A stretch of 64,000 nt of DNA, taken from Ruminococcus sp. (GTDB lineage Bacteria > Bacillota > Clostridia > Oscillospirales > Acutalibacteraceae). Within the stretch, counting starts at the first letter, position 1. The number at the start of each line of letters is the position of its first letter. This document shows, one piece after another, positions 1 through 64,000 of the stretch. The position numbers were made by a program, and so were the translations under genes. The DNA lies in contig JALELS010000005.1 of NCBI GenBank assembly GCA_022768065.1, positions 1 to 64,000 of the forward strand, given 5' to 3'. The notes under the pieces are model-generated. The model made no database searches. It saw only the letters and a program-made list of their open reading frames with translations, and was not told the DNA's origin.

Positions 1-2
1 CA

Positions 3-119
3 TTCGAGGATTTTCAAAAACAGTTAGCCGTTCATCAGCGCAACTACAACAATTTTCCTATGCGTCCTCTTAACTGGCGCTCTCCTAAACAGGTCTTATT
101 TGCTTTCCCTACTCTGTAA
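3..119 (+). pseudogene. transposase/integrase-core 3' end (partial at window edge)
   Basis: The frame is open from the window edge and ends at TAA 117-119, giving about 38 residues. The segment YNNFPMRPLNWRSPKQVL has the Y-N-N...R-P-L-x-W-x-S-P spacing typical of the C-terminal tail of DDE (rve) integrase-core transposases. Only the tail is visible, so the family and whether the gene is intact upstream cannot be decided. No terminal inverted repeat is obvious in the following 60 bases. It marks an insertion sequence, or the remnant of one, just left of ldh. Confidence 0.6.
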
Positions 120-295
120 CACATCATTGTCAAACCTACAAAACATAAAAAACACAGGCAAAACAAAATAGAAAAATGCCGATATAACAATGAAAATTTT
201 CAATAGTATAAATGGATTTTCAGCTTTACATATGCGTAAAATGCCGAAAATTTCCAAAATAAGCGAATTAGGTTTATTATTTGCAGGTAAAATGA

Positions 296-334
296 TATAC
301 TAAAAACGTAATGTTGTATCAAATATGAACAACA
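296..334 (+). promoter_or_regulatory. probable ldh promoter -10 and inverted-repeat operator
   Basis: A -10-like TATACT lies at 296-301, with no good -35 upstream. Just downstream, TGTTGT (312-317) and ACAACA (329-334) form a perfect 6+6 inverted repeat with an 11-base centre. It sits where a repressor would block initiation, 25 bases before the ldh ATG. Clostridial ldh genes are often controlled by the redox repressor Rex, but the half-site spacing here does not match its usual 18-base site. The regulator is therefore unassigned. Confidence 0.4.
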
Positions 335-358
335 ATATGCATTGAAAGGATGAATTAA

Positions 359-1315
359 ATGAACACATACGGATTTACAAAGAAGATAGCCTTAGTCGGC
401 ACCGGTTTTGTTGGAATGAGTTTTGCATATGCCATGCTCTGTGAAAGTGTTTGCGACGAGCTTGTGCTGATTGATGTAAATAAGCAAAAAGCAGAGGGAG
501 AAGCCATGGACCTTAACCACGGCTTATCTTTTGCAAAAACAAATATGAAAATTTACGCAGGCTCTTACACGGATTGCAGAGATGCCGATATAGTAGTTAT
601 ATGCGCCGGTGTAGGTCAAAAGCCGGGTGAAGACAGGCTTTCTTTACTTCAGCGAAATACCGAAGTTTTTAAAACGATAATATCCCCCATAATTTATTCG
701 GGATTTAACGGCATTTTCCTTGTTGCAACCAACCCTGTTGACATTATGACCAAGATTACATGGCAGCTTTCGGGATTCGACTGCAAAAAGGTTATAGGCA
801 CAGGTACTACGCTTGACACGGCGCGACTTCGTTACCTTCTCGGCGACTATTTTAATGTTGACCCCAAAAATGTTCATGCATATGTTATCGGTGAGCACGG
901 AGACAGCGAAATGGTGCCGTGGTCACAGGCTTTTGTCGGAACCAAGAGTATAACAAGCATAGTTGAAAAAAATCCCGACAAATTCAAGCTTACCGACCTT
1001 GATGAAATAGCAAAGGATGTCACAGGAGCCGCGCAAAAAATCATAGAAGCAAAAAAAGCCACCTATTACGGAATAGGAATGGCTTTGGTAAGAATAGTAA
1101 AAGCTATATTCGGCGACGAAAAAAGCGTATTAACCGTTTCTTCAATGTTCCGCGGTGAATATGATATCAACGGAGTTTATGCAGGTATACCGAGCATTAT
1201 AGGAAGAGACGGAGTCAGAGAAATAGTTACGCTTGACATAACCGATGAAGAAGAAAAGAAGCTCAAGGAATCCTGTGAGCTTCTTAAAAATGCAAGTGAA
1301 GGTATTAAAATCTGA
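359..1315 (+). CDS. ldh: L-lactate dehydrogenase
   Basis: Cytoplasmic NAD-dependent enzyme that reduces pyruvate to L-lactate and so reoxidises fermentation NADH. The 318 residues match the family length. The Rossmann motif GTGFVG is at residues 14-19. The active-site loop GVGQKPGEDR carries Gln87, which marks lactate rather than malate specificity, and Arg93. The catalytic His180 lies in GEHGDSE, with the Asp154/Arg157 pair in TLDTARLR. The ATG follows GAAAGGAT at good spacing. It is monocistronic, preceded by a possible operator. Its stop abuts the stop of the convergent mreB-like gene with no spacer, so the two transcripts probably overlap. Confidence 0.95.
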   Translation: MNTYGFTKKIALVGTGFVGMSFAYAMLCESVCDELVLIDVNKQKAEGEAMDLNHGLSFAKTNMKIYAGSYTDCRDADIVVICAGVGQKPGEDRLSLLQRNTEVFKTIISPIIYSGFNGIFLVATNPVDIMTKITWQLSGFDCKKVIGTGTTLDTARLRYLLGDYFNVDPKNVHAYVIGEHGDSEMVPWSQAFVGTKSITSIVEKNPDKFKLTDLDEIAKDVTGAAQKIIEAKKATYYGIGMALVRIVKAIFGDEKSVLTVSSMFRGEYDINGVYAGIPSIIGRDGVREIVTLDITDEEEKKLKESCELLKNASEGIKI

Positions 1316-2335
1316 TTAGATTTCGCGTACCGTTTGAAACGTATAACCGTTATTGGTTAAATATTCAATATCATTGATTGCCGCAGCGGCGCCGTTAACT
1401 GTTGAGTACATGGCGTCCTCGGCAATTTTTGTTTCAATGCCGGTTTCATTTTCAACAAGTTTGTCCATCCCCCACAAAAGAGATGTGCCGCCTGTCAACG
1501 TAACGCCGTTATCCGAAATATCGCCGACAAGCTCGGGCGGAGTTTTTTCCAATACATCCTTGATTCCCTGAATCATCATATTTATTTGCTCGCTTATCGA
1601 GTCAAAAATCTCGGTTGATGTGACTTCAAAGGATATAGGCATATTGTCAAGACAACTTTTGCCGGAAGCTATGACCGCAAGTTCCTCTTCACGCGGAATT
1701 GCGCTTCCCAGGCAAATTTTAAGTCTTTCGGCAGTTTGCGGACCTATTAAAATATCGCGATTTTTCTTTAAATAACGCATTATTGCCTCATCAATTGAAA
1801 TTCCGCCGATTTTCAGCGATTTTGCCACGGCAATACTGCCCATGGTTACAACCGATACATCGATTGAGCCGCCGCCCATATTTACAAGCAATCTGCCGGA
1901 AAGCGAGTCGTTTTTAATTCCTATACCGACGGCAGAAGCAAGCGACTCCTCAATCAGGCAGGCGCGCCCAGCCCCGGCAGCGGTAACAACATCAAGAAAA
2001 GTGCGTCTTTCAAGCCCGGTAGCTCCACTCGGAATGGATATTACAACATTCGGTTTTATTACACTGTTTTTTAAAATCTTTTGCAAATAGTACTTCAGTA
2101 TATGCTCAGCCATAGTGTAATTTGAGATAATTCCACCTACAATCGGGCTAATTACCTCAATACTGTCATCTGTTCTGCCGTTTATAGTGTATGCCGCATT
2201 GCCTATCGCTATCGGTATACCGGTTTCAACATCAACGGCTATCATGGTCGGCTCATCAAGAATGACACCTTTTCCCTGAACATATAATTCGGTCGAAGAA
2301 GAACCGAAGTCAATAGCAATGTTTGTTCCTATCAT
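1316..2335 (-). CDS. mreB: MreB/Mbl-family rod-shape actin homologue
   Basis: Bacterial actin that forms membrane-associated filaments guiding lateral peptidoglycan synthesis. At 339 residues it has the usual MreB length. Phosphate 1 motif IAIDFGSSST is near residues 6-15, phosphate 2 is in LLVNMGGGSIDVSVV around 169-183, and the adenosine motif TLTGGTSLLWG is around 280-290. The ATG follows an AGGTGAT ribosome site. It is a stand-alone copy without mreC or mreD, so it may be an Mbl/MreBH-type paralogue rather than the mreBCD member. Its stop codon directly adjoins that of ldh. Confidence 0.88.
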   Translation of the reverse strand: MIGTNIAIDFGSSSTELYVQGKGVILDEPTMIAVDVETGIPIAIGNAAYTINGRTDDSIEVISPIVGGIISNYTMAEHILKYYLQKILKNSVIKPNVVISIPSGATGLERRTFLDVVTAAGAGRACLIEESLASAVGIGIKNDSLSGRLLVNMGGGSIDVSVVTMGSIAVAKSLKIGGISIDEAIMRYLKKNRDILIGPQTAERLKICLGSAIPREEELAVIASGKSCLDNMPISFEVTSTEIFDSISEQINMMIQGIKDVLEKTPPELVGDISDNGVTLTGGTSLLWGMDKLVENETGIETKIAEDAMYSTVNGAAAAINDIEYLTNNGYTFQTVREI

Positions 2336-2423
2336 TCTTAATCACCTGCCTCAATTTCATTATTAGATATTTTATCACAGCGAATAAAAAAAGTAAATTA
2401 AAAACGTCCACAAATTCACAGAA

Positions 2424-2452
2424 AAAGCCCGATGCTACAGCACCGGGCTTTA
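2424..2452 (-). terminator. intrinsic terminator of the paaK-ior-ACT operon
   Basis: On the minus strand, AAAGCCCGGTGC pairs with GCATCGGGCTTTTT around a TGTA loop (one G-U pair) and runs into a T tract. It lies 12 bases after the ACT-protein stop, so it ends the leftward operon and insulates mreB. Confidence 0.85.
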
Positions 2453-2463
2453 AACATTTAAAA

Positions 2464-2889
2464 TTACAGCAAAGAATTTTCTTCGATAACATCTATGCCG
2501 TTTTCCTTAAGGTGTTTGCATGCTTTTTCGTTATTATCAACTCTGAAAATAACATAGGCATGGCCTTCCTCAGGGGTTAAAAATGCATATGCATATTCAA
2601 CATTTTCTCCGGCATCGGAAAGAAGTTTAACAACTTTGGCAAAAGCACCGGTAACATCCGGAATAGAAATTCCGACAACCTCTGTTATTGAAACGGCAAC
2701 GCCGTGATCTTTCAATACCTTTGCCGCCTTATCGGTGTCCGACACAATAAGTCTCAAAATGCCGAAATCTGTTGTATCGGCAATTGAAAAAGCACGGATA
2801 CTTATTCCGCCGTCAGCCAAAAAGCCCGTAATATCGGCAAGCCTGCCGGGTTTGTTTTCAACAAAAACTGAGATCTGCTTAATTGCCAT
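2464..2889 (-). CDS. tandem ACT-domain protein
   Basis: The 141 residues consist of two ACT folds, at roughly 1-68 and 70-138, with no enzymatic domain. The first begins with the ACT signature VFVENKPGRLADITGFL; the second has GISIPDVTGAFAKVVKLL. ACT domains bind amino acids and confer allosteric control. Genes of this type commonly travel with phenylacetate-CoA ligase and indolepyruvate oxidoreductase, as here. A role as amino-acid sensor or small regulatory partner of this module is an inference. The ATG follows AAGGAGG, and the gene is last in the operon, 13 bases after paaK, followed by a strong terminator. Confidence 0.88.
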   Translation of the reverse strand: MAIKQISVFVENKPGRLADITGFLADGGISIRAFSIADTTDFGILRLIVSDTDKAAKVLKDHGVAVSITEVVGISIPDVTGAFAKVVKLLSDAGENVEYAYAFLTPEEGHAYVIFRVDNNEKACKHLKENGIDVIEENSLL

Positions 2890-2902
2890 AACATTTGCCT
2901 CC

Positions 2903-4204
2903 TTAAATATGTCTGTTATCTATAACTCTTACTGCCTTGCCCTCCGAACGAGGAAGGGAGCGAGGTTCAACAAGCTTAATAATTGCGGATATGCCGAGAG
3001 TGGCATGCATTGCATCCTTTATCCTCTTCTCCTGTTCTTCAATAACGCGAACAGAATCCGAGAAAAGTGCGTCCGACATCTCAATTTTAACCGTCATTAC
3101 ATCAAGATTGTTCTTACGATCAACAACTATTTGGTAATTCGGTTCCATGCCGAGCGAAAGAATAACATGCTCTATCTGTGACGGGAAAACATTGACACCC
3201 CTTATTATGAGCATATCGTCGCATCTTCCTTTGGGCTTTAACATTTTTACAAGTGTTCTTCCGCAGCCGCATTTTTCATGTGTAAGAGCTGAAATATCAT
3301 GTGTTCTGTATCGTACCAATGGAAGAGCCTCTTTGCCGATGCACGTAAACACAAGCTCACCGAATACGCCGTCGGGTAAAACTTCAAGTGTATCGGGGTC
3401 AATAATTTCGGGATAGAAATAATCTTCGTTAATGTGCATACCCTTTTGCTCGGAACATTCAAAAGCAACACCGGGACCCGCAATCTCAGAAAGGCCGTAA
3501 ATATCATAAGCTTTGATATTAAGCGACTTTTCAATTTCCTTTCGCATATTTTCGCTCCACGCCTCTGCGCCGAAAATGCCGGCTCTCAAAGGCAGTTTGG
3601 CAGAATCAATACCGGCAGCTTTCAGCGATTCGCCGATATACATAGCGTATGACGGAGTACAGCATATAATGTCGGAGCCGAAGTCCTGCAAAATCTGCAT
3701 CTGTCTGTTAGTATTGCCTGATGACACGGGTATTGCGGTTGCACCGAGTTTTTCCGCTGCATAATGAAGACCGAGACCTCCCGTAAAAAGACCGTATCCA
3801 TAAGAAATATGTATGTAGTCGCCCTGAGTGGCGCCTGCAGCCGCCAAAGCTCTTGCGGCACTTTCGCTCCAAATGGAAATATCGTGTTTGGTATAACCAA
3901 CAACAGTCTGCTTACCGGTAGTACCTGAGGAAGCATGAACTCGCACAAGCTTTTCTTTAGGAACGGCAAAAAGACCGAAAGGATAGTTATCACGAAGATC
4001 CTGTTTGATTGTAAAAGGCAACTTGGTTATATCGGCTATTGATTTAATATCACCGGGCAAAAGACCGATTTCATCAAACTTCTGCTTATAAAACGGTACG
4101 TGCTTATAGCAGTTCTCTACCATTTTAATAAGTCTTGCCGACTGTATAGCCGTGAGATAGTCTCTTGAAGCCGTTTCAATATCAGGTGTGAAATAATTTT
4201 GCAT
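2903..4204 (-). CDS. paaK: phenylacetate-CoA ligase (copy 1)
   Basis: ATP-dependent, AMP-forming ligase of the adenylate-forming family. It joins aryl acetates such as phenylacetate or indoleacetate to CoA. At 433 residues it has the usual PaaK length. The phosphate-binding loop HASSGTTGK is near residues 90-98; the substrate and adenine region YGLSEIAGPGVAFEC follows mid-protein; and the C-terminal hinge region is KGRCDDMLIIRGVNVFPSQ. It is clearly related to the second copy at 6554-7858. It sits downstream of iorB and 13 bases before the ACT gene. In fermenters this arrangement fits aryl-2-oxoacid oxidation to aryl-CoA followed by acid release with ATP gain, or the reverse. The direction is not decided by sequence. 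Confidence 0.93.
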   Translation of the reverse strand: MQNYFTPDIETASRDYLTAIQSARLIKMVENCYKHVPFYKQKFDEIGLLPGDIKSIADITKLPFTIKQDLRDNYPFGLFAVPKEKLVRVHASSGTTGKQTVVGYTKHDISIWSESAARALAAAGATQGDYIHISYGYGLFTGGLGLHYAAEKLGATAIPVSSGNTNRQMQILQDFGSDIICCTPSYAMYIGESLKAAGIDSAKLPLRAGIFGAEAWSENMRKEIEKSLNIKAYDIYGLSEIAGPGVAFECSEQKGMHINEDYFYPEIIDPDTLEVLPDGVFGELVFTCIGKEALPLVRYRTHDISALTHEKCGCGRTLVKMLKPKGRCDDMLIIRGVNVFPSQIEHVILSLGMEPNYQIVVDRKNNLDVMTVKIEMSDALFSDSVRVIEEQEKRIKDAMHATLGISAIIKLVEPRSLPRSEGKAVRVIDNRHI

Positions 4205-4225
4205 TTGATTCTCTCCGTTCTTGTT

Positions 4226-4804
4226 TTACTTATTATAATTGTAACCGAGATCAAATGCCTTGAGATTCATCTCAAGAAATTTCTCAGGTACAGTGCTTTT
4301 AAGCGCATCAATCCATACTTCACGATCCAAATCCATATGCGATGCCATAACTCCGATAAGAACGACATTTACCGCTTTTGCAGACCCTGCCGAAACAGCC
4401 AAAGAAAGCGCATCAAGGCTCGTGGTTTTGGCGCCGGCTTTGTTTATTGCCTCAAGCACACCGTCGGGATAAACCGAATTGCCGATTATTACAGACATCG
4501 GGTCGATTTTTTGAGTATTGATTATAAGCGTTCCGTCTTTTTTAAGGTATGGAAGCCATCTTGCGGCTTCAAGCTGCTCAAACGCAAGGATTAAATCGGC
4601 TTCACCCTCATTAACTATGGGTGAATTAACTTTTGAACCGTATTTTACATAAGTAACAACCGAACCGCCGCGCTGACTCATACCGTGTACTTCTGAAACC
4701 TTAACGTCGAAACCGTTGCTTACAAGCGCCGCGCCGAGGATTCTGCTGGCAAGAAGAGTGCCCTGACCGCCGACTCCAACAATCATAATACTTTTTGTTT
4801 CCAT
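4226..4804 (-). CDS. iorB: indolepyruvate:ferredoxin oxidoreductase, beta subunit
   Basis: Gamma-type pyruvate:ferredoxin oxidoreductase domain that pairs with IorA to decarboxylate aryl 2-oxoacids to aryl-CoA while reducing ferredoxin. The 192 residues are typical of IorB. The N-terminal nucleotide-type loop IVGVGGQGTLLASRIL (about 8-23) and the family motif VSEVHGMSQRGGSV (about 37-50) are diagnostic. The ATG lies one base after the iorA stop, with its ribosome site inside the end of iorA, so the two are translationally coupled. Confidence 0.95.
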   Translation of the reverse strand: METKSIMIVGVGGQGTLLASRILGAALVSNGFDVKVSEVHGMSQRGGSVVTYVKYGSKVNSPIVNEGEADLILAFEQLEAARWLPYLKKDGTLIINTQKIDPMSVIIGNSVYPDGVLEAINKAGAKTTSLDALSLAVSAGSAKAVNVVLIGVMASHMDLDREVWIDALKSTVPEKFLEMNLKAFDLGYNYNK

Positions 4805-4805
4805 A

Positions 4806-6539
4806 TTATTTGCCCTCCTCTATTGCGTCGAATTTGCAGAGCTGGCTGCAAACATTACATCCTACGCACTGTGTAAAGTCGATTTCGGACTTCCCGTCTT
4901 TTATGCTGATAGCCGGGCAGCCTATCTTCATACACATTTTACAGCCGACGCATTTATCTTTGTTAATCTTGAGCGGAGGATTATGTTTAACATATTTCAA
5001 AAGAGCACAAGGTCTTCTTGAAATTACGACCGACGGCTCGTCAGCGGCAACTTCCTCACGGATTACATCTTCACATTCTTTAAGGTTATACGGGTCTACC
5101 ACTCTGACTCTGTCAATACCGACAGCCTTTGCAAGAAGCTCTAAGCTGACTGCGGTAGTGGGATCACCCTTAATTGTCTTTCCGGTAGTCGGGTTGTCCT
5201 GATGACCGGTCATACCCGTAATACTGTTGTCGAGTATAATAACGGTTGAGTTACTTTGATTATATGCAATATCGATAAGACCCGTAATACCGGAATGAAT
5301 AAATGTTGAATCGCCGATAACAGCTACCGAGTTCTTACAGTTACTTTCATCAGCTTTATTTCTGCCGTGAAGCGCCGATACCGAAGCGCCCATACAAACA
5401 CAGGTATCCATCATGCCGATAGGCGGAAGTGCACCGAGAGTATAGCAGCCTATATCGCCGCTTACCGTCAATTTTAATTTTTTAAGCGCGTAATAAAGAC
5501 CTCTGTGGGGACAACCTGCGCAAAGCACGGGCGGACGTGCGGGAATATCAATATCCGCTTTCATAGTCGGCTTAGTTTCGCCGAAAATAACTTTTGCTAT
5601 AAGGTTTTGTGAATATTCACCCTGTAATGTAAATGCGTCTTTACCAATAACATCTATCCCTAATTGCTTGCAATGCTCCTCAATAAACGGGTCAAGCTCT
5701 TCAAGAACATAGACCTTGTCACAGTTAGCGGCAAAGTTCTTAATAAGTTCAATCGGAAGCGGATTTACACATCCGAGCTTAAGATATGAAACTCGATCGC
5801 CCAAAGCATCTTTTGCATATTGATAGCAAATACCTGAAGAAATAACGCCGATTTTCTTATCGTTATATTCAACGGTATTTATAGAGGTTGTTTCAGCCCA
5901 TTCGCGTTCTGCAACCATTCTGTCTTCGACAACAACATGTCTTTTCTTTGCCATTGCAGGCATCATAACATATTTGCCCGGATTTTTAACATATTCCTTG
6001 ACGCCTATATCGTTTCTTTCGCCGATATTAACTATGCTCCTTGAATGGGCAACTCTTGTTGTCAATCTTAATATGACGGGAGTATCAAACTTTTCGGAAA
6101 GCTCATAAGCGGCTTTGGCATACTCGAGACACTCCTCGGAGTCTGACGGCTCAAGCATCATTATTTTAGCCGCTTTTGCGTAATGACGGCTGTCCTGTTC
6201 ATTCTGTGAGGAATGCATACCTGGATCATCGGCAACAGCTATAACCATACCTGCATTAACGCCTGTATAAGAAGCGGTAAACAGCGGATCTGCAGCTACA
6301 TTAAGCCCAACGTGTTTCATACCGCAGAAAGAACGTGCACCGGCGATAGATGAACCGACAGCAACCTCCATGGCTACTTTTTCATTAGGAGCCCATTCAC
6401 TGTAAACGTCATCATATTTTGCGATGCATTCCGTTATTTCTGTACTCGGCGTGCCGGGATAGCTTGAAGCTACCCTAAGGCCGCCCTCGTAAAGTCCGCG
6501 GGCAACTGCCTCATTACCGATTAAAAGTTTTTTATTCAT
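4806..6539 (-). CDS. iorA: indolepyruvate:ferredoxin oxidoreductase, alpha subunit
   Basis: Large thiamine-pyrophosphate subunit of IorAB, acting on indolepyruvate, phenylpyruvate and related 2-oxoacids in the cytoplasm. At 577 residues it is near the usual length. The N-terminal pyrimidine-binding region contains SSYPGTPSTEI. The TPP-binding part has LCAGCPHRGLYYAL followed by GDIGCYTLG and GDSTFIHSGI. The C-terminus is a two-cluster ferredoxin with CVGCKMCMKIGCP and CVGCNVCSQLC. It lies 14 bases downstream of the second paaK, showing a paaK-iorA-iorB-paaK-ACT operon that makes aryl-CoA and reduced ferredoxin from aromatic amino acids. Confidence 0.96.
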   Translation of the reverse strand: MNKKLLIGNEAVARGLYEGGLRVASSYPGTPSTEITECIAKYDDVYSEWAPNEKVAMEVAVGSSIAGARSFCGMKHVGLNVAADPLFTASYTGVNAGMVIAVADDPGMHSSQNEQDSRHYAKAAKIMMLEPSDSEECLEYAKAAYELSEKFDTPVILRLTTRVAHSRSIVNIGERNDIGVKEYVKNPGKYVMMPAMAKKRHVVVEDRMVAEREWAETTSINTVEYNDKKIGVISSGICYQYAKDALGDRVSYLKLGCVNPLPIELIKNFAANCDKVYVLEELDPFIEEHCKQLGIDVIGKDAFTLQGEYSQNLIAKVIFGETKPTMKADIDIPARPPVLCAGCPHRGLYYALKKLKLTVSGDIGCYTLGALPPIGMMDTCVCMGASVSALHGRNKADESNCKNSVAVIGDSTFIHSGITGLIDIAYNQSNSTVIILDNSITGMTGHQDNPTTGKTIKGDPTTAVSLELLAKAVGIDRVRVVDPYNLKECEDVIREEVAADEPSVVISRRPCALLKYVKHNPPLKINKDKCVGCKMCMKIGCPAISIKDGKSEIDFTQCVGCNVCSQLCKFDAIEEGK

Positions 6540-6553
6540 TATTTCACCCCAAA

Positions 6554-7858
6554 TTAGTCTTTTTCGTGTCTTAAATCTATAACTCTTTTTGCTTTGCCGA
6601 CGAATCTCTCAATTGTCATCGGCTCAACAATGCTGACCTTGCACTGAATGCCGAGAACCGTATGAAGATTATGTTTTATAGAATTTTGAAGATCCTGAAT
6701 CATACCGAAGCTTTCCAGAAGAGAATTATCGGAAAGCTCAACCTGAACTTCAAGAGTATCAGCAAAGCCCTCTCTTCTGACGATAAGCTGATAATGCGGA
6801 CTGACATTTTTCATTCCGACAAGTACGCTCTCAATTTGTGACGGAAATACGTTAACTCCGCGTATTTTAAGCATATCGTCGCTTCTGCCCTTGATTTTTT
6901 CCATCCTCGCAAATGTTCTTCCGCACTTGCAAGGTTCATATATAACATTGGAAATGTCTCTTGTCCTGTATCTTAATAACGGGAAAGCTTCCTTGGAAAG
7001 CGGCGTTACAATAAGTTCGCCGTCCTCACCCTCGTCAACGGGTTCAAGAGTTTCCGGGTCAACAACCTCAACAAGGAAATGATCCTCATTAATGTGAAGA
7101 CCGCATCTCTCTGTACATTCACCGGAAACACCGGGACCTATAAGCTCACTCATTCCGTAGTTATCGGTTGCAAAAAGCCCCCAGCCTTTTTCGATTTGAG
7201 TTCTCATTTCCGGTGTGCATCCTTCGGAACCGAAAAGACCGAGACGCAGATGATAATCGCTCATGGGATATTCAAGTTTTTTTGCGGTTTCTGCCATATA
7301 AAGAGCATACGAAGGCGTAGCTACAAGCGCGGTAGTCTTAAAATCGCGCATAAACATAAGAGCCTTTTCCGTATTGCCGCTCGAATTCGGAACAACGGCA
7401 CATCCTATTTTTTCAAGGCCGCAGTGGAGCCCGAGAGCACCGGTAAACATACCGTAACCGAATGAAATCTGAACTATATCTTCTTTGGTTGCCCCTGCCG
7501 CTACGGCAAGACGGGCAACACAATCCGACCACATATCAAGGTCATTTTTTGTATACCCTACAACGGTCGGTTTTCCGGTAGTGCCGGATGAAGCATGGAT
7601 TCTTACAATATCACTCATAGGTACCGCAAACATACCGAACGGATAATTGTCTCGCAAATCTGCCTTGGTTGTAGGAGGTATGTATTTAATATCAGAAAGA
7701 GACTTGATTTTGTCAGCCGTAACATGAGCTTCATCAAGTTTTTTTGTGTAGAAAGGAACATTACGATAACAATAATCAACCATATGACGAAGCTTTTCAA
7801 GCTGAAGAGCCTCAATATCCTTTCTTTTCATTGTTTCGACATCTTTTTGAAAAAACAT
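6554..7858 (-). CDS. paaK: phenylacetate-CoA ligase (copy 2)
   Basis: Second adenylate-forming aryl-acetate:CoA ligase, 434 residues, collinear with the copy at 2903-4204 and sharing long identical stretches. It has HASSGTTGK for phosphate binding, YGMSELIGPGVSGEC in the core and IRGVNVFPSQIESVL near the C-terminal hinge. It is first in the operon, 14 bases ahead of iorA. Keeping two ligases around one oxidoreductase suggests different arylacetate preferences (phenyl, hydroxyphenyl or indolyl), but the specificity cannot be read from sequence. Confidence 0.93.
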   Translation of the reverse strand: MFFQKDVETMKRKDIEALQLEKLRHMVDYCYRNVPFYTKKLDEAHVTADKIKSLSDIKYIPPTTKADLRDNYPFGMFAVPMSDIVRIHASSGTTGKPTVVGYTKNDLDMWSDCVARLAVAAGATKEDIVQISFGYGMFTGALGLHCGLEKIGCAVVPNSSGNTEKALMFMRDFKTTALVATPSYALYMAETAKKLEYPMSDYHLRLGLFGSEGCTPEMRTQIEKGWGLFATDNYGMSELIGPGVSGECTERCGLHINEDHFLVEVVDPETLEPVDEGEDGELIVTPLSKEAFPLLRYRTRDISNVIYEPCKCGRTFARMEKIKGRSDDMLKIRGVNVFPSQIESVLVGMKNVSPHYQLIVRREGFADTLEVQVELSDNSLLESFGMIQDLQNSIKHNLHTVLGIQCKVSIVEPMTIERFVGKAKRVIDLRHEKD

Positions 7859-7897
7859 TTTACCATTTCCAATCTTCTGAATTTATACAGACAACAA

Positions 7898-7918
7898 GCC
7901 GCAGTTAACAGCTGCGGC
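7898..7918 (-). terminator. possible terminator between symporter and paaK operon
   Basis: GCCGCAG and CTGCGGC form a GC-rich 7-base-pair stem. On the minus strand the stem is followed by TTGTTGT, a short and imperfect T tract. It lies 33 bases after the symporter stop and before the second paaK, so the paaK operon probably has its own start. The element is moderate in strength. Confidence 0.55.
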
Positions 7919-7950
7919 AGAATATATAAATTTATTTAATTATAGCATAA

Positions 7951-9465
7951 TTATTCGTTGTCTACAACACCATTATAAAAGAATTCGACATTTTCTTTAT
8001 CTGTTTTGTTTTTTGTGACAAAGCTTACAGCAAGGCACATAATTATCGAAGCTATCATAGCTATGCACGCATAAAGCGGACCTTGTGCAAGTAATTTTAA
8101 AACAAGACTGCTGTTTACACCGCAGAGGTTAAGTATTTTGCAACCGGCAGGAATTATCGCAATTACAAATCCGGTTATGATACCTGCCCACGCACCCTGC
8201 TTATTAAGTTTTTTACTGTACAAAGCGAGTACATACGGAGCAAGGAACGAGCCGGAGATTATGCCCCAAGAATAACTCATCATATCAAGTATCGGGGTCT
8301 TTGTATTTGCGACCACGTATGAAAGTATAATAAACAGCACACAGAAAATTTTTGTAAGCCTGCTTTTCCCTTTGTCGTCAATATCGGGCTTTATTTTCGT
8401 CGCAACAAGGTCAATAGTAAGCGTAGAGCTTGCCGAAAGAGTTATAGAGCAAAGCGTTGAAACCGACGCCGAAAGTAAAAGTACGATAATTATTCCGAGA
8501 AGTATTGACGGAAGCTTAGCGGCTTTAAGCATACTGGGAACAATATAATCGGCAGCCGGCATATCTACACCTACCGTGAAGAAACGATGGCAAAGCGAAC
8601 CTATAAAGTATCCGCCGCCAGCAACAAGCAATGCAAAAAAGGTTGATATAACAACTCCCCTTTTCGCCTGTTTGTCGTCCTTTATACCAAAGTATTTCTG
8701 TATCATTTGCGGAAGTCCCCATGTACCGAAGCTCGTCATAAGAACCGTTGCCATAAGCGAAACCCATTGCGAACCGTTTAATTTCGGCAGACCTGCGTCT
8801 GTATGCGCATATTCAATTAAACCGTCAATTCCGCCGACCTTATCGCATCTTACAATTGCAACTATCAGGAAAACAACACCGAACATCATTACAATACCCT
8901 GCACAAAATCGGCACGTGCCTGTACAAGATAGCCGCCGAGAGTTACCAAAAGTATTGCAAGAACGGCAATTATTATAAGGAAAATAGTATCGTCTATTCC
9001 GAGTAAAACATCAGCGACACTGGCAAGACCGCTGTAAACGGATGCCGAATACGGAACAAGAAATACAAAGATAACCACAGCCGAAAAAATTCTCATAGCT
9101 CTGCTGTTATATCTTTTTTCAAAGAAATCGGGCATTGTATGTATTTTAAGTCTTCCGGAAATCTCGCGCGTCCTCCTTGCTAAAACGAGCCATGCGAGCA
9201 ATGAGCCGAAAACCGCATTTCCGAGACCTGCAAGAATGCCCCAAAGTCCAAAGCTAAGACCGGTTTTGCCTGCATATCCTACAAACATTACAGCCGAAAA
9301 ATAGGCTGTTCCGTAAGATAACGCAGAAAGCCACGCACCCGCATTTCTGCCGCCTACCGTTAAATCGGCAATGCTTTTTGCCTTTCTTCCTTCCACAATA
9401 CCTATTACAACAAGACAAATTATGTATGCTGCAATAGTAATCCATAAAACGGTGTTATTTTCCAT
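7951..9465 (-). CDS. sodium:solute symporter (SSS family)
   Basis: Polytopic inner-membrane transporter of 504 residues with about 13 hydrophobic segments, matching SSS/SLC5 architecture. The N-terminal part has GGRNAGAWLSALSYGTAYFSA, where the family carries the unwound TM1 ion-binding region. A later loop reads RREISG-like ARRTREISGRLKIHTMPDF, the PutP-type cytoplasmic segment. The substrate cannot be assigned; proline, pantothenate and monocarboxylates are all carried by this family. It shares strand and neighbourhood with the aryl-oxoacid genes, so uptake of a related substrate is possible but unproven. Confidence 0.85.
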   Translation of the reverse strand: MENNTVLWITIAAYIICLVVIGIVEGRKAKSIADLTVGGRNAGAWLSALSYGTAYFSAVMFVGYAGKTGLSFGLWGILAGLGNAVFGSLLAWLVLARRTREISGRLKIHTMPDFFEKRYNSRAMRIFSAVVIFVFLVPYSASVYSGLASVADVLLGIDDTIFLIIIAVLAILLVTLGGYLVQARADFVQGIVMMFGVVFLIVAIVRCDKVGGIDGLIEYAHTDAGLPKLNGSQWVSLMATVLMTSFGTWGLPQMIQKYFGIKDDKQAKRGVVISTFFALLVAGGGYFIGSLCHRFFTVGVDMPAADYIVPSMLKAAKLPSILLGIIIVLLLSASVSTLCSITLSASSTLTIDLVATKIKPDIDDKGKSRLTKIFCVLFIILSYVVANTKTPILDMMSYSWGIISGSFLAPYVLALYSKKLNKQGAWAGIITGFVIAIIPAGCKILNLCGVNSSLVLKLLAQGPLYACIAMIASIIMCLAVSFVTKNKTDKENVEFFYNGVVDNE

Positions 9466-9532
9466 CTCTTCATCCCACTTTAATGATTTTGTGCTTTAAA
9501 GCTTTTACCCGTTAAAGCGCAATGGCATAATT

Positions 9533-9566
9533 ATAACCTCTTAACCGAAATTAGTCAAGAGGTTAT
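9533..9566 (-). terminator. inverted repeat, possible weak terminator
   Basis: ATAACCTCTT (9533-9542) and AAGAGGTTAT (9557-9566) are perfect complements around a 14-base loop. They lie directly after the amidohydrolase stop on the minus strand. The bases that follow are A/T-rich but lack a clean T run, so termination is likely weak. Confidence 0.4.
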
Positions 9567-9571
9567 TTCAT

Positions 9572-10369
9572 TTAATATAAATTTAACAGCCTTTCAGCGT
9601 TTCTGGACAATATTTTTCTTTCATCCAGTGCATTTAATCCGAGACTTTTAATAAAGTTTACTTCATTAACGGAGGAGCTCCAAGGCATATCACTGCCGAA
9701 CAAAATCCTATCGGGAGAATGTTTGTCGATAATTTCTTTTGCGTATTGCGGTGGCATTTTTCCCGATGAAAACGCGGTATCAAGATAAATACCGGTGCCG
9801 CAGAGAATATCGTAAACTTCTTTCCAAAGAAGATATCCGCCAAAGTGAGCCGCGACTACCGGTGCATCCCCGAAAACATCCAAAACCTTCAAAAGCATCG
9901 TCGGTGTGCAGTGCACGGGCTCCGGAAACCCTATGTCAACACCTGCGTGAAACACAGTAATAAAACCAAGCTCCGAAATCTTTTTATAAATCGGAAGCAT
10001 TCGTTTTTCGTCCACGAAAAAGCCTTGATAATCGGGGTGAAGTTTAATTCCTTTTATCCCTGCCGCTTTTAACCTTTCCAATTCGTCAAAAACATCGGGG
10101 CTGTCGGGATGGACACTTCCGAAAGGAATTATTCTGTCACTTTTAAGAAGCGAAACAGCAAAGTCGTTAACACTTTTTTGCTGATGCGTATTAGTAGAAA
10201 TGTTCAGGGCAACCGCTTTGTCTATACCGTTTTTACTAAGAAACGATTCAAGACCGTCAACGGTTGCATCATAAACAGGCTCCATACCGCCTGAACCCGC
10301 AGCAAGCTTAGGAAGAGCCTTAGCCGCAACTTTGTCGGGAAAAACATGAGTATGGAAATCTATAATCAA
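9572..10369 (-). CDS. amidohydrolase-2 family metal-dependent hydrolase
   Basis: A 265-residue TIM-barrel hydrolase of the amidohydrolase-2 type. The metal motif HTH is at residues 6-8 (DFHTHVFPD). Later barrel strands give GIKLHPDYQG, FHAGVDIG, AAHFGGY and LFGSDMPW, the last carrying the conserved catalytic aspartate. The set is complete, so the protein is probably active. The substrate is unknown; relatives include decarboxylases and lactonases. It starts 4 bases after the typA stop, which implies an operon with typA. No signal peptide is visible. Confidence 0.85.
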   Translation of the reverse strand: MIIDFHTHVFPDKVAAKALPKLAAGSGGMEPVYDATVDGLESFLSKNGIDKAVALNISTNTHQQKSVNDFAVSLLKSDRIIPFGSVHPDSPDVFDELERLKAAGIKGIKLHPDYQGFFVDEKRMLPIYKKISELGFITVFHAGVDIGFPEPVHCTPTMLLKVLDVFGDAPVVAAHFGGYLLWKEVYDILCGTGIYLDTAFSSGKMPPQYAKEIIDKHSPDRILFGSDMPWSSSVNEVNFIKSLGLNALDERKILSRNAERLLNLY

Positions 10370-10373
10370 ACAA

Positions 10374-12194
10374 TCACTTCTTTCTGAACTGCTGTTTAAG
10401 TCTCTGATCCTTTGCGAGTATACGCTTACGGAGTCTCAAAGATTCGGGAGTAACCTCCAAAAGTTCATCATCTTTAATAAACTCCATGCATTGCTCAAGG
10501 CTGAGCACAGTGTGAGGAACAAGGCGAAGCGCATCATCTGAACCTGCCGCACGGGTGTTTGTCATCTGCTTCTTTTTGCAAACGTTGCAGACAATATCCT
10601 CGTTACGTGAGCTTTCACCGACAATCATACCCTCATATACTTCAACCCCGGGACCTATGAACAGGCGACCTCTGTCTTGTGTATTAAACAGACCGTAGCC
10701 TGTACTCTCGCCTGTTTCATGAGCAATTATCGAACCGCGCTCACGGGTTTCAATATCGCCCTTGTAAGGCTCATATCCCGAAAATACATTATTCATGATG
10801 CCGTTGCCGTTGGTATCTGTCATAAACTCGGAACGATAACCGATAAGTCCTCTTGCAGGTATTTTAAACTCGAGATGTGTTGAGCCGCCGTCACGCGTAC
10901 CCATATTCTCAAGTTCGCCTCTTCTTGAGCCTATTTTCTGCATTACGGTACCTACATATTCCTCGGGTACTTCAATTATCAAAAGTTCAATAGGCTCTAA
11001 GAGCTGTCCGTTTTCAACTTTTGTGATAACCTGCGGACGTGAAACCTGGAATTCATATCCCTGGCGTCTCATTGTCTCAATGAGAATGGAAAGATGAAGT
11101 TCGCCTCTGCCGGAAACTTTAAAGCAGTCTGTGGAATCAGTTTCCTCAACCTTCATACTGACATTTGTTTCAACTTCTTTAAACAATCTGTCGCGAAGAT
11201 TACGTGATGTAACAAATTTACCCTCTCTTCCGGCAAAAGGACTGTCATTTACCATAAAGTTCATAGAAAGAGTGGGTTCGTCGATTTTAACAAAAGGCAA
11301 TGGTTCTACACATTCGGGGTCACATATAGTTTCACCGATATTAAGGTCTGCTATACCGGAAACACAAATAATATCTCCTGCGGCTGCCTCGTTGACTTCG
11401 ACTCTTTTAAGTCCTTCAAACTGATAAAGACGGGAAATTTTTACGTTCTCCTGCGTTCCGTCTGTTCTGCAAAGTACAACTTTATCATTGACCTTTATTC
11501 TGCCGCGCTGAACTCTGCCTACGCCTATGCGACCGATATAATCATCATAGTCAAGACTTGAGAAAAGGCACTGAAGCGGATCTTCAACATCACCCTCGGG
11601 CGGCTGAATTTCATTGATTATTTCCTCAAAAAGCGGTCTCATATCGCCGCTCCTGTCATCGGGGTTGTGAGATGCGTAACCGTCTTTTGCGGAAGCATAT
11701 ATAACCGGGAATTCAAGCTGATCGTCATTCGCGCCAAGCTCGATAAACAAATCAAGAACCTCATCTATAACTTCAGCGGGACGAGCGCCCGGCCTGTCTA
11801 TCTTATTTACAACGACTACAACCTTTTTATTAAGCGCAAGTGCTTTTTTAAGAACGAACCTTGTCTGAGGCATACATCCTTCAAAAGCGTCAACAAGCAA
11901 AAGAACGCCATCAACCATAGTGAGTATACGTTCAACCTCACCGCCGAAATCAGCGTGACCGGGAGTATCGACAATATTGATTTTTATTCCGTTATAATGT
12001 ACCGATGTGTTTTTGGAAAGTATGGTAATTCCACGCTCACGCTCAATATCATTTGAATCCATAACGCGTTCCTGAACTACCTCGTTATCCCTGAAAGTAC
12101 CGCTCTGTCTTAAAAGCTGATCCACAAGTGTGGTTTTACCGTGGTCAACGTGAGCTATAATAGCTACGTTTCTGAGATTTTCTCTGTATTTCAA
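10374..12194 (-). CDS. typA: translational GTPase TypA/BipA
   Basis: Ribosome-binding GTPase related to EF-G and LepA, involved in stress growth and 50S assembly. Motifs are G1 AHVDHGKTTL, G3 DTPGHADFGGEVER and G4 NKIDRPGARP, followed by domain II, EF-G-like domains and the TypA-specific C-terminus around GLFNTQDRGRLFIGPGVEVY. I chose the TTG at 12194 (606 residues, beginning MKYRENLRNVAIIAHVDHG). It follows GAGGGTGAATAG at proper spacing and matches the short N-terminus of the family. An upstream in-frame ATG at 12239 would add 15 unusual residues. The downstream neighbour is the amidohydrolase. Confidence 0.95.
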   Translation of the reverse strand: MKYRENLRNVAIIAHVDHGKTTLVDQLLRQSGTFRDNEVVQERVMDSNDIERERGITILSKNTSVHYNGIKINIVDTPGHADFGGEVERILTMVDGVLLLVDAFEGCMPQTRFVLKKALALNKKVVVVVNKIDRPGARPAEVIDEVLDLFIELGANDDQLEFPVIYASAKDGYASHNPDDRSGDMRPLFEEIINEIQPPEGDVEDPLQCLFSSLDYDDYIGRIGVGRVQRGRIKVNDKVVLCRTDGTQENVKISRLYQFEGLKRVEVNEAAAGDIICVSGIADLNIGETICDPECVEPLPFVKIDEPTLSMNFMVNDSPFAGREGKFVTSRNLRDRLFKEVETNVSMKVEETDSTDCFKVSGRGELHLSILIETMRRQGYEFQVSRPQVITKVENGQLLEPIELLIIEVPEEYVGTVMQKIGSRRGELENMGTRDGGSTHLEFKIPARGLIGYRSEFMTDTNGNGIMNNVFSGYEPYKGDIETRERGSIIAHETGESTGYGLFNTQDRGRLFIGPGVEVYEGMIVGESSRNEDIVCNVCKKKQMTNTRAAGSDDALRLVPHTVLSLEQCMEFIKDDELLEVTPESLRLRKRILAKDQRLKQQFRKK

Positions 12195-12281
12195 ACTATT
12201 CACCCTCACATATTTTTTCACAGTCATATATTTTACCATTACTGATTAATATGTGCAAGCAAATAATGACACAATTGCGGC

Positions 12282-12308
12282 TTTACAAATGTGCCAATTT
12301 TTTGTAAA
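12282..12308. promoter_or_regulatory. inverted repeat in the typA/DUF4091 divergent gap
   Basis: TTTACAAA (12282-12289) and TTTGTAAA (12301-12308) are perfect complements separated by 11 bases. The repeat lies between two divergent genes, 23 bases before the DUF4091 start. It could be an operator or a small hairpin; no binding protein can be named. Confidence 0.35.
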
Positions 12309-12330
12309 ATAAACAAAAAAGTATCTGGAT

Positions 12331-13983
12331 GTGTTAAATTTGACAAACTTTATCAAAGCAGTCTCATCACTTGAAAAAATTTTTACCGATTCCGAGGCAT
12401 CAAGCCTTTCCGAATTAAAACATTTTTCAATGTTGAAGAACGAAAAAAAGTCTTTTCAAATAGTTTTAAATACAACCGATAGTGAATTTGTAAGTATCAA
12501 TGTGAAATCCCCTCTTAACGAGTTTATCAACATTTCGGTTGTAAAAAGTATGCCGAGCGATTTGCCGGCGTCACAAAGATCCGACGACTTTTACATAAAA
12601 AAGGAACCCGGATTTTACCCGGACCTTTTGTTGCCCGTTTCCGGCGGTTATTCTTTTGAATCACGCGGCACTTTTGCTTTTTGGATTGAAATAGCTCCAA
12701 ACGGGCAAAGCTTTCTACCAAGTGGCAACCATAAAATTACAATAACATTGAAATCGCAAAATACCGTTTGCGAAACTGAGCTGACTGTTGAAGTAATTAA
12801 CGCGCTTTTACCTAAACAGACACTTATTTACACAAATTGGCTTCATACCGACTGTCTTATGACTTATTACGGATTTGAAGCATTTTCCGATGAATATTGG
12901 GAAACGCTGCGTAACTATTTGAAGAAAGCCACCGATTACGGTATGAACTGTGTTTTAACGCCGATTTTTACTCCTCCGCTTGATACGGAAATAGGAAAAG
13001 AACGTCCTACCGTTCAACTTGTCAAGGTTAATGACTGCGGCGACGGTTCCTACACTTTTGATTTTTCTATGTTGAAAAAGTGGATAAGCATTTCAAAAGA
13101 ATGTGGAATCGAATACTTCGAAATGTCTCACCTTTTCACACAGTGGGGAGCAAAACACGCACCTAAAATAGTAGCAACTAAAGCAGACGGAAAAGAAGAA
13201 AAAATCTTTGGGTGGGAAACAAAAGCCGCCGGCATTGAATACAAACATTTTTTGCGTCAGTTCGCCGTCGCGCTCAAGCACTTTTTGCGCAAAGAGAATC
13301 TTGAAAAGAACGTGCTGATTCACGTCTCCGACGAACCGCCTTTCAATTGCCTTTTGTCATACAAAAAAGCAAGCGCAATAATCCATCATCTTTTCCCCGA
13401 TTATAAAGTAATCGACGCAATGTCATCTTATCCGCTCGTTAAGATTTGCAAAGTGCGTTATCCCATACCAGCAAACGACTATATAGATAATTTCATCGGG
13501 AAAACCGAAGAACTTTGGACGTATTACTGCAGCGCACAATCGACCAAAAATGTATCAAACAGATTTTTTTCAATGCCGTCCGTCAGAAACAGAATTCTCG
13601 GTTATCAAATGTACAAATACTCGGTTAAGGGCTTTCTCCATTGGGGATACAATTTCTATTTCAGTCAGTATTCAAAAAAATCCGTTGACCCGTATAAGGT
13701 AACGGACGCAGGAAAAGCTTTTGCCTCGGGAGATTCTTTTATAGTTTACCCCGGAGAAAACTTCAAGCCCTTAAATTCTTTGCGATTAAACGTATTTTAC
13801 GACGGTCTGCAGGATATGATGGCGTTACAGCTTTTAGAAACAAAAATCGGTAAAGAAGCTGTCATAAAACTAATGGAGACTTCGGTAGAAAAACCGATAA
13901 CTTTTTCCGAATATTCTCACAGCAATTCATGGCTGCTTGAAAATCGAGAAAAAATAAATCAGGAAATAAAAAAATATATTTAG
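12331..13983 (+). CDS. DUF4091 glycoside hydrolase-like protein
   Basis: The protein is 550 residues. An N-terminal beta-rich region (about 1-150) holds a WIEI segment followed by HKITITLKS, the typical lead-in to DUF4091. A TIM-barrel-like part follows with YTNWLHTDCLMTYYG, the acidic motif HVSDEPP (about 336) and FLHWGYNFY, which occur in DUF4091/GH123-related proteins. The DE pair in HVSDEPP is the likely catalytic acid site by analogy with GH123. There is no signal peptide, so it is predicted cytoplasmic. The start is a GTG with a weak ribosome site; a TTG four codons later is an alternative. It is a solitary gene on the opposite strand to its neighbours, ended by a strong terminator. Confidence 0.75.
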   Translation: MLNLTNFIKAVSSLEKIFTDSEASSLSELKHFSMLKNEKKSFQIVLNTTDSEFVSINVKSPLNEFINISVVKSMPSDLPASQRSDDFYIKKEPGFYPDLLLPVSGGYSFESRGTFAFWIEIAPNGQSFLPSGNHKITITLKSQNTVCETELTVEVINALLPKQTLIYTNWLHTDCLMTYYGFEAFSDEYWETLRNYLKKATDYGMNCVLTPIFTPPLDTEIGKERPTVQLVKVNDCGDGSYTFDFSMLKKWISISKECGIEYFEMSHLFTQWGAKHAPKIVATKADGKEEKIFGWETKAAGIEYKHFLRQFAVALKHFLRKENLEKNVLIHVSDEPPFNCLLSYKKASAIIHHLFPDYKVIDAMSSYPLVKICKVRYPIPANDYIDNFIGKTEELWTYYCSAQSTKNVSNRFFSMPSVRNRILGYQMYKYSVKGFLHWGYNFYFSQYSKKSVDPYKVTDAGKAFASGDSFIVYPGENFKPLNSLRLNVFYDGLQDMMALQLLETKIGKEAVIKLMETSVEKPITFSEYSHSNSWLLENREKINQEIKKYI

Positions 13984-14006
13984 TATTGTACATAAGTTAA
14001 GGCAAT

Positions 14007-14034
14007 AAAAACGCCCTCATCAGAGGGCGTTTTT
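14007..14034. terminator. bidirectional terminator between DUF4091 gene and radC
   Basis: AAAAACGCCCTC (14007-14018) pairs perfectly with GAGGGCGTTTTT (14023-14034) around ATCA. A and T runs on the two flanks let it end both converging transcripts. It lies one base from the radC stop. Confidence 0.9.
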
Positions 14035-14035
14035 A

Positions 14036-14740
14036 TTACAGAAATAAGTATTCGAATTTACGACTGTTTGCCATAGAGAAGAAATTTTTACCTGCCACTA
14101 TTATATGGTCATTTACCCGAATATCAAGCTTTTTCAGCGTCATAATAAGAGTTCGCGTCGAATCGATATCGGCGGCTGACGGTGCGGCAACTCCCGACGG
14201 ATGATTATGCGATATGATTACTGAAGACGAGTTTGTGTTAATCGCCTCGCTTACAAGCTTCCGCATATTGAGGTCGGTATAACCCGGATTGCCGTCAGAA
14301 ACTTCGACAAACTTTTTCACCTTGCAGTTATTATCGAGGCAAACGGCATAGAGTTTTTCCGTATTTGCCCCTATAAAACGCGAAACGAAATATTTACCGG
14401 CAGATTCGGCAGAATCAAGAATAATGCTTTCATTTTTAATTTTATCCTGCTCATAGCGTGAAAATAATTCCGGCATAAGCTTTATCAAAGTAGCTGTATT
14501 TTCACCTACACCTACAATATTCATAAGCACATCTTTAGGCGCATCAAACACGGCAGAAAGCGAGCCGAATTCATCAAGCAGTCTGTGTGCAATGTTATTC
14601 GTATCCTTTTGCGGAATTGAATAAAAAAGCAAAAGTTCAAGCACATTGTGATCGGCAAATGATTTTAAGCCTTCGTGTTCAAATCTTTTTCTTACCCTTG
14701 CACGATGATTTTCGTGCAAATTACAGCTTGAGTCGGACAT
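14036..14740 (-). CDS. radC: RadC-family JAB/MPN-domain protein
   Basis: The 234 residues match the UPF0758/RadC family. The N-terminal helix-hairpin-helix-like region contains IVGVGENTATLIKLMPEL. The C-terminal MPN domain carries the JAMM metal motif SHNHPSG followed by an aspartate in SAADIDSTR. The family was linked to DNA repair, but that role is disputed and the substrate is unknown. The ATG lies two bases after the pyrE stop, so it is coupled to pyrE. Confidence 0.92.
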   Translation of the reverse strand: MSDSSCNLHENHRARVRKRFEHEGLKSFADHNVLELLLFYSIPQKDTNNIAHRLLDEFGSLSAVFDAPKDVLMNIVGVGENTATLIKLMPELFSRYEQDKIKNESIILDSAESAGKYFVSRFIGANTEKLYAVCLDNNCKVKKFVEVSDGNPGYTDLNMRKLVSEAINTNSSSVIISHNHPSGVAAPSAADIDSTRTLIMTLKKLDIRVNDHIIVAGKNFFSMANSRKFEYLFL

Positions 14741-14742
14741 TT

Positions 14743-15327
14743 TTACTTAATCTTTCTGCTGCCGGGTTTAACGAGCGGCAATTTATCCTCGCGGCAAAGC
14801 GGGCAATTATCGGCTTCCCACGAAACAACATCAGCTGAATATACAGCCTTATAAGGAACGCCGAAATCAATTTTTCCGTCGGTTCTGTCTACAATGGAAC
14901 CGACACCGACGACAACGCCGCCTGCCTCATTAACAAGATTTATAACCTCACGAACAGACCCGCCCGTGGTTACAACATCTTCTACAACGAGAACGCGCTG
15001 ACCTTTTTCAACAACAAATCCGCGTCTTAGAGCCATCTTACCGTTTTCGTCACGCTCAGTAAAGAAGTTTTTGCATCCGAGCGCACGGCTGACTTCATAT
15101 GCCATTTGTACAGCACCCATTGCAGGACCGATAACAACTTCCACATCGTCCTTTTTGAATTTTTCGGCAAGGTCGGCGCAGAGCTCCTCGCTGTACTTTG
15201 TGTTACAGAAAATCTTTGCACACTGAAGATATTTATTTGAGTGTCTGCCGGAAGTCAAAAGGAAATGGCCCTCCTGTAAAACACCGGCTTCTTTTAATAC
15301 CTCAAGTACTCTTTCTTTAGAAAGCAT
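14743..15327 (-). CDS. pyrE: orotate phosphoribosyltransferase
   Basis: Transfers ribose-5-phosphate from PRPP to orotate to make OMP, the fifth step of pyrimidine synthesis. At 194 residues it belongs to the shorter PyrE class. The PRPP-binding motif [14 protein letters not shown] is near residues 112-125. The N-terminal [13 protein letters not shown] supplies the orotate and PRPP contacts. A CPLC pair near the C-terminus is usual in clostridial members. The ATG is preceded by a GGAGG-type site. It is separated from the other pyr genes and heads a pyrE-radC pair. Confidence 0.95.
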
Positions 15328-15385
15328 AATTTACCTCCGAAATGTTTTTTTATATTATAAACCTTTTTTTCACATTTGAAAAGAG

Positions 15386-15412
15386 AAACAGGCGCAAAAA
15401 ATGCACCTGTTT
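15386..15412 (-). terminator. terminator overlapping the stop of the membrane-protein gene
   Basis: AAACAGGCGC (15386-15395) and GCACCTGTTT (15403-15412) form a stem with one central mismatch or wobble around an A/T loop. On the minus strand it is followed by CTCTTTTC. The distal arm overlaps the stop codon of the preceding gene, so it ends the metF-to-membrane-protein operon. Confidence 0.65.
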
Positions 15413-15962
15413 AAGATTTAAATATTCTTTTAAAGTTTTTTCGCCACTTCAGCACATATAAAGTGATAAGTCTTGTAAGCGCAATATCGTAAATTAAAAA
15501 TACAACATTGCCGAGAGCCAGCAAGAGCCACGCGGCTATGGCGCCGTATTTTTTCATCTCTTCAAACGGTACTTTAAACACATAAGTGACAATCAGAAAA
15601 GCAAGTATCATTGAAACGTTGAATATTAAAAATTTCAAAAACCACGATAGTGCCTTTCTGAGTTTATTTTCAATCATAGCCTTTATAATCGGATAATACC
15701 CGAAAAACATAACGTACATTACAGCCGCTTCCTTATCGGCAACAAGCAGCATTGAGAGTACGCCTACCACAAAATAAACGCCGAAAGCCCATTTTTTATT
15801 AACTTCAATAACAATTATTACAAGCAAAAGGCCGGCAATGGCAGGTATGGCATAGGTAAGTGTCGGTATTACCGACGTCAGAAGCATAAGGACAATTGAT
15901 AAAGCGGCAATAATACCGCCGATTGCCGTTTTGGTCGAATTTTTATAAGAACTTTTATTCAT
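15411..15962 (-). CDS. small multi-pass membrane protein, function unknown
   Basis: The 183-residue protein has about five hydrophobic segments: near residues 13-33, 35-52, 58-75, a paired 110-127, and 142-165. It has positively charged ends, including a basic C-terminus (KWRKNFKRIFK). The general layout recalls small substrate-binding membrane subunits such as ECF S-components, but no diagnostic motif is present and I do not assign that function. It is last in the operon, three bases after the J-protein gene, so its role is probably tied to the J-protein and DUF5685 products. Confidence 0.7.
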   Translation of the reverse strand: MNKSSYKNSTKTAIGGIIAALSIVLMLLTSVIPTLTYAIPAIAGLLLVIIVIEVNKKWAFGVYFVVGVLSMLLVADKEAAVMYVMFFGYYPIIKAMIENKLRKALSWFLKFLIFNVSMILAFLIVTYVFKVPFEEMKKYGAIAAWLLLALGNVVFLIYDIALTRLITLYVLKWRKNFKRIFKS

Positions 15963-15965
15963 AGC

Positions 15966-16607
15966 TCAGCACCACGGTATTAAATCGCCGCCCATACACT
16001 CGCAGCAACAATCGGCACACATAAGCCCCGAACAAACGTCACAAACGCTGCATCCAGTTCCCCTGTCGTGAGATGTGCGGTAACCGCCCGACGCATTATT
16101 ATTTAAATTGTTAAAAGCATCTGTATACTCTCTGTTTTGCGGTTCCATACTGCAAGCGGTTGAATAATTCTTGTACGCTTCGTCAAACCAGCCGCGTCTT
16201 TGCTGAACCTGACCTTTTAAGAAATACCACTCGGCGTTTCTTATATCTTTCGGAATACCGTCAAGAATCGTTTCAGCATCGTCAATCCTGCCGGAGCGAA
16301 TTTGGGCTCTTACATCGGGATACTGCGAATTATTATTGTTGTTATTTCCACCGTAATAACCGTTGTTTGTATCGGACGAATTATAAGAAGAACCGTATGA
16401 CGCGGTGTTATCTCCGTAGCGCTCAGCCAAAATGGCATCATATGCTCTGTCAAGCTCGTCCATTTTTTGTTTGGCAATATCGGAGAGCGGACTGTCGGAA
16501 TAATTGTCAGACTGATACTTTCTGGATAATGTTCGGTATGCTTCTTTTATTTCATCATTTGAAGCATTTCTGCCGACACCGAGAACTCTGTACGGATCTG
16601 TATTCAT
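15966..16607 (-). CDS. J-domain-like protein lacking HPD, with Cys-rich tail
   Basis: The 213 residues begin with a J-like fold (about 1-65: DPYRVLGVGRNASNDEIKEAY). The HPD tripeptide needed to stimulate DnaK is replaced by Gln32-Ser33-Asp34. A Gly/Asn/Ser-rich linker follows, then a TPR-like segment (YFLKGQVQQRRGWFDEAYKN). The last 30 residues hold nine cysteines and end in MGGDLIPWC. The tail suggests metal binding or surface tethering. It starts directly before the DUF5685 stop (zero spacing) and is followed three bases later by a membrane-protein gene, so the three are probably co-translated. Function unknown. Confidence 0.82.
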   Translation of the reverse strand: MNTDPYRVLGVGRNASNDEIKEAYRTLSRKYQSDNYSDSPLSDIAKQKMDELDRAYDAILAERYGDNTASYGSSYNSSDTNNGYYGGNNNNNNSQYPDVRAQIRSGRIDDAETILDGIPKDIRNAEWYFLKGQVQQRRGWFDEAYKNYSTACSMEPQNREYTDAFNNLNNNASGGYRTSHDRGTGCSVCDVCSGLMCADCCCECMGGDLIPWC

Positions 16608-17489
16608 TTATCTGCTCACCTCTTTATCTTTATCTTTTTCAGTAATCAGTTTTTGTTGGTTTTCAAGACCGTCAAAAATAATATTTTCAAGAATGTCTTT
16701 ATACCGTTTTAAATCAAGCAAATTAAAAGCAAGTGCAGTTTCATTTGCGGTAAGCCGCAATGATTTAATCATAGGTTCGCGGTCAAACGCTCCGCTTTCA
16801 ATCTTATATTTCTCAATAAACGGATTATAATTATGACTCTTTAAATCTTTTGGTATATCATCGTATGCGTCGGTCAGATACACCCACCTGCCGAGGCAAT
16901 AACCGACTCGCTCGGATATGCGCCTTTTTTCCTCATTTCTGATGCCGTAAGTCATTATGGCAGCCAATGCTTTTGCGCTTGGATCTGCTGCAAGGTCGGT
17001 TGACAAAGACCTTGTATTTTCTATGTTAGACTGCTCTTTCATAGCTTTTTCAATGTCGTCACACAAATCGGGATAAATAGCTTTTGCTTTTTTGTATTTT
17101 CTTTTCATATACGGTAATACGAGTCGGCAAAAAGCTCTTTTGAAAAAGCCGCTGTCGTTAATACTGTCAATCAATTTAAAATACGATAAAATTACGGTAA
17201 CCGACGCAGCAAACTCAAATTCTTTGTCTTGCCCACATAAATAGCCGCATTTTTTAAGAGGGTTAAACGGGCACACCCCTTTTTCGTATTTGCAATCCGC
17301 AGCGTCTGAAATTGCCGCCCTGTACAAATAAAGAAAAGTTGCATCATAGCTTAAAAGACATCTTGCAACAATGCCGTAATGTTTCCCAAGGGCGCGGCAC
17401 ACCGAACAATATGCGGCTTTGTAGATTTCATAATCTTTAATCTTAAGTTCAGGCTTATAAATCTTTACGTAGCCGAACAAGCGAATCAC
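16608..17489 (-). CDS. DUF5685 family protein
   Basis: The 293-residue protein is mostly helical. It has an N-terminal cysteine motif YCSVCRALGKHYG (around 27-39) and a second cluster CKYEKGVCPFNPLKKC (around 66-81) with CGYLCG. A conserved-looking YLTDAYDDIPKDLKSHNYNPF lies late in the protein. These match the DUF5685 family, which has no known biochemical role; the D-DD pattern and helical fold are only loosely reminiscent of prenyl-synthase-like folds. The start is GTG at 17489, overlapping the metF stop as GTGA. It precedes the J-protein gene without a gap. Confidence 0.78.
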   Translation of the reverse strand: MIRLFGYVKIYKPELKIKDYEIYKAAYCSVCRALGKHYGIVARCLLSYDATFLYLYRAAISDAADCKYEKGVCPFNPLKKCGYLCGQDKEFEFAASVTVILSYFKLIDSINDSGFFKRAFCRLVLPYMKRKYKKAKAIYPDLCDDIEKAMKEQSNIENTRSLSTDLAADPSAKALAAIMTYGIRNEEKRRISERVGYCLGRWVYLTDAYDDIPKDLKSHNYNPFIEKYKIESGAFDREPMIKSLRLTANETALAFNLLDLKRYKDILENIIFDGLENQQKLITEKDKDKEVSR

Positions 17490-18358
17490 CTCACAGAAAG
17501 CACAGAGGACAAATTCTCCATTATCTTTCCGGCAACTTCCGGTTTGTTCATTGTGTATATGTGTATACCGCTTACGCCGTTAGATATCAAGTCTATTATT
17601 TGTTCCGTAGCATATGCTATGCCGGCTTGTTTTAAAGCCTCCGGGTCATCAATAAATCTGTCTATCATACGTCTGAATCGCGGTGGGAGCGATGTTTGAG
17701 AAAGAGCACATGAACGCTTAATCTGATTTGCATTTATTACCGGCATAACACCTGCTATAACCGGAATATCTATGCCCGCTTTCAAAGCTCTGTAAAGAAA
17801 GCTGTACATTACATTGTTATCGAAAAACATTTGTGTAACCAAAAAATCGACGCCGCTGTCAACTTTTATTTTTAAGTTTTCAATATCCTTTTGCAGACTT
17901 TCGGCTTCGGGGTGACATTCCGGGTAGCACGCAGCACCTATGCAAAAATCACCTTTTGATTTGATAGTTTCAATCAATTCGTAGGCATAATGATAATAAT
18001 CGGGATTATCGGGGTCATATCCGTCAGGGAGATCTCCGCGAAGAGCAAGTATATTATGAATACCTGCTGCACCGAGATCGTCTATAATTTTATCAAGTTC
18101 CTTTTTGGTAGAAGAAGCACACGTAAGGTGGGCAAGCGCAGGAATAGATAGGTCATTTTGTATATGAGCGGCTATTTTGGGAGTGTTGACCGATGTACCG
18201 CCGCCTGCACCGTATGTAACACTGATAAAGTCGGGATTATAAACGGCAAGCTTATCAACGGCGTCCTCTACCGGCTTATAAGGTGCATTATTTTTAGGCG
18301 GAAAAACTTCAAATGATGTAGACAATCCGTTATCTTTAAATGTTTCGGTTATTAACAA
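17486..18358 (-). CDS. metF: methylenetetrahydrofolate reductase
   Basis: Flavin-dependent enzyme that reduces 5,10-methylene-THF to 5-methyl-THF for methionine synthesis or one-carbon metabolism. FEVFPPK near the N-terminus carries the catalytic glutamate. TYGAGG, HLTCAS, LALRGDLPDG and DFLVTQMFFDN are the family's folate and FAD-binding strands in order. I place the start at the TTG 18358 (about 290 residues). GGAGTGACC precedes it, and the longer ATG reading adds a hydrophobic extension foreign to the family. The gene is followed by three uncharacterised genes with overlapping or adjoining ends. Confidence 0.93.
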   Translation of the reverse strand: MLITETFKDNGLSTSFEVFPPKNNAPYKPVEDAVDKLAVYNPDFISVTYGAGGGTSVNTPKIAAHIQNDLSIPALAHLTCASSTKKELDKIIDDLGAAGIHNILALRGDLPDGYDPDNPDYYHYAYELIETIKSKGDFCIGAACYPECHPEAESLQKDIENLKIKVDSGVDFLVTQMFFDNNVMYSFLYRALKAGIDIPVIAGVMPVINANQIKRSCALSQTSLPPRFRRMIDRFIDDPEALKQAGIAYATEQIIDLISNGVSGIHIYTMNKPEVAGKIMENLSSVLSVR

Positions 18359-18488
18359 AAGGGTCACTCCAAATTTTACTATTGTATTTAAAATAATAGC
18401 ATAGCAAAAAATATTAGACAAGTAAAAACATTGAATTATCAACGAAATTTACATTTTGTTAACAAAGTGATGGGTAAAAAAAGAAAAA

Positions 18489-18519
18489 ACTTCGGGTGAA
18501 AAAGGCAATCACCCGAAGT
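18489..18519 (-). terminator. terminator after the DUF4430 gene
   Basis: ACTTCGGGTGA and TCACCCGAAGT form a perfect 11-base-pair stem with a 9-base loop. On the minus strand it is followed by TTTTTTC. It lies 16 bases after the DUF4430 stop, closing the two-gene surface operon. Confidence 0.92.
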
Positions 18520-18535
18520 ATATTTGCGATAAAAA

Positions 18536-19243
18536 TTAAACATCATTACCGAGATTACAGGTGTAGATAAACTCTATTTTATCTCCGCTTGTAAGTTTAT
18601 AGCTTTTGCAGGAAACATTCGGTAATATGCCGTTAACCTTATACATCCAGCCGCTTTGCTGACCGCAATCAAATTCTGCAAGACCGCCGATGCTTCTTAC
18701 ATATCCGCCTGATGTAATCTGACAAGAAATACCGTTAGCCTTTAATGTGCTTTTTAACACTTTCATAACAGAATCTCCGTCGTTGAATTCGGCTGTAACA
18801 GATTTTAGTATTACGCCGTCGGACGGAATTGCGGCAGGCAAAGTAATATTATGGCTGCTCGCATAACTCACGGCATTTATGCAGGTTATTGATAATGTAT
18901 AAGTGTTAGCTGTATTATTTTCAATCGGTTCTGCATCATTGCCGACGTTATTGTTGTTATCGTTGTTGTCAGTCTTATTAACAGCGCCGTCATCATTTTT
19001 TATGTACTTCTGTTTGACCGAAATTTTTTCAACAGGGCGTAATTCACTCGCCTGTTCCGAATCGGTGCTGAAACTTTCATCTACGTTTTCGGTTGCGGGT
19101 TCTGTTTCATACAGCGATGTACTTTCCGAGCTGTCAACAACAGTATTTGGATCAATGTCTTCACGTTTACATGAAGACATTGAAAATACTAATATAAAGA
19201 CTAAAACAACATAGCAGAGCCTTTTGAGATTATTGCTCTTCAT
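18536..19243 (-). CDS. DUF4430 (transcobalamin C-terminal-like) lipoprotein
   Basis: Exported lipoprotein of about 235 residues. The N-terminal hydrophobic segment ends in the lipobox FSMSSC. A low-complexity Ser/Glu/Asn/Asp linker (about 25-105) spans the wall. The C-terminal DUF4430 domain shows GDSVMKVLKSTL, YVRSIGGLAEFDCG, SGWMYKVNG and LTSGDKIEFIYTC. This is the fold of the beta domain of transcobalamin/intrinsic factor, which binds cobalamin in animals; ligands of the bacterial domain are mostly unknown. I use the ATG at 19243, inside the last codons of the upstream toroid gene. A GTG at 19270 is possible but adds nine residues before the signal. Confidence 0.82.
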   Translation of the reverse strand: MKSNNLKRLCYVVLVFILVFSMSSCKREDIDPNTVVDSSESTSLYETEPATENVDESFSTDSEQASELRPVEKISVKQKYIKNDDGAVNKTDNNDNNNNVGNDAEPIENNTANTYTLSITCINAVSYASSHNITLPAAIPSDGVILKSVTAEFNDGDSVMKVLKSTLKANGISCQITSGGYVRSIGGLAEFDCGQQSGWMYKVNGILPNVSCKSYKLTSGDKIEFIYTCNLGNDV

Positions 19244-20402
19244 TTTTCTTTTTTGAAGCAATAACGACACCCGAAAGTACCGTTAAAGCGGCAGAAGACA
19301 TCAAAATTATGTTTGAACTGCCTGTTCTCGGAATGTCGACGGTCTTAACGGTTGTTGCCTCAGCCGTTTCGGTTTTTGTAACCGATGTGTTACCGGTCGT
19401 CTTATCGGTGCCGGGTCCCGGAGTCGAAGCGTGCTCAAAGGTGTAAATATTAACATCGCCGTTTTTAAATCTCTCGTAAGAATTAAGAGCCATAAGCATT
19501 TGGTAAGAGGAAAGCGTGTTCGGTTGGTTGCTGTAGTCAAGTGCCGCGCCTGTAGAAGAATCGACAAATTGAGCCAAAGCCGATACAGGATTGCCATCGG
19601 CTTTCGAATATTCGCTGCCCGTAGGGTCAATTCCAAGCATGCAAAGTGCAATTATTACCTGTGAGGTGCTCTCGCCGCTCTTAGAGTTCCACGCCACATA
19701 ACCGAACGAACCGTCATCAAACTGTTGGGTTTTGATATAAGCGAGGGCTTTGTCAACTGAGCTTTTAACTCTTTCATCGGTATTATAGTATTTAGCCAAA
19801 GCCTGAACGGTCATAGCGGTTGTATCAATGTCCGATGATATCCCGTAACCCATATCTACGGTGCAATAAGGGAATCCGCCGTCGCTTTGCTGACCGGCTA
19901 TTATTGTTTTAAGCATTGTGTCAAGCATCTCGGCGCTTATATTTTCTTCGGCAAAATTAAGAGCCGTAAGAGGATAAGTAATGCTGCTCATATAAACCTG
20001 TGAGGAATAATCGACTGACTTCAGTGCGGAAATGAGGTCTTTTCCTCCAATGCTTTTAGGATCCATTCCATGCGCTTTAACCGAGAGTGTAATTCTTGCC
20101 AAATCACTCGGCTTTAACGACGCATAATTTTCTTTAACTGCGTTATTTATGTATTCCGCATATTCCGGATATACATCTTTTTCACCGCATCTTGAAAGTA
20201 CAAAAACAGTCCAATCTGCGTCATTGTCAACAACGGAGGTATCCGAAAAATCAAATTGTGTATTTTCAGGATTTGAAAGATATTTTTTAAGCCCCGACGA
20301 AATACTCTTTGTGTCCGCAGCGAAAACAGTAACAGTCAATACCGAAACGGTAACAATTACAGATATTAACGCCGCAAAAAATTTACTTGCTTTTCTTTTC
20401 AT
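19230..20402 (-). CDS. sortase-anchored alpha/alpha-toroid (prenyltransferase-like repeat) protein
   Basis: The 390-residue secreted protein has a Sec signal peptide ending VFA-AD near residue 28. Repeats resembling squalene cyclase/prenyltransferase and transcobalamin alpha domains follow; key segments are DGGFPYC, SSDIDTTAMTVQALA and DGSFGYVAW. After a Thr/Glu-rich linker comes a C-terminal sorting signal, with IPRTG in place of LPXTG, a hydrophobic stretch and KKK. No catalytic DCTAE or DxDD cyclase motif is seen, so a binding rather than an enzymatic role is likelier. Its end overlaps the DUF4430 lipoprotein start by 14 bases, implying coupled expression. Confidence 0.82.
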   Translation of the reverse strand: MKRKASKFFAALISVIVTVSVLTVTVFAADTKSISSGLKKYLSNPENTQFDFSDTSVVDNDADWTVFVLSRCGEKDVYPEYAEYINNAVKENYASLKPSDLARITLSVKAHGMDPKSIGGKDLISALKSVDYSSQVYMSSITYPLTALNFAEENISAEMLDTMLKTIIAGQQSDGGFPYCTVDMGYGISSDIDTTAMTVQALAKYYNTDERVKSSVDKALAYIKTQQFDDGSFGYVAWNSKSGESTSQVIIALCMLGIDPTGSEYSKADGNPVSALAQFVDSSTGAALDYSNQPNTLSSYQMLMALNSYERFKNGDVNIYTFEHASTPGPGTDKTTGNTSVTKTETAEATTVKTVDIPRTGSSNIILMSSAALTVLSGVVIASKKKNEEQ

Positions 20403-20450
20403 AGACGAAACTCCTTTATAAATTTTTTTAAAATCTCACAGACAAATATT

Positions 20451-23252
20451 TTAATAATTATCTGTAAAAGTCTTTATAAACGAATCGCTGAGATTCTGTC
20501 TGTACGCTCCGCCGTTTCTGATTATTTCTTTGTGAATTGCCGAGCTTTCATTGACATCTTCGGCTTTTTCATCAGAATCTTCGCTTGTGAGCGCCTTCAT
20601 AACCGACAGGGCCGTCGGCAAAGTGCTGTTTACCGCGCAATTCAAATGCTTAACACCATCAGTATCGATGTAAGTTCCGCTGTCGGAAACGAAAGGAGCG
20701 CATACTATTGACAAATCGGCATCTGTATTTTTTAAAAAGTCAATAGAAATCAGAAAACGCGCTTTAGCATTACTAAATGTACTTTTGACAAGAATACATA
20801 CATCTTTTGGGGGCATCTCATCAACCGTTTTTACCCCGTATTTTTCAAAAGCCCCAAACGCAGCTGCAGACGGATTAAGTTCTGCAAAAACATGGTCGGT
20901 AATATTAAATGCCGCTCTGACTTCTTCCGATGTGACCGACGGACCGAGAACAATTGCAATATTACTTCTGTAGGCCTCTGAAACGATCTTTTCGACCGCT
21001 TGTGACATTTCACTTTGGTCGGTTAACGTCTGGGCTTTTAAGTCATTAAGGGCAAATACAGAGAACTTACCCGCTTTGCACAACAGACCGTTCTCCCCTG
21101 ACGGTTTAACTCGAATCACAGTATTTCCGATTTTGTGAATTTCCGTTTTGCAAAGTGCGGAGCAAAGATTACACACGGAATTTACGATTTCTTCCTTAAC
21201 GGTAAGATTCTTAACACACGGCTGTTTTTCGAGAATTGCACCAGTCGGGCAAACAGTTGCACACTGACCGCAAAAAGAACAGTCTGTCTCTTCGAGCGGC
21301 AGCCCGAATTCGGGAGAAACAACAGTATCAAATCCGCGGCCGATAAGTCCTAATGCCGTATTGCCCATTGCTTCGTCACAGACTCTTACGCAAAGTCCGC
21401 AAAGAATGCACTTATCAACATTTCTTATTATAAGCGAAGATTTGTTTTCATTGTTTCTGTTATGCCTGGTGCCGGTAAATTTTTCCGGCTTAACATCATA
21501 TGCGTTTGCATACTTTATAAGCTTACAATCGAAGAAATCACGACAACCGCATTCGAGGCAACGCATTGCTTCGTTTTTCGCCTGTTCCTCGGTAAAGTCT
21601 TTTGAGACTTCGTTAAAGTTATTTTTTCTCTCATACGGAGGTAAAACCTCTGCAGTTCGGCGTTTTGCTTTTTCAAATCCGGCAAAATATTCCGTCGGCA
21701 ATTCCCTTTCGACTCGGAAAGGCTTTTTGTATTTTACATTTTCGCCGTATAAAAATCTGTCAATGACTACGGCTGCTTTTTGTGCTTCTCCGATAGCAGA
21801 AATTGCAATATCGGCGCCTTTATTTGTAATGTCCCCTACTGCAAAAACCCCATCCAGCGACGTTCTGAACGTTTCCTCATCGGCAGATATAGTATTGCGC
21901 TTTGTTGTGTCCAAGCCGTCAAAACCTGTTAAATCCGGATGTTGACCAATAGCCATAACGGCAGAATCAAGATATAGCATTTCCGTGTCGCCGACAATCG
22001 GTTCAGGTCTGCATCTTCCGCCCGAATCCGGCTCGCCGAGTCTCATCTTTTGCAGATTTACAGCTTTAAGCTTTCCGTTTTCACCTATAAATTCAATGGG
22101 ATTATTGAGAAATTTAAACTCAACGCCCTCTTCGGTAGCTTCCTTTATTTCAAGCTCTTCGGCAGGCATTTCATTTCTTGTGCGGCGATAAATCACATAA
22201 ACCTTTTCAGCCCCGAGACGAACTGCGGTGCGGCACGCATCCATTGCGGTGTTTCCGCCGCCTATAACGGCAACGGTCTTTCCGATTTCCGGAGCATTTC
22301 CGAGCGATACGGCACGCAAAAAATCAATGCCGCCAAAAACACCGTTCAATTCTTCGCCGGGGATTCTCATTGAACTGCTTTTCCAAGCACCGGCAGCTAT
22401 CACTACGGCATCAAAATCGCATCTTAATTCTTCAAGTTTTATGTCGCAGCCGAGCCTAACATTATTTTTCAATTCAACTCCGAGAGCTTCTATCTGTTTA
22501 ATTTCTCTGTCAAGAAGCTTTTTCGGAAGTCTGTACTCAGGTATACCGTATCGAAGCATTCCGCCCATTTTCGGCATCATGTCAAACACACTGACGCTGT
22601 GCCCCAATCTCCTGAGAAAATAGGCGGCTGTCAGTCCTCCCGGGCCGCCGCCGACAACCGCAACACGTTTGCCTGTGTCGGGCTCCGTATCAGGCACAAA
22701 GGAGTCGTCGCTTGCCATATCCATATCCGAAGCAAATGCTTTAAGTCCAGCTATGGAAATCGGTTCGTCGACAAACCGCCTGCGACAGCTTTTTTCGCAC
22801 GGATGCGGACAGATTCTGCCTATGGATGACGGCAAAGGAATTTTATCTTTAATTAGTTTAACAGCTTCTTTATATTCACCGTTTGCAATAAGCCCTACAT
22901 ACCCTTGACAGTCCGTATTAGCAGGACAAGCGAGCGTACACGGTGCTTTACAGTCACCGTCGTGATCAGATAAAAGAAGCTCTAAAGCCGTTTTGCGGGC
23001 ACGCAGGATTCGCTCACTTTCAGTATGTATAACCATACCATCATTAAGCTTTGTTGAGCAAGCGCGTAAAAGCTTCGGTATTCCCTCAGCCTCAACAACG
23101 CAAAGTCCGCAGGCGCCGTATAGCTCAACTCTTCCGTCAAAACAGAGATTCGGTATTTCTATACCGTTGTCGGCGGCAGCCCGTAATACGGTAGTTCCTT
23201 CGGGTACATTTATTTTTTTACCGTCAATAATAACACTGATTTCTTTCATCAT
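20451..23252 (-). CDS. NuoG/GltD hybrid FAD- and Fe-S-dependent oxidoreductase subunit
   Basis: The 933 residues contain these parts in order: an N-terminal [2Fe-2S] domain with C37, C48, C51 and C65; a GltD-type Fe-S segment (about 98-160); FAD-binding AVVGGGPGGLTAAYF (about 197-211); NAD(P)-binding AVIGGGNTAMDAC (about 328-340); two [4Fe-4S] clusters, CILCGLCVRVC and CSFCGQCATVC (about 615-670); a molybdopterin-oxidoreductase-type Cys cluster around 693-724; and a short remnant of that domain to the end. Molybdenum-binding parts are missing. It is the third gene of a NuoE-NuoF-like operon, overlapping NuoF by a few bases. Electron transfer between NAD(P)H, flavin and ferredoxin is likely; the exact reaction is unknown. 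A second ATG at 23249 is an equally good start. Confidence 0.85.
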   Translation of the reverse strand: MMKEISVIIDGKKINVPEGTTVLRAAADNGIEIPNLCFDGRVELYGACGLCVVEAEGIPKLLRACSTKLNDGMVIHTESERILRARKTALELLLSDHDGDCKAPCTLACPANTDCQGYVGLIANGEYKEAVKLIKDKIPLPSSIGRICPHPCEKSCRRRFVDEPISIAGLKAFASDMDMASDDSFVPDTEPDTGKRVAVVGGGPGGLTAAYFLRRLGHSVSVFDMMPKMGGMLRYGIPEYRLPKKLLDREIKQIEALGVELKNNVRLGCDIKLEELRCDFDAVVIAAGAWKSSSMRIPGEELNGVFGGIDFLRAVSLGNAPEIGKTVAVIGGGNTAMDACRTAVRLGAEKVYVIYRRTRNEMPAEELEIKEATEEGVEFKFLNNPIEFIGENGKLKAVNLQKMRLGEPDSGGRCRPEPIVGDTEMLYLDSAVMAIGQHPDLTGFDGLDTTKRNTISADEETFRTSLDGVFAVGDITNKGADIAISAIGEAQKAAVVIDRFLYGENVKYKKPFRVERELPTEYFAGFEKAKRRTAEVLPPYERKNNFNEVSKDFTEEQAKNEAMRCLECGCRDFFDCKLIKYANAYDVKPEKFTGTRHNRNNENKSSLIIRNVDKCILCGLCVRVCDEAMGNTALGLIGRGFDTVVSPEFGLPLEETDCSFCGQCATVCPTGAILEKQPCVKNLTVKEEIVNSVCNLCSALCKTEIHKIGNTVIRVKPSGENGLLCKAGKFSVFALNDLKAQTLTDQSEMSQAVEKIVSEAYRSNIAIVLGPSVTSEEVRAAFNITDHVFAELNPSAAAFGAFEKYGVKTVDEMPPKDVCILVKSTFSNAKARFLISIDFLKNTDADLSIVCAPFVSDSGTYIDTDGVKHLNCAVNSTLPTALSVMKALTSEDSDEKAEDVNESSAIHKEIIRNGGAYRQNLSDSFIKTFTDNY

Positions 23253-24991
23253 ATCACCTCTATCGCACCGAAACGACAGTTTTCTTTACATTTACCGCAC
23301 TTAATGCATTTAAGCGCATCTATTTCGTGCGGATTTTTCACAGTACCGCTGATTGCCGATACAGGGCAATTTCTTGCACAAAGTGTACAACCGACACATT
23401 TATTTTTATCGATTTTATAGGTAATCAATGCTGTGCACTCACCCGCAGGGCATTTTTTATCATTGATATGCGCTTCATACTCATTTCTGAAATATTTGAG
23501 CGTTGTGAGCACAGGGTTCGGCGCCGTTTGACCGAGACCGCAAAGCGCTCCGTCCTTAACGGCATAGCAAAGCTCTTCAAGTAAATCTATATCATCCTCA
23601 TGCCCTTTGCCGTCAACTATTCGAGTAAGAATTTCAAGCATACGCTTTGTTCCGAGACGGCAATGAACACATTTGCCGCAGGACTCTTTAGCAGTAAAAT
23701 CGAGAAAGAATTTAGCCATACCGACCATACAGGTACTCTCGTCCATAACAACCATTCCGCCGGATCCCATTATAGCCCCGGTAGCGCTGAGAGCTTTATA
23801 ATCAATAACGGTATCAAGTAAGCTTTCGGGAATACAGCCGCCCGACGGACCGCCCATCTGAACGGCTTTGAATTTTTTATCAGATTTAATACCTCCGCCG
23901 ATATCAAAGATGACATCACGCAAAGTTTTTCCCATCGGAATCTCAACAAGGCCGCCCTTTTTAATTTTTCCGGTAAGCGCAAACACCTTTGTGCCCTTAC
24001 TGTCGGCAGTACCCATAGAAGCGAACGCCTTGCCGCCGTTTAGTATTATCCACGAAACATTCGCAAATGTTTCGACATTATTTATGTTTGACGGCTTATG
24101 CCAATAGCCTGCCTGTGCCGGAAACGGAGGCTTGAGGCGCGGCATACCGCGTGATCCTTCGAGAGACTCAATAAGTGCGGTTTCTTCTCCGCAGACAAAA
24201 GCTCCGGCTCCTGCCTTGATACGCATTTTACACGAAAAATCGCTGCCGAAAATATTATCGCCGAGGTAACCCTTTTCGGTTGCTTGTTCTATAGCTTTTT
24301 CGAGTCGTTTTATGGCAAGAGGATATTCTGCCCTGACATAAACAATTGCCTCTTTCGCGCCTATGGCATATGCGCCTATGAGCATACCCTCTATCAAGTT
24401 ATGCGGATCGCCCTCGATAACAGCCCTGTCCATAAAAGCACCAGGATCACCCTCATCCGCATTGCAAATTAAATACTTTTCGGAGCCGTCGGAAGAGCGG
24501 GCGGCATTCCATTTAAACCATGTCGGGAAACCGGCACCGCCGCGACCGGCAAGACCCGAAATTTTAATTTCCTCAATAACCTGCTCGGGTGTCATTTCGG
24601 AAATGACTTTTCTTATAGCTTTATATCCGTCTGTATTTTCATAGTCGCTGATCTTTTCCGGATTTATAATGCCGCAATGTCTCAAAGCGATTCGAGTCTG
24701 CTTTTTTAAAAAGAGCTCGTCGTCCTCGGATATTTTAAGGTCCTCTACAATTGACAAATCATCGGAGTTAACTGCCTTTGCTATTCTTTCGCAGTCGTTT
24801 TCCGAAACCTTTACAAGCCGCGTAAGAGTGCCGTTATCGTAAATGTCAACAATCGGTTCCAAAAAGCACATACCTATGCATCCTGTTATGGTAAGTTCGT
24901 TACTCTTATCCAAAGCAGATGCAAGCTTGTCATAGACCTTAGCTGCTCCTGCGGCTATTCCGCAACTGCCTTCTCCAACTACAATTTTCAT
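23249..24991 (-). CDS. nuoF: NuoF/HydB-like NADH-binding flavoprotein subunit
   Basis: NADH-oxidising, FMN-binding subunit. From the ATG at 24991 it is 580 residues. An N-terminal thioredoxin-like [2Fe-2S] domain (about 1-90) is followed by the NAD/FMN region LAGRGGAGFPTWFKW and GAGAFVCGEETALIESLEG, then the N3-type cluster SCGKCVHCRLGTKRML. The C-terminus adds a two-cluster ferredoxin, CVGCTLCARNCP and CIKCGKCKENC, as in HydB of bifurcating hydrogenases and NAD-linked formate dehydrogenases. AAGGAG at good spacing supports this start, which overlaps the NuoE stop as ATGA. It is the centre of a three-gene complex with no hydrogenase or formate dehydrogenase catalytic subunit nearby. Confidence 0.93.
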   Translation of the reverse strand: MKIVVGEGSCGIAAGAAKVYDKLASALDKSNELTITGCIGMCFLEPIVDIYDNGTLTRLVKVSENDCERIAKAVNSDDLSIVEDLKISEDDELFLKKQTRIALRHCGIINPEKISDYENTDGYKAIRKVISEMTPEQVIEEIKISGLAGRGGAGFPTWFKWNAARSSDGSEKYLICNADEGDPGAFMDRAVIEGDPHNLIEGMLIGAYAIGAKEAIVYVRAEYPLAIKRLEKAIEQATEKGYLGDNIFGSDFSCKMRIKAGAGAFVCGEETALIESLEGSRGMPRLKPPFPAQAGYWHKPSNINNVETFANVSWIILNGGKAFASMGTADSKGTKVFALTGKIKKGGLVEIPMGKTLRDVIFDIGGGIKSDKKFKAVQMGGPSGGCIPESLLDTVIDYKALSATGAIMGSGGMVVMDESTCMVGMAKFFLDFTAKESCGKCVHCRLGTKRMLEILTRIVDGKGHEDDIDLLEELCYAVKDGALCGLGQTAPNPVLTTLKYFRNEYEAHINDKKCPAGECTALITYKIDKNKCVGCTLCARNCPVSAISGTVKNPHEIDALKCIKCGKCKENCRFGAIEVI

Positions 24992-25488
24992 AAGGCGCAC
25001 TCCTTATCTCTTAAATCGTTGATTATTTTTTTAGTCTTGTCCGGGGTAAGCGAACCGTATGTTTCACCGTTAATCATCATAACCGGAGAAAGACTGCAGC
25101 AGCCGAGACATGCAACATTTTTAAGCGAAAACAGACCGTCGTCGGTTGTTTCACCGTCGTGTATTCCGAGAGTTTCCATAATAGTTTTTTCAATCAGATC
25201 GGAATTGTTTACATGACACGCGGTACCCTTGCACAACATAATAAGGTATTTGCCGACGGGCTTTAATCTGAACTGAGTATAAAAAGTTGCAACACCCATT
25301 ATCTTAGAGGATTTTATTCCCGTTTTATCTGAAATGTATTTTATTACGTCGGTCGGCAGATAGCCGTAAATATCCTGTGCTTTTTGCAATATTGTAATAA
25401 GGCTGCCGGGAACAGCTGAATATTCATCCAGCACGCCGTCAATCAGCGAAAGATCGATTTTATTCTTTTCGCAATTACAGGGACCCAT
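24988..25488 (-). CDS. nuoE: NuoE/HydC-like [2Fe-2S] subunit
   Basis: Thioredoxin-like [2Fe-2S] partner of NuoF, about 166 residues from the ATG at 25488. That ATG follows GGAGG by 8 bases; an in-frame TTG at 25503 overlaps the ribosome site and is rejected. The N-terminal helical part contains LQKAQDIYGYLP and GVATFYTQFRLKP. The cluster cysteines lie in CKGTACH and, about 40 residues later, CLGCCSLSP. It is the first gene of the operon, with its stop overlapping nuoF. It is expected to pass electrons between the NuoF flavin and the large hybrid subunit. Confidence 0.93.
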   Translation of the reverse strand: MGPCNCEKNKIDLSLIDGVLDEYSAVPGSLITILQKAQDIYGYLPTDVIKYISDKTGIKSSKIMGVATFYTQFRLKPVGKYLIMLCKGTACHVNNSDLIEKTIMETLGIHDGETTDDGLFSLKNVACLGCCSLSPVMMINGETYGSLTPDKTKKIINDLRDKECAL

Positions 25489-25650
25489 TTTTTCTTCCTC
25501 CAAAGTTAGTTAAACTTAGAAATATAATAATATACATTCACAAAAAATGCAATTTGAAAATATTGCAACTTTAACCGAAAAAACTGTTAACTATCAACAC
25601 AAAGGCAAAAAAGATGTAAAATATAAACAGATATTTCAGAGGTGTATTTT

Positions 25651-26340
25651 ATGACAAAAAATTATTTAACCGAAATGCATTTGCACACAAAAGAAACCAG
25701 CAACTGCGGCAAAATGCCTGCGGCGGAAACTGTCGAAAATTATATATTCCTCGGATTTAACACGATAGTTGTAACCGACCATTTCAGCACTCACACATAT
25801 TTTAAATATGATTACAACAGTCTCAGTTGGCAGGAAAAAGTCGATATTTTCTTGAAGGGATATAACACGGCTAAAGACGCGGCAAAGGGTCGAATAAACA
25901 TTTTGCTTGGCATGGAGCTTCGATTCGATTCGGAAAGCGATCCAAACGATTATCTTGTTTACGGCATCGACGAGAATTTTTTAAGAGAGCATAAAGATAT
26001 TTTGGATATGAACATTTCAAGTTTTTCAGCGCTTGCGCGAAAAAACGGATTAATGATATTTCAGGCTCATCCGTTCCGATTCGGAATGAAGATAACAAAT
26101 GTCAAATACCTTGACGGGATTGAAGTGTGCAACAGAAATATCGAGCATGACTCACACAATGACATTGCAGCTCTTTGGGCGGAAAAATTCGGGCTGAAAA
26201 AAACAGCCGGGTCAGACCACCATCAAAAAGGAAATGAGGGACTTGCCGGTATCATCAGTAAGCATGAAATAACTTCAAATAAAGTTCTTTTGGACACTCT
26301 CAAAAAGCAAGATTACACGCTCTATGAAAAACAGCTCTGA
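25651..26340 (+). CDS. PHP-domain metal-dependent phosphoesterase
   Basis: The 229-residue PHP protein shows the ordered metal ligands of the family: the N-terminal HLHTKE, VVTDH about 30 residues later, GMELRFDSE, AHPFRFG and GSDHH near the C-terminus. It resembles stand-alone PHP proteins annotated as histidinol phosphatase or as YciV/TrpH-like nucleotidases, and the substrate cannot be fixed. I start at the ATG 25651 after AGAGGTG; the GTG at 25642 is part of that ribosome site. The gene is monocistronic and divergent from nuoE. Its stop is embedded in the terminator hairpin that follows. Confidence 0.88.
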   Translation: MTKNYLTEMHLHTKETSNCGKMPAAETVENYIFLGFNTIVVTDHFSTHTYFKYDYNSLSWQEKVDIFLKGYNTAKDAAKGRINILLGMELRFDSESDPNDYLVYGIDENFLREHKDILDMNISSFSALARKNGLMIFQAHPFRFGMKITNVKYLDGIEVCNRNIEHDSHNDIAALWAEKFGLKKTAGSDHHQKGNEGLAGIISKHEITSNKVLLDTLKKQDYTLYEKQL

Positions 26341-26358
26341 GGAATTCCCCAGAGCTGT
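26331..26358. terminator. bidirectional terminator containing the PHP-gene stop
   Basis: ACAGCTCTG (26331-26339) pairs with CAGAGCTGT (26350-26358) around a 10-base loop. The stop codon of the PHP gene lies at the top of the left arm. AATTTATTGTTTT follows on the plus strand and AAAA-rich sequence lies on the other side, so both converging genes may end here. Confidence 0.75.
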
Positions 26359-26361
26359 AAT

Positions 26362-27867
26362 TTATTGTTTTGTCGGCATAACTCCCGCAGGAAGATCGGG
26401 CATATTATCATATACTGGAATAAGGAAAGTAAATGAGTTTGAAAGTTGACCCATTTTGCTGTACTTATTATAGGTTCTTATTCCCTCGGAGCTTGCAGCC
26501 ATAATATTTGACATATACTGATGTGAATAGAGACCGCCGTTTGCAATTACATCAAACTTTTGGAAATACAAAGTGTTTTGCCCTACGTTGATGTATCCCG
26601 TTGCTATGTATTTGGCTCCGCCGAGTATTGCTTTATATCTGCTGTTCCAAGGTCTCAGATATTTTTCTTCGGCAGAAGGCGTTGAAGCCCATTTAAGCGC
26701 GTTTATTACCGGATCGCTGCTTTGATAAGCACCGATATTGTAATAGTTATATATGCCCTCATATCCCGGTTCTTTGCCGCTTACAGAGCGGCTTCCGTTT
26801 ACTCCGACTTCCTGGATAACTCGTGATACCAAATGATATGGGCTTACATTATACGATTCGGCAGCGGTCATAAATGCCTGTGCATATGTTACCGTAACAT
26901 CGGTCTCGGAATTATTGCCGATAGTTTCTCTTGAACCGCCTACAAATTGGAATAAAATCATTGCATCCGCAACATCTATCTCGCCGTCTTCGTTGAGGTC
27001 GGCAACAGATTTTCCGTTACCCAAGTCGGGAATGTTACCTGCCGAATACTGAAACAACATCATTGCATCCGCAATATCGGTTTTACCGTCCGAATTTAAA
27101 TCACATGAGCCGTTGTCATAATTTTTCTCGCCGGTACTGATTTTTGTATTATCCATAAATGTGCCTTTAAGCATTGATTCGACACCGGAAAGAGTTTGCG
27201 CGTTTTTATCATATGACAATGTTTCAAATTGGAAAATGTCACTTTCTTTTGTCAGGAAATTTCTCGGGTCAAGATAATATGACACAACGTCGCTTGAAGC
27301 CTGAAACCAAGTCTTGCCGTCAATCGGAGTCCATGTCCCAGTTGACGGATTGTAAGTTCTGTCAGTCACAGATAAATATTTTTTATCATACGGAGGCACC
27401 TGAAGAGCGCTTCTGCCGCTTACATTTTCATTTTCAAGAACTTCATCCCAAGAAAGACCAGTGTATAAAAATTTAAAATTCCAATTTGGATGTGCGCTTT
27501 TCAGCTTATCTATATAGCTTTTATAAAGCTCGGGAACCTCGTCCGAAATGCCGATGTCACTTGTTACGGTAACAAGTCCGGTTGAAACATAACAATTCTC
27601 ATAGAATTTACCGCCGTAATTAAATTCAATTTTATACCAATCTTTTGTTGTTGTTCCGTCATCGCATTTTACTCTGTCAACGATTATTATCTGAGTATTT
27701 GCGGGAAGGTTTCTGACCACAATCGAATGGCCGGTTCCCGGACCGCTTCTTATATTAGCCTGACTTTTAATAACACCGTTTTTGCTTACGGCAAAAGCGG
27801 ATACCGATAAGACAGCCAACAAAACAGTTGTCAAAAGTATTGTTTTTAAAATTCTTCGGCTTTTCAT
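26362..27867 (-). CDS. secreted N-acetylglucosaminidase with SH3b domain and internal dockerin
   Basis: The 501-residue exported cell-wall hydrolase has a signal peptide to about residue 26. A bacterial SH3 domain covers about 30-100 (SQANIRSGPGTGHSIVV). A glucosaminidase-type region follows, split in two. Its first part (about 115-245) ends LKGTFMDNTKIS; the second begins TYAQAFMTAAESYNVSPYHL near 327 and holds the probable catalytic Glu353 in VIQEVG. Between them, residues 255-311 form a type I dockerin of two calcium loops, DLNSDGKTDIAD and DLNEDGEIDVAD, each followed by AM(M/I)LFQ. Dockerins normally sit at a terminus. It could bind a cohesin-bearing scaffold or the cell surface. The amidase and GHL10 genes lie upstream. 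Confidence 0.87.
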   Translation of the reverse strand: MKSRRILKTILLTTVLLAVLSVSAFAVSKNGVIKSQANIRSGPGTGHSIVVRNLPANTQIIIVDRVKCDDGTTTKDWYKIEFNYGGKFYENCYVSTGLVTVTSDIGISDEVPELYKSYIDKLKSAHPNWNFKFLYTGLSWDEVLENENVSGRSALQVPPYDKKYLSVTDRTYNPSTGTWTPIDGKTWFQASSDVVSYYLDPRNFLTKESDIFQFETLSYDKNAQTLSGVESMLKGTFMDNTKISTGEKNYDNGSCDLNSDGKTDIADAMMLFQYSAGNIPDLGNGKSVADLNEDGEIDVADAMILFQFVGGSRETIGNNSETDVTVTYAQAFMTAAESYNVSPYHLVSRVIQEVGVNGSRSVSGKEPGYEGIYNYYNIGAYQSSDPVINALKWASTPSAEEKYLRPWNSRYKAILGGAKYIATGYINVGQNTLYFQKFDVIANGGLYSHQYMSNIMAASSEGIRTYNKYSKMGQLSNSFTFLIPVYDNMPDLPAGVMPTKQ

Positions 27868-27921
27868 AAAATTTTCCTTTACTGTTTACTAACAATAAAA
27901 TAACAAAATACGACTGAATAA

Positions 27922-29307
27922 TCAAGTCTTATTTTTGGAAATAATATCATTCAGGTAACAAATTATGCCGTTTGCTATACCATCAGCTATAACCTCTTGC
28001 GAATTGCGATCACTGAGTGCGGCACACTCTGTGGGATTTGAAAAGTAACCGCACTCCACGAGAACCGACGGACATTCCTCGATTCTTGTAACCTTATACG
28101 GAAAGAAGCGTTTGCTGCCGTCCGGCTGTATAATTTTTGCACTCATATCCGGGAGGTCTGCATAAATATTTTTCCAACTCTCCTCAAGACCGCTTAAAAT
28201 AAGACGGGCAGGCAATTCCGAATTTGCTCTGTAATAATACGCTTCGGGACCGGAAAGCGACGAGACACTTTCGGAAAAATTATTATGTACAGAAACAAAC
28301 AAATCCGCACCGCTGTAACGAGCCATAGACTGCCTTTTATCAACAGACCAAAAAGTATTGTCGGAACGTGTCAATATTACGTTTATTCCGGCATTTTCCA
28401 ATTTTTCCCGAACTAAAAGAGTGATATTAAGGTTAACGTCCGACTCATATACTCCGTTTACACCGATTGTTCCGCAATCCTTACCGCCGTGACCGGCGTC
28501 AAGTGCAACAATCGCGTTTGACAGGTTATCCGGGGCGTCTTTAAAAACAATCGACAGTTTACCGTCCGCCGTGTAGGAAGCGGTATAACCGTAAAACACA
28601 CCCGGTGTTTTAAGATACAGCCGCAATATATAAGTTCCGTTATCACCTTTTAACCATTCGCCGCGTTCTATTATTTTGCTGCCGTTAAAATTGAGTTTTC
28701 CGACAGCGCTGTCGGTATAGTTAAAAGTAAAATCCAAATACGACGCATTAAAAGATTTAACATTATATGCCCGTCCGAGATAACCGGTATAGTATTGCTG
28801 ATCGGGGAAATCAGCATTAAACGGTACTTTCCAATCTGTTTTAAGCAATAATCCTGTCTGCATTTTTGTATTTACGGATGCGACGCTTATTGAATTTTCA
28901 GGCAAAACAAAACCGTCAATAACATTGCATTCATCTTTTTTTATTATTTTGCCTGAGCCGAGAAATACATATTCTTTATCATCAATAACCTTTTCATCGA
29001 TATAATAATCAATTGTTCCGTCCGGCAGCGGTGAGCAATGCGGATCCGATTTATCACTCACACTGTCTGCCGGTATAGTTTCGGCATATGGTACGTTTAT
29101 TACGCAAATTTTTGCCTGCCCTAATCCGTGATCATCGTTATATGAAATATTTTTTGCAGTATCCCTATTTTCCGCTTGATGAAAAACAGACAAAGATTTT
29201 GGACTGTTTGAGTCGACGGCAAATAATGCGATTGCCGCCGTCAAAACCATCATGATTATTATAAGTATTATTCGTTGTTTATTAAAAAGTTCCTTAAATT
29301 CTTGCAT
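27922..29307 (-). CDS. N-acetylmuramoyl-L-alanine amidase (Amidase_3)
   Basis: Zinc amidase that cuts the glycan-peptide bond of peptidoglycan. From the ATG at 29307 (461 residues) there is an N-terminal transmembrane anchor near residues 14-30. A non-catalytic beta-rich region follows to about 265, then the Amidase_3 domain with zinc ligands in DAGHGG, YESDVN and SVHNN. The catalytic glutamate lies in VECGYFSN. An in-frame TTG at 29325 would add six residues; GGGATG before the ATG favours the shorter form. It lies 27 bases downstream of the GHL10 gene. Confidence 0.92.
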   Translation of the reverse strand: MQEFKELFNKQRIILIIIMMVLTAAIALFAVDSNSPKSLSVFHQAENRDTAKNISYNDDHGLGQAKICVINVPYAETIPADSVSDKSDPHCSPLPDGTIDYYIDEKVIDDKEYVFLGSGKIIKKDECNVIDGFVLPENSISVASVNTKMQTGLLLKTDWKVPFNADFPDQQYYTGYLGRAYNVKSFNASYLDFTFNYTDSAVGKLNFNGSKIIERGEWLKGDNGTYILRLYLKTPGVFYGYTASYTADGKLSIVFKDAPDNLSNAIVALDAGHGGKDCGTIGVNGVYESDVNLNITLLVREKLENAGINVILTRSDNTFWSVDKRQSMARYSGADLFVSVHNNFSESVSSLSGPEAYYYRANSELPARLILSGLEESWKNIYADLPDMSAKIIQPDGSKRFFPYKVTRIEECPSVLVECGYFSNPTECAALSDRNSQEVIADGIANGIICYLNDIISKNKT

Positions 29308-29334
29308 CTTTACATCCCAAACCAATTTTAATTA

Positions 29335-30579
29335 TTATAACATATTTTTTATATTTTGGTATTCCTTTTCGGCAATTTCCGACTTATTTTCCGCAAATAA
29401 ATAAGAATAGGAATACACGGAAAAACCGCAGTAATTATTCTTTCTTCTTGAATATCTTATTTCTTCGGAACATATATTGCCGTTTTCGCACCACTCATTT
29501 TTCCCGTCCCCCGCATTGTCGTCCGTTTTTCCGCTTTTATAATACGCCAGACCTACACACAGCTTAACATTACCGCTTTTAACCGCCTCCGACCATTGGT
29601 TTAACGTGTTTAAAAACGGCTTACTGCTGTTTTTAAATCCATAATAAAGCTGCGGCATAACAATATCTGCGTATCCGCCTTGCGAACACCACTTTATAAC
29701 GTCCGCGTACAGCATTGAATAATTTTTTTCTATATCTCCTGCAGGACTTATCACCACTTTCACATCTTGCTTTATTGTTTTAACAGCAGAATACAGCCCG
29801 CTTATAAAAGAATTAACATTTTCTCTGCGCCAATCATCAAGAGACAGCTCTCCACCTTCATTGAGATAATTTGTATACAAATCAACGTCTATTCCTTCGT
29901 CTGCGGTCGGATAAAAATAATCATCCATATGTATAGCCGATATATTGTAATTCCTTACTATTTCGCGAACACCGTCAATGATTATCTTCTGTGCTCTTTT
30001 TGATGACGGATTATAATAAATTCCGCTGCCTGTTATTATCAAATCATCCGTCAAAGGATTATCTGTGTACCATTGCTTAGCCGGGTTTGATTCGCTTAAA
30101 TCGTCAAAACTATCTTTATAGCTTACGCGGTACGGATTTATCCACGCCTCAATTTTCAGTCCGTATTTTTCTGCTTCATTTGTTGCAATAAGAAACGGAT
30201 CATATCCCGGGTTCTTTCCCTGCTCTCCTGTTATATATGATGACCAGGGAAAAATTTCGGAGGCGCAGAAGCTGTCGGAAAACGGTCTGACTTGAAAAAT
30301 AACAGTATTAAGCCCGAACGCTTTGATATTTTCAAACATTGAATCGATCTTATTTTTAAAGTCTTCGGCGGTCCCGCCACCGACAGATTTCATAGACAAC
30401 TCATTGTAGTTTATCCACACTCCGCGATATTCATCAGAAATAATATCATCTGTATTAATGCTGCTGTCATTACCGCTGTCAAGTGATGTACTTTCGGGTT
30501 CGGCAAGATTTATGTTCTTTAGGCTGCACGACGAGAGAAGCAACAACGCAAATAGAATCACTGTAAGTCTTTTAAACAT
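29335..30579 (-). CDS. GHL10-type (DUF187) family 10 glycosyl-hydrolase-like lipoprotein
   Basis: The 414-residue lipoprotein has its signal peptide ending LLLLSSC (Cys18). The mature part carries the GHL10/DUF187 barrel: EYRGVWINYNEL, NTVIFQVRPFSDSF, PWSSYITGEQG, IEAWINPYRVS, AIHMDDYFYP and DIVMPQLYYGF. These are the conserved strands of the family, and the D-D pair in HMDDYF is a likely active-site element. In Gram-positives such proteins are thought to act on wall-associated glycans, but the substrate is unproven. With the amidase 27 bases downstream it forms a cell-envelope pair. Confidence 0.88.
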   Translation of the reverse strand: MFKRLTVILFALLLLSSCSLKNINLAEPESTSLDSGNDSSINTDDIISDEYRGVWINYNELSMKSVGGGTAEDFKNKIDSMFENIKAFGLNTVIFQVRPFSDSFCASEIFPWSSYITGEQGKNPGYDPFLIATNEAEKYGLKIEAWINPYRVSYKDSFDDLSESNPAKQWYTDNPLTDDLIITGSGIYYNPSSKRAQKIIIDGVREIVRNYNISAIHMDDYFYPTADEGIDVDLYTNYLNEGGELSLDDWRRENVNSFISGLYSAVKTIKQDVKVVISPAGDIEKNYSMLYADVIKWCSQGGYADIVMPQLYYGFKNSSKPFLNTLNQWSEAVKSGNVKLCVGLAYYKSGKTDDNAGDGKNEWCENGNICSEEIRYSRRKNNYCGFSVYSYSYLFAENKSEIAEKEYQNIKNML

Positions 30580-30643
30580 TTAAAGCCTTCCTTTTCGCAT
30601 TGACAAGCAAATGATTAAATTATATTATAGTAGCGGTGATAAT

Positions 30644-30928
30644 ATGGACGCTTGGCAATACATACTTGTCTACTACATTTCTATTTCAATCCCGTCGGTA
30701 ATTATAACCGTTTACGACAAAATAGCTGCAATAAAAAAAGCCGTAAGAATCCCCGAAAAGACTCTTATGGCTTTTGCCGCCCTCGGAGGCGCTGCCGCAA
30801 TGTATGTAACTATGAAGGCAATAAGACATAAAACTCTCCACAAAAAATTTATGATAGGTTTACCGGTATTTATTATTTTGCATACATTGATTATAGGTCT
30901 TTCATATTACTTTTTGATAACAAAATAA
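30644..30928 (+). CDS. DUF1294 small membrane protein
   Basis: The 94-residue integral membrane protein has three predicted helices and the DUF1294 signature: YDKIAAIKKAVRIPEKTL, then a GG near AALGGAAAM, then RHKTLHKKF before the last helix. I start at the ATG 30644 (MDAWQYILV); an earlier in-frame ATG at 30611 lacks a ribosome site and adds polar residues. The function of the family is unknown. It is monocistronic, divergent from the GHL10 gene, and followed by a gap ending in a bidirectional terminator. Confidence 0.85.
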   Translation: MDAWQYILVYYISISIPSVIITVYDKIAAIKKAVRIPEKTLMAFAALGGAAAMYVTMKAIRHKTLHKKFMIGLPVFIILHTLIIGLSYYFLITK

Positions 30929-31035
30929 TAAAGAATAGGTAAAAAACAGGTTCAAATCCACTTAAGTTTTTCGTTTTCCTTAACCGCAAGAAGCCTCAAA
31001 TTAAAATAGGTAAATAAAATATTCTTTCAGATAAT

Positions 31036-31084
31036 AAAAGACAGCACAGAGAGTAAAAAATACTCTTTATGCTGTCTTTTTTTA
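31036..31084. terminator. bidirectional terminator between DUF1294 and ABC operon
   Basis: AAAAGACAGCA (31036-31046) pairs with TGCTGTCTTTT (31070-31080), and an inner AGAGTA/TACTCT stem extends the hairpin. T runs occur on both strands. It lies 51 bases after the stop of the last ABC permease gene. Confidence 0.9.
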
Positions 31085-31135
31085 TAATACTTTGCTGTAA
31101 TCAGTCTTTTAAAACAACAGACAAAATTACTTAAA

Positions 31136-32125
31136 TTATCGGTCCTCTCTGAAATATGAAAGTCCGAGTGAAGCCGGTCCTTGGTTTTCTTTCTTATCTC
31201 TTACGCTTACAAGGATAAGAACAACTATGGTGACTACATATGGTATCATCTTGTAAAGTTCCTGTGTGCGGAGTGCGCCCGGAACATAAAGATAAACAAT
31301 ATAAAGTCCGCCGAATACTATAGAACCGAGTATGCTGAGATTCGGACGCCAAATAGCAAATATAACAAGCGCAATCGCAAGCCAACCTCTGTCGCCGAAA
31401 CCGTCATTTGACCAAACGCCGTTGGCGTAATCCATTACATAATAGAGTCCGCCGAAGCCAGCAATCACACTTCCTATACAGGTAGAGAGATATTTGGCTC
31501 TGTTTACGTTTATTCCGGCAGCATCGGCTGTTGCGGGATTTTCGCCTACCGCACGAAGATTTAATCCGTGACGGGTATGATTCAGGAAATAGGAACAGAT
31601 AATTGCAATTATTACAGCTGCATATGCCAAAAATCCGTATGACAAAAACAGCTTACCGAACCAACCTGTAGTTTCAGCTCCGGGTAAAGTGGTTCTGAAG
31701 AAATTGCTTGTTGTTGTAAGCGCTACCGACGGTACATCGGCACCTGTGAGCTTTATGAGAGAGCCTCCGAAGAAATTACCGAAACCGGTTCCGAAAGTCG
31801 TGAGCGCAAGACCCGTTACATTCTGATTTGCTCGCAAAGTAACTGTGAGGAAACAATAAATCAAACCTGCGAGTAAAGAACCCAAAGCGCAGCACAAAAG
31901 CGGAATCATCACAGCTAAGAATCCAACTGCATCGGACGGAGACGAGAGTGAATTTTCATAAAGAAACGCGCCTATAACACCGCTCATACCGCCGATATAC
32001 ATTACACCCGGGATGCCGAGGTTAAGGTTGCCGGACTTTTCCGTCATTATTTCGCCCGTCGAACCAAAAAGAAGCGGTATGCCCTGCATTATGGCTCTAT
32101 GGAGAAAAGTAATCAATGAAAACAT
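31136..32125 (-). CDS. nucleoside ABC transporter permease (NupQ/YufQ type)
   Basis: Membrane permease of 329 residues with 8-9 hydrophobic segments, belonging to the branched-chain-type (BPD_transp_2) family. The signature GLNLRAVGENPATADAAGINV contacts the ATPase. GNLNLGIPGVMYIGG near the N-terminus is typical of the guanosine/BmpA group. It is last in the bmpA-ATPase-permease-permease operon, one base after the other permease gene. Together with xpt upstream it implies purine nucleoside import. Confidence 0.93.
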   Translation of the reverse strand: MFSLITFLHRAIMQGIPLLFGSTGEIMTEKSGNLNLGIPGVMYIGGMSGVIGAFLYENSLSSPSDAVGFLAVMIPLLCCALGSLLAGLIYCFLTVTLRANQNVTGLALTTFGTGFGNFFGGSLIKLTGADVPSVALTTTSNFFRTTLPGAETTGWFGKLFLSYGFLAYAAVIIAIICSYFLNHTRHGLNLRAVGENPATADAAGINVNRAKYLSTCIGSVIAGFGGLYYVMDYANGVWSNDGFGDRGWLAIALVIFAIWRPNLSILGSIVFGGLYIVYLYVPGALRTQELYKMIPYVVTIVVLILVSVRDKKENQGPASLGLSYFREDR

Positions 32126-32126
32126 T

Positions 32127-33230
32127 TTACTTTACCTCCTTTTTCGATTTTCTGAACTTCAGCTCATAGTTAATAAAGAATTCACTGCCTATGATGAAGA
32201 AAAGAATTATACCGGTTATAATATCCGAAAATGATTCGTTGAGATTAAACACCATTGAAATCTGACTTGCACCCGCATCAAGGAAAACAAGCAGGAAAGA
32301 TGTCAAAATCATATATATTGGGTTAAATTTGGCGAGCCAGGATACCATTATTGCGGTAAATCCCCTACCGTCAGCCGTTGTCGACGAAATGGTATGATCG
32401 GTTCCGCCAACAAGCAAGAATCCTGCTATACCGCAAATTGCACCCGAAAGGAACAAAGTTCTCATGATAACTTTCTTAACATTGATGCCTATGTATCTCG
32501 CCGTATTTTCAGATTCACCCACAACCGAAATCTCATAGCCGTGTTTGCTGTACTTGAGGTACACATACATAGCTATCGTTATTACCAAAACAATTATTAT
32601 GTTAAGAAGATAATCGTATTTTCCGATAGTCGGAAGCCAGCCATCCATCGTATTACTGTTAATGACGCCTATTTTTCCCGAACCCTTGGGATTTTCCCAA
32701 TACATACAGAAATATGAAACAATCTGGATTGCAACATAGTTCATCATTAAGGTAAATAATGTTTCGTTTGTATTAAATCTAGCTTTGAATACAGCAGGAA
32801 TCAATGCCCAAACGGCGCCTGCAATAATGCTTGCAACAAGCATTATAATAATCAAAAGTGCGTTGGGGACTTTGCCGCCGAGCAAAATCATACACGCCGC
32901 GGTAGCAAGACCGCCGATAAGCACTTGACCTTCACCGCCGATATTCCAAAAGCGCATTTTAAATGCCGGCGTGATAGCGAGCGAAACACACAGAAGCATT
33001 GCAAGGCTTTGCAGAAGCTTCCAAATTTTTCGTTCCGTTCCGAATGCGCCCTCAAACATGGTTTTGTAAACGCTTATCGGATTTTCGCCGGTTAAAAGCA
33101 TAGTAACAACAGCACATACTATAAGAGCGGCAATAATCGAGCCGAGACGTATAGCCCAAGATTTATATTTAGGGACATAACCTCTTTTTGCAACATGGAA
33201 AAGAGGCTCACGGACCTTTTTATTACTCAT
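32127..33230 (-). CDS. nucleoside ABC transporter permease (NupP/YufP type)
   Basis: Second permease of the same importer, 367 residues with about 9-10 membrane segments after a short cytoplasmic N-terminus. The ATPase-contact loop reads GYEISVVGESENTARYIGINV. FWNIGGEGQVLIGGLA is a family hallmark. Its ATG overlaps the stop of the ATPase gene by four bases (ATGA), and its end is one base from the next permease gene. Tight coupling supports a heterodimeric channel. Confidence 0.93.
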   Translation of the reverse strand: MSNKKVREPLFHVAKRGYVPKYKSWAIRLGSIIAALIVCAVVTMLLTGENPISVYKTMFEGAFGTERKIWKLLQSLAMLLCVSLAITPAFKMRFWNIGGEGQVLIGGLATAACMILLGGKVPNALLIIIMLVASIIAGAVWALIPAVFKARFNTNETLFTLMMNYVAIQIVSYFCMYWENPKGSGKIGVINSNTMDGWLPTIGKYDYLLNIIIVLVITIAMYVYLKYSKHGYEISVVGESENTARYIGINVKKVIMRTLFLSGAICGIAGFLLVGGTDHTISSTTADGRGFTAIMVSWLAKFNPIYMILTSFLLVFLDAGASQISMVFNLNESFSDIITGIILFFIIGSEFFINYELKFRKSKKEVK

Positions 33231-34765
33231 GCTTTGCCCTCCCTGTCAGTATTTTTTGTCATAAGAATACCGATTTCATCTTTTTTAGCGGTTCTGCCGT
33301 CAACTATGCCGGTTATTTTACCGCTGTTCATAACCATTATTCTATCGCAGAGTTCAATAAGAACGTCAAGATCCTCACCGACAAATATAACAGATGTTCC
33401 ATGTTCCTTTTGCTTATTAAGAAGGTCGTATATCAGGTATGATGAGTTTACATCAAGGCCGCGAACGGGATATGCGACCATCAAAACAGTCGGATTTGAC
33501 GCTATCTCTCTGCCTACAAGGACCTTTTGGACATTACCGCCTGAAAGACGACGAACAGGAGTTTCTGCACTCGGAGTAACAACTTCGAGGTCTTTAATAA
33601 TTGTATTTGCAAGATCCTTAGGCGCTTTTCTCTCAAGAAAAGCCGTGTGACCACCCTTATAAGACCTCAGCATCATATTATCGACAATATCCATATTGCC
33701 GACAAGACCCATTCCGAGCCTGTCCTCCGGAACAAAGGAAAGAGCGACGCCGAGCTTTCTGATTTCTTTCGGAGATTTGCCTACAAGCTGGCTCTCTTCA
33801 CCGTCTTTGGACTTGTATAAAATACTTGAACCCTTTACAGTCTGCTGCAGACCGGCGATTGACTCAAGTAATTCTTTTTGTCCACAGCCGGAAATACCAG
33901 CAATACCGAGTATTTCGCCGCTGTTTGCGGTAAAATTGACATTGTCAAGAACAAGCTTGCCCTCATGGTTTTTAACGGAAAGATTCTTAACATCAATACG
34001 AAGTTCCGGGTTTTTAGGCTCGGTTCTCTTAATATTGAGACTTACTTTTTCACCCATCATCATTTCCGTAAGAGACTGTTCCGTGGCATCCTTTGTCTCA
34101 ACCGTACCGACATACATACCCTTTCTGAGAATAGTAACTCTATCGGATATTTCAAGCACTTCGTGCAGTTTATGCGTAATTATTATAATCGACTTGTTAT
34201 CCTCACGCATTTTCCTGAGAACGTCGAATAATTTTTCGGTTTCCTGCGGCGTCAAAACAGCGGTGGGCTCATCGAGAATAAGTATATCGGCTCCTCTGTA
34301 AAGCACCTTGATTATTTCCACAGTCTGCTTTTCCGAAACAGACATTTCATAAATTTTCTTACTGAAATCAATAACGAAGCCGTACTTGTCACATATTGCT
34401 TTAACTCTCTTTTCGGCTTCTTTTAAATTATATTTTTTACCGTCATTTACGCCCAAAACAATATTTTGGACAGCGTTAAAAACATCAACAAGCTTAAAAT
34501 GCTGATGTATCATACCGATTTTTAAATCAAAAGCATCTTTCGGAGATTTAATAACGACTTCTTTGCCGTCTACATAAATCTCGCCGGAATCCGGGAAATA
34601 TATTCCCGAAACCATATTCATAAGTGTTGTCTTACCGGAGCCGTTTTCTCCGAGTATTGATAATATTTCGCCGTTTTTTACTTGTAAGTCAACATCTTTG
34701 TTAGCAATTGTACTGCCGAATGTCTTAGTTATCCCTTTTAACTCCAGAGCAAAAGGAGCACCCAT
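33227..34765 (-). CDS. nucleoside ABC transporter, double ATP-binding protein
   Basis: ABC ATPase of 512 residues with two nucleotide-binding halves. The first has Walker A GENGSGKTT, signature MSVSEKQTVEI and Walker B ILILDEPTAVLT. The second has a degenerate Walker A (GISGCGQKE), a signature LSGGNVQKV and VLMVAYPVRGLD in place of a normal Walker B. This asymmetry is normal for BmpA-type and sugar-type importers. I chose the ATG 34765 (MGAPFALELKGITKTFG) with GGAT upstream; a GTG at 34789 adds eight residues. It is separated from bmpA by a stem-loop, so it may be expressed at a lower level. Confidence 0.93.
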   Translation of the reverse strand: MGAPFALELKGITKTFGSTIANKDVDLQVKNGEILSILGENGSGKTTLMNMVSGIYFPDSGEIYVDGKEVVIKSPKDAFDLKIGMIHQHFKLVDVFNAVQNIVLGVNDGKKYNLKEAEKRVKAICDKYGFVIDFSKKIYEMSVSEKQTVEIIKVLYRGADILILDEPTAVLTPQETEKLFDVLRKMREDNKSIIIITHKLHEVLEISDRVTILRKGMYVGTVETKDATEQSLTEMMMGEKVSLNIKRTEPKNPELRIDVKNLSVKNHEGKLVLDNVNFTANSGEILGIAGISGCGQKELLESIAGLQQTVKGSSILYKSKDGEESQLVGKSPKEIRKLGVALSFVPEDRLGMGLVGNMDIVDNMMLRSYKGGHTAFLERKAPKDLANTIIKDLEVVTPSAETPVRRLSGGNVQKVLVGREIASNPTVLMVAYPVRGLDVNSSYLIYDLLNKQKEHGTSVIFVGEDLDVLIELCDRIMVMNSGKITGIVDGRTAKKDEIGILMTKNTDREGKA

Positions 34766-34880
34766 AAAAATCCACACAGCCTTTCTCACGCAAATTTAAA
34801 ATTCAAAACCATGCTCTTTTGAGAATAAGGTCCTGTAAAAATAATCGAAAACAGTTGAAAAACTATTTCCCAATAAATAA

Positions 34881-34917
34881 CTATACCGTGGCCGATTTTT
34901 ATCGACCACGGATATAG
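34881..34917 (-). terminator. intra-operon stem-loop after bmpA
   Basis: On the minus strand CTATA..CCGTGGTCGA pairs with TCGGCCACGGTATAG through a long imperfect stem with a TAAAAA loop, followed by TTATTTATT. It lies 22 bases after the bmpA stop and well before the ATPase start. A partial terminator or 3'-stabilising hairpin here would keep the binding protein in excess over the transporter. Confidence 0.7.
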
Positions 34918-34938
34918 TATAAATCTGTGTATTCAGCC

Positions 34939-36186
34939 TTAGAACTGTGTATCAAGAAGAGTGATACCGTCTATCTGTACATCGAAGTAAGGAGCAGAAC
35001 GCTTGTCTGATTCGTGGAAGTAACCATCCGAAACAACCTCGGTGTCACCTGCGTTATCAGCATCGGAATTAACGTCAGCCATGTAGCCTGTAAGGTAACC
35101 GTCAGCGTCAACTGTAGCATTCTTATTTTTGCTGTCTGATACGGTTACAGTGAATGTAGAAGTATCGAATACATGAAGTTTACCGCTTTCAAGTTCAGCC
35201 TTAACTTCATCGATCTTTGCCTGAGTGCCTTCAGCAGCTGCCTGAGTATTTACATCGGTAAGTACAACAGAGCCTGTGCTGAGTGTGCCTGTCCAATCGG
35301 TGTCAATAGCTTTGCCGTTTTTAACGCAATCGATAGCATACTCAAGATAAGGAGCCCAGTCGATTCTTGAAGATACAATGAATGTGTTGGGGCAAGCAGA
35401 AACGGTGGAACCGTTATAAGAAACATTGGGAACACCTGCAGCTTCGCAAGCAGTCGGAGCACCCATTGAGTCAGCATGCTGGCTGATAAGTACGCAACCA
35501 TTGTTTATAAGCTTCTGAGCAGCTTCTTTTTCGGCTGTCTCATCATACCAAGAACCTGTAAAGGTAACTTCCATGGTAACTGACGGGCAAACGCTCTTAG
35601 CGCCGAGATAGAAAGAAGTATAACCGGAAATAACTTCTGCGTAAGTATAAGCGCCGACATAACCCATCTTTGCTTTGTCGGCTGTAATCTTACCGGAAGA
35701 AATCATTTCGTTAAGCTTCATGCCGGCAGCAACACCTGCAAGATATCTGCCTTCATATATTGAAGCAAAAGCGTTATGATAATTTGAAAGGCCTTCGGTA
35801 TGAGCTTTGGTTCCTGTTGCATGTAAGAACTGAACATCCGGGAACTTTTTAGCCGCCTGAATTATGTAAGACTCGTGACCGAAGCTGTCTGCAAAGATGA
35901 TGTTGCATCCTTCATCAACAAGCTCGGCTGCTGCATCGTAGCAAGCCTGTGTTTCGCTGATGTTGGTCTTCTTAAGAATTTCAACGCCGGCTTTTTTGCA
36001 AGCCTCTTCAGCTGCGTTAATAAAGTTCTTGTCATAAGTTGAGTTTTCGTCGTGCAGGAATATAAAACCTACTTTGACATTTGCTGCTTTGCCGGTTGTG
36101 TTTGTGTCACTGTCGGTTTTGCCGCATGCAGCAAAACAAAGGACGATCATAGCAACTGACAAAAGAATGCTGAGAACCTTTTTCAT
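34939..36186 (-). CDS. BmpA-family nucleoside-binding lipoprotein
   Basis: Surface substrate-binding protein of the ABC importer, 415 residues. The signal peptide ends VLCFAAC, giving lipidation at Cys21. The mature protein has the Bmp/PBP1 fold, with VGFIFLHDENSTYDKNFINAAEEA at the start (key residues Y and N), then IIFADSFGHES and MGYVGAYTYAEVISGYTSFYLGA. A longer C-terminal acidic segment (VNSDADNAGDTEVVSDGY) is unusual. The ATG follows a GGAGGAA site. It is first in the operon, downstream of xpt with a gap, and followed by a stem-loop. Confidence 0.93.
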   Translation of the reverse strand: MKKVLSILLSVAMIVLCFAACGKTDSDTNTTGKAANVKVGFIFLHDENSTYDKNFINAAEEACKKAGVEILKKTNISETQACYDAAAELVDEGCNIIFADSFGHESYIIQAAKKFPDVQFLHATGTKAHTEGLSNYHNAFASIYEGRYLAGVAAGMKLNEMISSGKITADKAKMGYVGAYTYAEVISGYTSFYLGAKSVCPSVTMEVTFTGSWYDETAEKEAAQKLINNGCVLISQHADSMGAPTACEAAGVPNVSYNGSTVSACPNTFIVSSRIDWAPYLEYAIDCVKNGKAIDTDWTGTLSTGSVVLTDVNTQAAAEGTQAKIDEVKAELESGKLHVFDTSTFTVTVSDSKNKNATVDADGYLTGYMADVNSDADNAGDTEVVSDGYFHESDKRSAPYFDVQIDGITLLDTQF

Positions 36187-36262
36187 TTGTGTTTCCTCCA
36201 GTTTTTTGACATAATATTATGAACAGAAGCTCTCCCCCTGTATCATACAAACAAATAAAAGA

Positions 36263-36847
36263 TCACTGTTTCTTAAATACAATGCTTCCGCTGTCCACAT
36301 CCATGCTCTCGATAATCGCAAGAGATTCAACACGAACACCTTTTTGTCTGATTAGCTCGCCGCCGCGCTGAAAGCCTTTTTCAACCGCAATGCCGACGCC
36401 CTCAACGGTAGCACCTGCCTTTTGTGCTATATCCAAAAGTCCGTTTAACGCGCACCCGTTAGCAAGGAAGTCATCAATAATAAGAACGTGATCTTCTGAA
36501 GAAAGATATTTTTTTGAAAGAATTACATCATATACTCTTTTATGGGTAAATGACTCAATTTTAGTAGAATAAACTTCACCGTCAATATTAACGGTTTGTG
36601 ATTTTTTTGCAAAAACCACGGGAACATTGTCAAAATACTGCGCTGCGATACAGGCTATGCCTATACCGGAGGCTTCAATAGTCAGTATTTTGTTTATAGG
36701 GGCATCGCTGAAAAGGCGCTTAAATTCCTTACCCATATCGTTAAACAGCGAAATGTCCATCTGATGATTCAAAAACGAATCAACCTTGAGTACATTGCCG
36801 GGCTTAACAATACCGTCTTTTATAATTCTGTCTTCAAGCAGTTTCAA
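36263..36847 (-). CDS. xpt: xanthine phosphoribosyltransferase
   Basis: Converts xanthine and PRPP to XMP in purine salvage. From the TTG start at 36847 (195 residues) the protein begins [17 protein letters not shown] and continues [13 protein letters not shown], exactly the Xpt N-terminus; the longer ATG reading at 36901 would encode part of the promoter region. The PRPP motif is [14 protein letters not shown] (about 120-133 of the long reading) and the base-binding segment is [14 protein letters not shown] sigma-A type promoter lies just upstream and no purine riboswitch is recognisable. The nucleoside importer is downstream. Confidence 0.93.
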
Positions 36848-36877
36848 AAAAATCGCCCCACGTAAAAATATGTTAAT

Positions 36878-36906
36878 ATTATACATTAACTTTACAAACA
36901 TTTCAA
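36878..36906 (-). promoter_or_regulatory. xpt promoter
   Basis: On the minus strand TTGAAA (36901-36906) and TATAAT (36878-36883) are separated by 17 bases, a near-consensus housekeeping promoter. It is 31 bases upstream of the TTG start of xpt. It lies inside the open frame of the longer start, which supports the shorter xpt. Confidence 0.82.
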
Positions 36907-36953
36907 CTAAAACTCGAGAAAACTGTAAATCTGTCTGAATTTATCATTTTATG

Positions 36954-36982
36954 TTCACAAATTGCGTTCTTTTAGGTATAAT
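36954..36982 (+). promoter_or_regulatory. MATE transporter promoter
   Basis: TTCACA (36954-36959) and TATAAT (36977-36982) with a 17-base spacer form a good sigma-A promoter reading right. It is divergent from the xpt promoter, leaving 47 bases between the two -35 boxes. GGAGG at 37001-37005 follows. Confidence 0.8.
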
Positions 36983-37011
36983 GACTAATACAAAAACAAC
37001 GGAGGTAAGAA

Positions 37012-38340
37012 ATGGTCACAGATCTGACTAAGGGGAATCCTGAAAAAACACTTTGGAAATTTACGTTGCCAATGATAATCAGCGTTATGTTTCAGCAGCT
37101 TTACAGTACTGTTGACAGCATAGTTGCCGGGCAATTTGCAGGCGTAAATGCACTTGCCGCTGTCGGAGCGTCTTATCCCGTAACAATGATTTTTATCGCT
37201 ATAGCAAACGGTTCCAACATCGGTTGTTCTGTTGTTATCTCACAGTTGTTCGGCGGCAAACGTATTACTCATATGAAAACGGCTGTCAATACATCTATTA
37301 TCTCTTCTGTTGTTTTGTCATTTATACTGACCGCTGTAGGCCTGACCTCTTCAAAGGCACTTTTGAGAGCCATGGGTACACCCGACAATATTATGGCGGA
37401 TTCCGTAACTTATCTTAATATTTATGCGGCGGGTATGGCTTTTCTGTTCATATACAATATAAGTACAGCTGTTTTTACAGCTCTCGGTGATTCGAAAACA
37501 CCTTTGTACTTTCTGATTTTTTCGTCACTGACAAACATAGTTCTTGATTTAATATTTGCCGGTCCCATGAAAATGGGCGTTGCAGGAGTAGCTTGGGCAA
37601 CTTTTATTGCACAAGGCGTGTCCGGCATCTTAGCTTTTATCGCATTACTCAGGAAAATACATAACATTCAAAGTGAAAAGCCTCAAATATTTTCAGGAAG
37701 AATGCTGCTCAGAATAACAAAAGTTGCCGTACCGAGCATTTTACAGCAAAGCTTTGTCTCGGTAGGCAACGTATTTATACAGGGGCTTATAAACAGTTTC
37801 GGTGCCGCTGTTGTAGCAGGTTTTGCGGCTGCTATGAAGCTGAACACATTTACAATAACTACGCTTGTCACATTAAGCAACGGCATTTCAAGCTACACGG
37901 CACAAAATATCGGTGCACATAATACCGACAGAGTCAAAAAGGGATTCGGTTCGGGACTGAAAATCGCACTGCTTGTTGCACTTCCGTTCTTTATCGCATT
38001 TTTATTTTTCCCAAAGTACATGATGATGATATTTGTTTCGCATGACAATACCGATGTTATAACAGCCGGCGTTCAATTTTTAAAAATCGTATCACCTTTC
38101 TACTTCTTAGCGACAGTTAAAATAATCGTTGACGGAATTTTGCGCGGCTCGGGAGCTATGCTCAGTTTTATGGTTTCAACTTTTACAGACCTTATACTTC
38201 GCGTAATTTTCGCCTTTATTCTCACGCCTCGCATAGGGCAACTCGGGATTTGGTGGTCCTGGCCGATAGGCTGGATAGTTGCAAGCTTGGCTTCACTTAC
38301 TCTGTATCTCTCCGGTGTATGGAAAAAAGCAAAAGTATAA
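37012..38340 (+). CDS. MATE family efflux transporter
   Basis: The 442-residue, 12-helix inner-membrane antiporter comprises two MatE repeats (about 15-175 and 235-400). Early motifs are NPEKTLWKFTLPMIISVMFQQLYS and VDSIVAGQFAGVNALAAVGAS (key residues P, Q and D). It lacks the extra domains of DinF. MATE proteins export cationic drugs or metabolites using sodium or proton gradients; the substrate is not predictable. The ATG follows GGAGGTAAGA, with a clear promoter upstream and a strong terminator downstream. It is monocistronic. Confidence 0.92.
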   Translation: MVTDLTKGNPEKTLWKFTLPMIISVMFQQLYSTVDSIVAGQFAGVNALAAVGASYPVTMIFIAIANGSNIGCSVVISQLFGGKRITHMKTAVNTSIISSVVLSFILTAVGLTSSKALLRAMGTPDNIMADSVTYLNIYAAGMAFLFIYNISTAVFTALGDSKTPLYFLIFSSLTNIVLDLIFAGPMKMGVAGVAWATFIAQGVSGILAFIALLRKIHNIQSEKPQIFSGRMLLRITKVAVPSILQQSFVSVGNVFIQGLINSFGAAVVAGFAAAMKLNTFTITTLVTLSNGISSYTAQNIGAHNTDRVKKGFGSGLKIALLVALPFFIAFLFFPKYMMMIFVSHDNTDVITAGVQFLKIVSPFYFLATVKIIVDGILRGSGAMLSFMVSTFTDLILRVIFAFILTPRIGQLGIWWSWPIGWIVASLASLTLYLSGVWKKAKV

Positions 38341-38355
38341 TTTAATTATCGTTAC

Positions 38356-38398
38356 AAAAAATGCCTCCCGGTTAGCTGAAACCGAGCGGCATTTTTTT
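38356..38398. terminator. bidirectional terminator between MATE gene and spo0A
   Basis: AAAAAATGCC pairs with GGCATTTTTT, with an inner CGGTT/AACCG stem and a small bulge. A and T runs flank both sides. It sits 16 bases after the MATE stop and 12 before the spo0A stop. Confidence 0.9.
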
Positions 38399-38409
38399 AT
38401 TTATCGTTT

Positions 38410-39183
38410 TTATGATATTTTCATACTGAGTCTTAATTTATCGCTTATCATGGCAATAAATTCGGAATTTGTGGGCTTTCCGCGAGAGTTCTGTATCGTG
38501 TATCCGAAGTACGAACTCAAAACATCAACGTCTCCCCTGTCCCACGCAACTTCTATTGCGTGACGAATGGCACGCTCAACTCTCGAAGAAGTTGTTGAAA
38601 AAGTTTTGGCAACGGTGGGATATAAAACCTTTGTTACGGAATTCATCATTTCGCTGTCATTTATCGACAGAATAATTGCCTCACGCAAATACTGATAGCC
38701 TTTTATATGTGCAGGAACACCGATTTGATGCATAATATCGCTTACAACAACTTCCAAATCAGCTGAACTGTCGGCAGGATGAAGTTTACCGAGTTTTGAA
38801 TTATCACGCCATCCTGTCATCTGCGTTATTCTTTCAGCCATCATATTCATATCGAACGGCTTTAAGAAATAGTAATCCGCACCTGCCGATAAAACTTCCT
38901 GCTCAAATCTTTGATTGTCTACGCTTGACATAACCATCATCAAAGGTTTCTTTTCGAGCTTCATCTTAGGCATTTCTTTCAGTACACCTAAAGCATCAAT
39001 GGCTGTCATAAATGCATCCATAACGACGACGTCGGGTTTTTCGGTCTCGGTTTTATGTAAAACCTCAGCACCGTTTTTCGGCACCATTTTCACATCGCAA
39101 CCGTAAGAACGCAGAACTCCCGCACAAGTCTGCCCAAAATCATTGCCCTCTGACACCATCATCACTTTTAAACCGCTTTTCAT
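38410..39183 (-). CDS. spo0A: sporulation master response regulator Spo0A
   Basis: DNA-binding response regulator governing entry into sporulation. At 257 residues it has the expected length. The receiver (1-122) keeps the phospho-acceptor Asp56, Ser86/87 and Lys108 (LKPFD). The acidic pair normally written DD near residue 11 is Ser11-Glu12 (MVSEGND), an unusual pocket. The C-terminal effector domain (about 150-255) is highly conserved, with [15 protein letters not shown], the recognition helix [19 protein letters not shown] and [10 protein letters not shown]. It follows spoIVB, the conserved order in spore-formers, but has its own promoter at 39218-39246. Confidence 0.96.
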
Positions 39184-39217
39184 TTTTGTATACCTCCAAA
39201 TTTTTTATTTCTGACAT

Positions 39218-39246
39218 ATTTTACCATATTAGTTATATCTTGACAA
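39218..39246 (-). promoter_or_regulatory. spo0A promoter
   Basis: On the minus strand TTGTCA (39241-39246) and TAAAAT (39218-39223) are spaced by 17 bases. This suggests a sigma-A-type promoter 35 bases upstream of the spo0A ATG, with GGAGG in between. No clear 0A box was recognised here. Confidence 0.65.
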
Positions 39247-39366
39247 GAGCTTTTTAATAAATAATTTAAAATTTTTTCAAATTAATTGTGTAATCGCCAT
39301 AACAACTGAAAAAGTGCGACAAAACCGACTATTATGTTTCTTATACAGCTATAATGTCATTAAAAA

Positions 39367-39394
39367 CACCGGAACGACAAATGACGTTCCGGTG
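39367..39394 (-). terminator. spoIVB terminator
   Basis: CACCGGAACG and CGTTCCGGTG form a perfect 10-base-pair stem with an 8-base loop. On the minus strand GTTTTTAA follows. It lies 6 bases after the spoIVB stop and separates it from spo0A. Confidence 0.9.
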
Positions 39395-39399
39395 CCTTA

Positions 39400-40647
39400 T
39401 CATGATGCTTTTTCAAGCTGTTTCTCAGCGTTTAAAGTTTCGGATACTTTAAGCATATTATCGGCAAAAACAGCATATCCGCGAAGCGGATCATTAACAA
39501 ATACATGCGTTACGGCGCCGATAAGCATACCGTCTTGAATAATGGGGCTGCCGCTCATTCCTTGAATTATACCGCCTGTTTTTTCGATTAGAGAACTGTC
39601 GGTTATTTCAATTATCATATTTTTAGATGAGCTGCTGTCATTATTACAAATTCGTACAATTCGCGCATCGTAGCATTGCGGCCCGTTTTCGTCGACTGTG
39701 GAAATAATTTTGGCCGGACCGGTTTTCACTTCATGCTTTGTTGCTATGGGCACAGCGTCGCTTGTCGGAGCGATGTTTTTCAAATATCCGTATACGCCGC
39801 AGGTCGTATTTAAGGAAAGTGTTCCTATATCCGTATCCTGAAATACGCCGCAGAGTTCTCCGGTTGAACCGCAAGTGCCTTTATAACATCCGGTTATTTT
39901 TGTTTTGACGGCATCGCCGTCGGCAAGCGGCATAATTATACCTGTGTCAACATCACATACTGCATGACCGAGTCCCGCAAACACCCCGCTGTTTGAATCA
40001 ACGAAAGTTATTGTGCCGACACCGGCCATACTGTCTCTTACCCATATGCCGGCTTTATAGCAATTGTCATTTTTGGAAAGTGCAGGCGTCAATTTTAAAT
40101 TCAAAACTTTTTTTCCGCGTTTAACCGAAAGTTTCATTTCGCTGCCGTTATCCTCTTGTACCGCTTTTTCGATTTCTGCGGAAGAATTCACATCATTCCC
40201 GTTTACAGACAATATTATATCACCTGCATTCAGCCCTGCCGTTTTTGCGGGATTTGATATTCCCTCTTCGGTATAAACATCATCCGAACCGACAACCACA
40301 ACGCCTTTTGTAAACATTCGTATACCGAAAACGTCACCCGACAGAATTACATATTTTCTCTCGGAAACAATAACATCGGCGGATTTCACCGGAATAACCT
40401 TCAGAGCGGAAATATCCACCGTGTATTCACTAAGCAGAGTGCCCTTTGCCGCATTCTCGGAATTAACGGAAACCGAACCGTCACCGTTTGATATCCGATA
40501 CGAATATATCTCGTTGAATTTCAGCTTTTCGTCACTTACCAAATGAATACTGTCCGGAATGCTTTTTATGCCGTAAATTACAAATGCAAATATAACAGAG
40601 GCTGCTAACAATCCGAAAGCGCTGAGAACTTTAAAAAATTTTTTCAT
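39400..40647 (-). CDS. spoIVB: SpoIVB peptidase (S55 family)
   Basis: Serine peptidase secreted from the forespore that signals for sigma-K activation. The 415 residues comprise an N-terminal membrane anchor (about 8-27), a PDZ domain (about 110-190: KTAGLNAGDIILSVNG) and the S55 peptidase domain. The catalytic His is in GLGHAVCD and the catalytic Ser in GMSGSPI, with IIQDGMLIGAVTHV after it. An internal TAPDKS-like self-cleavage site was not identified. The ATG follows CGGAGGAG. A terminator and then spo0A lie downstream. Confidence 0.95.
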   Translation of the reverse strand: MKKFFKVLSAFGLLAASVIFAFVIYGIKSIPDSIHLVSDEKLKFNEIYSYRISNGDGSVSVNSENAAKGTLLSEYTVDISALKVIPVKSADVIVSERKYVILSGDVFGIRMFTKGVVVVGSDDVYTEEGISNPAKTAGLNAGDIILSVNGNDVNSSAEIEKAVQEDNGSEMKLSVKRGKKVLNLKLTPALSKNDNCYKAGIWVRDSMAGVGTITFVDSNSGVFAGLGHAVCDVDTGIIMPLADGDAVKTKITGCYKGTCGSTGELCGVFQDTDIGTLSLNTTCGVYGYLKNIAPTSDAVPIATKHEVKTGPAKIISTVDENGPQCYDARIVRICNNDSSSSKNMIIEITDSSLIEKTGGIIQGMSGSPIIQDGMLIGAVTHVFVNDPLRGYAVFADNMLKVSETLNAEKQLEKAS

Positions 40648-40665
40648 TCTTCTCCTCCGTATATA

Positions 40666-40677
40666 CAGTGATCACTG
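40666..40677. promoter_or_regulatory. 12-base perfect palindrome upstream of spoIVB
   Basis: CAGTGATCACTG is a perfect palindrome 19 bases upstream of the spoIVB ATG. Such a site could bind a dimeric repressor or be chance. No matching sigma-F or sigma-G promoter was recognised around it. Confidence 0.3.
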
Positions 40678-40723
40678 CATTTATAATTTTGGCTTTTTCG
40701 CGGATTTTATGTTATGAAAAAAT

Positions 40724-40779
40724 AAGGCTTTACGGTTAATTTACACGGGAATATTATTTCCGAATAAACCGTAAAGCCT
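40724..40779 (-). terminator. terminator after the shikimate-kinase-like gene
   Basis: AAGGCTTTACGGTT and AACCGTAAAGCCT give a 13-base-pair perfect stem with a 29-base, partly self-complementary loop. On the minus strand TTATTTTTTC follows. It closes the pfkA-led transcript. Confidence 0.88.
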
Positions 40780-40792
40780 GCATAAAATATAT

Positions 40793-41290
40793 TTATTTTT
40801 TTAATGAAAAAATAATTTTTGAAACCGTTTCTTCCGGGGATAGATCCGCGGTATCTACGGTGATGTCGGCATATTTTTTATAAAGAGGAAATCGCTCATA
40901 AAAAATATCGTCGATTGTTTGGTTTTTGGGCGCCGCAACACCCCGTGTTTTTATATTATTGAGCCTTGCCTTAACATTTTCAAGCGGAACATCAATAAAG
41001 ATAATTACAGAATTCCGTTTAAGCTTTTGCATGGCCCCATCTCGAAAAACAACGCTGCCGCCCGTCGCTATGACGCAGTTTTCACACTCAAGCGACAATA
41101 TTGCGTCCCTTTCTTTATCAAGGAAACACTGAAGACCTTTTTCGTCTATGATATCCTGCAAAAGAGCCTTTTCACGCTGTTGTATAACAAGATCCGTATC
41201 CACAAAGCCCACACCGAGCGTTTTTGCGAGAATAACACCGACGGTGCTTTTTCCCGAAGCCGGCATACCGATAAGAACAATATTTTTCAT
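40793..41290 (-). CDS. aroK: shikimate kinase-like protein
   Basis: The 165-residue P-loop kinase has the size and order of shikimate kinase: Walker A GMPASGKST (8-16), DTD at 31-33, ATGGSVV (about 75) and RFPLYKKYADI near the end. Some substrate-binding positions differ from classical AroK. The arginine that follows the conserved Phe is Leu57, and the third glycine of GGG is serine. It may therefore phosphorylate shikimate or a different small alcohol. It starts overlapping the pfkA stop by one base (TGATG) and is not near other aro genes. Confidence 0.78.
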   Translation of the reverse strand: MKNIVLIGMPASGKSTVGVILAKTLGVGFVDTDLVIQQREKALLQDIIDEKGLQCFLDKERDAILSLECENCVIATGGSVVFRDGAMQKLKRNSVIIFIDVPLENVKARLNNIKTRGVAAPKNQTIDDIFYERFPLYKKYADITVDTADLSPEETVSKIIFSLKK

Positions 41291-42252
41291 CAGATGGATA
41301 TTTCGTGAGCCATCTTGTAAAGATCAAGATCAATTGACTTTTTCATATTGAGAGCCTCAAAAATATCGAAGTCAACAATTTCGTCTTTTTGCATAGCCAC
41401 AACACGGTTGCCGATACCCTGTTTTAAAAGTTCAACCGCTTTATAGCCCATCTGGCTTGCAACAACTCTGTCGCGAACTGTCGGCGAACCGCCGCGCTGT
41501 ACGTGACCTAAAACCGTTGCACGGGACTCTACGCCCATTTCCGCTTCAATCTTTTTTGCCATTTCAGCTACACCGCCGACACCCTCGGCAACAATTATTA
41601 TGAAATGTCTTTTTCCGGTCTTTTGAGTTTTCTTCATTCTGTCGATAACGTCGCGCTCGAAATCAAAATCGACTTCCGGAATAAGAATTGTGGTAGCACC
41701 GCAAGCAATACCGGCATTAAGAGCTATATATCCGGCACGTCTACCCATAACCTCAACAACCGAGCAACGATCGTGAGACTCGGTTGTATCACGAAGTCGG
41801 TCGACCATTTCCATAGCCGTATTCATTGCGGTATCATAACCTATTGTGTAATCACAGCAAGCAATATCATTGTCAATCGTGCCGGGAATACCTACACAAG
41901 GCACACCTCTGAGCGAAAGGTCACGAGCACCGCGGAAAGATCCGTCACCGCCGATAACAACTACGCCTTCCATATTATGTTCCTTGCAAACTTCAATTGC
42001 CTTTTTCATACCGTCTTCGGTTTTGAATTCGGGGCTTCTTGCGGAGTAAAGAATTGTACCGCCGCGATTGATTATATTGGAAACACTGCGAAGATTCATT
42101 TCGTACATATCGCCATACATAAGGCCGTTCCAGCCTCTTCTGATGCCCATTACACGAAAGCCGTTTTCACAACCCGATCTTACAACGGCTCTGATTGCGG
42201 CATTCATACCGGGGGCATCTCCGCCGCTTGTCAATACGCCAATCGTTTTCAT
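41290..42252 (-). CDS. pfkA: ATP-dependent 6-phosphofructokinase
   Basis: Phosphorylates fructose-6-phosphate to fructose-1,6-bisphosphate, the committed step of glycolysis. At 320 residues it matches bacterial PfkA. The N-terminal GVLTSGGDAPGMNAAIR and VVIGGDGSFRGA bind ATP; the glycine in GGDG, where PPi-dependent enzymes have aspartate, indicates ATP use. The catalytic PGTIDND is around 125 and VEVMGRRAGYIA binds the sugar phosphate. A consensus-like promoter lies 36 bases upstream, so it is transcribed apart from dnaE, and it is coupled to the shikimate-kinase-like gene. Confidence 0.96.
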   Translation of the reverse strand: MKTIGVLTSGGDAPGMNAAIRAVVRSGCENGFRVMGIRRGWNGLMYGDMYEMNLRSVSNIINRGGTILYSARSPEFKTEDGMKKAIEVCKEHNMEGVVVIGGDGSFRGARDLSLRGVPCVGIPGTIDNDIACCDYTIGYDTAMNTAMEMVDRLRDTTESHDRCSVVEVMGRRAGYIALNAGIACGATTILIPEVDFDFERDVIDRMKKTQKTGKRHFIIIVAEGVGGVAEMAKKIEAEMGVESRATVLGHVQRGGSPTVRDRVVASQMGYKAVELLKQGIGNRVVAMQKDEIVDFDIFEALNMKKSIDLDLYKMAHEISI

Positions 42253-42287
42253 TAAAAATCACCTCAAATATATACATTCAAAACATA

Positions 42288-42315
42288 ATGATACACTAAA
42301 GAAAAAAATTGTCAA
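42288..42315 (-). promoter_or_regulatory. pfkA promoter
   Basis: On the minus strand TTGACA (42310-42315) and TATCAT (42288-42293) are separated by 16 bases, in the dnaE-pfkA gap. The -35 is consensus and the -10 matches at five of six positions. Confidence 0.78.
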
Positions 42316-42333
42316 GCAATTTTGACATTTTTC

Positions 42334-45300
42334 TTATATTTGTATAACAACATTTTTTTCGCCGTTAATTCTTTTAAGTTCCGAAATCATCGGTTCATTC
42401 GGAGTTGTCGGGAAATGCTGCCTCTCATAGCTCTTTGTATCCTCAAAATAGTAGTATACAGGCAGCATACCCTCGAAAATAGTAATGAGATTTGTACTCT
42501 TTTTAACTTCCTCACAGTTCTTTGTGCGAAATCTCACAAAAATACCCTTTCTTACCGATTTTTTCGGCTTGTCGGAATCTTTGGAAGCTGTGTCGGCAGC
42601 AGCAATACTGTTTTCATCCGGAGATAAAGAAACGCTGTCCATAACTATTTTCGGTTCTTCGTCTTCTCTCAGAGACAGTCTGCCGCTCAGCAGTACAACG
42701 CTGCCGACATTCAAGAACTCGGAATACTTGAGCAAAAGTTTGGGAAACACTATAACTTCAATTGACGCATGAACATCTTCAAAGCCCAAAAACGCCATTG
42801 TGCTGTCGGACTTTGTAACTTTTTTCTTTATTGAAGTTATTATTCCGAGCACCCGTACAGGGCTGTTATCCGTATATCTTCCCGAAACATTTTCTTCTGT
42901 ATTCACCATTTCAAGAACACTGTCTGAACGGAGTTTTTTGGAAAGTGTCTCATACTGAGCCATAGGATGCCCCGTAAGATACAAACCGGTCATTTCCTTT
43001 TCCATAGACAAAAGCTCAAGTGTCGGGAATTCATCACACGATTTATATTGCGGTTCGTTGTTACCTGCCGCCACACCGCCCAAATCAAACAAGCCGAGTT
43101 GCCCGTCAACATTATTCCTTTTATCGCGCTCAATATTTTCAACAATTAAAGGTAAATTTGTAAGCATTTCACGGCGATTAAGTCCAAGTCCGTCAAGAGC
43201 TCCGCTTTTAATTAAACCTTCAACGGCACGTTTGTTAAAATCTTTGCCGTATGTCCTTTTGCAAAAATCATACAGCGATTTGTATTTACCGTTGGCGTTT
43301 CGTTCTTTTACAATCGTATCAATAAAATTATATCCGAGATTTTTAATGGCAAGCAGACCGAATCGAACACTCTTGCCGTCGGATGTAAAGGCTCTGAAAC
43401 TCTCGTTAACGCTCGGCGACAGCACATTTATTTTCAGTCTTGTCAAATCGTCAATGTAAAGTGCAATTTTTGTTGAATCATCAATAACGCTTGTAAGGAG
43501 CGCGGCTGTAAATTGAGCCGGAAAGTGGCATTTTAAATATGCGGTACGATATGCAATTACAGCATATGCGGCAGAATGAGACTTATTGAACGCATATGAA
43601 GCAAAAGATGACATATCATCAAAAATGCTGTTGGCAACTTCGGCAGGTATTCCGCGCCTTACACATCCGTCACACGCGTAAGTACCGTCAGGGTTTTTTA
43701 ATCCGTTTACAAAGTATTCCCTCTCCTGCTCCATTACTTTGTGCTTTTTCTTTGACATGGCGCGTCTTACAATATCCGCACGACCGAAAGAATATCCCGC
43801 AAGCTCTCGGAATATTTGCATAACCTGCTCTTGATATACCATACAGCCGTAAGTAACATCAAGAATATTTTTAAGTTGCGGTGTCTTGTATCTGATGTTT
43901 TTCGGATTATGTCTGTTATTTATATACATATCAATCGAATCCATAGGACCCGGTCTGTATAAAGAAATAACAGCGATTATATCCTCTATATTCTGCGGTT
44001 TCAGACGGGTTATAACATTCCTTATTCCCGCCGACTCACATTGAAATACGCCGTAAGTATACCCTGCCGACAGCATATCATATGTCGCCTTATCGTCAAG
44101 CGGAATTTTTTCAATGTCAAAATCGGGAATATTGTTTTCTCTTACCGATTTTACGGTATCGCTTATTACCGTAAGTGTTCTGAGTCCGAGAAAATCCATT
44201 TTAAGAAGTCCGAGTTCTTCGATAGTAGTCATGGTATACTGCGTAACTACTGACTCATCATTTCTTGCTAACGGAACATATTGGTCAACAGGTTTATCGG
44301 TTATAACAACACCTGCCGCATGGGTTGAAGTATGCCTAGGCATACCTTCAACGGATTTTGCCGTATCGACAAGCTCCTTGATTTTTGCGTCTTTATCATA
44401 AAGCGCCTTCAGCTCCTGATTTTTTATAAGAGCCTTTTCTATTGTCATACCGATTTCGCGTGGAATCATTTTTGAAACCGTATCAACGGTATTATATGGT
44501 ATCCCGAGCGCTCTGCCGACATCACGAATAGACGCTCTTGCAGCCAAAGTACCGAAAGTCACTATTTGCGCAACGTGATCCGAGCCGTATTTTCTTATAA
44601 CGTAATCAATTACTTCTTCGCGGCGTTCATAACAAAAATCAACATCAATATCCGGCATACTTACACGTTCCGGATTTAAAAAGCGCTCAAACAGCAGATT
44701 GTATTTAATTGGGTCTATGCCCGTAATTCCCATACAATAAGCGGCTATACTGCCCGCTCCTGACCCCCTGCCGGGACCTACGGGAATACCATGACGTTTG
44801 GCATAGCTTATAAAATCGGCAACAATAAGGAAATAATCGACATATCCCATTTTTTTGATAACCGAAAGTTCGTATTCTAGTCTGTCAATATATTTTTGCT
44901 CAGGAGCAATTCCGTAATTTCTGTATAAGCCTTTGTAACACTCATTACGGAAGTATTCAAAATGATCCATATTATTCGGAACATCAAAATGCGGCAACTT
45001 GGTTTTGTGAAACTCAAACTCAACGTTGCACATATCGGCTATAACAGAAGTGTTATCAACCGCATCCGGATAATCTCCGAATAATTTACGCATTTCATCT
45101 TCGGATTTGAGATAAAAATCATCGGTTCCGAATTCCAAGCCCGTATCTTCATCTATTGTATGGTTGGTTTGGATACATATAAGAACTTTTTGTACTTTGG
45201 CGTTTTCTTTTTTTATATAATGGACGTCGTTTGTAGCGACAAGCGGTATACCGGTCTCGCGTGAAATTTTAACTATCTGAGGCAAAACTCTGAGTTGCTC

Positions 45301-45840
45301 GGCAATTCCGTGATTTTGTATTTCAAGGTAATAATTGCCGCGACCGAAAGTCTTGTCATACCAAAGCGCGGCTTCCTTTGCTCCGTCATAATCGTCTTGC
45401 AACAGTTTTCTCGGAATTTCTCCCGCAAGACAGGCAGACAGAGCAATAAGCCCCTCGTGATATTTCTCGAGGAGCTGTTTATCAATACGCGGCTTTGTGT
45501 AAAAACCCGTCACCCACGATTCAGACACAATTTTGATAAGATTTTCATATCCGGTATTATTTTTACAAAGCAAAACAAGATGGAAACGTTCGTTATCAAT
45601 GCCGTGAACTTTATCGAGACGCGAACGCGGAGCAACATAAACTTCACAACCGATAATGGGCTTTATTCCCTTCTCTTTTGCTGCTTTATAAAACTCAACG
45701 GCACCGAACATATTTCCGTGGTCAGTTATGGCTAACGAATCCATATTGAGCTCTTTTGCAGCATCAACAAGCTGCCCTATACGGCAAGTGCCGTCGAGCA
45801 GACTGTATTCTGTATGAAGATGCAAATGAGTAAAAGACAT
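42334..45840 (-). CDS. dnaE: DNA polymerase III alpha subunit, DnaE
   Basis: C-family replicative polymerase of 1168 residues. The PHP domain occupies about 1-270 (HLHTEYSLLDG, ITDHGNMFG). The palm has the metal aspartates in MPDIDVDFC (about 397-405) and GPGRGSGAGS. Next come the finger and tandem HhH region (RREMLTNLPL) and a C-terminal OB fold (VRVLGIITSIKKKVTK). It lacks the DnaQ-type exonuclease insert of PolC, so it is DnaE rather than PolC; a Clostridium of this type would normally encode PolC elsewhere. The ATG follows AAGGAA. It lies 16 bases after lysA, and the lon-engB-lysA-dnaE genes are closely spaced. Confidence 0.96.
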   Translation of the reverse strand: MSFTHLHLHTEYSLLDGTCRIGQLVDAAKELNMDSLAITDHGNMFGAVEFYKAAKEKGIKPIIGCEVYVAPRSRLDKVHGIDNERFHLVLLCKNNTGYENLIKIVSESWVTGFYTKPRIDKQLLEKYHEGLIALSACLAGEIPRKLLQDDYDGAKEAALWYDKTFGRGNYYLEIQNHGIAEQLRVLPQIVKISRETGIPLVATNDVHYIKKENAKVQKVLICIQTNHTIDEDTGLEFGTDDFYLKSEDEMRKLFGDYPDAVDNTSVIADMCNVEFEFHKTKLPHFDVPNNMDHFEYFRNECYKGLYRNYGIAPEQKYIDRLEYELSVIKKMGYVDYFLIVADFISYAKRHGIPVGPGRGSGAGSIAAYCMGITGIDPIKYNLLFERFLNPERVSMPDIDVDFCYERREEVIDYVIRKYGSDHVAQIVTFGTLAARASIRDVGRALGIPYNTVDTVSKMIPREIGMTIEKALIKNQELKALYDKDAKIKELVDTAKSVEGMPRHTSTHAAGVVITDKPVDQYVPLARNDESVVTQYTMTTIEELGLLKMDFLGLRTLTVISDTVKSVRENNIPDFDIEKIPLDDKATYDMLSAGYTYGVFQCESAGIRNVITRLKPQNIEDIIAVISLYRPGPMDSIDMYINNRHNPKNIRYKTPQLKNILDVTYGCMVYQEQVMQIFRELAGYSFGRADIVRRAMSKKKHKVMEQEREYFVNGLKNPDGTYACDGCVRRGIPAEVANSIFDDMSSFASYAFNKSHSAAYAVIAYRTAYLKCHFPAQFTAALLTSVIDDSTKIALYIDDLTRLKINVLSPSVNESFRAFTSDGKSVRFGLLAIKNLGYNFIDTIVKERNANGKYKSLYDFCKRTYGKDFNKRAVEGLIKSGALDGLGLNRREMLTNLPLIVENIERDKRNNVDGQLGLFDLGGVAAGNNEPQYKSCDEFPTLELLSMEKEMTGLYLTGHPMAQYETLSKKLRSDSVLEMVNTEENVSGRYTDNSPVRVLGIITSIKKKVTKSDSTMAFLGFEDVHASIEVIVFPKLLLKYSEFLNVGSVVLLSGRLSLREDEEPKIVMDSVSLSPDENSIAAADTASKDSDKPKKSVRKGIFVRFRTKNCEEVKKSTNLITIFEGMLPVYYYFEDTKSYERQHFPTTPNEPMISELKRINGEKNVVIQI

Positions 45841-45856
45841 TTAAATTCCTTTCATC

Positions 45857-47155
45857 TTAAACATCGTTACGTGTAATATCTTCGTATGTTTCACGTCTTA
45901 TAATTACACGCGAATCCCCATCCTTTGCCATTACTACTATAGGACGCGGAATTCTGTTATAATTTGATGCCATCGAGTAGTTGTAAGCACCTGTCGAAAG
46001 CACAGCTAAAAGATCTCCTGCCTCGACTTTTTGTATCGGAGCATTCTCCTGTATAAGGTCACCGCTTTCGCAGCATTTACCGGCAACGGTTACTTTTTCC
46101 GTCTTGGGCTCATTTGCTTTGTTGGCGCACATTACATCATAATCCGATTGATAGAGAATATAACGCGGATTATCGGTCATTCCTCCGTCCACCGAAACAT
46201 AGGTTCTGATATTCGGAATATGCTTAACGGCTCCGACGGTATAAACAGTAACGCCCTCTGCTCCGACTACGGAACGACCGGGTTCGATAAGGATAAACGG
46301 AAGCTTAACATTTTTCTTCTCCGCTTCTTCCTTTACCACAACCGAAACTCTCTTCATATATTCCGAGAACGGCTTCGGGGTATCCGATTCAAGATACTTA
46401 ATGCCGAATCCGCCGCCGAGATTGAGTTCTCTGATTTCATATCCTACGGTTTCTTTGATTTCAGAAATAAAATCAATCATAACTTTTGCCGCAAGTTCAA
46501 ACGGCGCAATATCAAATATCTGCGAACCAATATGGCAATGAAGTCCGCAAAGATCAATGCTGTCGGTTTCAACCGCAAGTTTTACGGCAGCCATAGCTTC
46601 ACCGGTCTCAAGAGCAAAGCCGAACTTAGAATCAATCTGCCCGGTTCTTATAAATGAATGCGTGTGCGCATCTATGCCGGGTTTAATTCTCAGCATTATC
46701 TTTGCTACCTTACCGGTTTTTGAAGCTAAAGTGCTGAGCCTTTTAAGCTCCTCAACATTGTCGACGACTATTCTGCCTACATTGTTATCGAGCGCCATTG
46801 TAAGCTCATCATCGGTTTTATTGTTACCGTGGAAGCAAATGCGTTCCGACGGAAAACCCGCCTTAACAGCGGTAAAGATTTCACCGCCGGAGACAACGTC
46901 TAAGCCCATTTTTTCTTCTTTACATATTCTGCACATTTCAAGGCAGGAAAAGGCCTTGCTCGCATAGCATACAAGTCCGTTGCCGTCATAATCTTCTTCC
47001 ATTGATTTTACAAATTCACGGCAGTTCTTTCTTATCATATCCTCGTCGTAACAAATATACGGTGTTCCGTACTTTTTGGCAAGCGATACGGTATCGCAAC
47101 CGCCGACGGTCAAATGGCCGCTCTCATTAACTCCTAATCCGTCTGATACAAACAT
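45857..47155 (-). CDS. lysA: diaminopimelate decarboxylase
   Basis: PLP enzyme that decarboxylates meso-diaminopimelate to L-lysine. At 432 residues it is normal for LysA. The PLP lysine is in CYASKAFSC (about residue 67). LGLHCHIGSQIFD and ELNLGGGFGI are phosphate and substrate-binding strands, and VGKCCESGD-like AGKCCESGDLI near the C-terminus carries the active-site cysteine of the fold-III family. It lies 14 bases after engB and 16 before dnaE. No lysine riboswitch is present in the short gap, so it relies on the upstream promoter. Confidence 0.96.
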   Translation of the reverse strand: MFVSDGLGVNESGHLTVGGCDTVSLAKKYGTPYICYDEDMIRKNCREFVKSMEEDYDGNGLVCYASKAFSCLEMCRICKEEKMGLDVVSGGEIFTAVKAGFPSERICFHGNNKTDDELTMALDNNVGRIVVDNVEELKRLSTLASKTGKVAKIMLRIKPGIDAHTHSFIRTGQIDSKFGFALETGEAMAAVKLAVETDSIDLCGLHCHIGSQIFDIAPFELAAKVMIDFISEIKETVGYEIRELNLGGGFGIKYLESDTPKPFSEYMKRVSVVVKEEAEKKNVKLPFILIEPGRSVVGAEGVTVYTVGAVKHIPNIRTYVSVDGGMTDNPRYILYQSDYDVMCANKANEPKTEKVTVAGKCCESGDLIQENAPIQKVEAGDLLAVLSTGAYNYSMASNYNRIPRPIVVMAKDGDSRVIIRRETYEDITRNDV

Positions 47156-47169
47156 TAAGTTCTCTCCTT

Positions 47170-47748
47170 TTAAAGTGCATTATTTATATACTCGGTTATC
47201 TCTTCCCTGCCCAATCCGTCAGTCGCAGAAAAAGGAATAATGGTAACATTTTCAGAATCCGGTATTTCATCGTAAATTGCCGCCGATCTTTCGGCAAACT
47301 GCGTTTTGTTAAGCTTGTCGCTCTTAGTCATAACAATAACAAACGGATAACCGGTTGAGCGCAAAAAATCAATCATCATAAGATCATCGGCGCTCGGTTT
47401 ATGGCGCATATCTACAAGTTGAACAACAAGCTTTATATTGCGTCCTGTTTTAAAATAGCCTTCAAGCATTTCAGCCCATCTTATTTTCTCGGATTTTGAT
47501 ACTTTTGCATATCCGTATCCCGGTAAATCCACAAATCTGACATCGTCAACCTTGTAGAAGTTTATCGTAGCGGTTTTACCCGGAACAGAGCTTACCCTTG
47601 CAAGTGACTTTCTGTTAAAAAGGCGGTTAAGCAAAGACGATTTTCCGACGTTGGATCTGCCTGCGAAGGCTATCTCCGGCAAATCGGACATCGGCAACTG
47701 CGACGAGGTTCCGAACGCCGCTTCAAATTCAGCCTTGTTTAAATTCAT
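47170..47748 (-). CDS. engB: ribosome biogenesis GTPase EngB/YsxC
   Basis: GTPase needed for 50S subunit assembly, 192 residues. G1 is GRSNVGKSSL (about 31-40), the G2 threonine lies in GKTATINFY, G3 is DLPGYGYAKV and G4 is TKSDKLNK. It carries the EngB-typical N-terminus (FGTSSQLPMSDLPEIAFAG). It starts 10 bases after lon, the conserved lon-ysxC order of Firmicutes. Confidence 0.96.
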   Translation of the reverse strand: MNLNKAEFEAAFGTSSQLPMSDLPEIAFAGRSNVGKSSLLNRLFNRKSLARVSSVPGKTATINFYKVDDVRFVDLPGYGYAKVSKSEKIRWAEMLEGYFKTGRNIKLVVQLVDMRHKPSADDLMMIDFLRSTGYPFVIVMTKSDKLNKTQFAERSAAIYDEIPDSENVTIIPFSATDGLGREEITEYINNAL

Positions 47749-47758
47749 TTTTTACCTC

Positions 47759-50176
47759 TTAGTTCTGTTGCCAAACAGAAGCAGGCTTGCTTCTATCCTG
47801 TTTGAGCTTTAAATTTGTTTTTTTGTTGTCTTTGATGGGAACTTTTTTGGATAACGCAAGAGACAGTACCTCATCGGCTTTTGATACAGGTATAAAATCG
47901 ACATTTTCTTTAACCGCATCGTCGATTTCTTTTAAATCCGAAACATTTTCTTCCGGTATAAGAACGGTTTTAATTCCGTTTCTGTAAGCCGCCATTGTTT
48001 TTTCTTTCAGTCCGCCGATCGGCAATACATTACCGGTTAAAGTAACCTCACCCGTCATAGCAATATCGGCTCTTACCGGTATACCTGTGAGTGCGGAAAC
48101 AACCGCAGTTGTTATTGCTATTCCGGCAGAAGGACCGTCCTTCGGAACAGCTCCCTCCGGGAAATGAATATGAATGTCGGTATTTTTGTAAAAATCCATA
48201 TCAAGAGGCAATGCTTCCGAAATGCTTCGGATATAACTGTATGCCGTCCTTGCGGATTCTTTCATAACATCTCCTAAAGAACCGGTAAGTTCAAGCTTAC
48301 CCGTCCCAGGCATTTTAACAGCCTCAACTTTCAGCATTTCTCCGCCGACGGAAGTCCACGCAAGACCGTTTACAACGCCGACTTCGTCCTTATGTGACTG
48401 CGATTCCGGTTTGAATTTCTTAGGTCCGAGATAGCCCTCAAGATCGGCCGGTTTTACAGTAATTTTTCCTGTATAACCTTCTGTTATTTTGACGGCAGCT
48501 TTACGCATTACCTTGGCAAAAGTACGTTCAAGCGTTCTGACCCCGGCCTCTCTTGTATAACCGTCTATTACAGTGTGTACAGCGTTATCGGTAAAATGAA
48601 GCTGAGACGCTTTAATACCGTTTTCTTTAAGTTGCTTAGGTATAAGGTGTTTTTTGGCTATATTAAACTTTTCCTCATGTGTGTAGCTGAAAAGTTCGAT
48701 AACCTCCATTCTGTCGAGCAACGGCGCAGGTATTTCGCTTTTGTCGTTAGCCGTTGTTACAAAAAGAACCTTGCTTAAATCAAACGGGATTTCAATATAG
48801 TGATCACGGAAGGTATTGTTCTGCTCGGGATCAAGAGCTTCTAGCAAAGCGCTTGACGGGTCACCTTTATAGTCGCTCGCAAGTTTGTCAATTTCATCGA
48901 GCAAAAGCAAAGGATTGGATGTTTTAGCTCTGATAACAGCTTCTATTATACTGCCCGGCATAGCGCCGATATAAGTCTTTCTGTGACCTCTTATCTCCGC
49001 TTCGTCGTGAACCCCGCCGAGAGATATTCTCTCATACTTTCTGTTCAGCGCCTTGGCAAGAGACTTTGCAACAGAGGTTTTGCCGACGCCGGGAGGGCCG
49101 ACAAGACATATTATCTGCCCCTTGATATTAGGCGACAGTTTCCTTACTGCAATGAATTCAAGGATTCGCTCTTTAACGTCTTTAAGTCCGTAATGATCTC
49201 TGTCAAGTATTCTCCGAGCATTATCGATATTGAGATTCTCTTTTGAGTAAATATGCCACGGAAGTTCCAAAATCTTATCAAGATAATTTCTTGATACAGC
49301 GCTTTCCGGGCTGCTCGGCTGCACATATTTAAGCCTGTCACATTCATTTAACAGTTTCTTTTCGCTGTCGGCATCAAGGTGAAGTTTAAGTATTTTTTCA
49401 CGATAACCATCAGCCTCGGAAGCGGGATTTTCGCCCTCACCGAGTTCGGCGTTAATCGCTTTTAACTGCTCATGAAGATAATATTCTTTTTGATTCTCGT
49501 CTATCTGGCTTTGTACTCTGTCGTTTATATCCTCTTCGAGCTGAAGAAGTTTAACCTCTTTGCCGAGTACATCTATAAGCTTTTGAATTCTCTTAAGGGA
49601 ATCAATTTCGGATAATACTTCCTGCTTCTGCGGATAATCAAGAGGAATATTGCCGGCAATATAATCGGCAAGTTCACCGGGCTCAGAGAGCTTTGCAACA
49701 CCCATATTTATATCGTTGGGAAGTTTTTGAGCAATAATAGAATATTCGTTAAACAGTCCCTTTGCATATCTCACAAGCGCCTCGGCTCTTAAACTGTACT
49801 TTTCAGGACACGGGATACTGTCAACTCGTCTGATAACAGCCGTAAGATAAGGATTAACATCCGAAAAAGCTATAAGCTCAGCTCTGTACTTACCTTCTAC
49901 TATTACTCTCAGGCAGTCACTCGACGGTATTCTTACAATTTGCTTTATTTCGCAAACAACGCCGATATCATAAACCGCATCAATATTTTCGGTTTCGTCC
50001 GACATATCCTTTTGCGTGGAGAGAAAAATATCCTGTTTTGTTATCATTGCTGTTTTGACGGCAGAAATACTTTTTTTCCTACCAACATCAAAATGTAATG
50101 TTATATTAGGAAAAACAACCAATCCTCTCAATGCAACCATGGGCAAATTAAGAGCATTATTGTCAATAAGGTCCAT
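47759..50176 (-). CDS. lon: ATP-dependent protease La (Lon)
   Basis: Cytoplasmic AAA+ serine protease that degrades damaged and regulatory proteins. The 805 residues comprise an N-terminal LAN domain (about 10-205), a coiled linker, an AAA+ module with Walker A GPPGVGKTSVA (about 365) and LLLLDEIDKL, and a C-terminal protease domain. The catalytic Ser is in PKDGPSAGIA and the Lys in GGLKEKTMAA. A lysine-rich tail of about 25 residues after the protease domain is a small extra. The ATG follows AGGAGATTACATAA, with a probable promoter at 50210-50238. It heads lon-engB-lysA-dnaE. Confidence 0.96.
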   Translation of the reverse strand: MDLIDNNALNLPMVALRGLVVFPNITLHFDVGRKKSISAVKTAMITKQDIFLSTQKDMSDETENIDAVYDIGVVCEIKQIVRIPSSDCLRVIVEGKYRAELIAFSDVNPYLTAVIRRVDSIPCPEKYSLRAEALVRYAKGLFNEYSIIAQKLPNDINMGVAKLSEPGELADYIAGNIPLDYPQKQEVLSEIDSLKRIQKLIDVLGKEVKLLQLEEDINDRVQSQIDENQKEYYLHEQLKAINAELGEGENPASEADGYREKILKLHLDADSEKKLLNECDRLKYVQPSSPESAVSRNYLDKILELPWHIYSKENLNIDNARRILDRDHYGLKDVKERILEFIAVRKLSPNIKGQIICLVGPPGVGKTSVAKSLAKALNRKYERISLGGVHDEAEIRGHRKTYIGAMPGSIIEAVIRAKTSNPLLLLDEIDKLASDYKGDPSSALLEALDPEQNNTFRDHYIEIPFDLSKVLFVTTANDKSEIPAPLLDRMEVIELFSYTHEEKFNIAKKHLIPKQLKENGIKASQLHFTDNAVHTVIDGYTREAGVRTLERTFAKVMRKAAVKITEGYTGKITVKPADLEGYLGPKKFKPESQSHKDEVGVVNGLAWTSVGGEMLKVEAVKMPGTGKLELTGSLGDVMKESARTAYSYIRSISEALPLDMDFYKNTDIHIHFPEGAVPKDGPSAGIAITTAVVSALTGIPVRADIAMTGEVTLTGNVLPIGGLKEKTMAAYRNGIKTVLIPEENVSDLKEIDDAVKENVDFIPVSKADEVLSLALSKKVPIKDNKKTNLKLKQDRSKPASVWQQN

Positions 50177-50209
50177 TTATGTAATCTCCTACTTAATTAA
50201 TTAGAGTTT

Positions 50210-50238
50210 ATTATACAATGAATAACATTTATCTGCAA
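50210..50238 (-). promoter_or_regulatory. possible lon promoter
   Basis: On the minus strand TTGCAG (50233-50238) and TATAAT (50210-50215) are spaced by 17 bases, 33 bases upstream of the lon ATG. The -10 is consensus and the -35 moderate. No CIRCE or CtsR heptads were seen. Confidence 0.55.
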
Positions 50239-50360
50239 TAAAAAAGTGTCAACAAATAAAGAATAAGCTAAAATTTTAGTAAGTTTGTTAATTTTTATTA
50301 CAATTTTTATGTACAAAACGCAGAATATGCGTTTTAGTTTGTTATTTTTTTATCAATTTG

Positions 50361-50390
50361 TTGACTTTTATAAACACAGATTGATATAAT
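50361..50390 (+). promoter_or_regulatory. serC promoter
   Basis: TTGACT (50361-50366) and TATAAT (50385-50390) are separated by 18 bases, 33 bases before the serC ATG. The ribosome site GGAGG at 50409-50413 precedes the ATG. Confidence 0.75.
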
Positions 50391-50423
50391 GTAGCGGAAA
50401 TAATTTTTGGAGGCAAAGTCAAA

Positions 50424-51506
50424 ATGTCCAGAGTTTACAATTTTTCAGCAGGTCCGTCTATGTTACCGGAAGAAGTTTTGAAAAAAGCCGCATCCGAAAT
50501 GCTCGACTATGAAGGCTCGGGTCAATCGGTAATGGAGATGAGTCACCGCTCAAAAGTTTTTGACAATATCATAAAAACGGCAGAAAAACTCCTCAGAGAG
50601 CTTATGAATATACCGGACAACTACAAAGTTCTGTTTTTGCAGGGTGGTGCTTCAACACAATTTGCGGCAATACCGCTCAATTTTATGAACGGTTCAAATA
50701 AAGCCGACTATGTTATCACAGGTCAGTGGGCAAAAAAAGCATTTGCCGAGGCACAAAAATACGGTGATGCAAAAGCTGTCGCTTCTTCTGCCGACAAAAC
50801 ATTTTCATATATCCCGAAGCTTGATAAATCAATGTTTCGAAGCGACGCGGATTATGTATACATCTGCATGAATAACACGATCTACGGAACCGTTTATCAT
50901 GAAATCCCTGATACGGGCAACATTCCACTCATAGCGGATATATCATCTTGTTTCCTTTCGGAACCGATTGATGTTACAAAATTCGGTATGCTTTACGGCG
51001 GCGCGCAAAAAAATGTTGCTCCCGCAGGTCTTACAATCTGCATTATACGAGAAGATTTGCTCGGCAACGCACGTGACATAACACCCACAATGTTAAATTA
51101 TACAATTCACGCAGATGCAAATTCTCTTTACAATACCCCACCCTGCTACACAATATATATCTGCAAACTTGTTCTTGAATGGATAAAAGAGCTCGGCGGT
51201 CTTGAGAAGATGAAAGAACGAAATGAAAAAAAGGCAAAGCTTCTCTATGATTTTCTCGATAACAGCAAAATGTTCAGAGGTACCGTTGTTCCGGAAGATC
51301 GTTCTTTAATGAATGTACCTTTTGTCACCGACAGCGATGAACTTAACGCAAAATTCATTGAGGAAGCCACGAAAAACAGGCTTGTAAATCTTAAAGGCCA
51401 TCGAACCGTGGGCGGCATGAGAGCGTCAATTTACAATGCAATGCCTTATGAGGGTGTTGAAAAACTCGTTAAATTTATGTCGGATTTTGAAAAAACGAAT
51501 TCATAA
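50424..51506 (+). CDS. serC: phosphoserine aminotransferase
   Basis: PLP aminotransferase that converts 3-phosphohydroxypyruvate to phosphoserine, the second step of serine synthesis. The 360 residues match SerC. The N-terminal FSAGPSMLPEEVL, the phosphate site LQGGAST and MNNTIYGT are conserved. The PLP lysine lies in YGGAQKNVAPAG, and GGMRASIYNAMP is near the C-terminus. It is preceded by a good promoter and RBS and followed 17 bases later by serA, forming a serCA operon. Confidence 0.96.
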   Translation: MSRVYNFSAGPSMLPEEVLKKAASEMLDYEGSGQSVMEMSHRSKVFDNIIKTAEKLLRELMNIPDNYKVLFLQGGASTQFAAIPLNFMNGSNKADYVITGQWAKKAFAEAQKYGDAKAVASSADKTFSYIPKLDKSMFRSDADYVYICMNNTIYGTVYHEIPDTGNIPLIADISSCFLSEPIDVTKFGMLYGGAQKNVAPAGLTICIIREDLLGNARDITPTMLNYTIHADANSLYNTPPCYTIYICKLVLEWIKELGGLEKMKERNEKKAKLLYDFLDNSKMFRGTVVPEDRSLMNVPFVTDSDELNAKFIEEATKNRLVNLKGHRTVGGMRASIYNAMPYEGVEKLVKFMSDFEKTNS

Positions 51507-51523
51507 CTCAGGAGAAAATCGCA

Positions 51524-52687
51524 ATGAACAACATTTTAACTTTAAATAAAATTTCAAAAAACGGACTTGATAGGTTCGGTAAAAATTATGTCTGCGCAAA
51601 CGCCGCCGAAAATCCGGACGCGATACTTGTCCGTTCTGCATCCATGCACGAGTTTGATTTTTCGGAAAACACTCTCGCAATAGCAAGAGCGGGCGCCGGA
51701 GTTAACAACATTCCCCTCGAAAAATGCAGCGAACAGGGAATCGTTGTTTTTAACACTCCCGGAGCTAATGCAAACGCCGTTAAAGAGCTCGTTTTGTGTG
51801 CGCTGTTTTTATCGTCACGAAAAATAGTGCCTGCTATTGAATGGTCAAAGACTCTCAAGGGCGAAGGCGACGCGGTTCCCAAGCTTGTGGAAAAAGGCAA
51901 ATCAGCTTTTTCGGGGCCCGAAATCAAGGGTAAAAAACTCGGTGTTGTCGGTCTCGGCGCAATCGGCGTGCTTGTAGCAAATGCCGCTCATTCTCTCGGA
52001 ATGGAAGTTTACGGTTACGATCCTTTTCTTTCCGTTGATGCGGCTTGGAAACTTTCACGTGCTGTTAAACACGCTGCAACTCTCGATGACATTTACGCAA
52101 ATTGCGACTATATAACGCTTCATGTTCCGCTGACAGACGAGACTCGCGGCATTATAAACGCCGAATCGATTGCTAAAATGAAAGATTCGGTACGCATACT
52201 CAATTTTGCACGCGGCGATCTTGTAAATACAGAGGATATAATTAAAGCTCTCGGCGACGGTAAGGTTGCTGCTTATGCAACAGATTTTCTCAAAGACGAA
52301 CTCATCGACGCAACCGGTGTAATAACCATCCCCCACCTCGGTGCCTCTACTCCGGAATCGGAGGACAATTGCGCCGTTATGGCTGTTGATGAATTAAAAG
52401 ATTATATAGAAAACGGCAATATAACAAACTCCGTAAATATGCCCGCAGTTTCGGTTCCGAGAAGCGGCAAAACAAGAATTACCATTATACACAAAAATGT
52501 TCCGAATGTTATCAGCCGCATTACAACAATCGTTGCGGAAGAAAACATAAACATTGATAATATGGTAAATAAATCTCGCGGCGAATATGCATATACCATG
52601 CTTGATACCGACACAGAAGTTTCCGATGATGCAATAAATGCAATTTCTTCCCAGGACTTTGCCATAAGAGTCAGAGTCATCAAGTAA
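51524..52687 (+). CDS. serA: D-3-phosphoglycerate dehydrogenase
   Basis: NAD-dependent oxidation of 3-phosphoglycerate, the first step of serine synthesis. The 387 residues form the short class: a catalytic domain, a central NAD domain with GVVGLGAIGVLVANAA (about 139-154), and a C-terminal ACT domain (about 318-387: ITIIHKNVPNVISRI). The catalytic His is in IPHLGASTPES. The allosteric intervening domain of the long form is absent; serine feedback could act through ACT. The ATG follows AGGAG. It is second in serCA and ends at a bidirectional terminator. Confidence 0.95.
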   Translation: MNNILTLNKISKNGLDRFGKNYVCANAAENPDAILVRSASMHEFDFSENTLAIARAGAGVNNIPLEKCSEQGIVVFNTPGANANAVKELVLCALFLSSRKIVPAIEWSKTLKGEGDAVPKLVEKGKSAFSGPEIKGKKLGVVGLGAIGVLVANAAHSLGMEVYGYDPFLSVDAAWKLSRAVKHAATLDDIYANCDYITLHVPLTDETRGIINAESIAKMKDSVRILNFARGDLVNTEDIIKALGDGKVAAYATDFLKDELIDATGVITIPHLGASTPESEDNCAVMAVDELKDYIENGNITNSVNMPAVSVPRSGKTRITIIHKNVPNVISRITTIVAEENINIDNMVNKSRGEYAYTMLDTDTEVSDDAINAISSQDFAIRVRVIK

Positions 52688-52710
52688 ATAACTCCTTCCA
52701 ATAAAATACA

Positions 52711-52750
52711 AAAGGAAACCGGCTTCATTTTTGAGGTCGGTTTCCTTTTT
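52711..52750. terminator. bidirectional terminator between serA and the exonuclease gene
   Basis: AAAGGAAACCG (52711-52721) pairs with CGGTTTCCTTTT (52738-52749) around a 16-base loop. T runs follow on the plus strand and a shorter one on the minus strand. It is 23 bases after the serA stop. Confidence 0.9.
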
Positions 52751-52772
52751 AACTATAATTTAAATGCAGCCG

Positions 52773-53648
52773 TTAAGCTTTAATGTTTTCCTGAGATTTA
52801 TCTACTTTGACAATTTCTGAAAAAGTCTTTTTAACATCAATACGGTCATAATACTGTTTAAATCTGACACACAGCTTAAAATTTCGGTCGCAATGCGGGC
52901 AGTAAAAATCCGCTCTGAAAGATTGGTTTACAAAGCGCCAGTCTTTTTTCTTTTTAACCTTTCCGCCGCACACATCGCAAACGCAATTAAATACCGAACG
53001 GTCGACTATCGGGTTATCAATATCACGTATAATATGCGGTTTATAGGCAAGCTTTTCGTAAAAGACGCGATTACACGGGCTTATGTAGCGCTTTAATTTT
53101 TCCGAGTCATTAACTTTTTTAAGGCAAGCCGCAGTGAGCAAGCTGTCGTCAAGCGCTCTGTGATGCGGAAACTCGTCCGGGTCAACCCCGAGCTCTACAG
53201 CCGCAGCGGACAAACCGATTTGCTGTGAAGCCGGAGCCGAGGGTATAAAAGATTGACAATACTTTTGTGCGTCGCAATAATTTTTTACAAACGGGATACG
53301 ATTTTTCTTTAAAAAGAACTCATAGTTTTTAATAAGAGTTCTTATATCTCCGTCCCCCCAAGAGAAGAACACGTTTTCTTCTTCTCCGACCCATTTTCTG
53401 AACATAGAAAGGGCTGTAAAAAACGGCACACCGTTAGATATATCCTCGTTTGTAATATGCGTAAGCGCTTTTACCCTACCTTGCAGCTTTTTTCCGACCT
53501 GTGCCTTTACAATTACCGAAAACTCATCAATTACATTAAAATCTTTATCTACCTTGCATGCACCGAATTCAATAATTTCATTTATATATCCCTTTAGCTT
53601 TTTGCAATATGCATTATTCCACTCAAGGTCCATAATTATAAACTGCAT
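52773..53648 (-). CDS. DnaQ-like 3'-5' exonuclease with C-terminal zinc ribbon
   Basis: The 291 residues form a DEDDh exonuclease domain (about 1-185) and a cysteine-rich tail. The metal residues are Asp7 and Glu9 in IIMDLEWN, an Asp in WGDGDIRTL, and His/Asp in HHRALDDS. The C-terminal part holds CDVC and CPHC pairs about 30 residues apart, a probable zinc ribbon of the kind that binds nucleic acid. The family includes the KapD-like/ERI-1-like exonucleases of Firmicutes; DNA versus RNA preference is not certain. It lies 27 bases after folK. Confidence 0.86.
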   Translation of the reverse strand: MQFIIMDLEWNNAYCKKLKGYINEIIEFGACKVDKDFNVIDEFSVIVKAQVGKKLQGRVKALTHITNEDISNGVPFFTALSMFRKWVGEEENVFFSWGDGDIRTLIKNYEFFLKKNRIPFVKNYCDAQKYCQSFIPSAPASQQIGLSAAAVELGVDPDEFPHHRALDDSLLTAACLKKVNDSEKLKRYISPCNRVFYEKLAYKPHIIRDIDNPIVDRSVFNCVCDVCGGKVKKKKDWRFVNQSFRADFYCPHCDRNFKLCVRFKQYYDRIDVKKTFSEIVKVDKSQENIKA

Positions 53649-53675
53649 AAATAGTTTTAATGCTCCTTAGTTATC

Positions 53676-54155
53676 TTATAATTCTGAATAGAACGTAACT
53701 GTATTGCCGTCACAGTTTTTAAAATTTTCGGAATAATCGCGGCCGAAAATTTTCATATCAGGGAAAATATCATGAAGCGGATAAAGAACAAAAGCTCTTT
53801 CAATTACCCTGGGATGCGGCAGTGTCAGTTCAGGTGTATTTATTGTCTCATTTTCATAAAACAGCAAATCGAGATCAATAATGCGCGGTCCGTTTTTAAT
53901 TGTACGCACTCTTCCTATGCCCGCTTCAATTCCGAGACAAACGCCGAGAAGAGCCCTTGAAGACAGTTCCGTTTCAACGGTCATAACACAATTTAAAAAA
54001 TTATCCTGCTGATCATATCCCCAAGGCTCGGTTTCATAAATAAACGATACCTCCGTAACCTTTGTTCCGGGTACTCGTCCCAATGCATTTTTTGCATCTC
54101 TGATATTTTGAAGTCTGTCACCGACATTCGTTCCGACACCGATTACTGCTTTCAT
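53676..54155 (-). CDS. folK: 2-amino-4-hydroxy-6-hydroxymethyldihydropteridine pyrophosphokinase
   Basis: Transfers pyrophosphate from ATP to 6-hydroxymethyl-dihydropterin in folate synthesis. The 159 residues are standard for HPPK. VGTNVGDRLQNI is the N-terminal substrate loop, ETEPWGYDQQDNFLN the pterin-binding segment, and GPRIIDLDLLFYEN holds the Asp metal ligands. LPHPRVIERAFVL follows. Its ATG overlaps the folB stop by four bases. Confidence 0.96.
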   Translation of the reverse strand: MKAVIGVGTNVGDRLQNIRDAKNALGRVPGTKVTEVSFIYETEPWGYDQQDNFLNCVMTVETELSSRALLGVCLGIEAGIGRVRTIKNGPRIIDLDLLFYENETINTPELTLPHPRVIERAFVLYPLHDIFPDMKIFGRDYSENFKNCDGNTVTFYSEL

Positions 54156-54526
54156 ACTGCTACTCCGTTTCTGTCGCGCTCAATTGCAACCGCAACATAA
54201 TCAAAATCCGCTTTAATAGGCGCATACGGTTTCTTCACCGTTATTTTTACCGATTTTATTTCAGTGAACTCATTTAACACAGCGTCGGCAACTGTTTGTG
54301 CCGCCTTTTCAAGCAAATCAAATTTGTCGCTTAAAAAAGCTCTTCGTGCTGTTTTTATTATTTTTGCATAACTCACGGTATTCTCTACCATATCCGTTTG
54401 GCACGGAACATAAAGAGAAAGAAATGCGGTTATATCTAAAATAAAAAGCTGTCCGTCTTCTTTTTCTTCCGGATTTACACCGTGATATGCATAAAGCTTT
54501 AATCCGTTTACGATTATTTTATCCAT
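54152..54526 (-). CDS. folB: dihydroneopterin aldolase
   Basis: Cleaves dihydroneopterin to 6-hydroxymethyl-dihydropterin and glycolaldehyde. The start is the ATG at 54526 (124 residues): it follows AGAGGGTGACGTA and begins MDKIIVNGLKLYAYHG, the family N-terminus. The longer frame runs into folP. LYAYHGVNPEEKEDGQ supplies the catalytic Tyr and Glu region and VKKPYAPI carries the C-terminal Lys. It sits between folP (4-base gap) and folK (4-base overlap). Confidence 0.94.
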   Translation of the reverse strand: MDKIIVNGLKLYAYHGVNPEEKEDGQLFILDITAFLSLYVPCQTDMVENTVSYAKIIKTARRAFLSDKFDLLEKAAQTVADAVLNEFTEIKSVKITVKKPYAPIKADFDYVAVAIERDRNGVAV

Positions 54527-54530
54527 TACG

Positions 54531-55361
54531 TCACCCTCTGAATACGGCGTCAGCCATATCCGCCGCAATTTTTGACTCTTTCACTTCGTGCACACGTATC
54601 ATATCCGTTCCTCCGAAAACAGCAGCCGTATCTGCGGCTATTGTTCCAAACACACAGTTTTCCGCGTCAGAGTGCGAAGCCGCTTTAATTACACGTTTGT
54701 TTGAAAGAGCTGTAAGCAGCATAACGTCTTGCCTTTTCAACAGATTTATATTTCTTATAAGAGTCAGATTGTCATCATAATCTTTACCAAACCCTATACC
54801 CATATCAAGACAAATCTGTTCCTTTTTTATACCGAAATCCTCGCATTTTTTTAGCATATCGTCAAAAAAAGCATTTACATTTTCAACTACGTTTTCTTTG
54901 TAGTCCGTCATATTATCGGCATCACCGCCGCCTGTATGCATAACTATCCATCCTGCATCGTATTGTTTCACCAAGGACGACATATCCGGGTTAAATTTAC
55001 CGCTTACATCATTAACCACAGCCACCCCGTGTTCAAGGCAGAATTCCGCAACAGCCGGATAAAACGTATCAACCGAGGTCGGAACAGAGAGCTTCGGAAC
55101 TATTACATCAATATAGTCTTTTATAATTGAGAGCTCCTCTTTTTCGGAAAGCTCTTTGTGCCCCGGCCTTGTGGATTGTGCGCCGATATCTATTATATCG
55201 GCTCCGTCGTTTTGCATTTGCAAGGCGTGAGAAAGCGCTGCCTCGGGTGAATTCCACTTGCCGCCGTCATAAAATGAATCAGGTGTTACGTTTAAAATAC
55301 CCATCACATATGTACGTGTATTTAACTCAAAACTAAAGTTTTTTCCGCGAAAACAGAACAT
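54531..55361 (-). CDS. folP: dihydropteroate synthase
   Basis: Condenses 6-hydroxymethyl-dihydropterin pyrophosphate with p-aminobenzoate. At 276 residues it is typical. MGILNVTPDSFYDGGKW is the N-terminal pyrophosphate loop, DIGAQSTRPGHKE the second loop, INDVSGKF-like VVNDVSGKFNPDM and CLDMGIGFGKD line the pterin pocket, and IRVHEVK ends the barrel. It starts one base after the folE stop. It would be the sulfonamide target. Confidence 0.96.
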   Translation of the reverse strand: MFCFRGKNFSFELNTRTYVMGILNVTPDSFYDGGKWNSPEAALSHALQMQNDGADIIDIGAQSTRPGHKELSEKEELSIIKDYIDVIVPKLSVPTSVDTFYPAVAEFCLEHGVAVVNDVSGKFNPDMSSLVKQYDAGWIVMHTGGGDADNMTDYKENVVENVNAFFDDMLKKCEDFGIKKEQICLDMGIGFGKDYDDNLTLIRNINLLKRQDVMLLTALSNKRVIKAASHSDAENCVFGTIAADTAAVFGGTDMIRVHEVKESKIAADMADAVFRG

Positions 55362-55362
55362 T

Positions 55363-55926
55363 TTATTTTGCCCCCCTCAAAAGTGACATTACTTCGGCGC
55401 GCGTTCTGGCGTCTTTTCGCATCGACCCGCGCAACGCCGATGTAAAAGTAGTGGCCCCCGCCGCTCTCGCACCTCGCATTGTCATACAGAGGTGCTCAGC
55501 CTCAATAACAACCGCAACGCCTTTCGGTGAGAGGTTTTCCTCAAGGAAATCCGCAATCTGTGAAGTCAGACGTTCCTGAAGCTGCGGCCTTTTGGCAAAA
55601 TCCGAAACAATTCTCGCAAGCTTTGAAAGACCTATCACCTTCCCGTCAGACGGAATATATGCGATATGAGCTTTGCCGATAAAAGGGAGCAAATGATGCT
55701 CGCACATAGAATACATCGGTATATCCCTGACTACAACCATTTCATCGTTATCGCCCTCGTCAAATACCTTCAGCAGTCTGTGTGGGTCGCTGTCAAGCCC
55801 GGCAAATATCTCTTCATACATGTTTGCTACACGTTTAGGCGTTTCGACAAGGCCCTCTCTGTCGGGGTTTTCGCCTATCGCTATCAGAATTTCTCTTACG
55901 GCTTTTTCAATTCTCGCTTTATCCAT
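55363..55926 (-). CDS. folE: GTP cyclohydrolase I
   Basis: Converts GTP to dihydroneopterin triphosphate, the first step of folate synthesis. The 187 residues match FolE1. The zinc ligands lie in [18 protein letters not shown] and in EHLCMTMRG, and [10 protein letters not shown] precedes the latter. [15 protein letters not shown] is the family signature. It is the first of the tightly packed folEPBK genes and lies 11 bases after the transglutaminase-like gene. Confidence 0.97.
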
Positions 55927-55937
55927 TTAATTAACCT

Positions 55938-57074
55938 CTATTCAAAAACAAACTGTACTGTGTAAATATCGTCATCTTCGGTATATGAAACAGACGAAAA
56001 CTTTTTCCCGCATTGTTTGTTTACATCATTCAAAACATCGTAAATACCGCTTTTGTCCGCTAAATTTTTAACGGCCTTATTAAGCGCATCTGCATTGTCA
56101 AAGCATATTTCAATTTCATTACCGTTGTTTTTAACATTACTTACCGCAGCCGAAGTCATAATTTTCTTTTTGTTTTTGGTAAAATCATTAAACATCAAAT
56201 TATTTACTATAAAATAGTTTGCATCAGTCGAAACACAATTGTTGTCACTCGGAGCCAAATTGAAGTGATTTGTTTTTATCATATCATCGGACAAATTAAA
56301 ATATGAATGGCTGACTACCGCACCCTCGTTGTCATAATCATCCCATGTAAGGTCAAGGTGATATTTTTTGCCGCCGATATTTACAATATTCCACATATGG
56401 CTTTCGGTTTTACCGTCCGAATTAGTAGCATCACCGCAAATCAAATAATTTATTACCGATAACTTATCAAGAAGCAGTTTTGCGGCTCTCGCATAACCCT
56501 CACAAACAGCCTCACCGTTTATAACGGCATCGTATGACGAGCCCTTTAAATCCTCACCGTCATTATATACATAAGTGCATTTATCGCAAATATAGTCATG
56601 GGCAAGCAGTTCTTTTTCATATTCACTGCTGTTATCTGGAACTGTCTTTAAGAACTCCGAAACAGCCGTATTCAACTCATTTGTCTTTCTGTCGCATTCA
56701 TCCTTATCCGCCGAGTATTCAGGCACATAAAAGAACTTATTTCTCTCGGATTCGACAGCGCTTGTCAAACCAAAGCACAATATTCCCGGGTTATCATATG
56801 TAACCGCATAAAACACTTTGCCGAATTCATCCTCATCAATTTGAGGAATCTCAACTTTTTCCGGATGTTCGCTGACATTATTAACAATAAGAGTGTAAGC
56901 AATTTTACCGTTATCGGAAAGCCGATTATAATAATATCTTGACGGGTCATTTTCGTATATCAGCTTTACCGAAGAGAAGTCGGTCGGCAGGTTAGATGTC
57001 AGTAGTTTACACGACGAAAATAATAGAGCCAAACACAGGGCCAGCGGCAATAAAACTCTAAGTTTATTTTTCAT
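55938..57074 (-). CDS. transglutaminase-like (CYK3-type) lipoprotein
   Basis: The 378-residue exported lipoprotein has a signal ending LLFSSC (Cys22). A transglutaminase-core domain lies at about 155-260, with a complete triad: Cys191 in GEAVCEGYARA, His226 in ESHMWNIV and Asp241 in YHLDLTWDD. It is therefore likely an active cysteine hydrolase or transglutaminase acting outside the membrane, perhaps a peptidase of the wall. A C-terminal region of about 100 residues has no recognised domain. It overlaps the end of the LCP-like gene by 11 bases and precedes folE by 11. Confidence 0.87.
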   Translation of the reverse strand: MKNKLRVLLPLALCLALLFSSCKLLTSNLPTDFSSVKLIYENDPSRYYYNRLSDNGKIAYTLIVNNVSEHPEKVEIPQIDEDEFGKVFYAVTYDNPGILCFGLTSAVESERNKFFYVPEYSADKDECDRKTNELNTAVSEFLKTVPDNSSEYEKELLAHDYICDKCTYVYNDGEDLKGSSYDAVINGEAVCEGYARAAKLLLDKLSVINYLICGDATNSDGKTESHMWNIVNIGGKKYHLDLTWDDYDNEGAVVSHSYFNLSDDMIKTNHFNLAPSDNNCVSTDANYFIVNNLMFNDFTKNKKKIMTSAAVSNVKNNGNEIEICFDNADALNKAVKNLADKSGIYDVLNDVNKQCGKKFSSVSYTEDDDIYTVQFVFE

Positions 57075-57930
57075 TTTTCTTGGTTACCTCCGGAAATTCA
57101 TTTGCCGCAGAAGCAACATTTCCGCTTGCCTCCTGAACAAAGGAGGTCAGAACGGAAGAAACTTTCGAATAATCCACAACGGAAATATCTGTATCGGTGT
57201 TATTCATAATAAAGTTAAATAATGTATCCTGCGATGGAATATTTTTTGCTGTCATTAAAGTATTCAAAAGAGAAACAGCAGCGTCCCGTCTACCGGAATT
57301 ATCTGCATATAAAAAGTATTTACAAAACAAATCGGAAGTTAGATTTTGGTCGCCTGCGTCAAGCAATAAAGAAAAATCCGCTCCTTTGTAGTTAATATCC
57401 GAGGGGATGCGGACGGTAACGTCACCTGTTTTTGATATGATCTTTTTAAGCTGTGACTGGCTCATTTTAATGTATTTAGTAAAGCTGAGTCCCGAAAAAT
57501 CGGAAATCGGCTTTTCAAGTGCGGCGGCACCGCCTTTTTGATAAATGTCTTTAAGGCTGCCGGAAGATACAGAAGTGTCTGCCGGTAGCTGCACCACGGA
57601 AATACACTTTATATCCATATTACAGTCAAGAGCCGAAATACTGATAAGAGAACCCGAGTCATCAGTAAATACAAGCAAAACACCCGCTCTGCCCGACAAA
57701 GCAGCAGAAGAAGCGGCTGTCGAATCGGAAGTCGAAGCAGCCGAATCAGTTGTACTTTGCACTAAATTATTTAAATTAAAATCAACCGACTTCATAAAAA
57801 TAAATACCGAAATTGTACCCAATATCACAACAAAAGAGGCAAAAGCGATGATAAAAGAACGCATTTTTTTCTGCTTAGCCTGTTTTTCGCTCGAAAAATC
57901 CAAATCACGTATTTTTTTCTTTGGTTTCAT
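57064..57930 (-). CDS. membrane-anchored LytR-CpsA-Psr-like protein, degenerate
   Basis: From the ATG at 57930 after GGTGAGACG (288 residues) it has a basic cytoplasmic start, one transmembrane helix (about 25-45) and a Ser/Thr/Ala-rich linker. The extracellular domain follows the order of LCP proteins: an early VLLVFTDDSG strand, VQLPADT where LCPs have IPRDT, an IYQKGGAAALEK segment, a YIKMSQ strand and an L..G.Q.L motif. The catalytic arginine position is alanine, so transferase activity is doubtful. The long reading from 58050 begins with a spurious hydrophobic extension. It overlaps the transglutaminase gene. Confidence 0.7.
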   Translation of the reverse strand: MKPKKKIRDLDFSSEKQAKQKKMRSFIIAFASFVVILGTISVFIFMKSVDFNLNNLVQSTTDSAASTSDSTAASSAALSGRAGVLLVFTDDSGSLISISALDCNMDIKCISVVQLPADTSVSSGSLKDIYQKGGAAALEKPISDFSGLSFTKYIKMSQSQLKKIISKTGDVTVRIPSDINYKGADFSLLLDAGDQNLTSDLFCKYFLYADNSGRRDAAVSLLNTLMTAKNIPSQDTLFNFIMNNTDTDISVVDYSKVSSVLTSFVQEASGNVASAANEFPEVTKKNEK

Positions 57931-58055
57931 CGTCTCACCGCCCAAAAATAAGTAGTATATATTGTAACACAAACGCAGTAATAATAAAAGATATAATAAA
58001 GTTAATTTAATCTTTGCCGCAATCGCATGTACCGCAGAAACTCTTAACACAAAAA

Positions 58056-58079
58056 GACCGGCTGCAAAAGCAACCGGTC
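58056..58079 (-). terminator. clpX terminator
   Basis: GACCGG and CCGGTC, extended by TGC/GCA after a mismatch, form a stem with a short A-rich loop. On the minus strand TTTTTGTG follows. It lies 6 bases after the clpX stop. Confidence 0.85.
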
Positions 58080-58085
58080 AAACAT

Positions 58086-59393
58086 TTAACCGACATTTTT
58101 GGGTCCGGCAGAAGTTTTGGCTCTGAGTTTTTCTTTCACAGAGCTTTTTGCCGTTTCAGTAAGCGGTTTTTCGCCGTTTAAAACGCAGTCCTTTGTTATG
58201 ACAACCTTTTTAACATCGCTGTCCGACGGGATATCATACATAACGGGCAATAATGTTTTTTCCATTATCGCACGGAGCCCTCTTGCGCCGGCCTTTTTTT
58301 CAAGAGTCAGATCCGCAACCGCAGATAGTGCGTCATCGCAAAATTCCAACTCAACACCGTCCATTTTGAAGAGCTCCTTAAACTGTTTAAGAAGTGCGTT
58401 CTTAGGTTCGGTTAAAATTCTTATAAGCGCTTCTCTGTCAAGATTATTAAGTGTGGTTATAACAGGAAGTCTGCCGACAAGTTCCGGTATAAGTCCGTAT
58501 TTCACCAAATCCTGAGGGATAACCTTTGAATATATCTTTTCTGTTTCCAAATTGGATCTATCCAAAACTTTACCGCCAAAGCCGAGAGTAGACTTGCCGG
58601 TACGGTTTTCAACGATTTTTTCTATTCCGTCAAAAGCACCGCCGCAGATAAACAGGATATTAGTTGTGTCTATTTGAATAAACTCCTGCTGAGGATGCTT
58701 TCTGCCACCCTGTGGCGGAACATTGGAAACAGTACCCTCGAGTATTTTCAGCAGAGCCTGCTGAACGCCCTCACCGCTGACATCACGTGTTATAGACGGG
58801 TTTTCGGACTTTCTCGCAATCTTATCTATTTCATCGACATATATTATACCTTTTTCGGCTTTTTCGACATCATAGTCAGCTGCCTGAATAAGTCTTAGCA
58901 ATATATTTTCAACATCTTCGCCGACATATCCCGCTTCTGTAAGAGTCGTTGCATCTGCAATTGCAAACGGAACATCAAGTATTTTGGCAAGGGTTTGCGC
59001 GAGCATTGTTTTGCCGACGCCCGTAGGGCCTAAAAGTATAACATTGCTTTTTTGTATATCCACATCGCTTTTAGCGCCGAAATATATTCTTTTATAATGG
59101 TTATATACAGCAACGCTCAATGCAACTTTCGCATCATCTTGCCCTACCACATATTCGTCGAGAAGTTTTTTTATGTCGTGAGGCTTCGGAAGCGGTTTAT
59201 CGGTTTGCTCTCTGTTTTTTCTGACGTGATTAAATCCGCCGCCGTCTTCGATTATCTCGAGACAAAGTTCAATACAGTTATCGCAAATGCAAACTCCGCC
59301 GGGCCCTGCAACGAGTTTTCCGACTTCGTCCTGCGTTTTGCCGCAAAACGAGCAACGCATAGTCTTACCTTTGCTGTCATTATCTCTTGACAT
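58086..59393 (-). CDS. clpX: ATP-dependent Clp protease ATP-binding subunit ClpX
   Basis: AAA+ unfoldase that feeds ClpP. The 435 residues run from the ATG 59393, which follows GGAGGAATTTTTG; the TTG one codon earlier is less likely. The N-terminal zinc-binding domain has CSFCGKTQ and [13 protein letters not shown]+ Walker A is [15 protein letters not shown] (about 123), Walker [12 protein letters not shown], and the ClpP-docking IGF-type loop is near STLGFGGKV. It follows clpP by 17 bases, the usual tig-clpP-clpX order. Confidence 0.97.
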
Positions 59394-59410
59394 CAAAAAT
59401 TCCTCCGAAA

Positions 59411-59992
59411 TTATCTCTTGTAAAGTATTTTATCGACAAGGCCGTAATCAAGCGCTTCATCGGCCGACATAAAGTTATCGCGCTCGGTATCTTTGGCGAT
59501 TATATCTATCGGTTTGCCTGTATTATCGGCAAGAATCTTGTTAAGTCTTTCTCTTATCTTGAGAATCTGCTTTGCGGTAATTTCAATCTCAGTAGCCTGA
59601 CCCTGAGCTCCGCCGGAAGGCTGGTGAATCATTATTTCGCTGTTAGGTAAAGCAAATCTCTTACCCTTTGCACCGGAAGAAAGAAGAAATGCGCCCATGC
59701 TGGCAGCCATACCCATACAAATGGTAGATACATCGCACTTAATATACTGCATTGTATCATATATAGCAAAACCTGCGGTAACAGATCCGCCGGGGCTGTT
59801 GATGTAAAGGCTTATATCCTTTTCGGGATCCTGCCCCTCAAGATATAAAAGCTGTGCAACAACAAGGCTTGCGGTAGCATCGTTTACTTCATCAGATAAA
59901 ACTATAATCCTGTCATTTAAAAGACGGGAAAAAATGTCATACGAACGCTCTCCGCGTGAAGACTGTTCGATTACATAAGGGACTAATGCCAT
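59411..59992 (-). CDS. clpP: ATP-dependent Clp protease proteolytic subunit ClpP
   Basis: Self-compartmentalised serine peptidase, 193 residues. The catalytic Ser98 lies in GMAASMGAF, His123 in MIHQPSGG and the Asp in the [14 protein letters not shown] segment (the 172 region). [12 protein letters not shown] forms the substrate-binding strand. The ATG follows TAGGAGG. It lies between tig and clpX, and is 17 bases from clpX. Confidence 0.97.
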
Positions 59993-60012
59993 GGTTTTTC
60001 CTCCTAAAATCC

Positions 60013-60086
60013 TGCGGCGAAACGCAAAAGCGCCCGCCGCATAAAATCGCTTTTAGATTATTGGAATAAAAACCGAATTTTATTCC
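60013..60086 (-). terminator. hairpins between tig and clpP
   Basis: Two hairpins lie here: TGCGGCG/CGCCGCA (60013-60041) and GGAATAAAA/TTTTATTCC (60063-60086). The second spans the tig stop codon. They could terminate, or process and attenuate, the message between tig and clpP. Neither has a strong T tract. Confidence 0.45.
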
Positions 60087-61483
60087 GCTTTATCAGCCGA
60101 CTTCTTATCAGCTGCTTTTTCGGCAGTCTTTTTTGCTGCCGGTTTTTTAGTGGTTGTCTTTTTTGCCGCCGGTTTCTTTTCGGCTGTCTTCTTTGCAGCC
60201 TTTTCCTCGGTTACAACAGCACTGTCAACAATCAAATCTATTGCTTTTCTTGAAGCGAGCTCCGGCTTGAGAGACTCAGCGGAAACAGCTTTTTTGATAG
60301 TGTCTATATCCATATTATATGCATCTGCATATTTCTTGTATTCCGCTTCTATGTCCTCTTCGGTAACCTCAATTTTCTCTTTCTCAATAATCTTTTCAAG
60401 AGCCAAATTAAGTCTTACCTGAGTTTCCGCTCTCTCTTTAAAACCTTCACGGAAGCCTTTCATATCCATACCGGTATATTTAAGGTATGTTTCAAGTTTC
60501 AAGCCCTGAGACCGGAGACGATAAGAATATTCGTTAACGTCATCATCAATCGTCTTTTCAATCATAGCCTCGGGAATTTCAGCCTTTACACCCTTTGCAA
60601 CTTCCTCAAGAAGAGCATTATGAAGCTCATTTTCGGCGTCGTCATTTTTTCTCTTTTCAAGCTGTTTCTTGATGTCCTTTTTAAGCTCGTCGAGAGTGTC
60701 AAATTCGCTGACATCCTTGGCAAATTCATCATCAAGGGCCGGTACTTCTTTGACCTTGATTCCGTGGAGTTTAATCTTGAATACAGCATCTTTGGAAGCA
60801 AGATCAGCCTGATAATCATCCGGGAATTTAACATTTATATCAAATTCATCGCCGATTTTATGGCCGATAATCTGATCCTCAAAGCCGGGAATAAACTGAT
60901 TTGAGCCTATTGTAAGCTCATATTTTTCAGCCTTTCCACCCTCAAACGCCTTACCGTCAACAAAGCCCTCAAAGTCGATAACAACTATATCGTTCTTTTT
61001 AACTGCTCTGTCATCAACGTCCGAAATAGTTGAATTCTGCTCCTGCATTCTTGCAAGTTCAGCCTTAACTTCATCTGCCGAAACCTTGGTGGATTTCTTG
61101 GTAGCCTTAAGGCCCTTATACTCGCCGAGTTCTATCTCTGGTTTAACGGTTACCTTAAACTTCATGGTAACTCCGTCTTTGCCCATCTCTGGAATTTCAA
61201 GGTCATAAGGTGTATCTACCGGCTCAAGCTTAGCATCCTCGATAGCGGAAGCTACTGCATCGGGATATATAGCCTCAAGAGCGTCCTCATAGAATACGCC
61301 CTCGCCGTAATATTTTTCAATAAAAGCACGCGGAGCCTTACCTTTTCTGAATCCCGGAATGGTAATGTTCTTTCTCTGCTTAAGATAAGCCTTTGTAACA
61401 GCATCCTTAAAAGTGTCGCCGTCTACGCTTACTTCAAGCTCCCAAACATTGGTATCCACCTTGTTTGAAGATTTTAAACTCAT
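60080..61483 (-). CDS. tig: trigger factor with lysine/alanine-rich tail
   Basis: Ribosome-associated chaperone and peptidyl-prolyl isomerase. At 467 residues it is longer than the usual ~430. The N-terminal ribosome-binding domain contains the GFRKGKAPRAFIEKYYG signature. The FKBP domain is at about 150-245 (KKNDIVVIDFEGFVDGKAFEGG), followed by the helical C-domain. After about residue 425 there is a low-complexity tail of Lys, Ala, Thr and Pro repeats (KKPAAKKTTTKKPAAKKTAEK), resembling histone H1 tails. The ATG follows CAGGAGG. It is upstream of clpP, as is usual. Confidence 0.95.
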   Translation of the reverse strand: MSLKSSNKVDTNVWELEVSVDGDTFKDAVTKAYLKQRKNITIPGFRKGKAPRAFIEKYYGEGVFYEDALEAIYPDAVASAIEDAKLEPVDTPYDLEIPEMGKDGVTMKFKVTVKPEIELGEYKGLKATKKSTKVSADEVKAELARMQEQNSTISDVDDRAVKKNDIVVIDFEGFVDGKAFEGGKAEKYELTIGSNQFIPGFEDQIIGHKIGDEFDINVKFPDDYQADLASKDAVFKIKLHGIKVKEVPALDDEFAKDVSEFDTLDELKKDIKKQLEKRKNDDAENELHNALLEEVAKGVKAEIPEAMIEKTIDDDVNEYSYRLRSQGLKLETYLKYTGMDMKGFREGFKERAETQVRLNLALEKIIEKEKIEVTEEDIEAEYKKYADAYNMDIDTIKKAVSAESLKPELASRKAIDLIVDSAVVTEEKAAKKTAEKKPAAKKTTTKKPAAKKTAEKAADKKSADKAE

Positions 61484-61558
61484 ACAAATTCCTCCTGAAT
61501 ATTTACAGTAACTATGGTATTATAACAGATAAGACCTTAAATTACCATACTTTTTTTA

Positions 61559-62254
61559 TTAATTTATTTTTTCTATCAGTTTAGGGCAGAATTTAAGATA
61601 ATCTGCCGATAGTAGTTGAAAATGGATGCCGTCCTTTTCACCGTTAAAAGAGTTATGAACAGAAGCGCTGTGAAGATGTGCATAATAGCATCTTTTAATA
61701 TTTTTTTCAACAAGGACATTATATATCGTATCACAGATTTGCAAGTTGCTTATCGGCGGATAGTGTAAAAACACAACAGGCTCGCCGCCTAATTTTTCGC
61801 CGCATTCTATTGAACGTCGAAGTCTTTCGGCTTCACGTTTTACAACTTTTTTGTCAAGATCGCTTTCCGCGTCAAAGAACCAGCCTCTCGTTCCGCAAAT
61901 ACTGATGTCACCAACCCTGTATGCGTTGTTGTGCAAAACAGACAGTGTTTCAAATTTGTTTTCTAAAAAAAACTCGTCCATTTTTTTCTTGGTGTTCCAC
62001 CAATAATCGTGATTGCCCTTCATTATTATCTTTTTGCCGGGCAAAGAATTCAGCAGTTCAAAGTCCTTGTATGCTTCGGAAAGAGACATTCCCCAAGACA
62101 CATCACCCATTATAACAACGGTATCGCCTCGGTCAACTACCCTATTCCAATTTGAAACAAGTCTATCAACATAGTTGTCCCACCCGCGAAAAATATTCAT
62201 CGGTTTATCGGTGCCAAGCGACAAATGAGTATCGCCGATAGCAAATAAAGACAT
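61559..62254 (-). CDS. calcineurin-like metallophosphoesterase
   Basis: The 231-residue protein of the metallophosphatase superfamily has ordered metal motifs: FAIGDTHLS (D-x-H), VIMGDVSWG, MKGNHDYWW (GNHD), VFLHYPP and YAHLHSASV (H-x-H). The start is the ATG 62254, preceded by GGAG at 7 bases; the longer reading at 62278 is not supported. The substrate is unknown; relatives act on nucleotides or nucleic acids. It lies between thrC (43-base gap) and tig. Confidence 0.88.
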   Translation of the reverse strand: MSLFAIGDTHLSLGTDKPMNIFRGWDNYVDRLVSNWNRVVDRGDTVVIMGDVSWGMSLSEAYKDFELLNSLPGKKIIMKGNHDYWWNTKKKMDEFFLENKFETLSVLHNNAYRVGDISICGTRGWFFDAESDLDKKVVKREAERLRRSIECGEKLGGEPVVFLHYPPISNLQICDTIYNVLVEKNIKRCYYAHLHSASVHNSFNGEKDGIHFQLLSADYLKFCPKLIEKIN

Positions 62255-62297
62255 AGCAAAACTCCGTTCAGACAACAAAATTTCAGAAGTGAACAGA

Positions 62298-63791
62298 TTA
62301 AATGTTGAGCATTTTGAATACTACATTTGCCATATCGTCTTTAGTCGTTACATCGCTGAATCTTACCTTTTTATCTTTAAGCGTTGCAAGCTGCGGCGGT
62401 ACGGGCGCACCTGTAAGTGCGTGCAATTCATCAACCATAGAAAACTCATCGGTAGATTTAATATTGCTTGTGAGAGCCGACAAAACACTTGCGGAAAACT
62501 TATACGGATTTGCCGTAGAAGCTATTACCGTAGGAGTATTATCGCCGCTTTCGCCGACATAATCTTCATAAACTCTGACAGCCACAGCCGTGTGTGTATC
62601 ACAAAGATAATGATATTTATCAAAGTTTTCCTTGATAGTCGCCTTTGTCAATGCATCATCACAATAACCGGCTCTGAACAATTCTTTGATTTTTTCAAAG
62701 AGCTTTTGCTCTACGGTGTATTTACCGCTGTCTGCAAGCGATTTCATATATTCTCTTACTTCAGCGTCATTTTCACCCGAAAGATGGAACAAAAGCCTTT
62801 CGAGGTTGCTTGAAATAAGTATGTCCATCGACGGAGACGCCGTGCAATAGAAGTTACGGTTTTTGTCGTATGTACCTGTTTTGAGGAAATCCGTCAGTAC
62901 ATTATTAGAGTTTGAGGCACAAATAAGTTTGCCTATCGGCACACCCATTCTCTTGGCATAATAAGCTGCAAGGATGTTGCCGAAATTTCCGGTAGGAACT
63001 ACAACATTCATTTCCTCACCGAGATTCAGCGAACCATTCTCAACCATATCGCAATATGCCGATACATAATATACTATCTGAGGAACAAGTCTGCCCCAGT
63101 TAATTGAGTTAGCCGATGAAAACGCGAGATGGTTTTCGGCGAACTTCTTTTTAATTTCCGAATTTGTAAATATAGACTTAACTCCGCTTTGTGCATCGTC
63201 GAAATTGCCTTTGATAGCACAAACGCTTACATTATTACCCTCTTGCGTAGTCATCTGAAGTTTTTGCATAGGACTTACGCCGTCAACGGGGTAAAAGACA
63301 AGGATCTGAGTATTTTCCACATCTTTAAAGCCCTCAAGCGCCGCTTTGCCTGTATCACCGGATGTTGCGACAAGAATAACAATCTTAGTATCTTTAAGAG
63401 TTTTTGAAGCGGATACCGAAAGTAAATACGGCAAAAGCTGCAACGCCATATCCTTAAAAGCACATGTGGGACCGCGCCAAAGTTCAAGTATACTTTCCTT
63501 ATCCGATATTTTATAAAGCGGTGCAATTTTTTCGGAACTGAAACTTGTCTTTTTGTATGCACCCTCTACGCAATAGTTAAGCTCATCCTCGGTAAAATCG
63601 GTAAGATAAAGTTTCAAAATTTCTTTTGCCCTGCCGGTATACGGAAGTGTACCTATTCTCTTTATATCATCAAGCGTTATCTGCGGAATTTCCGTAGGAA
63701 CAAAAAGTCCGCCTTCAGCCGATATACCTCTTGTAATAGCCTCAGCCGAAGAAATCCTGATTGATTTGTCTCTCGTACTTGTGTAATACAT
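62298..63791 (-). CDS. thrC: threonine synthase
   Basis: PLP enzyme that converts O-phosphohomoserine to threonine. The 497 residues belong to the longer ThrC class with the N-terminal YYTSTRDKSIRIS. The PLP lysine is in PTCAFKDMALQLLP (about residue 117). VATSGDTGKAALEGF binds the phosphate and VPTGNFGNILAAYYA the cofactor phosphate. It is probably the first gene upstream of the metallophosphoesterase and tig. No hom or thrB is visible in the window. Confidence 0.95.
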   Translation of the reverse strand: MYYTSTRDKSIRISSAEAITRGISAEGGLFVPTEIPQITLDDIKRIGTLPYTGRAKEILKLYLTDFTEDELNYCVEGAYKKTSFSSEKIAPLYKISDKESILELWRGPTCAFKDMALQLLPYLLSVSASKTLKDTKIVILVATSGDTGKAALEGFKDVENTQILVFYPVDGVSPMQKLQMTTQEGNNVSVCAIKGNFDDAQSGVKSIFTNSEIKKKFAENHLAFSSANSINWGRLVPQIVYYVSAYCDMVENGSLNLGEEMNVVVPTGNFGNILAAYYAKRMGVPIGKLICASNSNNVLTDFLKTGTYDKNRNFYCTASPSMDILISSNLERLLFHLSGENDAEVREYMKSLADSGKYTVEQKLFEKIKELFRAGYCDDALTKATIKENFDKYHYLCDTHTAVAVRVYEDYVGESGDNTPTVIASTANPYKFSASVLSALTSNIKSTDEFSMVDELHALTGAPVPPQLATLKDKKVRFSDVTTKDDMANVVFKMLNI

Positions 63792-63839
63792 AAATTTGCA
63801 CTTCCTAACTGAAAAATCAGATGTATTTTAACATATAAA

Positions 63840-63998
63840 TTATATATTTGCAATGATAAAAGCGTTTGCATTATCAAAGAAAATGCCGTTAATCAATTCA
63901 TCGCTGTAATTTTCTCTCGCAAGTCCGTTGGCTATTTTATAAAGCTTTTCTATCCCGGCGAGATCCTCGCTTACGGTACAGCCGTCAAAATCGCAGCC
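63840..63998 (-). CDS. membrane dipeptidase (peptidase M19) C-terminus, partial
   Basis: An open minus-strand frame enters from the right edge and ends at the TAA 63842-63840, giving 53 residues. It reads GCDFDGCTVSEDLAGIEKLY and ends FFDNANAFIIANI. G-x-DFDG followed by a D-L-x-G-I-x-x-L segment and the N-A-N-A-F ending are characteristic of M19 dipeptidases (renal dipeptidase family). The catalytic N-terminal part is outside the window, so completeness is unknown. It lies 48 bases upstream of thrC on the same strand. Confidence 0.72.
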   Translation of the reverse strand, partial: GCDFDGCTVSEDLAGIEKLYKIANGLARENYSDELINGIFFDNANAFIIANI

Positions 63999-64000
63999 AA

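Follow-up and report, generated by a model that had tools for sequence, protein, structure and literature searches.

The gene at positions 26362-27867 on the minus strand of the window, the 64,000-nucleotide stretch of Ruminococcus sp. DNA analysed here, encodes an SH3b-glucosaminidase with a dockerin in mid-chain. This arrangement raises two questions: whether the dockerin lies within the catalytic fold itself, and what a dockerin in such a place would do.

Domain layout and the site of the dockerin

As the earlier note had described, the gene is one uninterrupted frame from ATG to stop, coding for 501 aa (all features given for it are on the minus strand). A signal peptide was assigned by eye to residues 1-28 (27784-27867), where the model places a helix at residues 3-20. 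The SH3b domain that follows (residues 36-86, 27610-27762; Pfam SH3_3, E 1.5e-6) is modelled with low confidence and is a probable wall-binding module. The first part of the glucosaminidase comprises half of the R-domain (residues 105-216, 27220-27555) and the start of the L-domain (residues 217-245, 27133-27219). Both were delimited by alignment to SagB, whose domain limits are given in the available text of PMC7170848; the R/L limit was mapped by hand (SagB D71/L72 corresponding to T216/L217). The remainder, residues 326-495 (26383-26892), holds the rest of the L-domain and a second R-domain segment, as placed by structure alignments. Between the two parts, residues 246-325 (26893-27132) form an inserted segment in place of a short loop, delimited by the spacing in relatives and by the predicted strands at its ends.

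The inserted segment contains a type I dockerin at residues 256-307 (26947-27102), recognised by Dockerin_1 (PF00404) with E 1.8e-9 and 38.1 bits (cut-off 22.9). Its two calcium loops follow the pattern DxNxDGxxDxxD and span residues 256-267 (27067-27102) and 290-301 (26965-27000). The two 22-residue repeats have 14 residues in common, and the GD start present in most of the other dockerins listed is missing from the first loop. Among the matches listed, other proteins of the same genome match the 501-aa protein over the dockerin only.

The catalytic part was recognised through solved structures. Residues 329-460 match autolysin E (AtlE) of Staphylococcus aureus, and similar stretches match the Atl glucosaminidase (Atl-gl) and SagB. 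Glu353 (codon 26809-26811) occupies the position of the catalytic glutamate, AtlE E138, of which an E138A mutant has been deposited (4pi8). All 40 columns that are invariant in 12 homologues are kept, and the protein has the two-domain fold with a V-shaped cleft of the SagB/AtlE type (GH73-like). The NCBIfam SagB model NF052642 gives a weak match (E 3.9e-14, 52.5 bits, cut-off 425). PF01832, the glucosaminidase family proposed as a check in the earlier note, has no match at E 1 in the 501-aa protein, and a homologue fragment reaches just 15.3 bits against a cut-off of 30.2. Homologues in named genomes belong to the Bacillota, with titles mostly from Clostridia groups. Judged by sequence, the protein is probably a secreted endo-beta-N-acetylglucosaminidase of the SagB/AtlE type (GH73-like), predicted to cut its own cell's peptidoglycan.

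Both flanks of the insert together align to 233 of the 250 residues of SagB (6fxp). Since this alignment spans both sides, the region ahead of the insert is not the separate non-catalytic domain that the earlier note had named as the alternative. The distance between M238 and Y328 is 89 residues, whereas 105 relatives have a median of 14 (2-33 in all but L101, which has 121; the count omits the permuted L108, and L208, a later addition, also stands outside it). These results support the claim that two dockerin calcium loops interrupt a single catalytic fold between segments that adjoin each other in relatives. Alignment and model place the dockerin inside the L-domain, in the loop preceding the pair of helices that leads up to the catalytic glutamate. 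Predicted strands at residues 242-250 and 321-327 bound the insert, and the dockerin may fold as a lobe hanging from a hairpin. The loop-out proposed in the earlier note agrees with the length of the linkers and with a relative that is permuted at this loop (below), but the dockerin itself was modelled with low confidence: its blocks have a pLDDT of 36-53, and its modelled helices (265-275 and 299-306) are mostly below 50. The block with Glu353 has a pLDDT of 59. The alignment behind the model (A2) contains no dockerin rows, which had been misplaced in the first alignment, and also omits seven rows with an inner SH3b-like insert (L050, L052, L053, L055-L058).

The loop and the dockerin among relatives

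Other members of the family carry changes at the same loop. L101 has a Ser/Thr-rich stretch of 121 residues there. L208, which belongs to a different family of the class, has a low-complexity stretch, and its matching F and Y are separated by 94 residues. In a congener, L108:1200-3737 (G205), the glucosaminidase is circularly permuted and cut at the loop that holds the dockerin here, giving the order signal peptide (by eye), catalytic part, SH3b, first part, and SLH domains. The upstream amidase gene is common to this locus and that of the 501-aa protein. Such a permutation is plausible because the N- and C-termini of SagB both lie in the R-domain. The loop is therefore permissive in this enzyme family.

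Rearrangements elsewhere in the enzyme involve SH3b domains. SH3b lies inside the first part in L104, L109, and L110, and apparently also in L105 and L106, where the first part is split and SH3 matches twice. SH3b lies inside the catalytic part in L057 (above the Pfam cut-off), L052 (just below it) and, by eye, L050, L053, L055, L056, L058, and L088; the inner match of L088 is not among the Pfam matches listed. In a tree of 81 loci and the 501-aa protein, the latter falls with rearranged congeners in a clade of ten (support 91/95), with moderate support for its exact place (91/77). The tree omits 25 of the 106 relatives described below (catalytic-part insertions, open ends, or strong divergence) as well as L087, and some named loci may be of the same species as other sampled genomes.

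Given its position within the L-domain, the insert might be a control element: binding of calcium or cohesin by the dockerin, close to the helices leading to Glu353, would alter the way in which the L- and R-domains slide and thereby switch the hydrolase. According to the available text of PMC7170848, SagB and AtlA-gl need this sliding for closure of the cleft. However, relatives have low-complexity stretches or a permutation at this very loop, which suggests mechanical uncoupling, and we regard such a switch as quite improbable.

Dockerins are usually C-terminal in these enzymes. Among 106 relatives having both catalytic parts, a profile made in this analysis found a dockerin in 61, of which 57 are C-terminal, three come after the catalytic part but ahead of a further stretch, and one is N-terminal; none of the 61 has it at the junction loop. 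The statement in the earlier note that dockerins are normally terminal is thus true of this family. Twelve of the 106, all scored as dockerin-free, are truncated at the 3' end, and the profile missed a dockerin-like tail in L175. A further 18 loci with short flanks, counted neither among the 106 nor in the gene-pair test below, comprise 15 with a C-terminal dockerin and three with none. L087 (a duplicate of L107) was left out of the counts, and L130, which has no catalytic part, was dropped. The family profiles were built partly from the loci to which they were applied, and the counts cover retrieved loci, to the exclusion of unretrieved matches from the order, family, and class searches.

No second contiguous junction with an internal dockerin is among the matches listed for 398 family and 391 class genomes, samples that both include this genome and overlap earlier ones. 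Two candidates were rejected. In G388 (order search), the match spans the first catalytic part into the dockerin, and the locus encodes a cohesin / fn3 / dockerin protein with no glucosaminidase found within 9 kb. In G1016 (class search), the match runs across the whole junction; the insert is a low-complexity stretch and the dockerin is C-terminal.

The arrangement is thus seen in one genome, in an assembly of 32 contigs. This singularity, together with a somewhat higher GC3 in the insert (0.45 vs 0.375 for the whole gene), would fit an assembly that had joined pieces of two genes. However, the frame is single and open, the boundaries of the insert coincide with a loop, no C-terminal dockerin is left over, and the neighbouring genes are as in congeners; such an artefact is extremely improbable. 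Comparison of 60 bases at one end of the insert with 60 at the other gave no direct repeat longer than 6 bases. The dockerins nearest to the insert are that of the G388 protein (43.5%), three others of the same genome (37.5-44%), and the C-terminal ones of congeners (about 32-39%). On these values, a move and an independent gain look alike. The internal dockerin may have replaced the C-terminal dockerin of an ancestor or been moved from it.

Cohesin partners and probable surface anchoring

Relatives indicate what the dockerin might bind. Outside the genus, the gene-pair test took from the 106 those loci whose 3' end is complete and which have 450 nt or more of downstream sequence. A cohesin-like gene lies directly downstream (-17 to +45 nt) of 25 of 30 dockerin-bearing glucosaminidase genes and of 1 of 25 dockerin-free ones (L041), a difference with a Fisher p-value of 1.4e-9 that is too small because the rows are related. 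The dockerin-bearing exceptions are L048, L088, L172, L173, and L185. Inside the genus, an adjoining cohesin gene was found for 2 of 28 dockerin-bearing genes (L103 and L107). The pairs recur in six families of the order and one more of the class, and at four named loci. At L208, a further pair, both proteins are confirmed by Pfam, and a cohesin-like or cadherin-like gene lies downstream at the short-flank loci L020, L034, L035, and L037.

The cohesin-like partners number 28, including the two from the genus. A strongly hydrophobic stretch is present in all 20 complete partners, and the other eight end at the locus edge. At E 0.01, Pfam assigns Cadherin-like to 23 of the 28 and Cohesin to 15, while the cohesin call for 13 depends on a profile built here from some of those same partners. 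The cohesin-like genes that follow dockerin-glucosaminidase genes in the genus are at L103:7075-8352 and L107:2672-3940. The same pair occurs at L169, L174, L176-L179, L181-L184, L186, L188, L189, L203, L205, L206, and L208, among others.

Cohesin and dockerin matches occur in all 39 genomes of the genus. Of the 33 congeners whose 3' end is complete, 29 have a glucosaminidase with a dockerin and four have one with SLH domains instead. Arrays of SLH domains bind the wall. The dockerin is therefore best read as an anchor, being replaced by an SLH array in congeners; the four SLH rows form one clade, which perhaps reflects a single event. SLH arrays without a dockerin are found in L105, L106, L108, and L116 and, outside the genus, in L195. 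In the glucosaminidase of another congener, L131:3943-6357 (G224), choline-binding repeats follow a dockerin that scores 22.7 (Pfam cut-off 22.9).

The genome with the internal dockerin has no cohesin gene adjoining the glucosaminidase gene, and the next gene downstream encodes a convergent PHP-domain protein. The genome search for cohesins suggested in the earlier note yielded four proteins with one cohesin apiece, three with a C-terminal hydrophobic stretch. Two of the four are listed by hmmscan at E 0.01; the other two, including C10, exceed the Pfam cut-off in the genome scan. No multi-cohesin scaffoldin was found in that scan of an assembly that is 96.8% complete, from which divergent cohesins could escape. 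For the anchor that is paired with the glucosaminidase in L103 and L107, this genome has a match to the cohesin part (C29, E 1.9e-6) but none over the full length. The cohesin partner is thus a guess, with C10, which resembles the cohesin-like partners of relatives, as the first candidate.

These absences would fit a tolerated passenger: after loss of the C-terminal dockerin, another would have entered a permissive loop, where it has ceased to bind any partner. The low-complexity stretches in the same loop of relatives also suggest that little is demanded of it. Against this, both calcium loops are intact with their matching repeats, the Pfam score is well above the cut-off, and four cohesins are still encoded in the genome. 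Moreover, the C-terminal dockerin is gone, as expected if the internal one took over its task. A passenger therefore appears unlikely.

The dockerin might instead recruit the enzyme to a complex of several enzymes, either a cellulosome or a lytic assembly, that acts on other cells or on food, as proposed for dockerin-bearing wall hydrolases in the available text of PMC6403190. However, each of the four cohesin proteins has a single cohesin. The genome encodes five dockerin proteins (the glucosaminidase, a 198-aa protein, and BspA-type LRR, Big_2, and transglutaminase-like proteins), and Pfam finds no polysaccharide-degrading enzyme among the other four. The glucosaminidase gene is also grouped with those of an N-acetylmuramoyl-L-alanine amidase (Amidase_3; 27922-29325, minus strand; Pfam 1.7e-39) and a GHL10 glycosyl-hydrolase-like protein (29335-30579, minus strand; Pfam 5.4e-53), its upstream neighbours. 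Genes of both kinds lie near the glucosaminidase in many congeners, and the three genes are a possible peptidoglycan remodelling cluster. A multi-enzyme complex is thus very unlikely. The link to cellulosome-type assembly suggested in the earlier note is not supported, and the pattern across relatives points to surface tethering. Elsewhere in the window, three adjacent genes (20451-25503) encode a 933-aa iron-sulphur flavoprotein (Pyr_redox_2, Fer2_4, Fer4) and two proteins that are NuoF- and NuoE-like by eye, possibly an electron-bifurcating complex.

On balance, the narrowly probable reading is that of a secreted glucosaminidase, probably cutting its own peptidoglycan, that is held at the cell surface by its dockerin binding a membrane-anchored cohesin. 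The enzyme would be secreted and active on peptidoglycan, and the internal dockerin would still bind a cohesin. The partner would be one of the four unlinked cohesins of the same genome, most likely the protein with cohesin, cadherin-like, and membrane-anchor parts (G000:C10). The recurrence of dockerin-glucosaminidase and anchored-cohesin gene pairs suggests frequent tethering of a cell's own wall hydrolases outside cellulosomes, and these surroundings may matter more than the internal dockerin itself. A natural dockerin within a catalytic fold would demonstrate that these modules are able to move to inner loops, which is useful for tethered-enzyme design. Its odd position is a natural test of how they can be moved, and the lineage also has, for this enzyme, a natural circular permutant and forms with inserted SH3b domains.

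Comparison with known systems

No description of a dockerin inside a catalytic fold, or of the recurring gene pair, was found in searches of open-licence papers, which is weak evidence of absence. The available portions of PMC5814915, PMC5590126, PMC12997984, and PMC5748583 contain nothing on this subject, and the term 'internal dockerin' was not found in the main text of PMC5590126 as far as available. Dockerin-bearing wall hydrolases of ruminococci have already been published (PMC6403190, available text), and a table in the accessible part of PMC4081043, its columns not resolved, has GH73 among the families unique to R. albus. In these enzymes, as here, the dockerin is attached to a peptidoglycan enzyme, but the available parts of both sources do not mention an internal dockerin. 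Internal dockerins of Ruminococcus flavefaciens FD-1 bind as well as terminal ones and are in mid-chain, as here, but in the available text they are not placed inside a catalytic domain (PMC5301203).

AtlE and the Atl glucosaminidase (GH73-like) share the fold and the catalytic glutamate with the 501-aa protein, but their matched chains have neither a loop insert nor a dockerin. The solved chain of the autolysin catalytic domain of Clostridium perfringens (5wqw, 8yxn) likewise has no dockerin insert. SagB of S. aureus, which forms a peptidoglycan release complex with SpdC, has the same catalytic fold. SagB acts at the membrane, and its complex with SpdC is PDB entry 6u0o. Unlike SagB, the enzyme described here has an SH3b domain and a dockerin, the latter inserted into the L-domain, and its tether would run through a cohesin. 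A bolder reading, which we hold to be rather improbable, would make the dockerin both switch and anchor: calcium-dependent docking to a membrane cohesin would fix the L-domain and set the cleft, leaving the enzyme active only when docked. More widely, dockerin-glucosaminidase and cohesin anchor as a pair would correspond to SagB-SpdC and be common in clostridia, the anchor having been split off onto a second protein.
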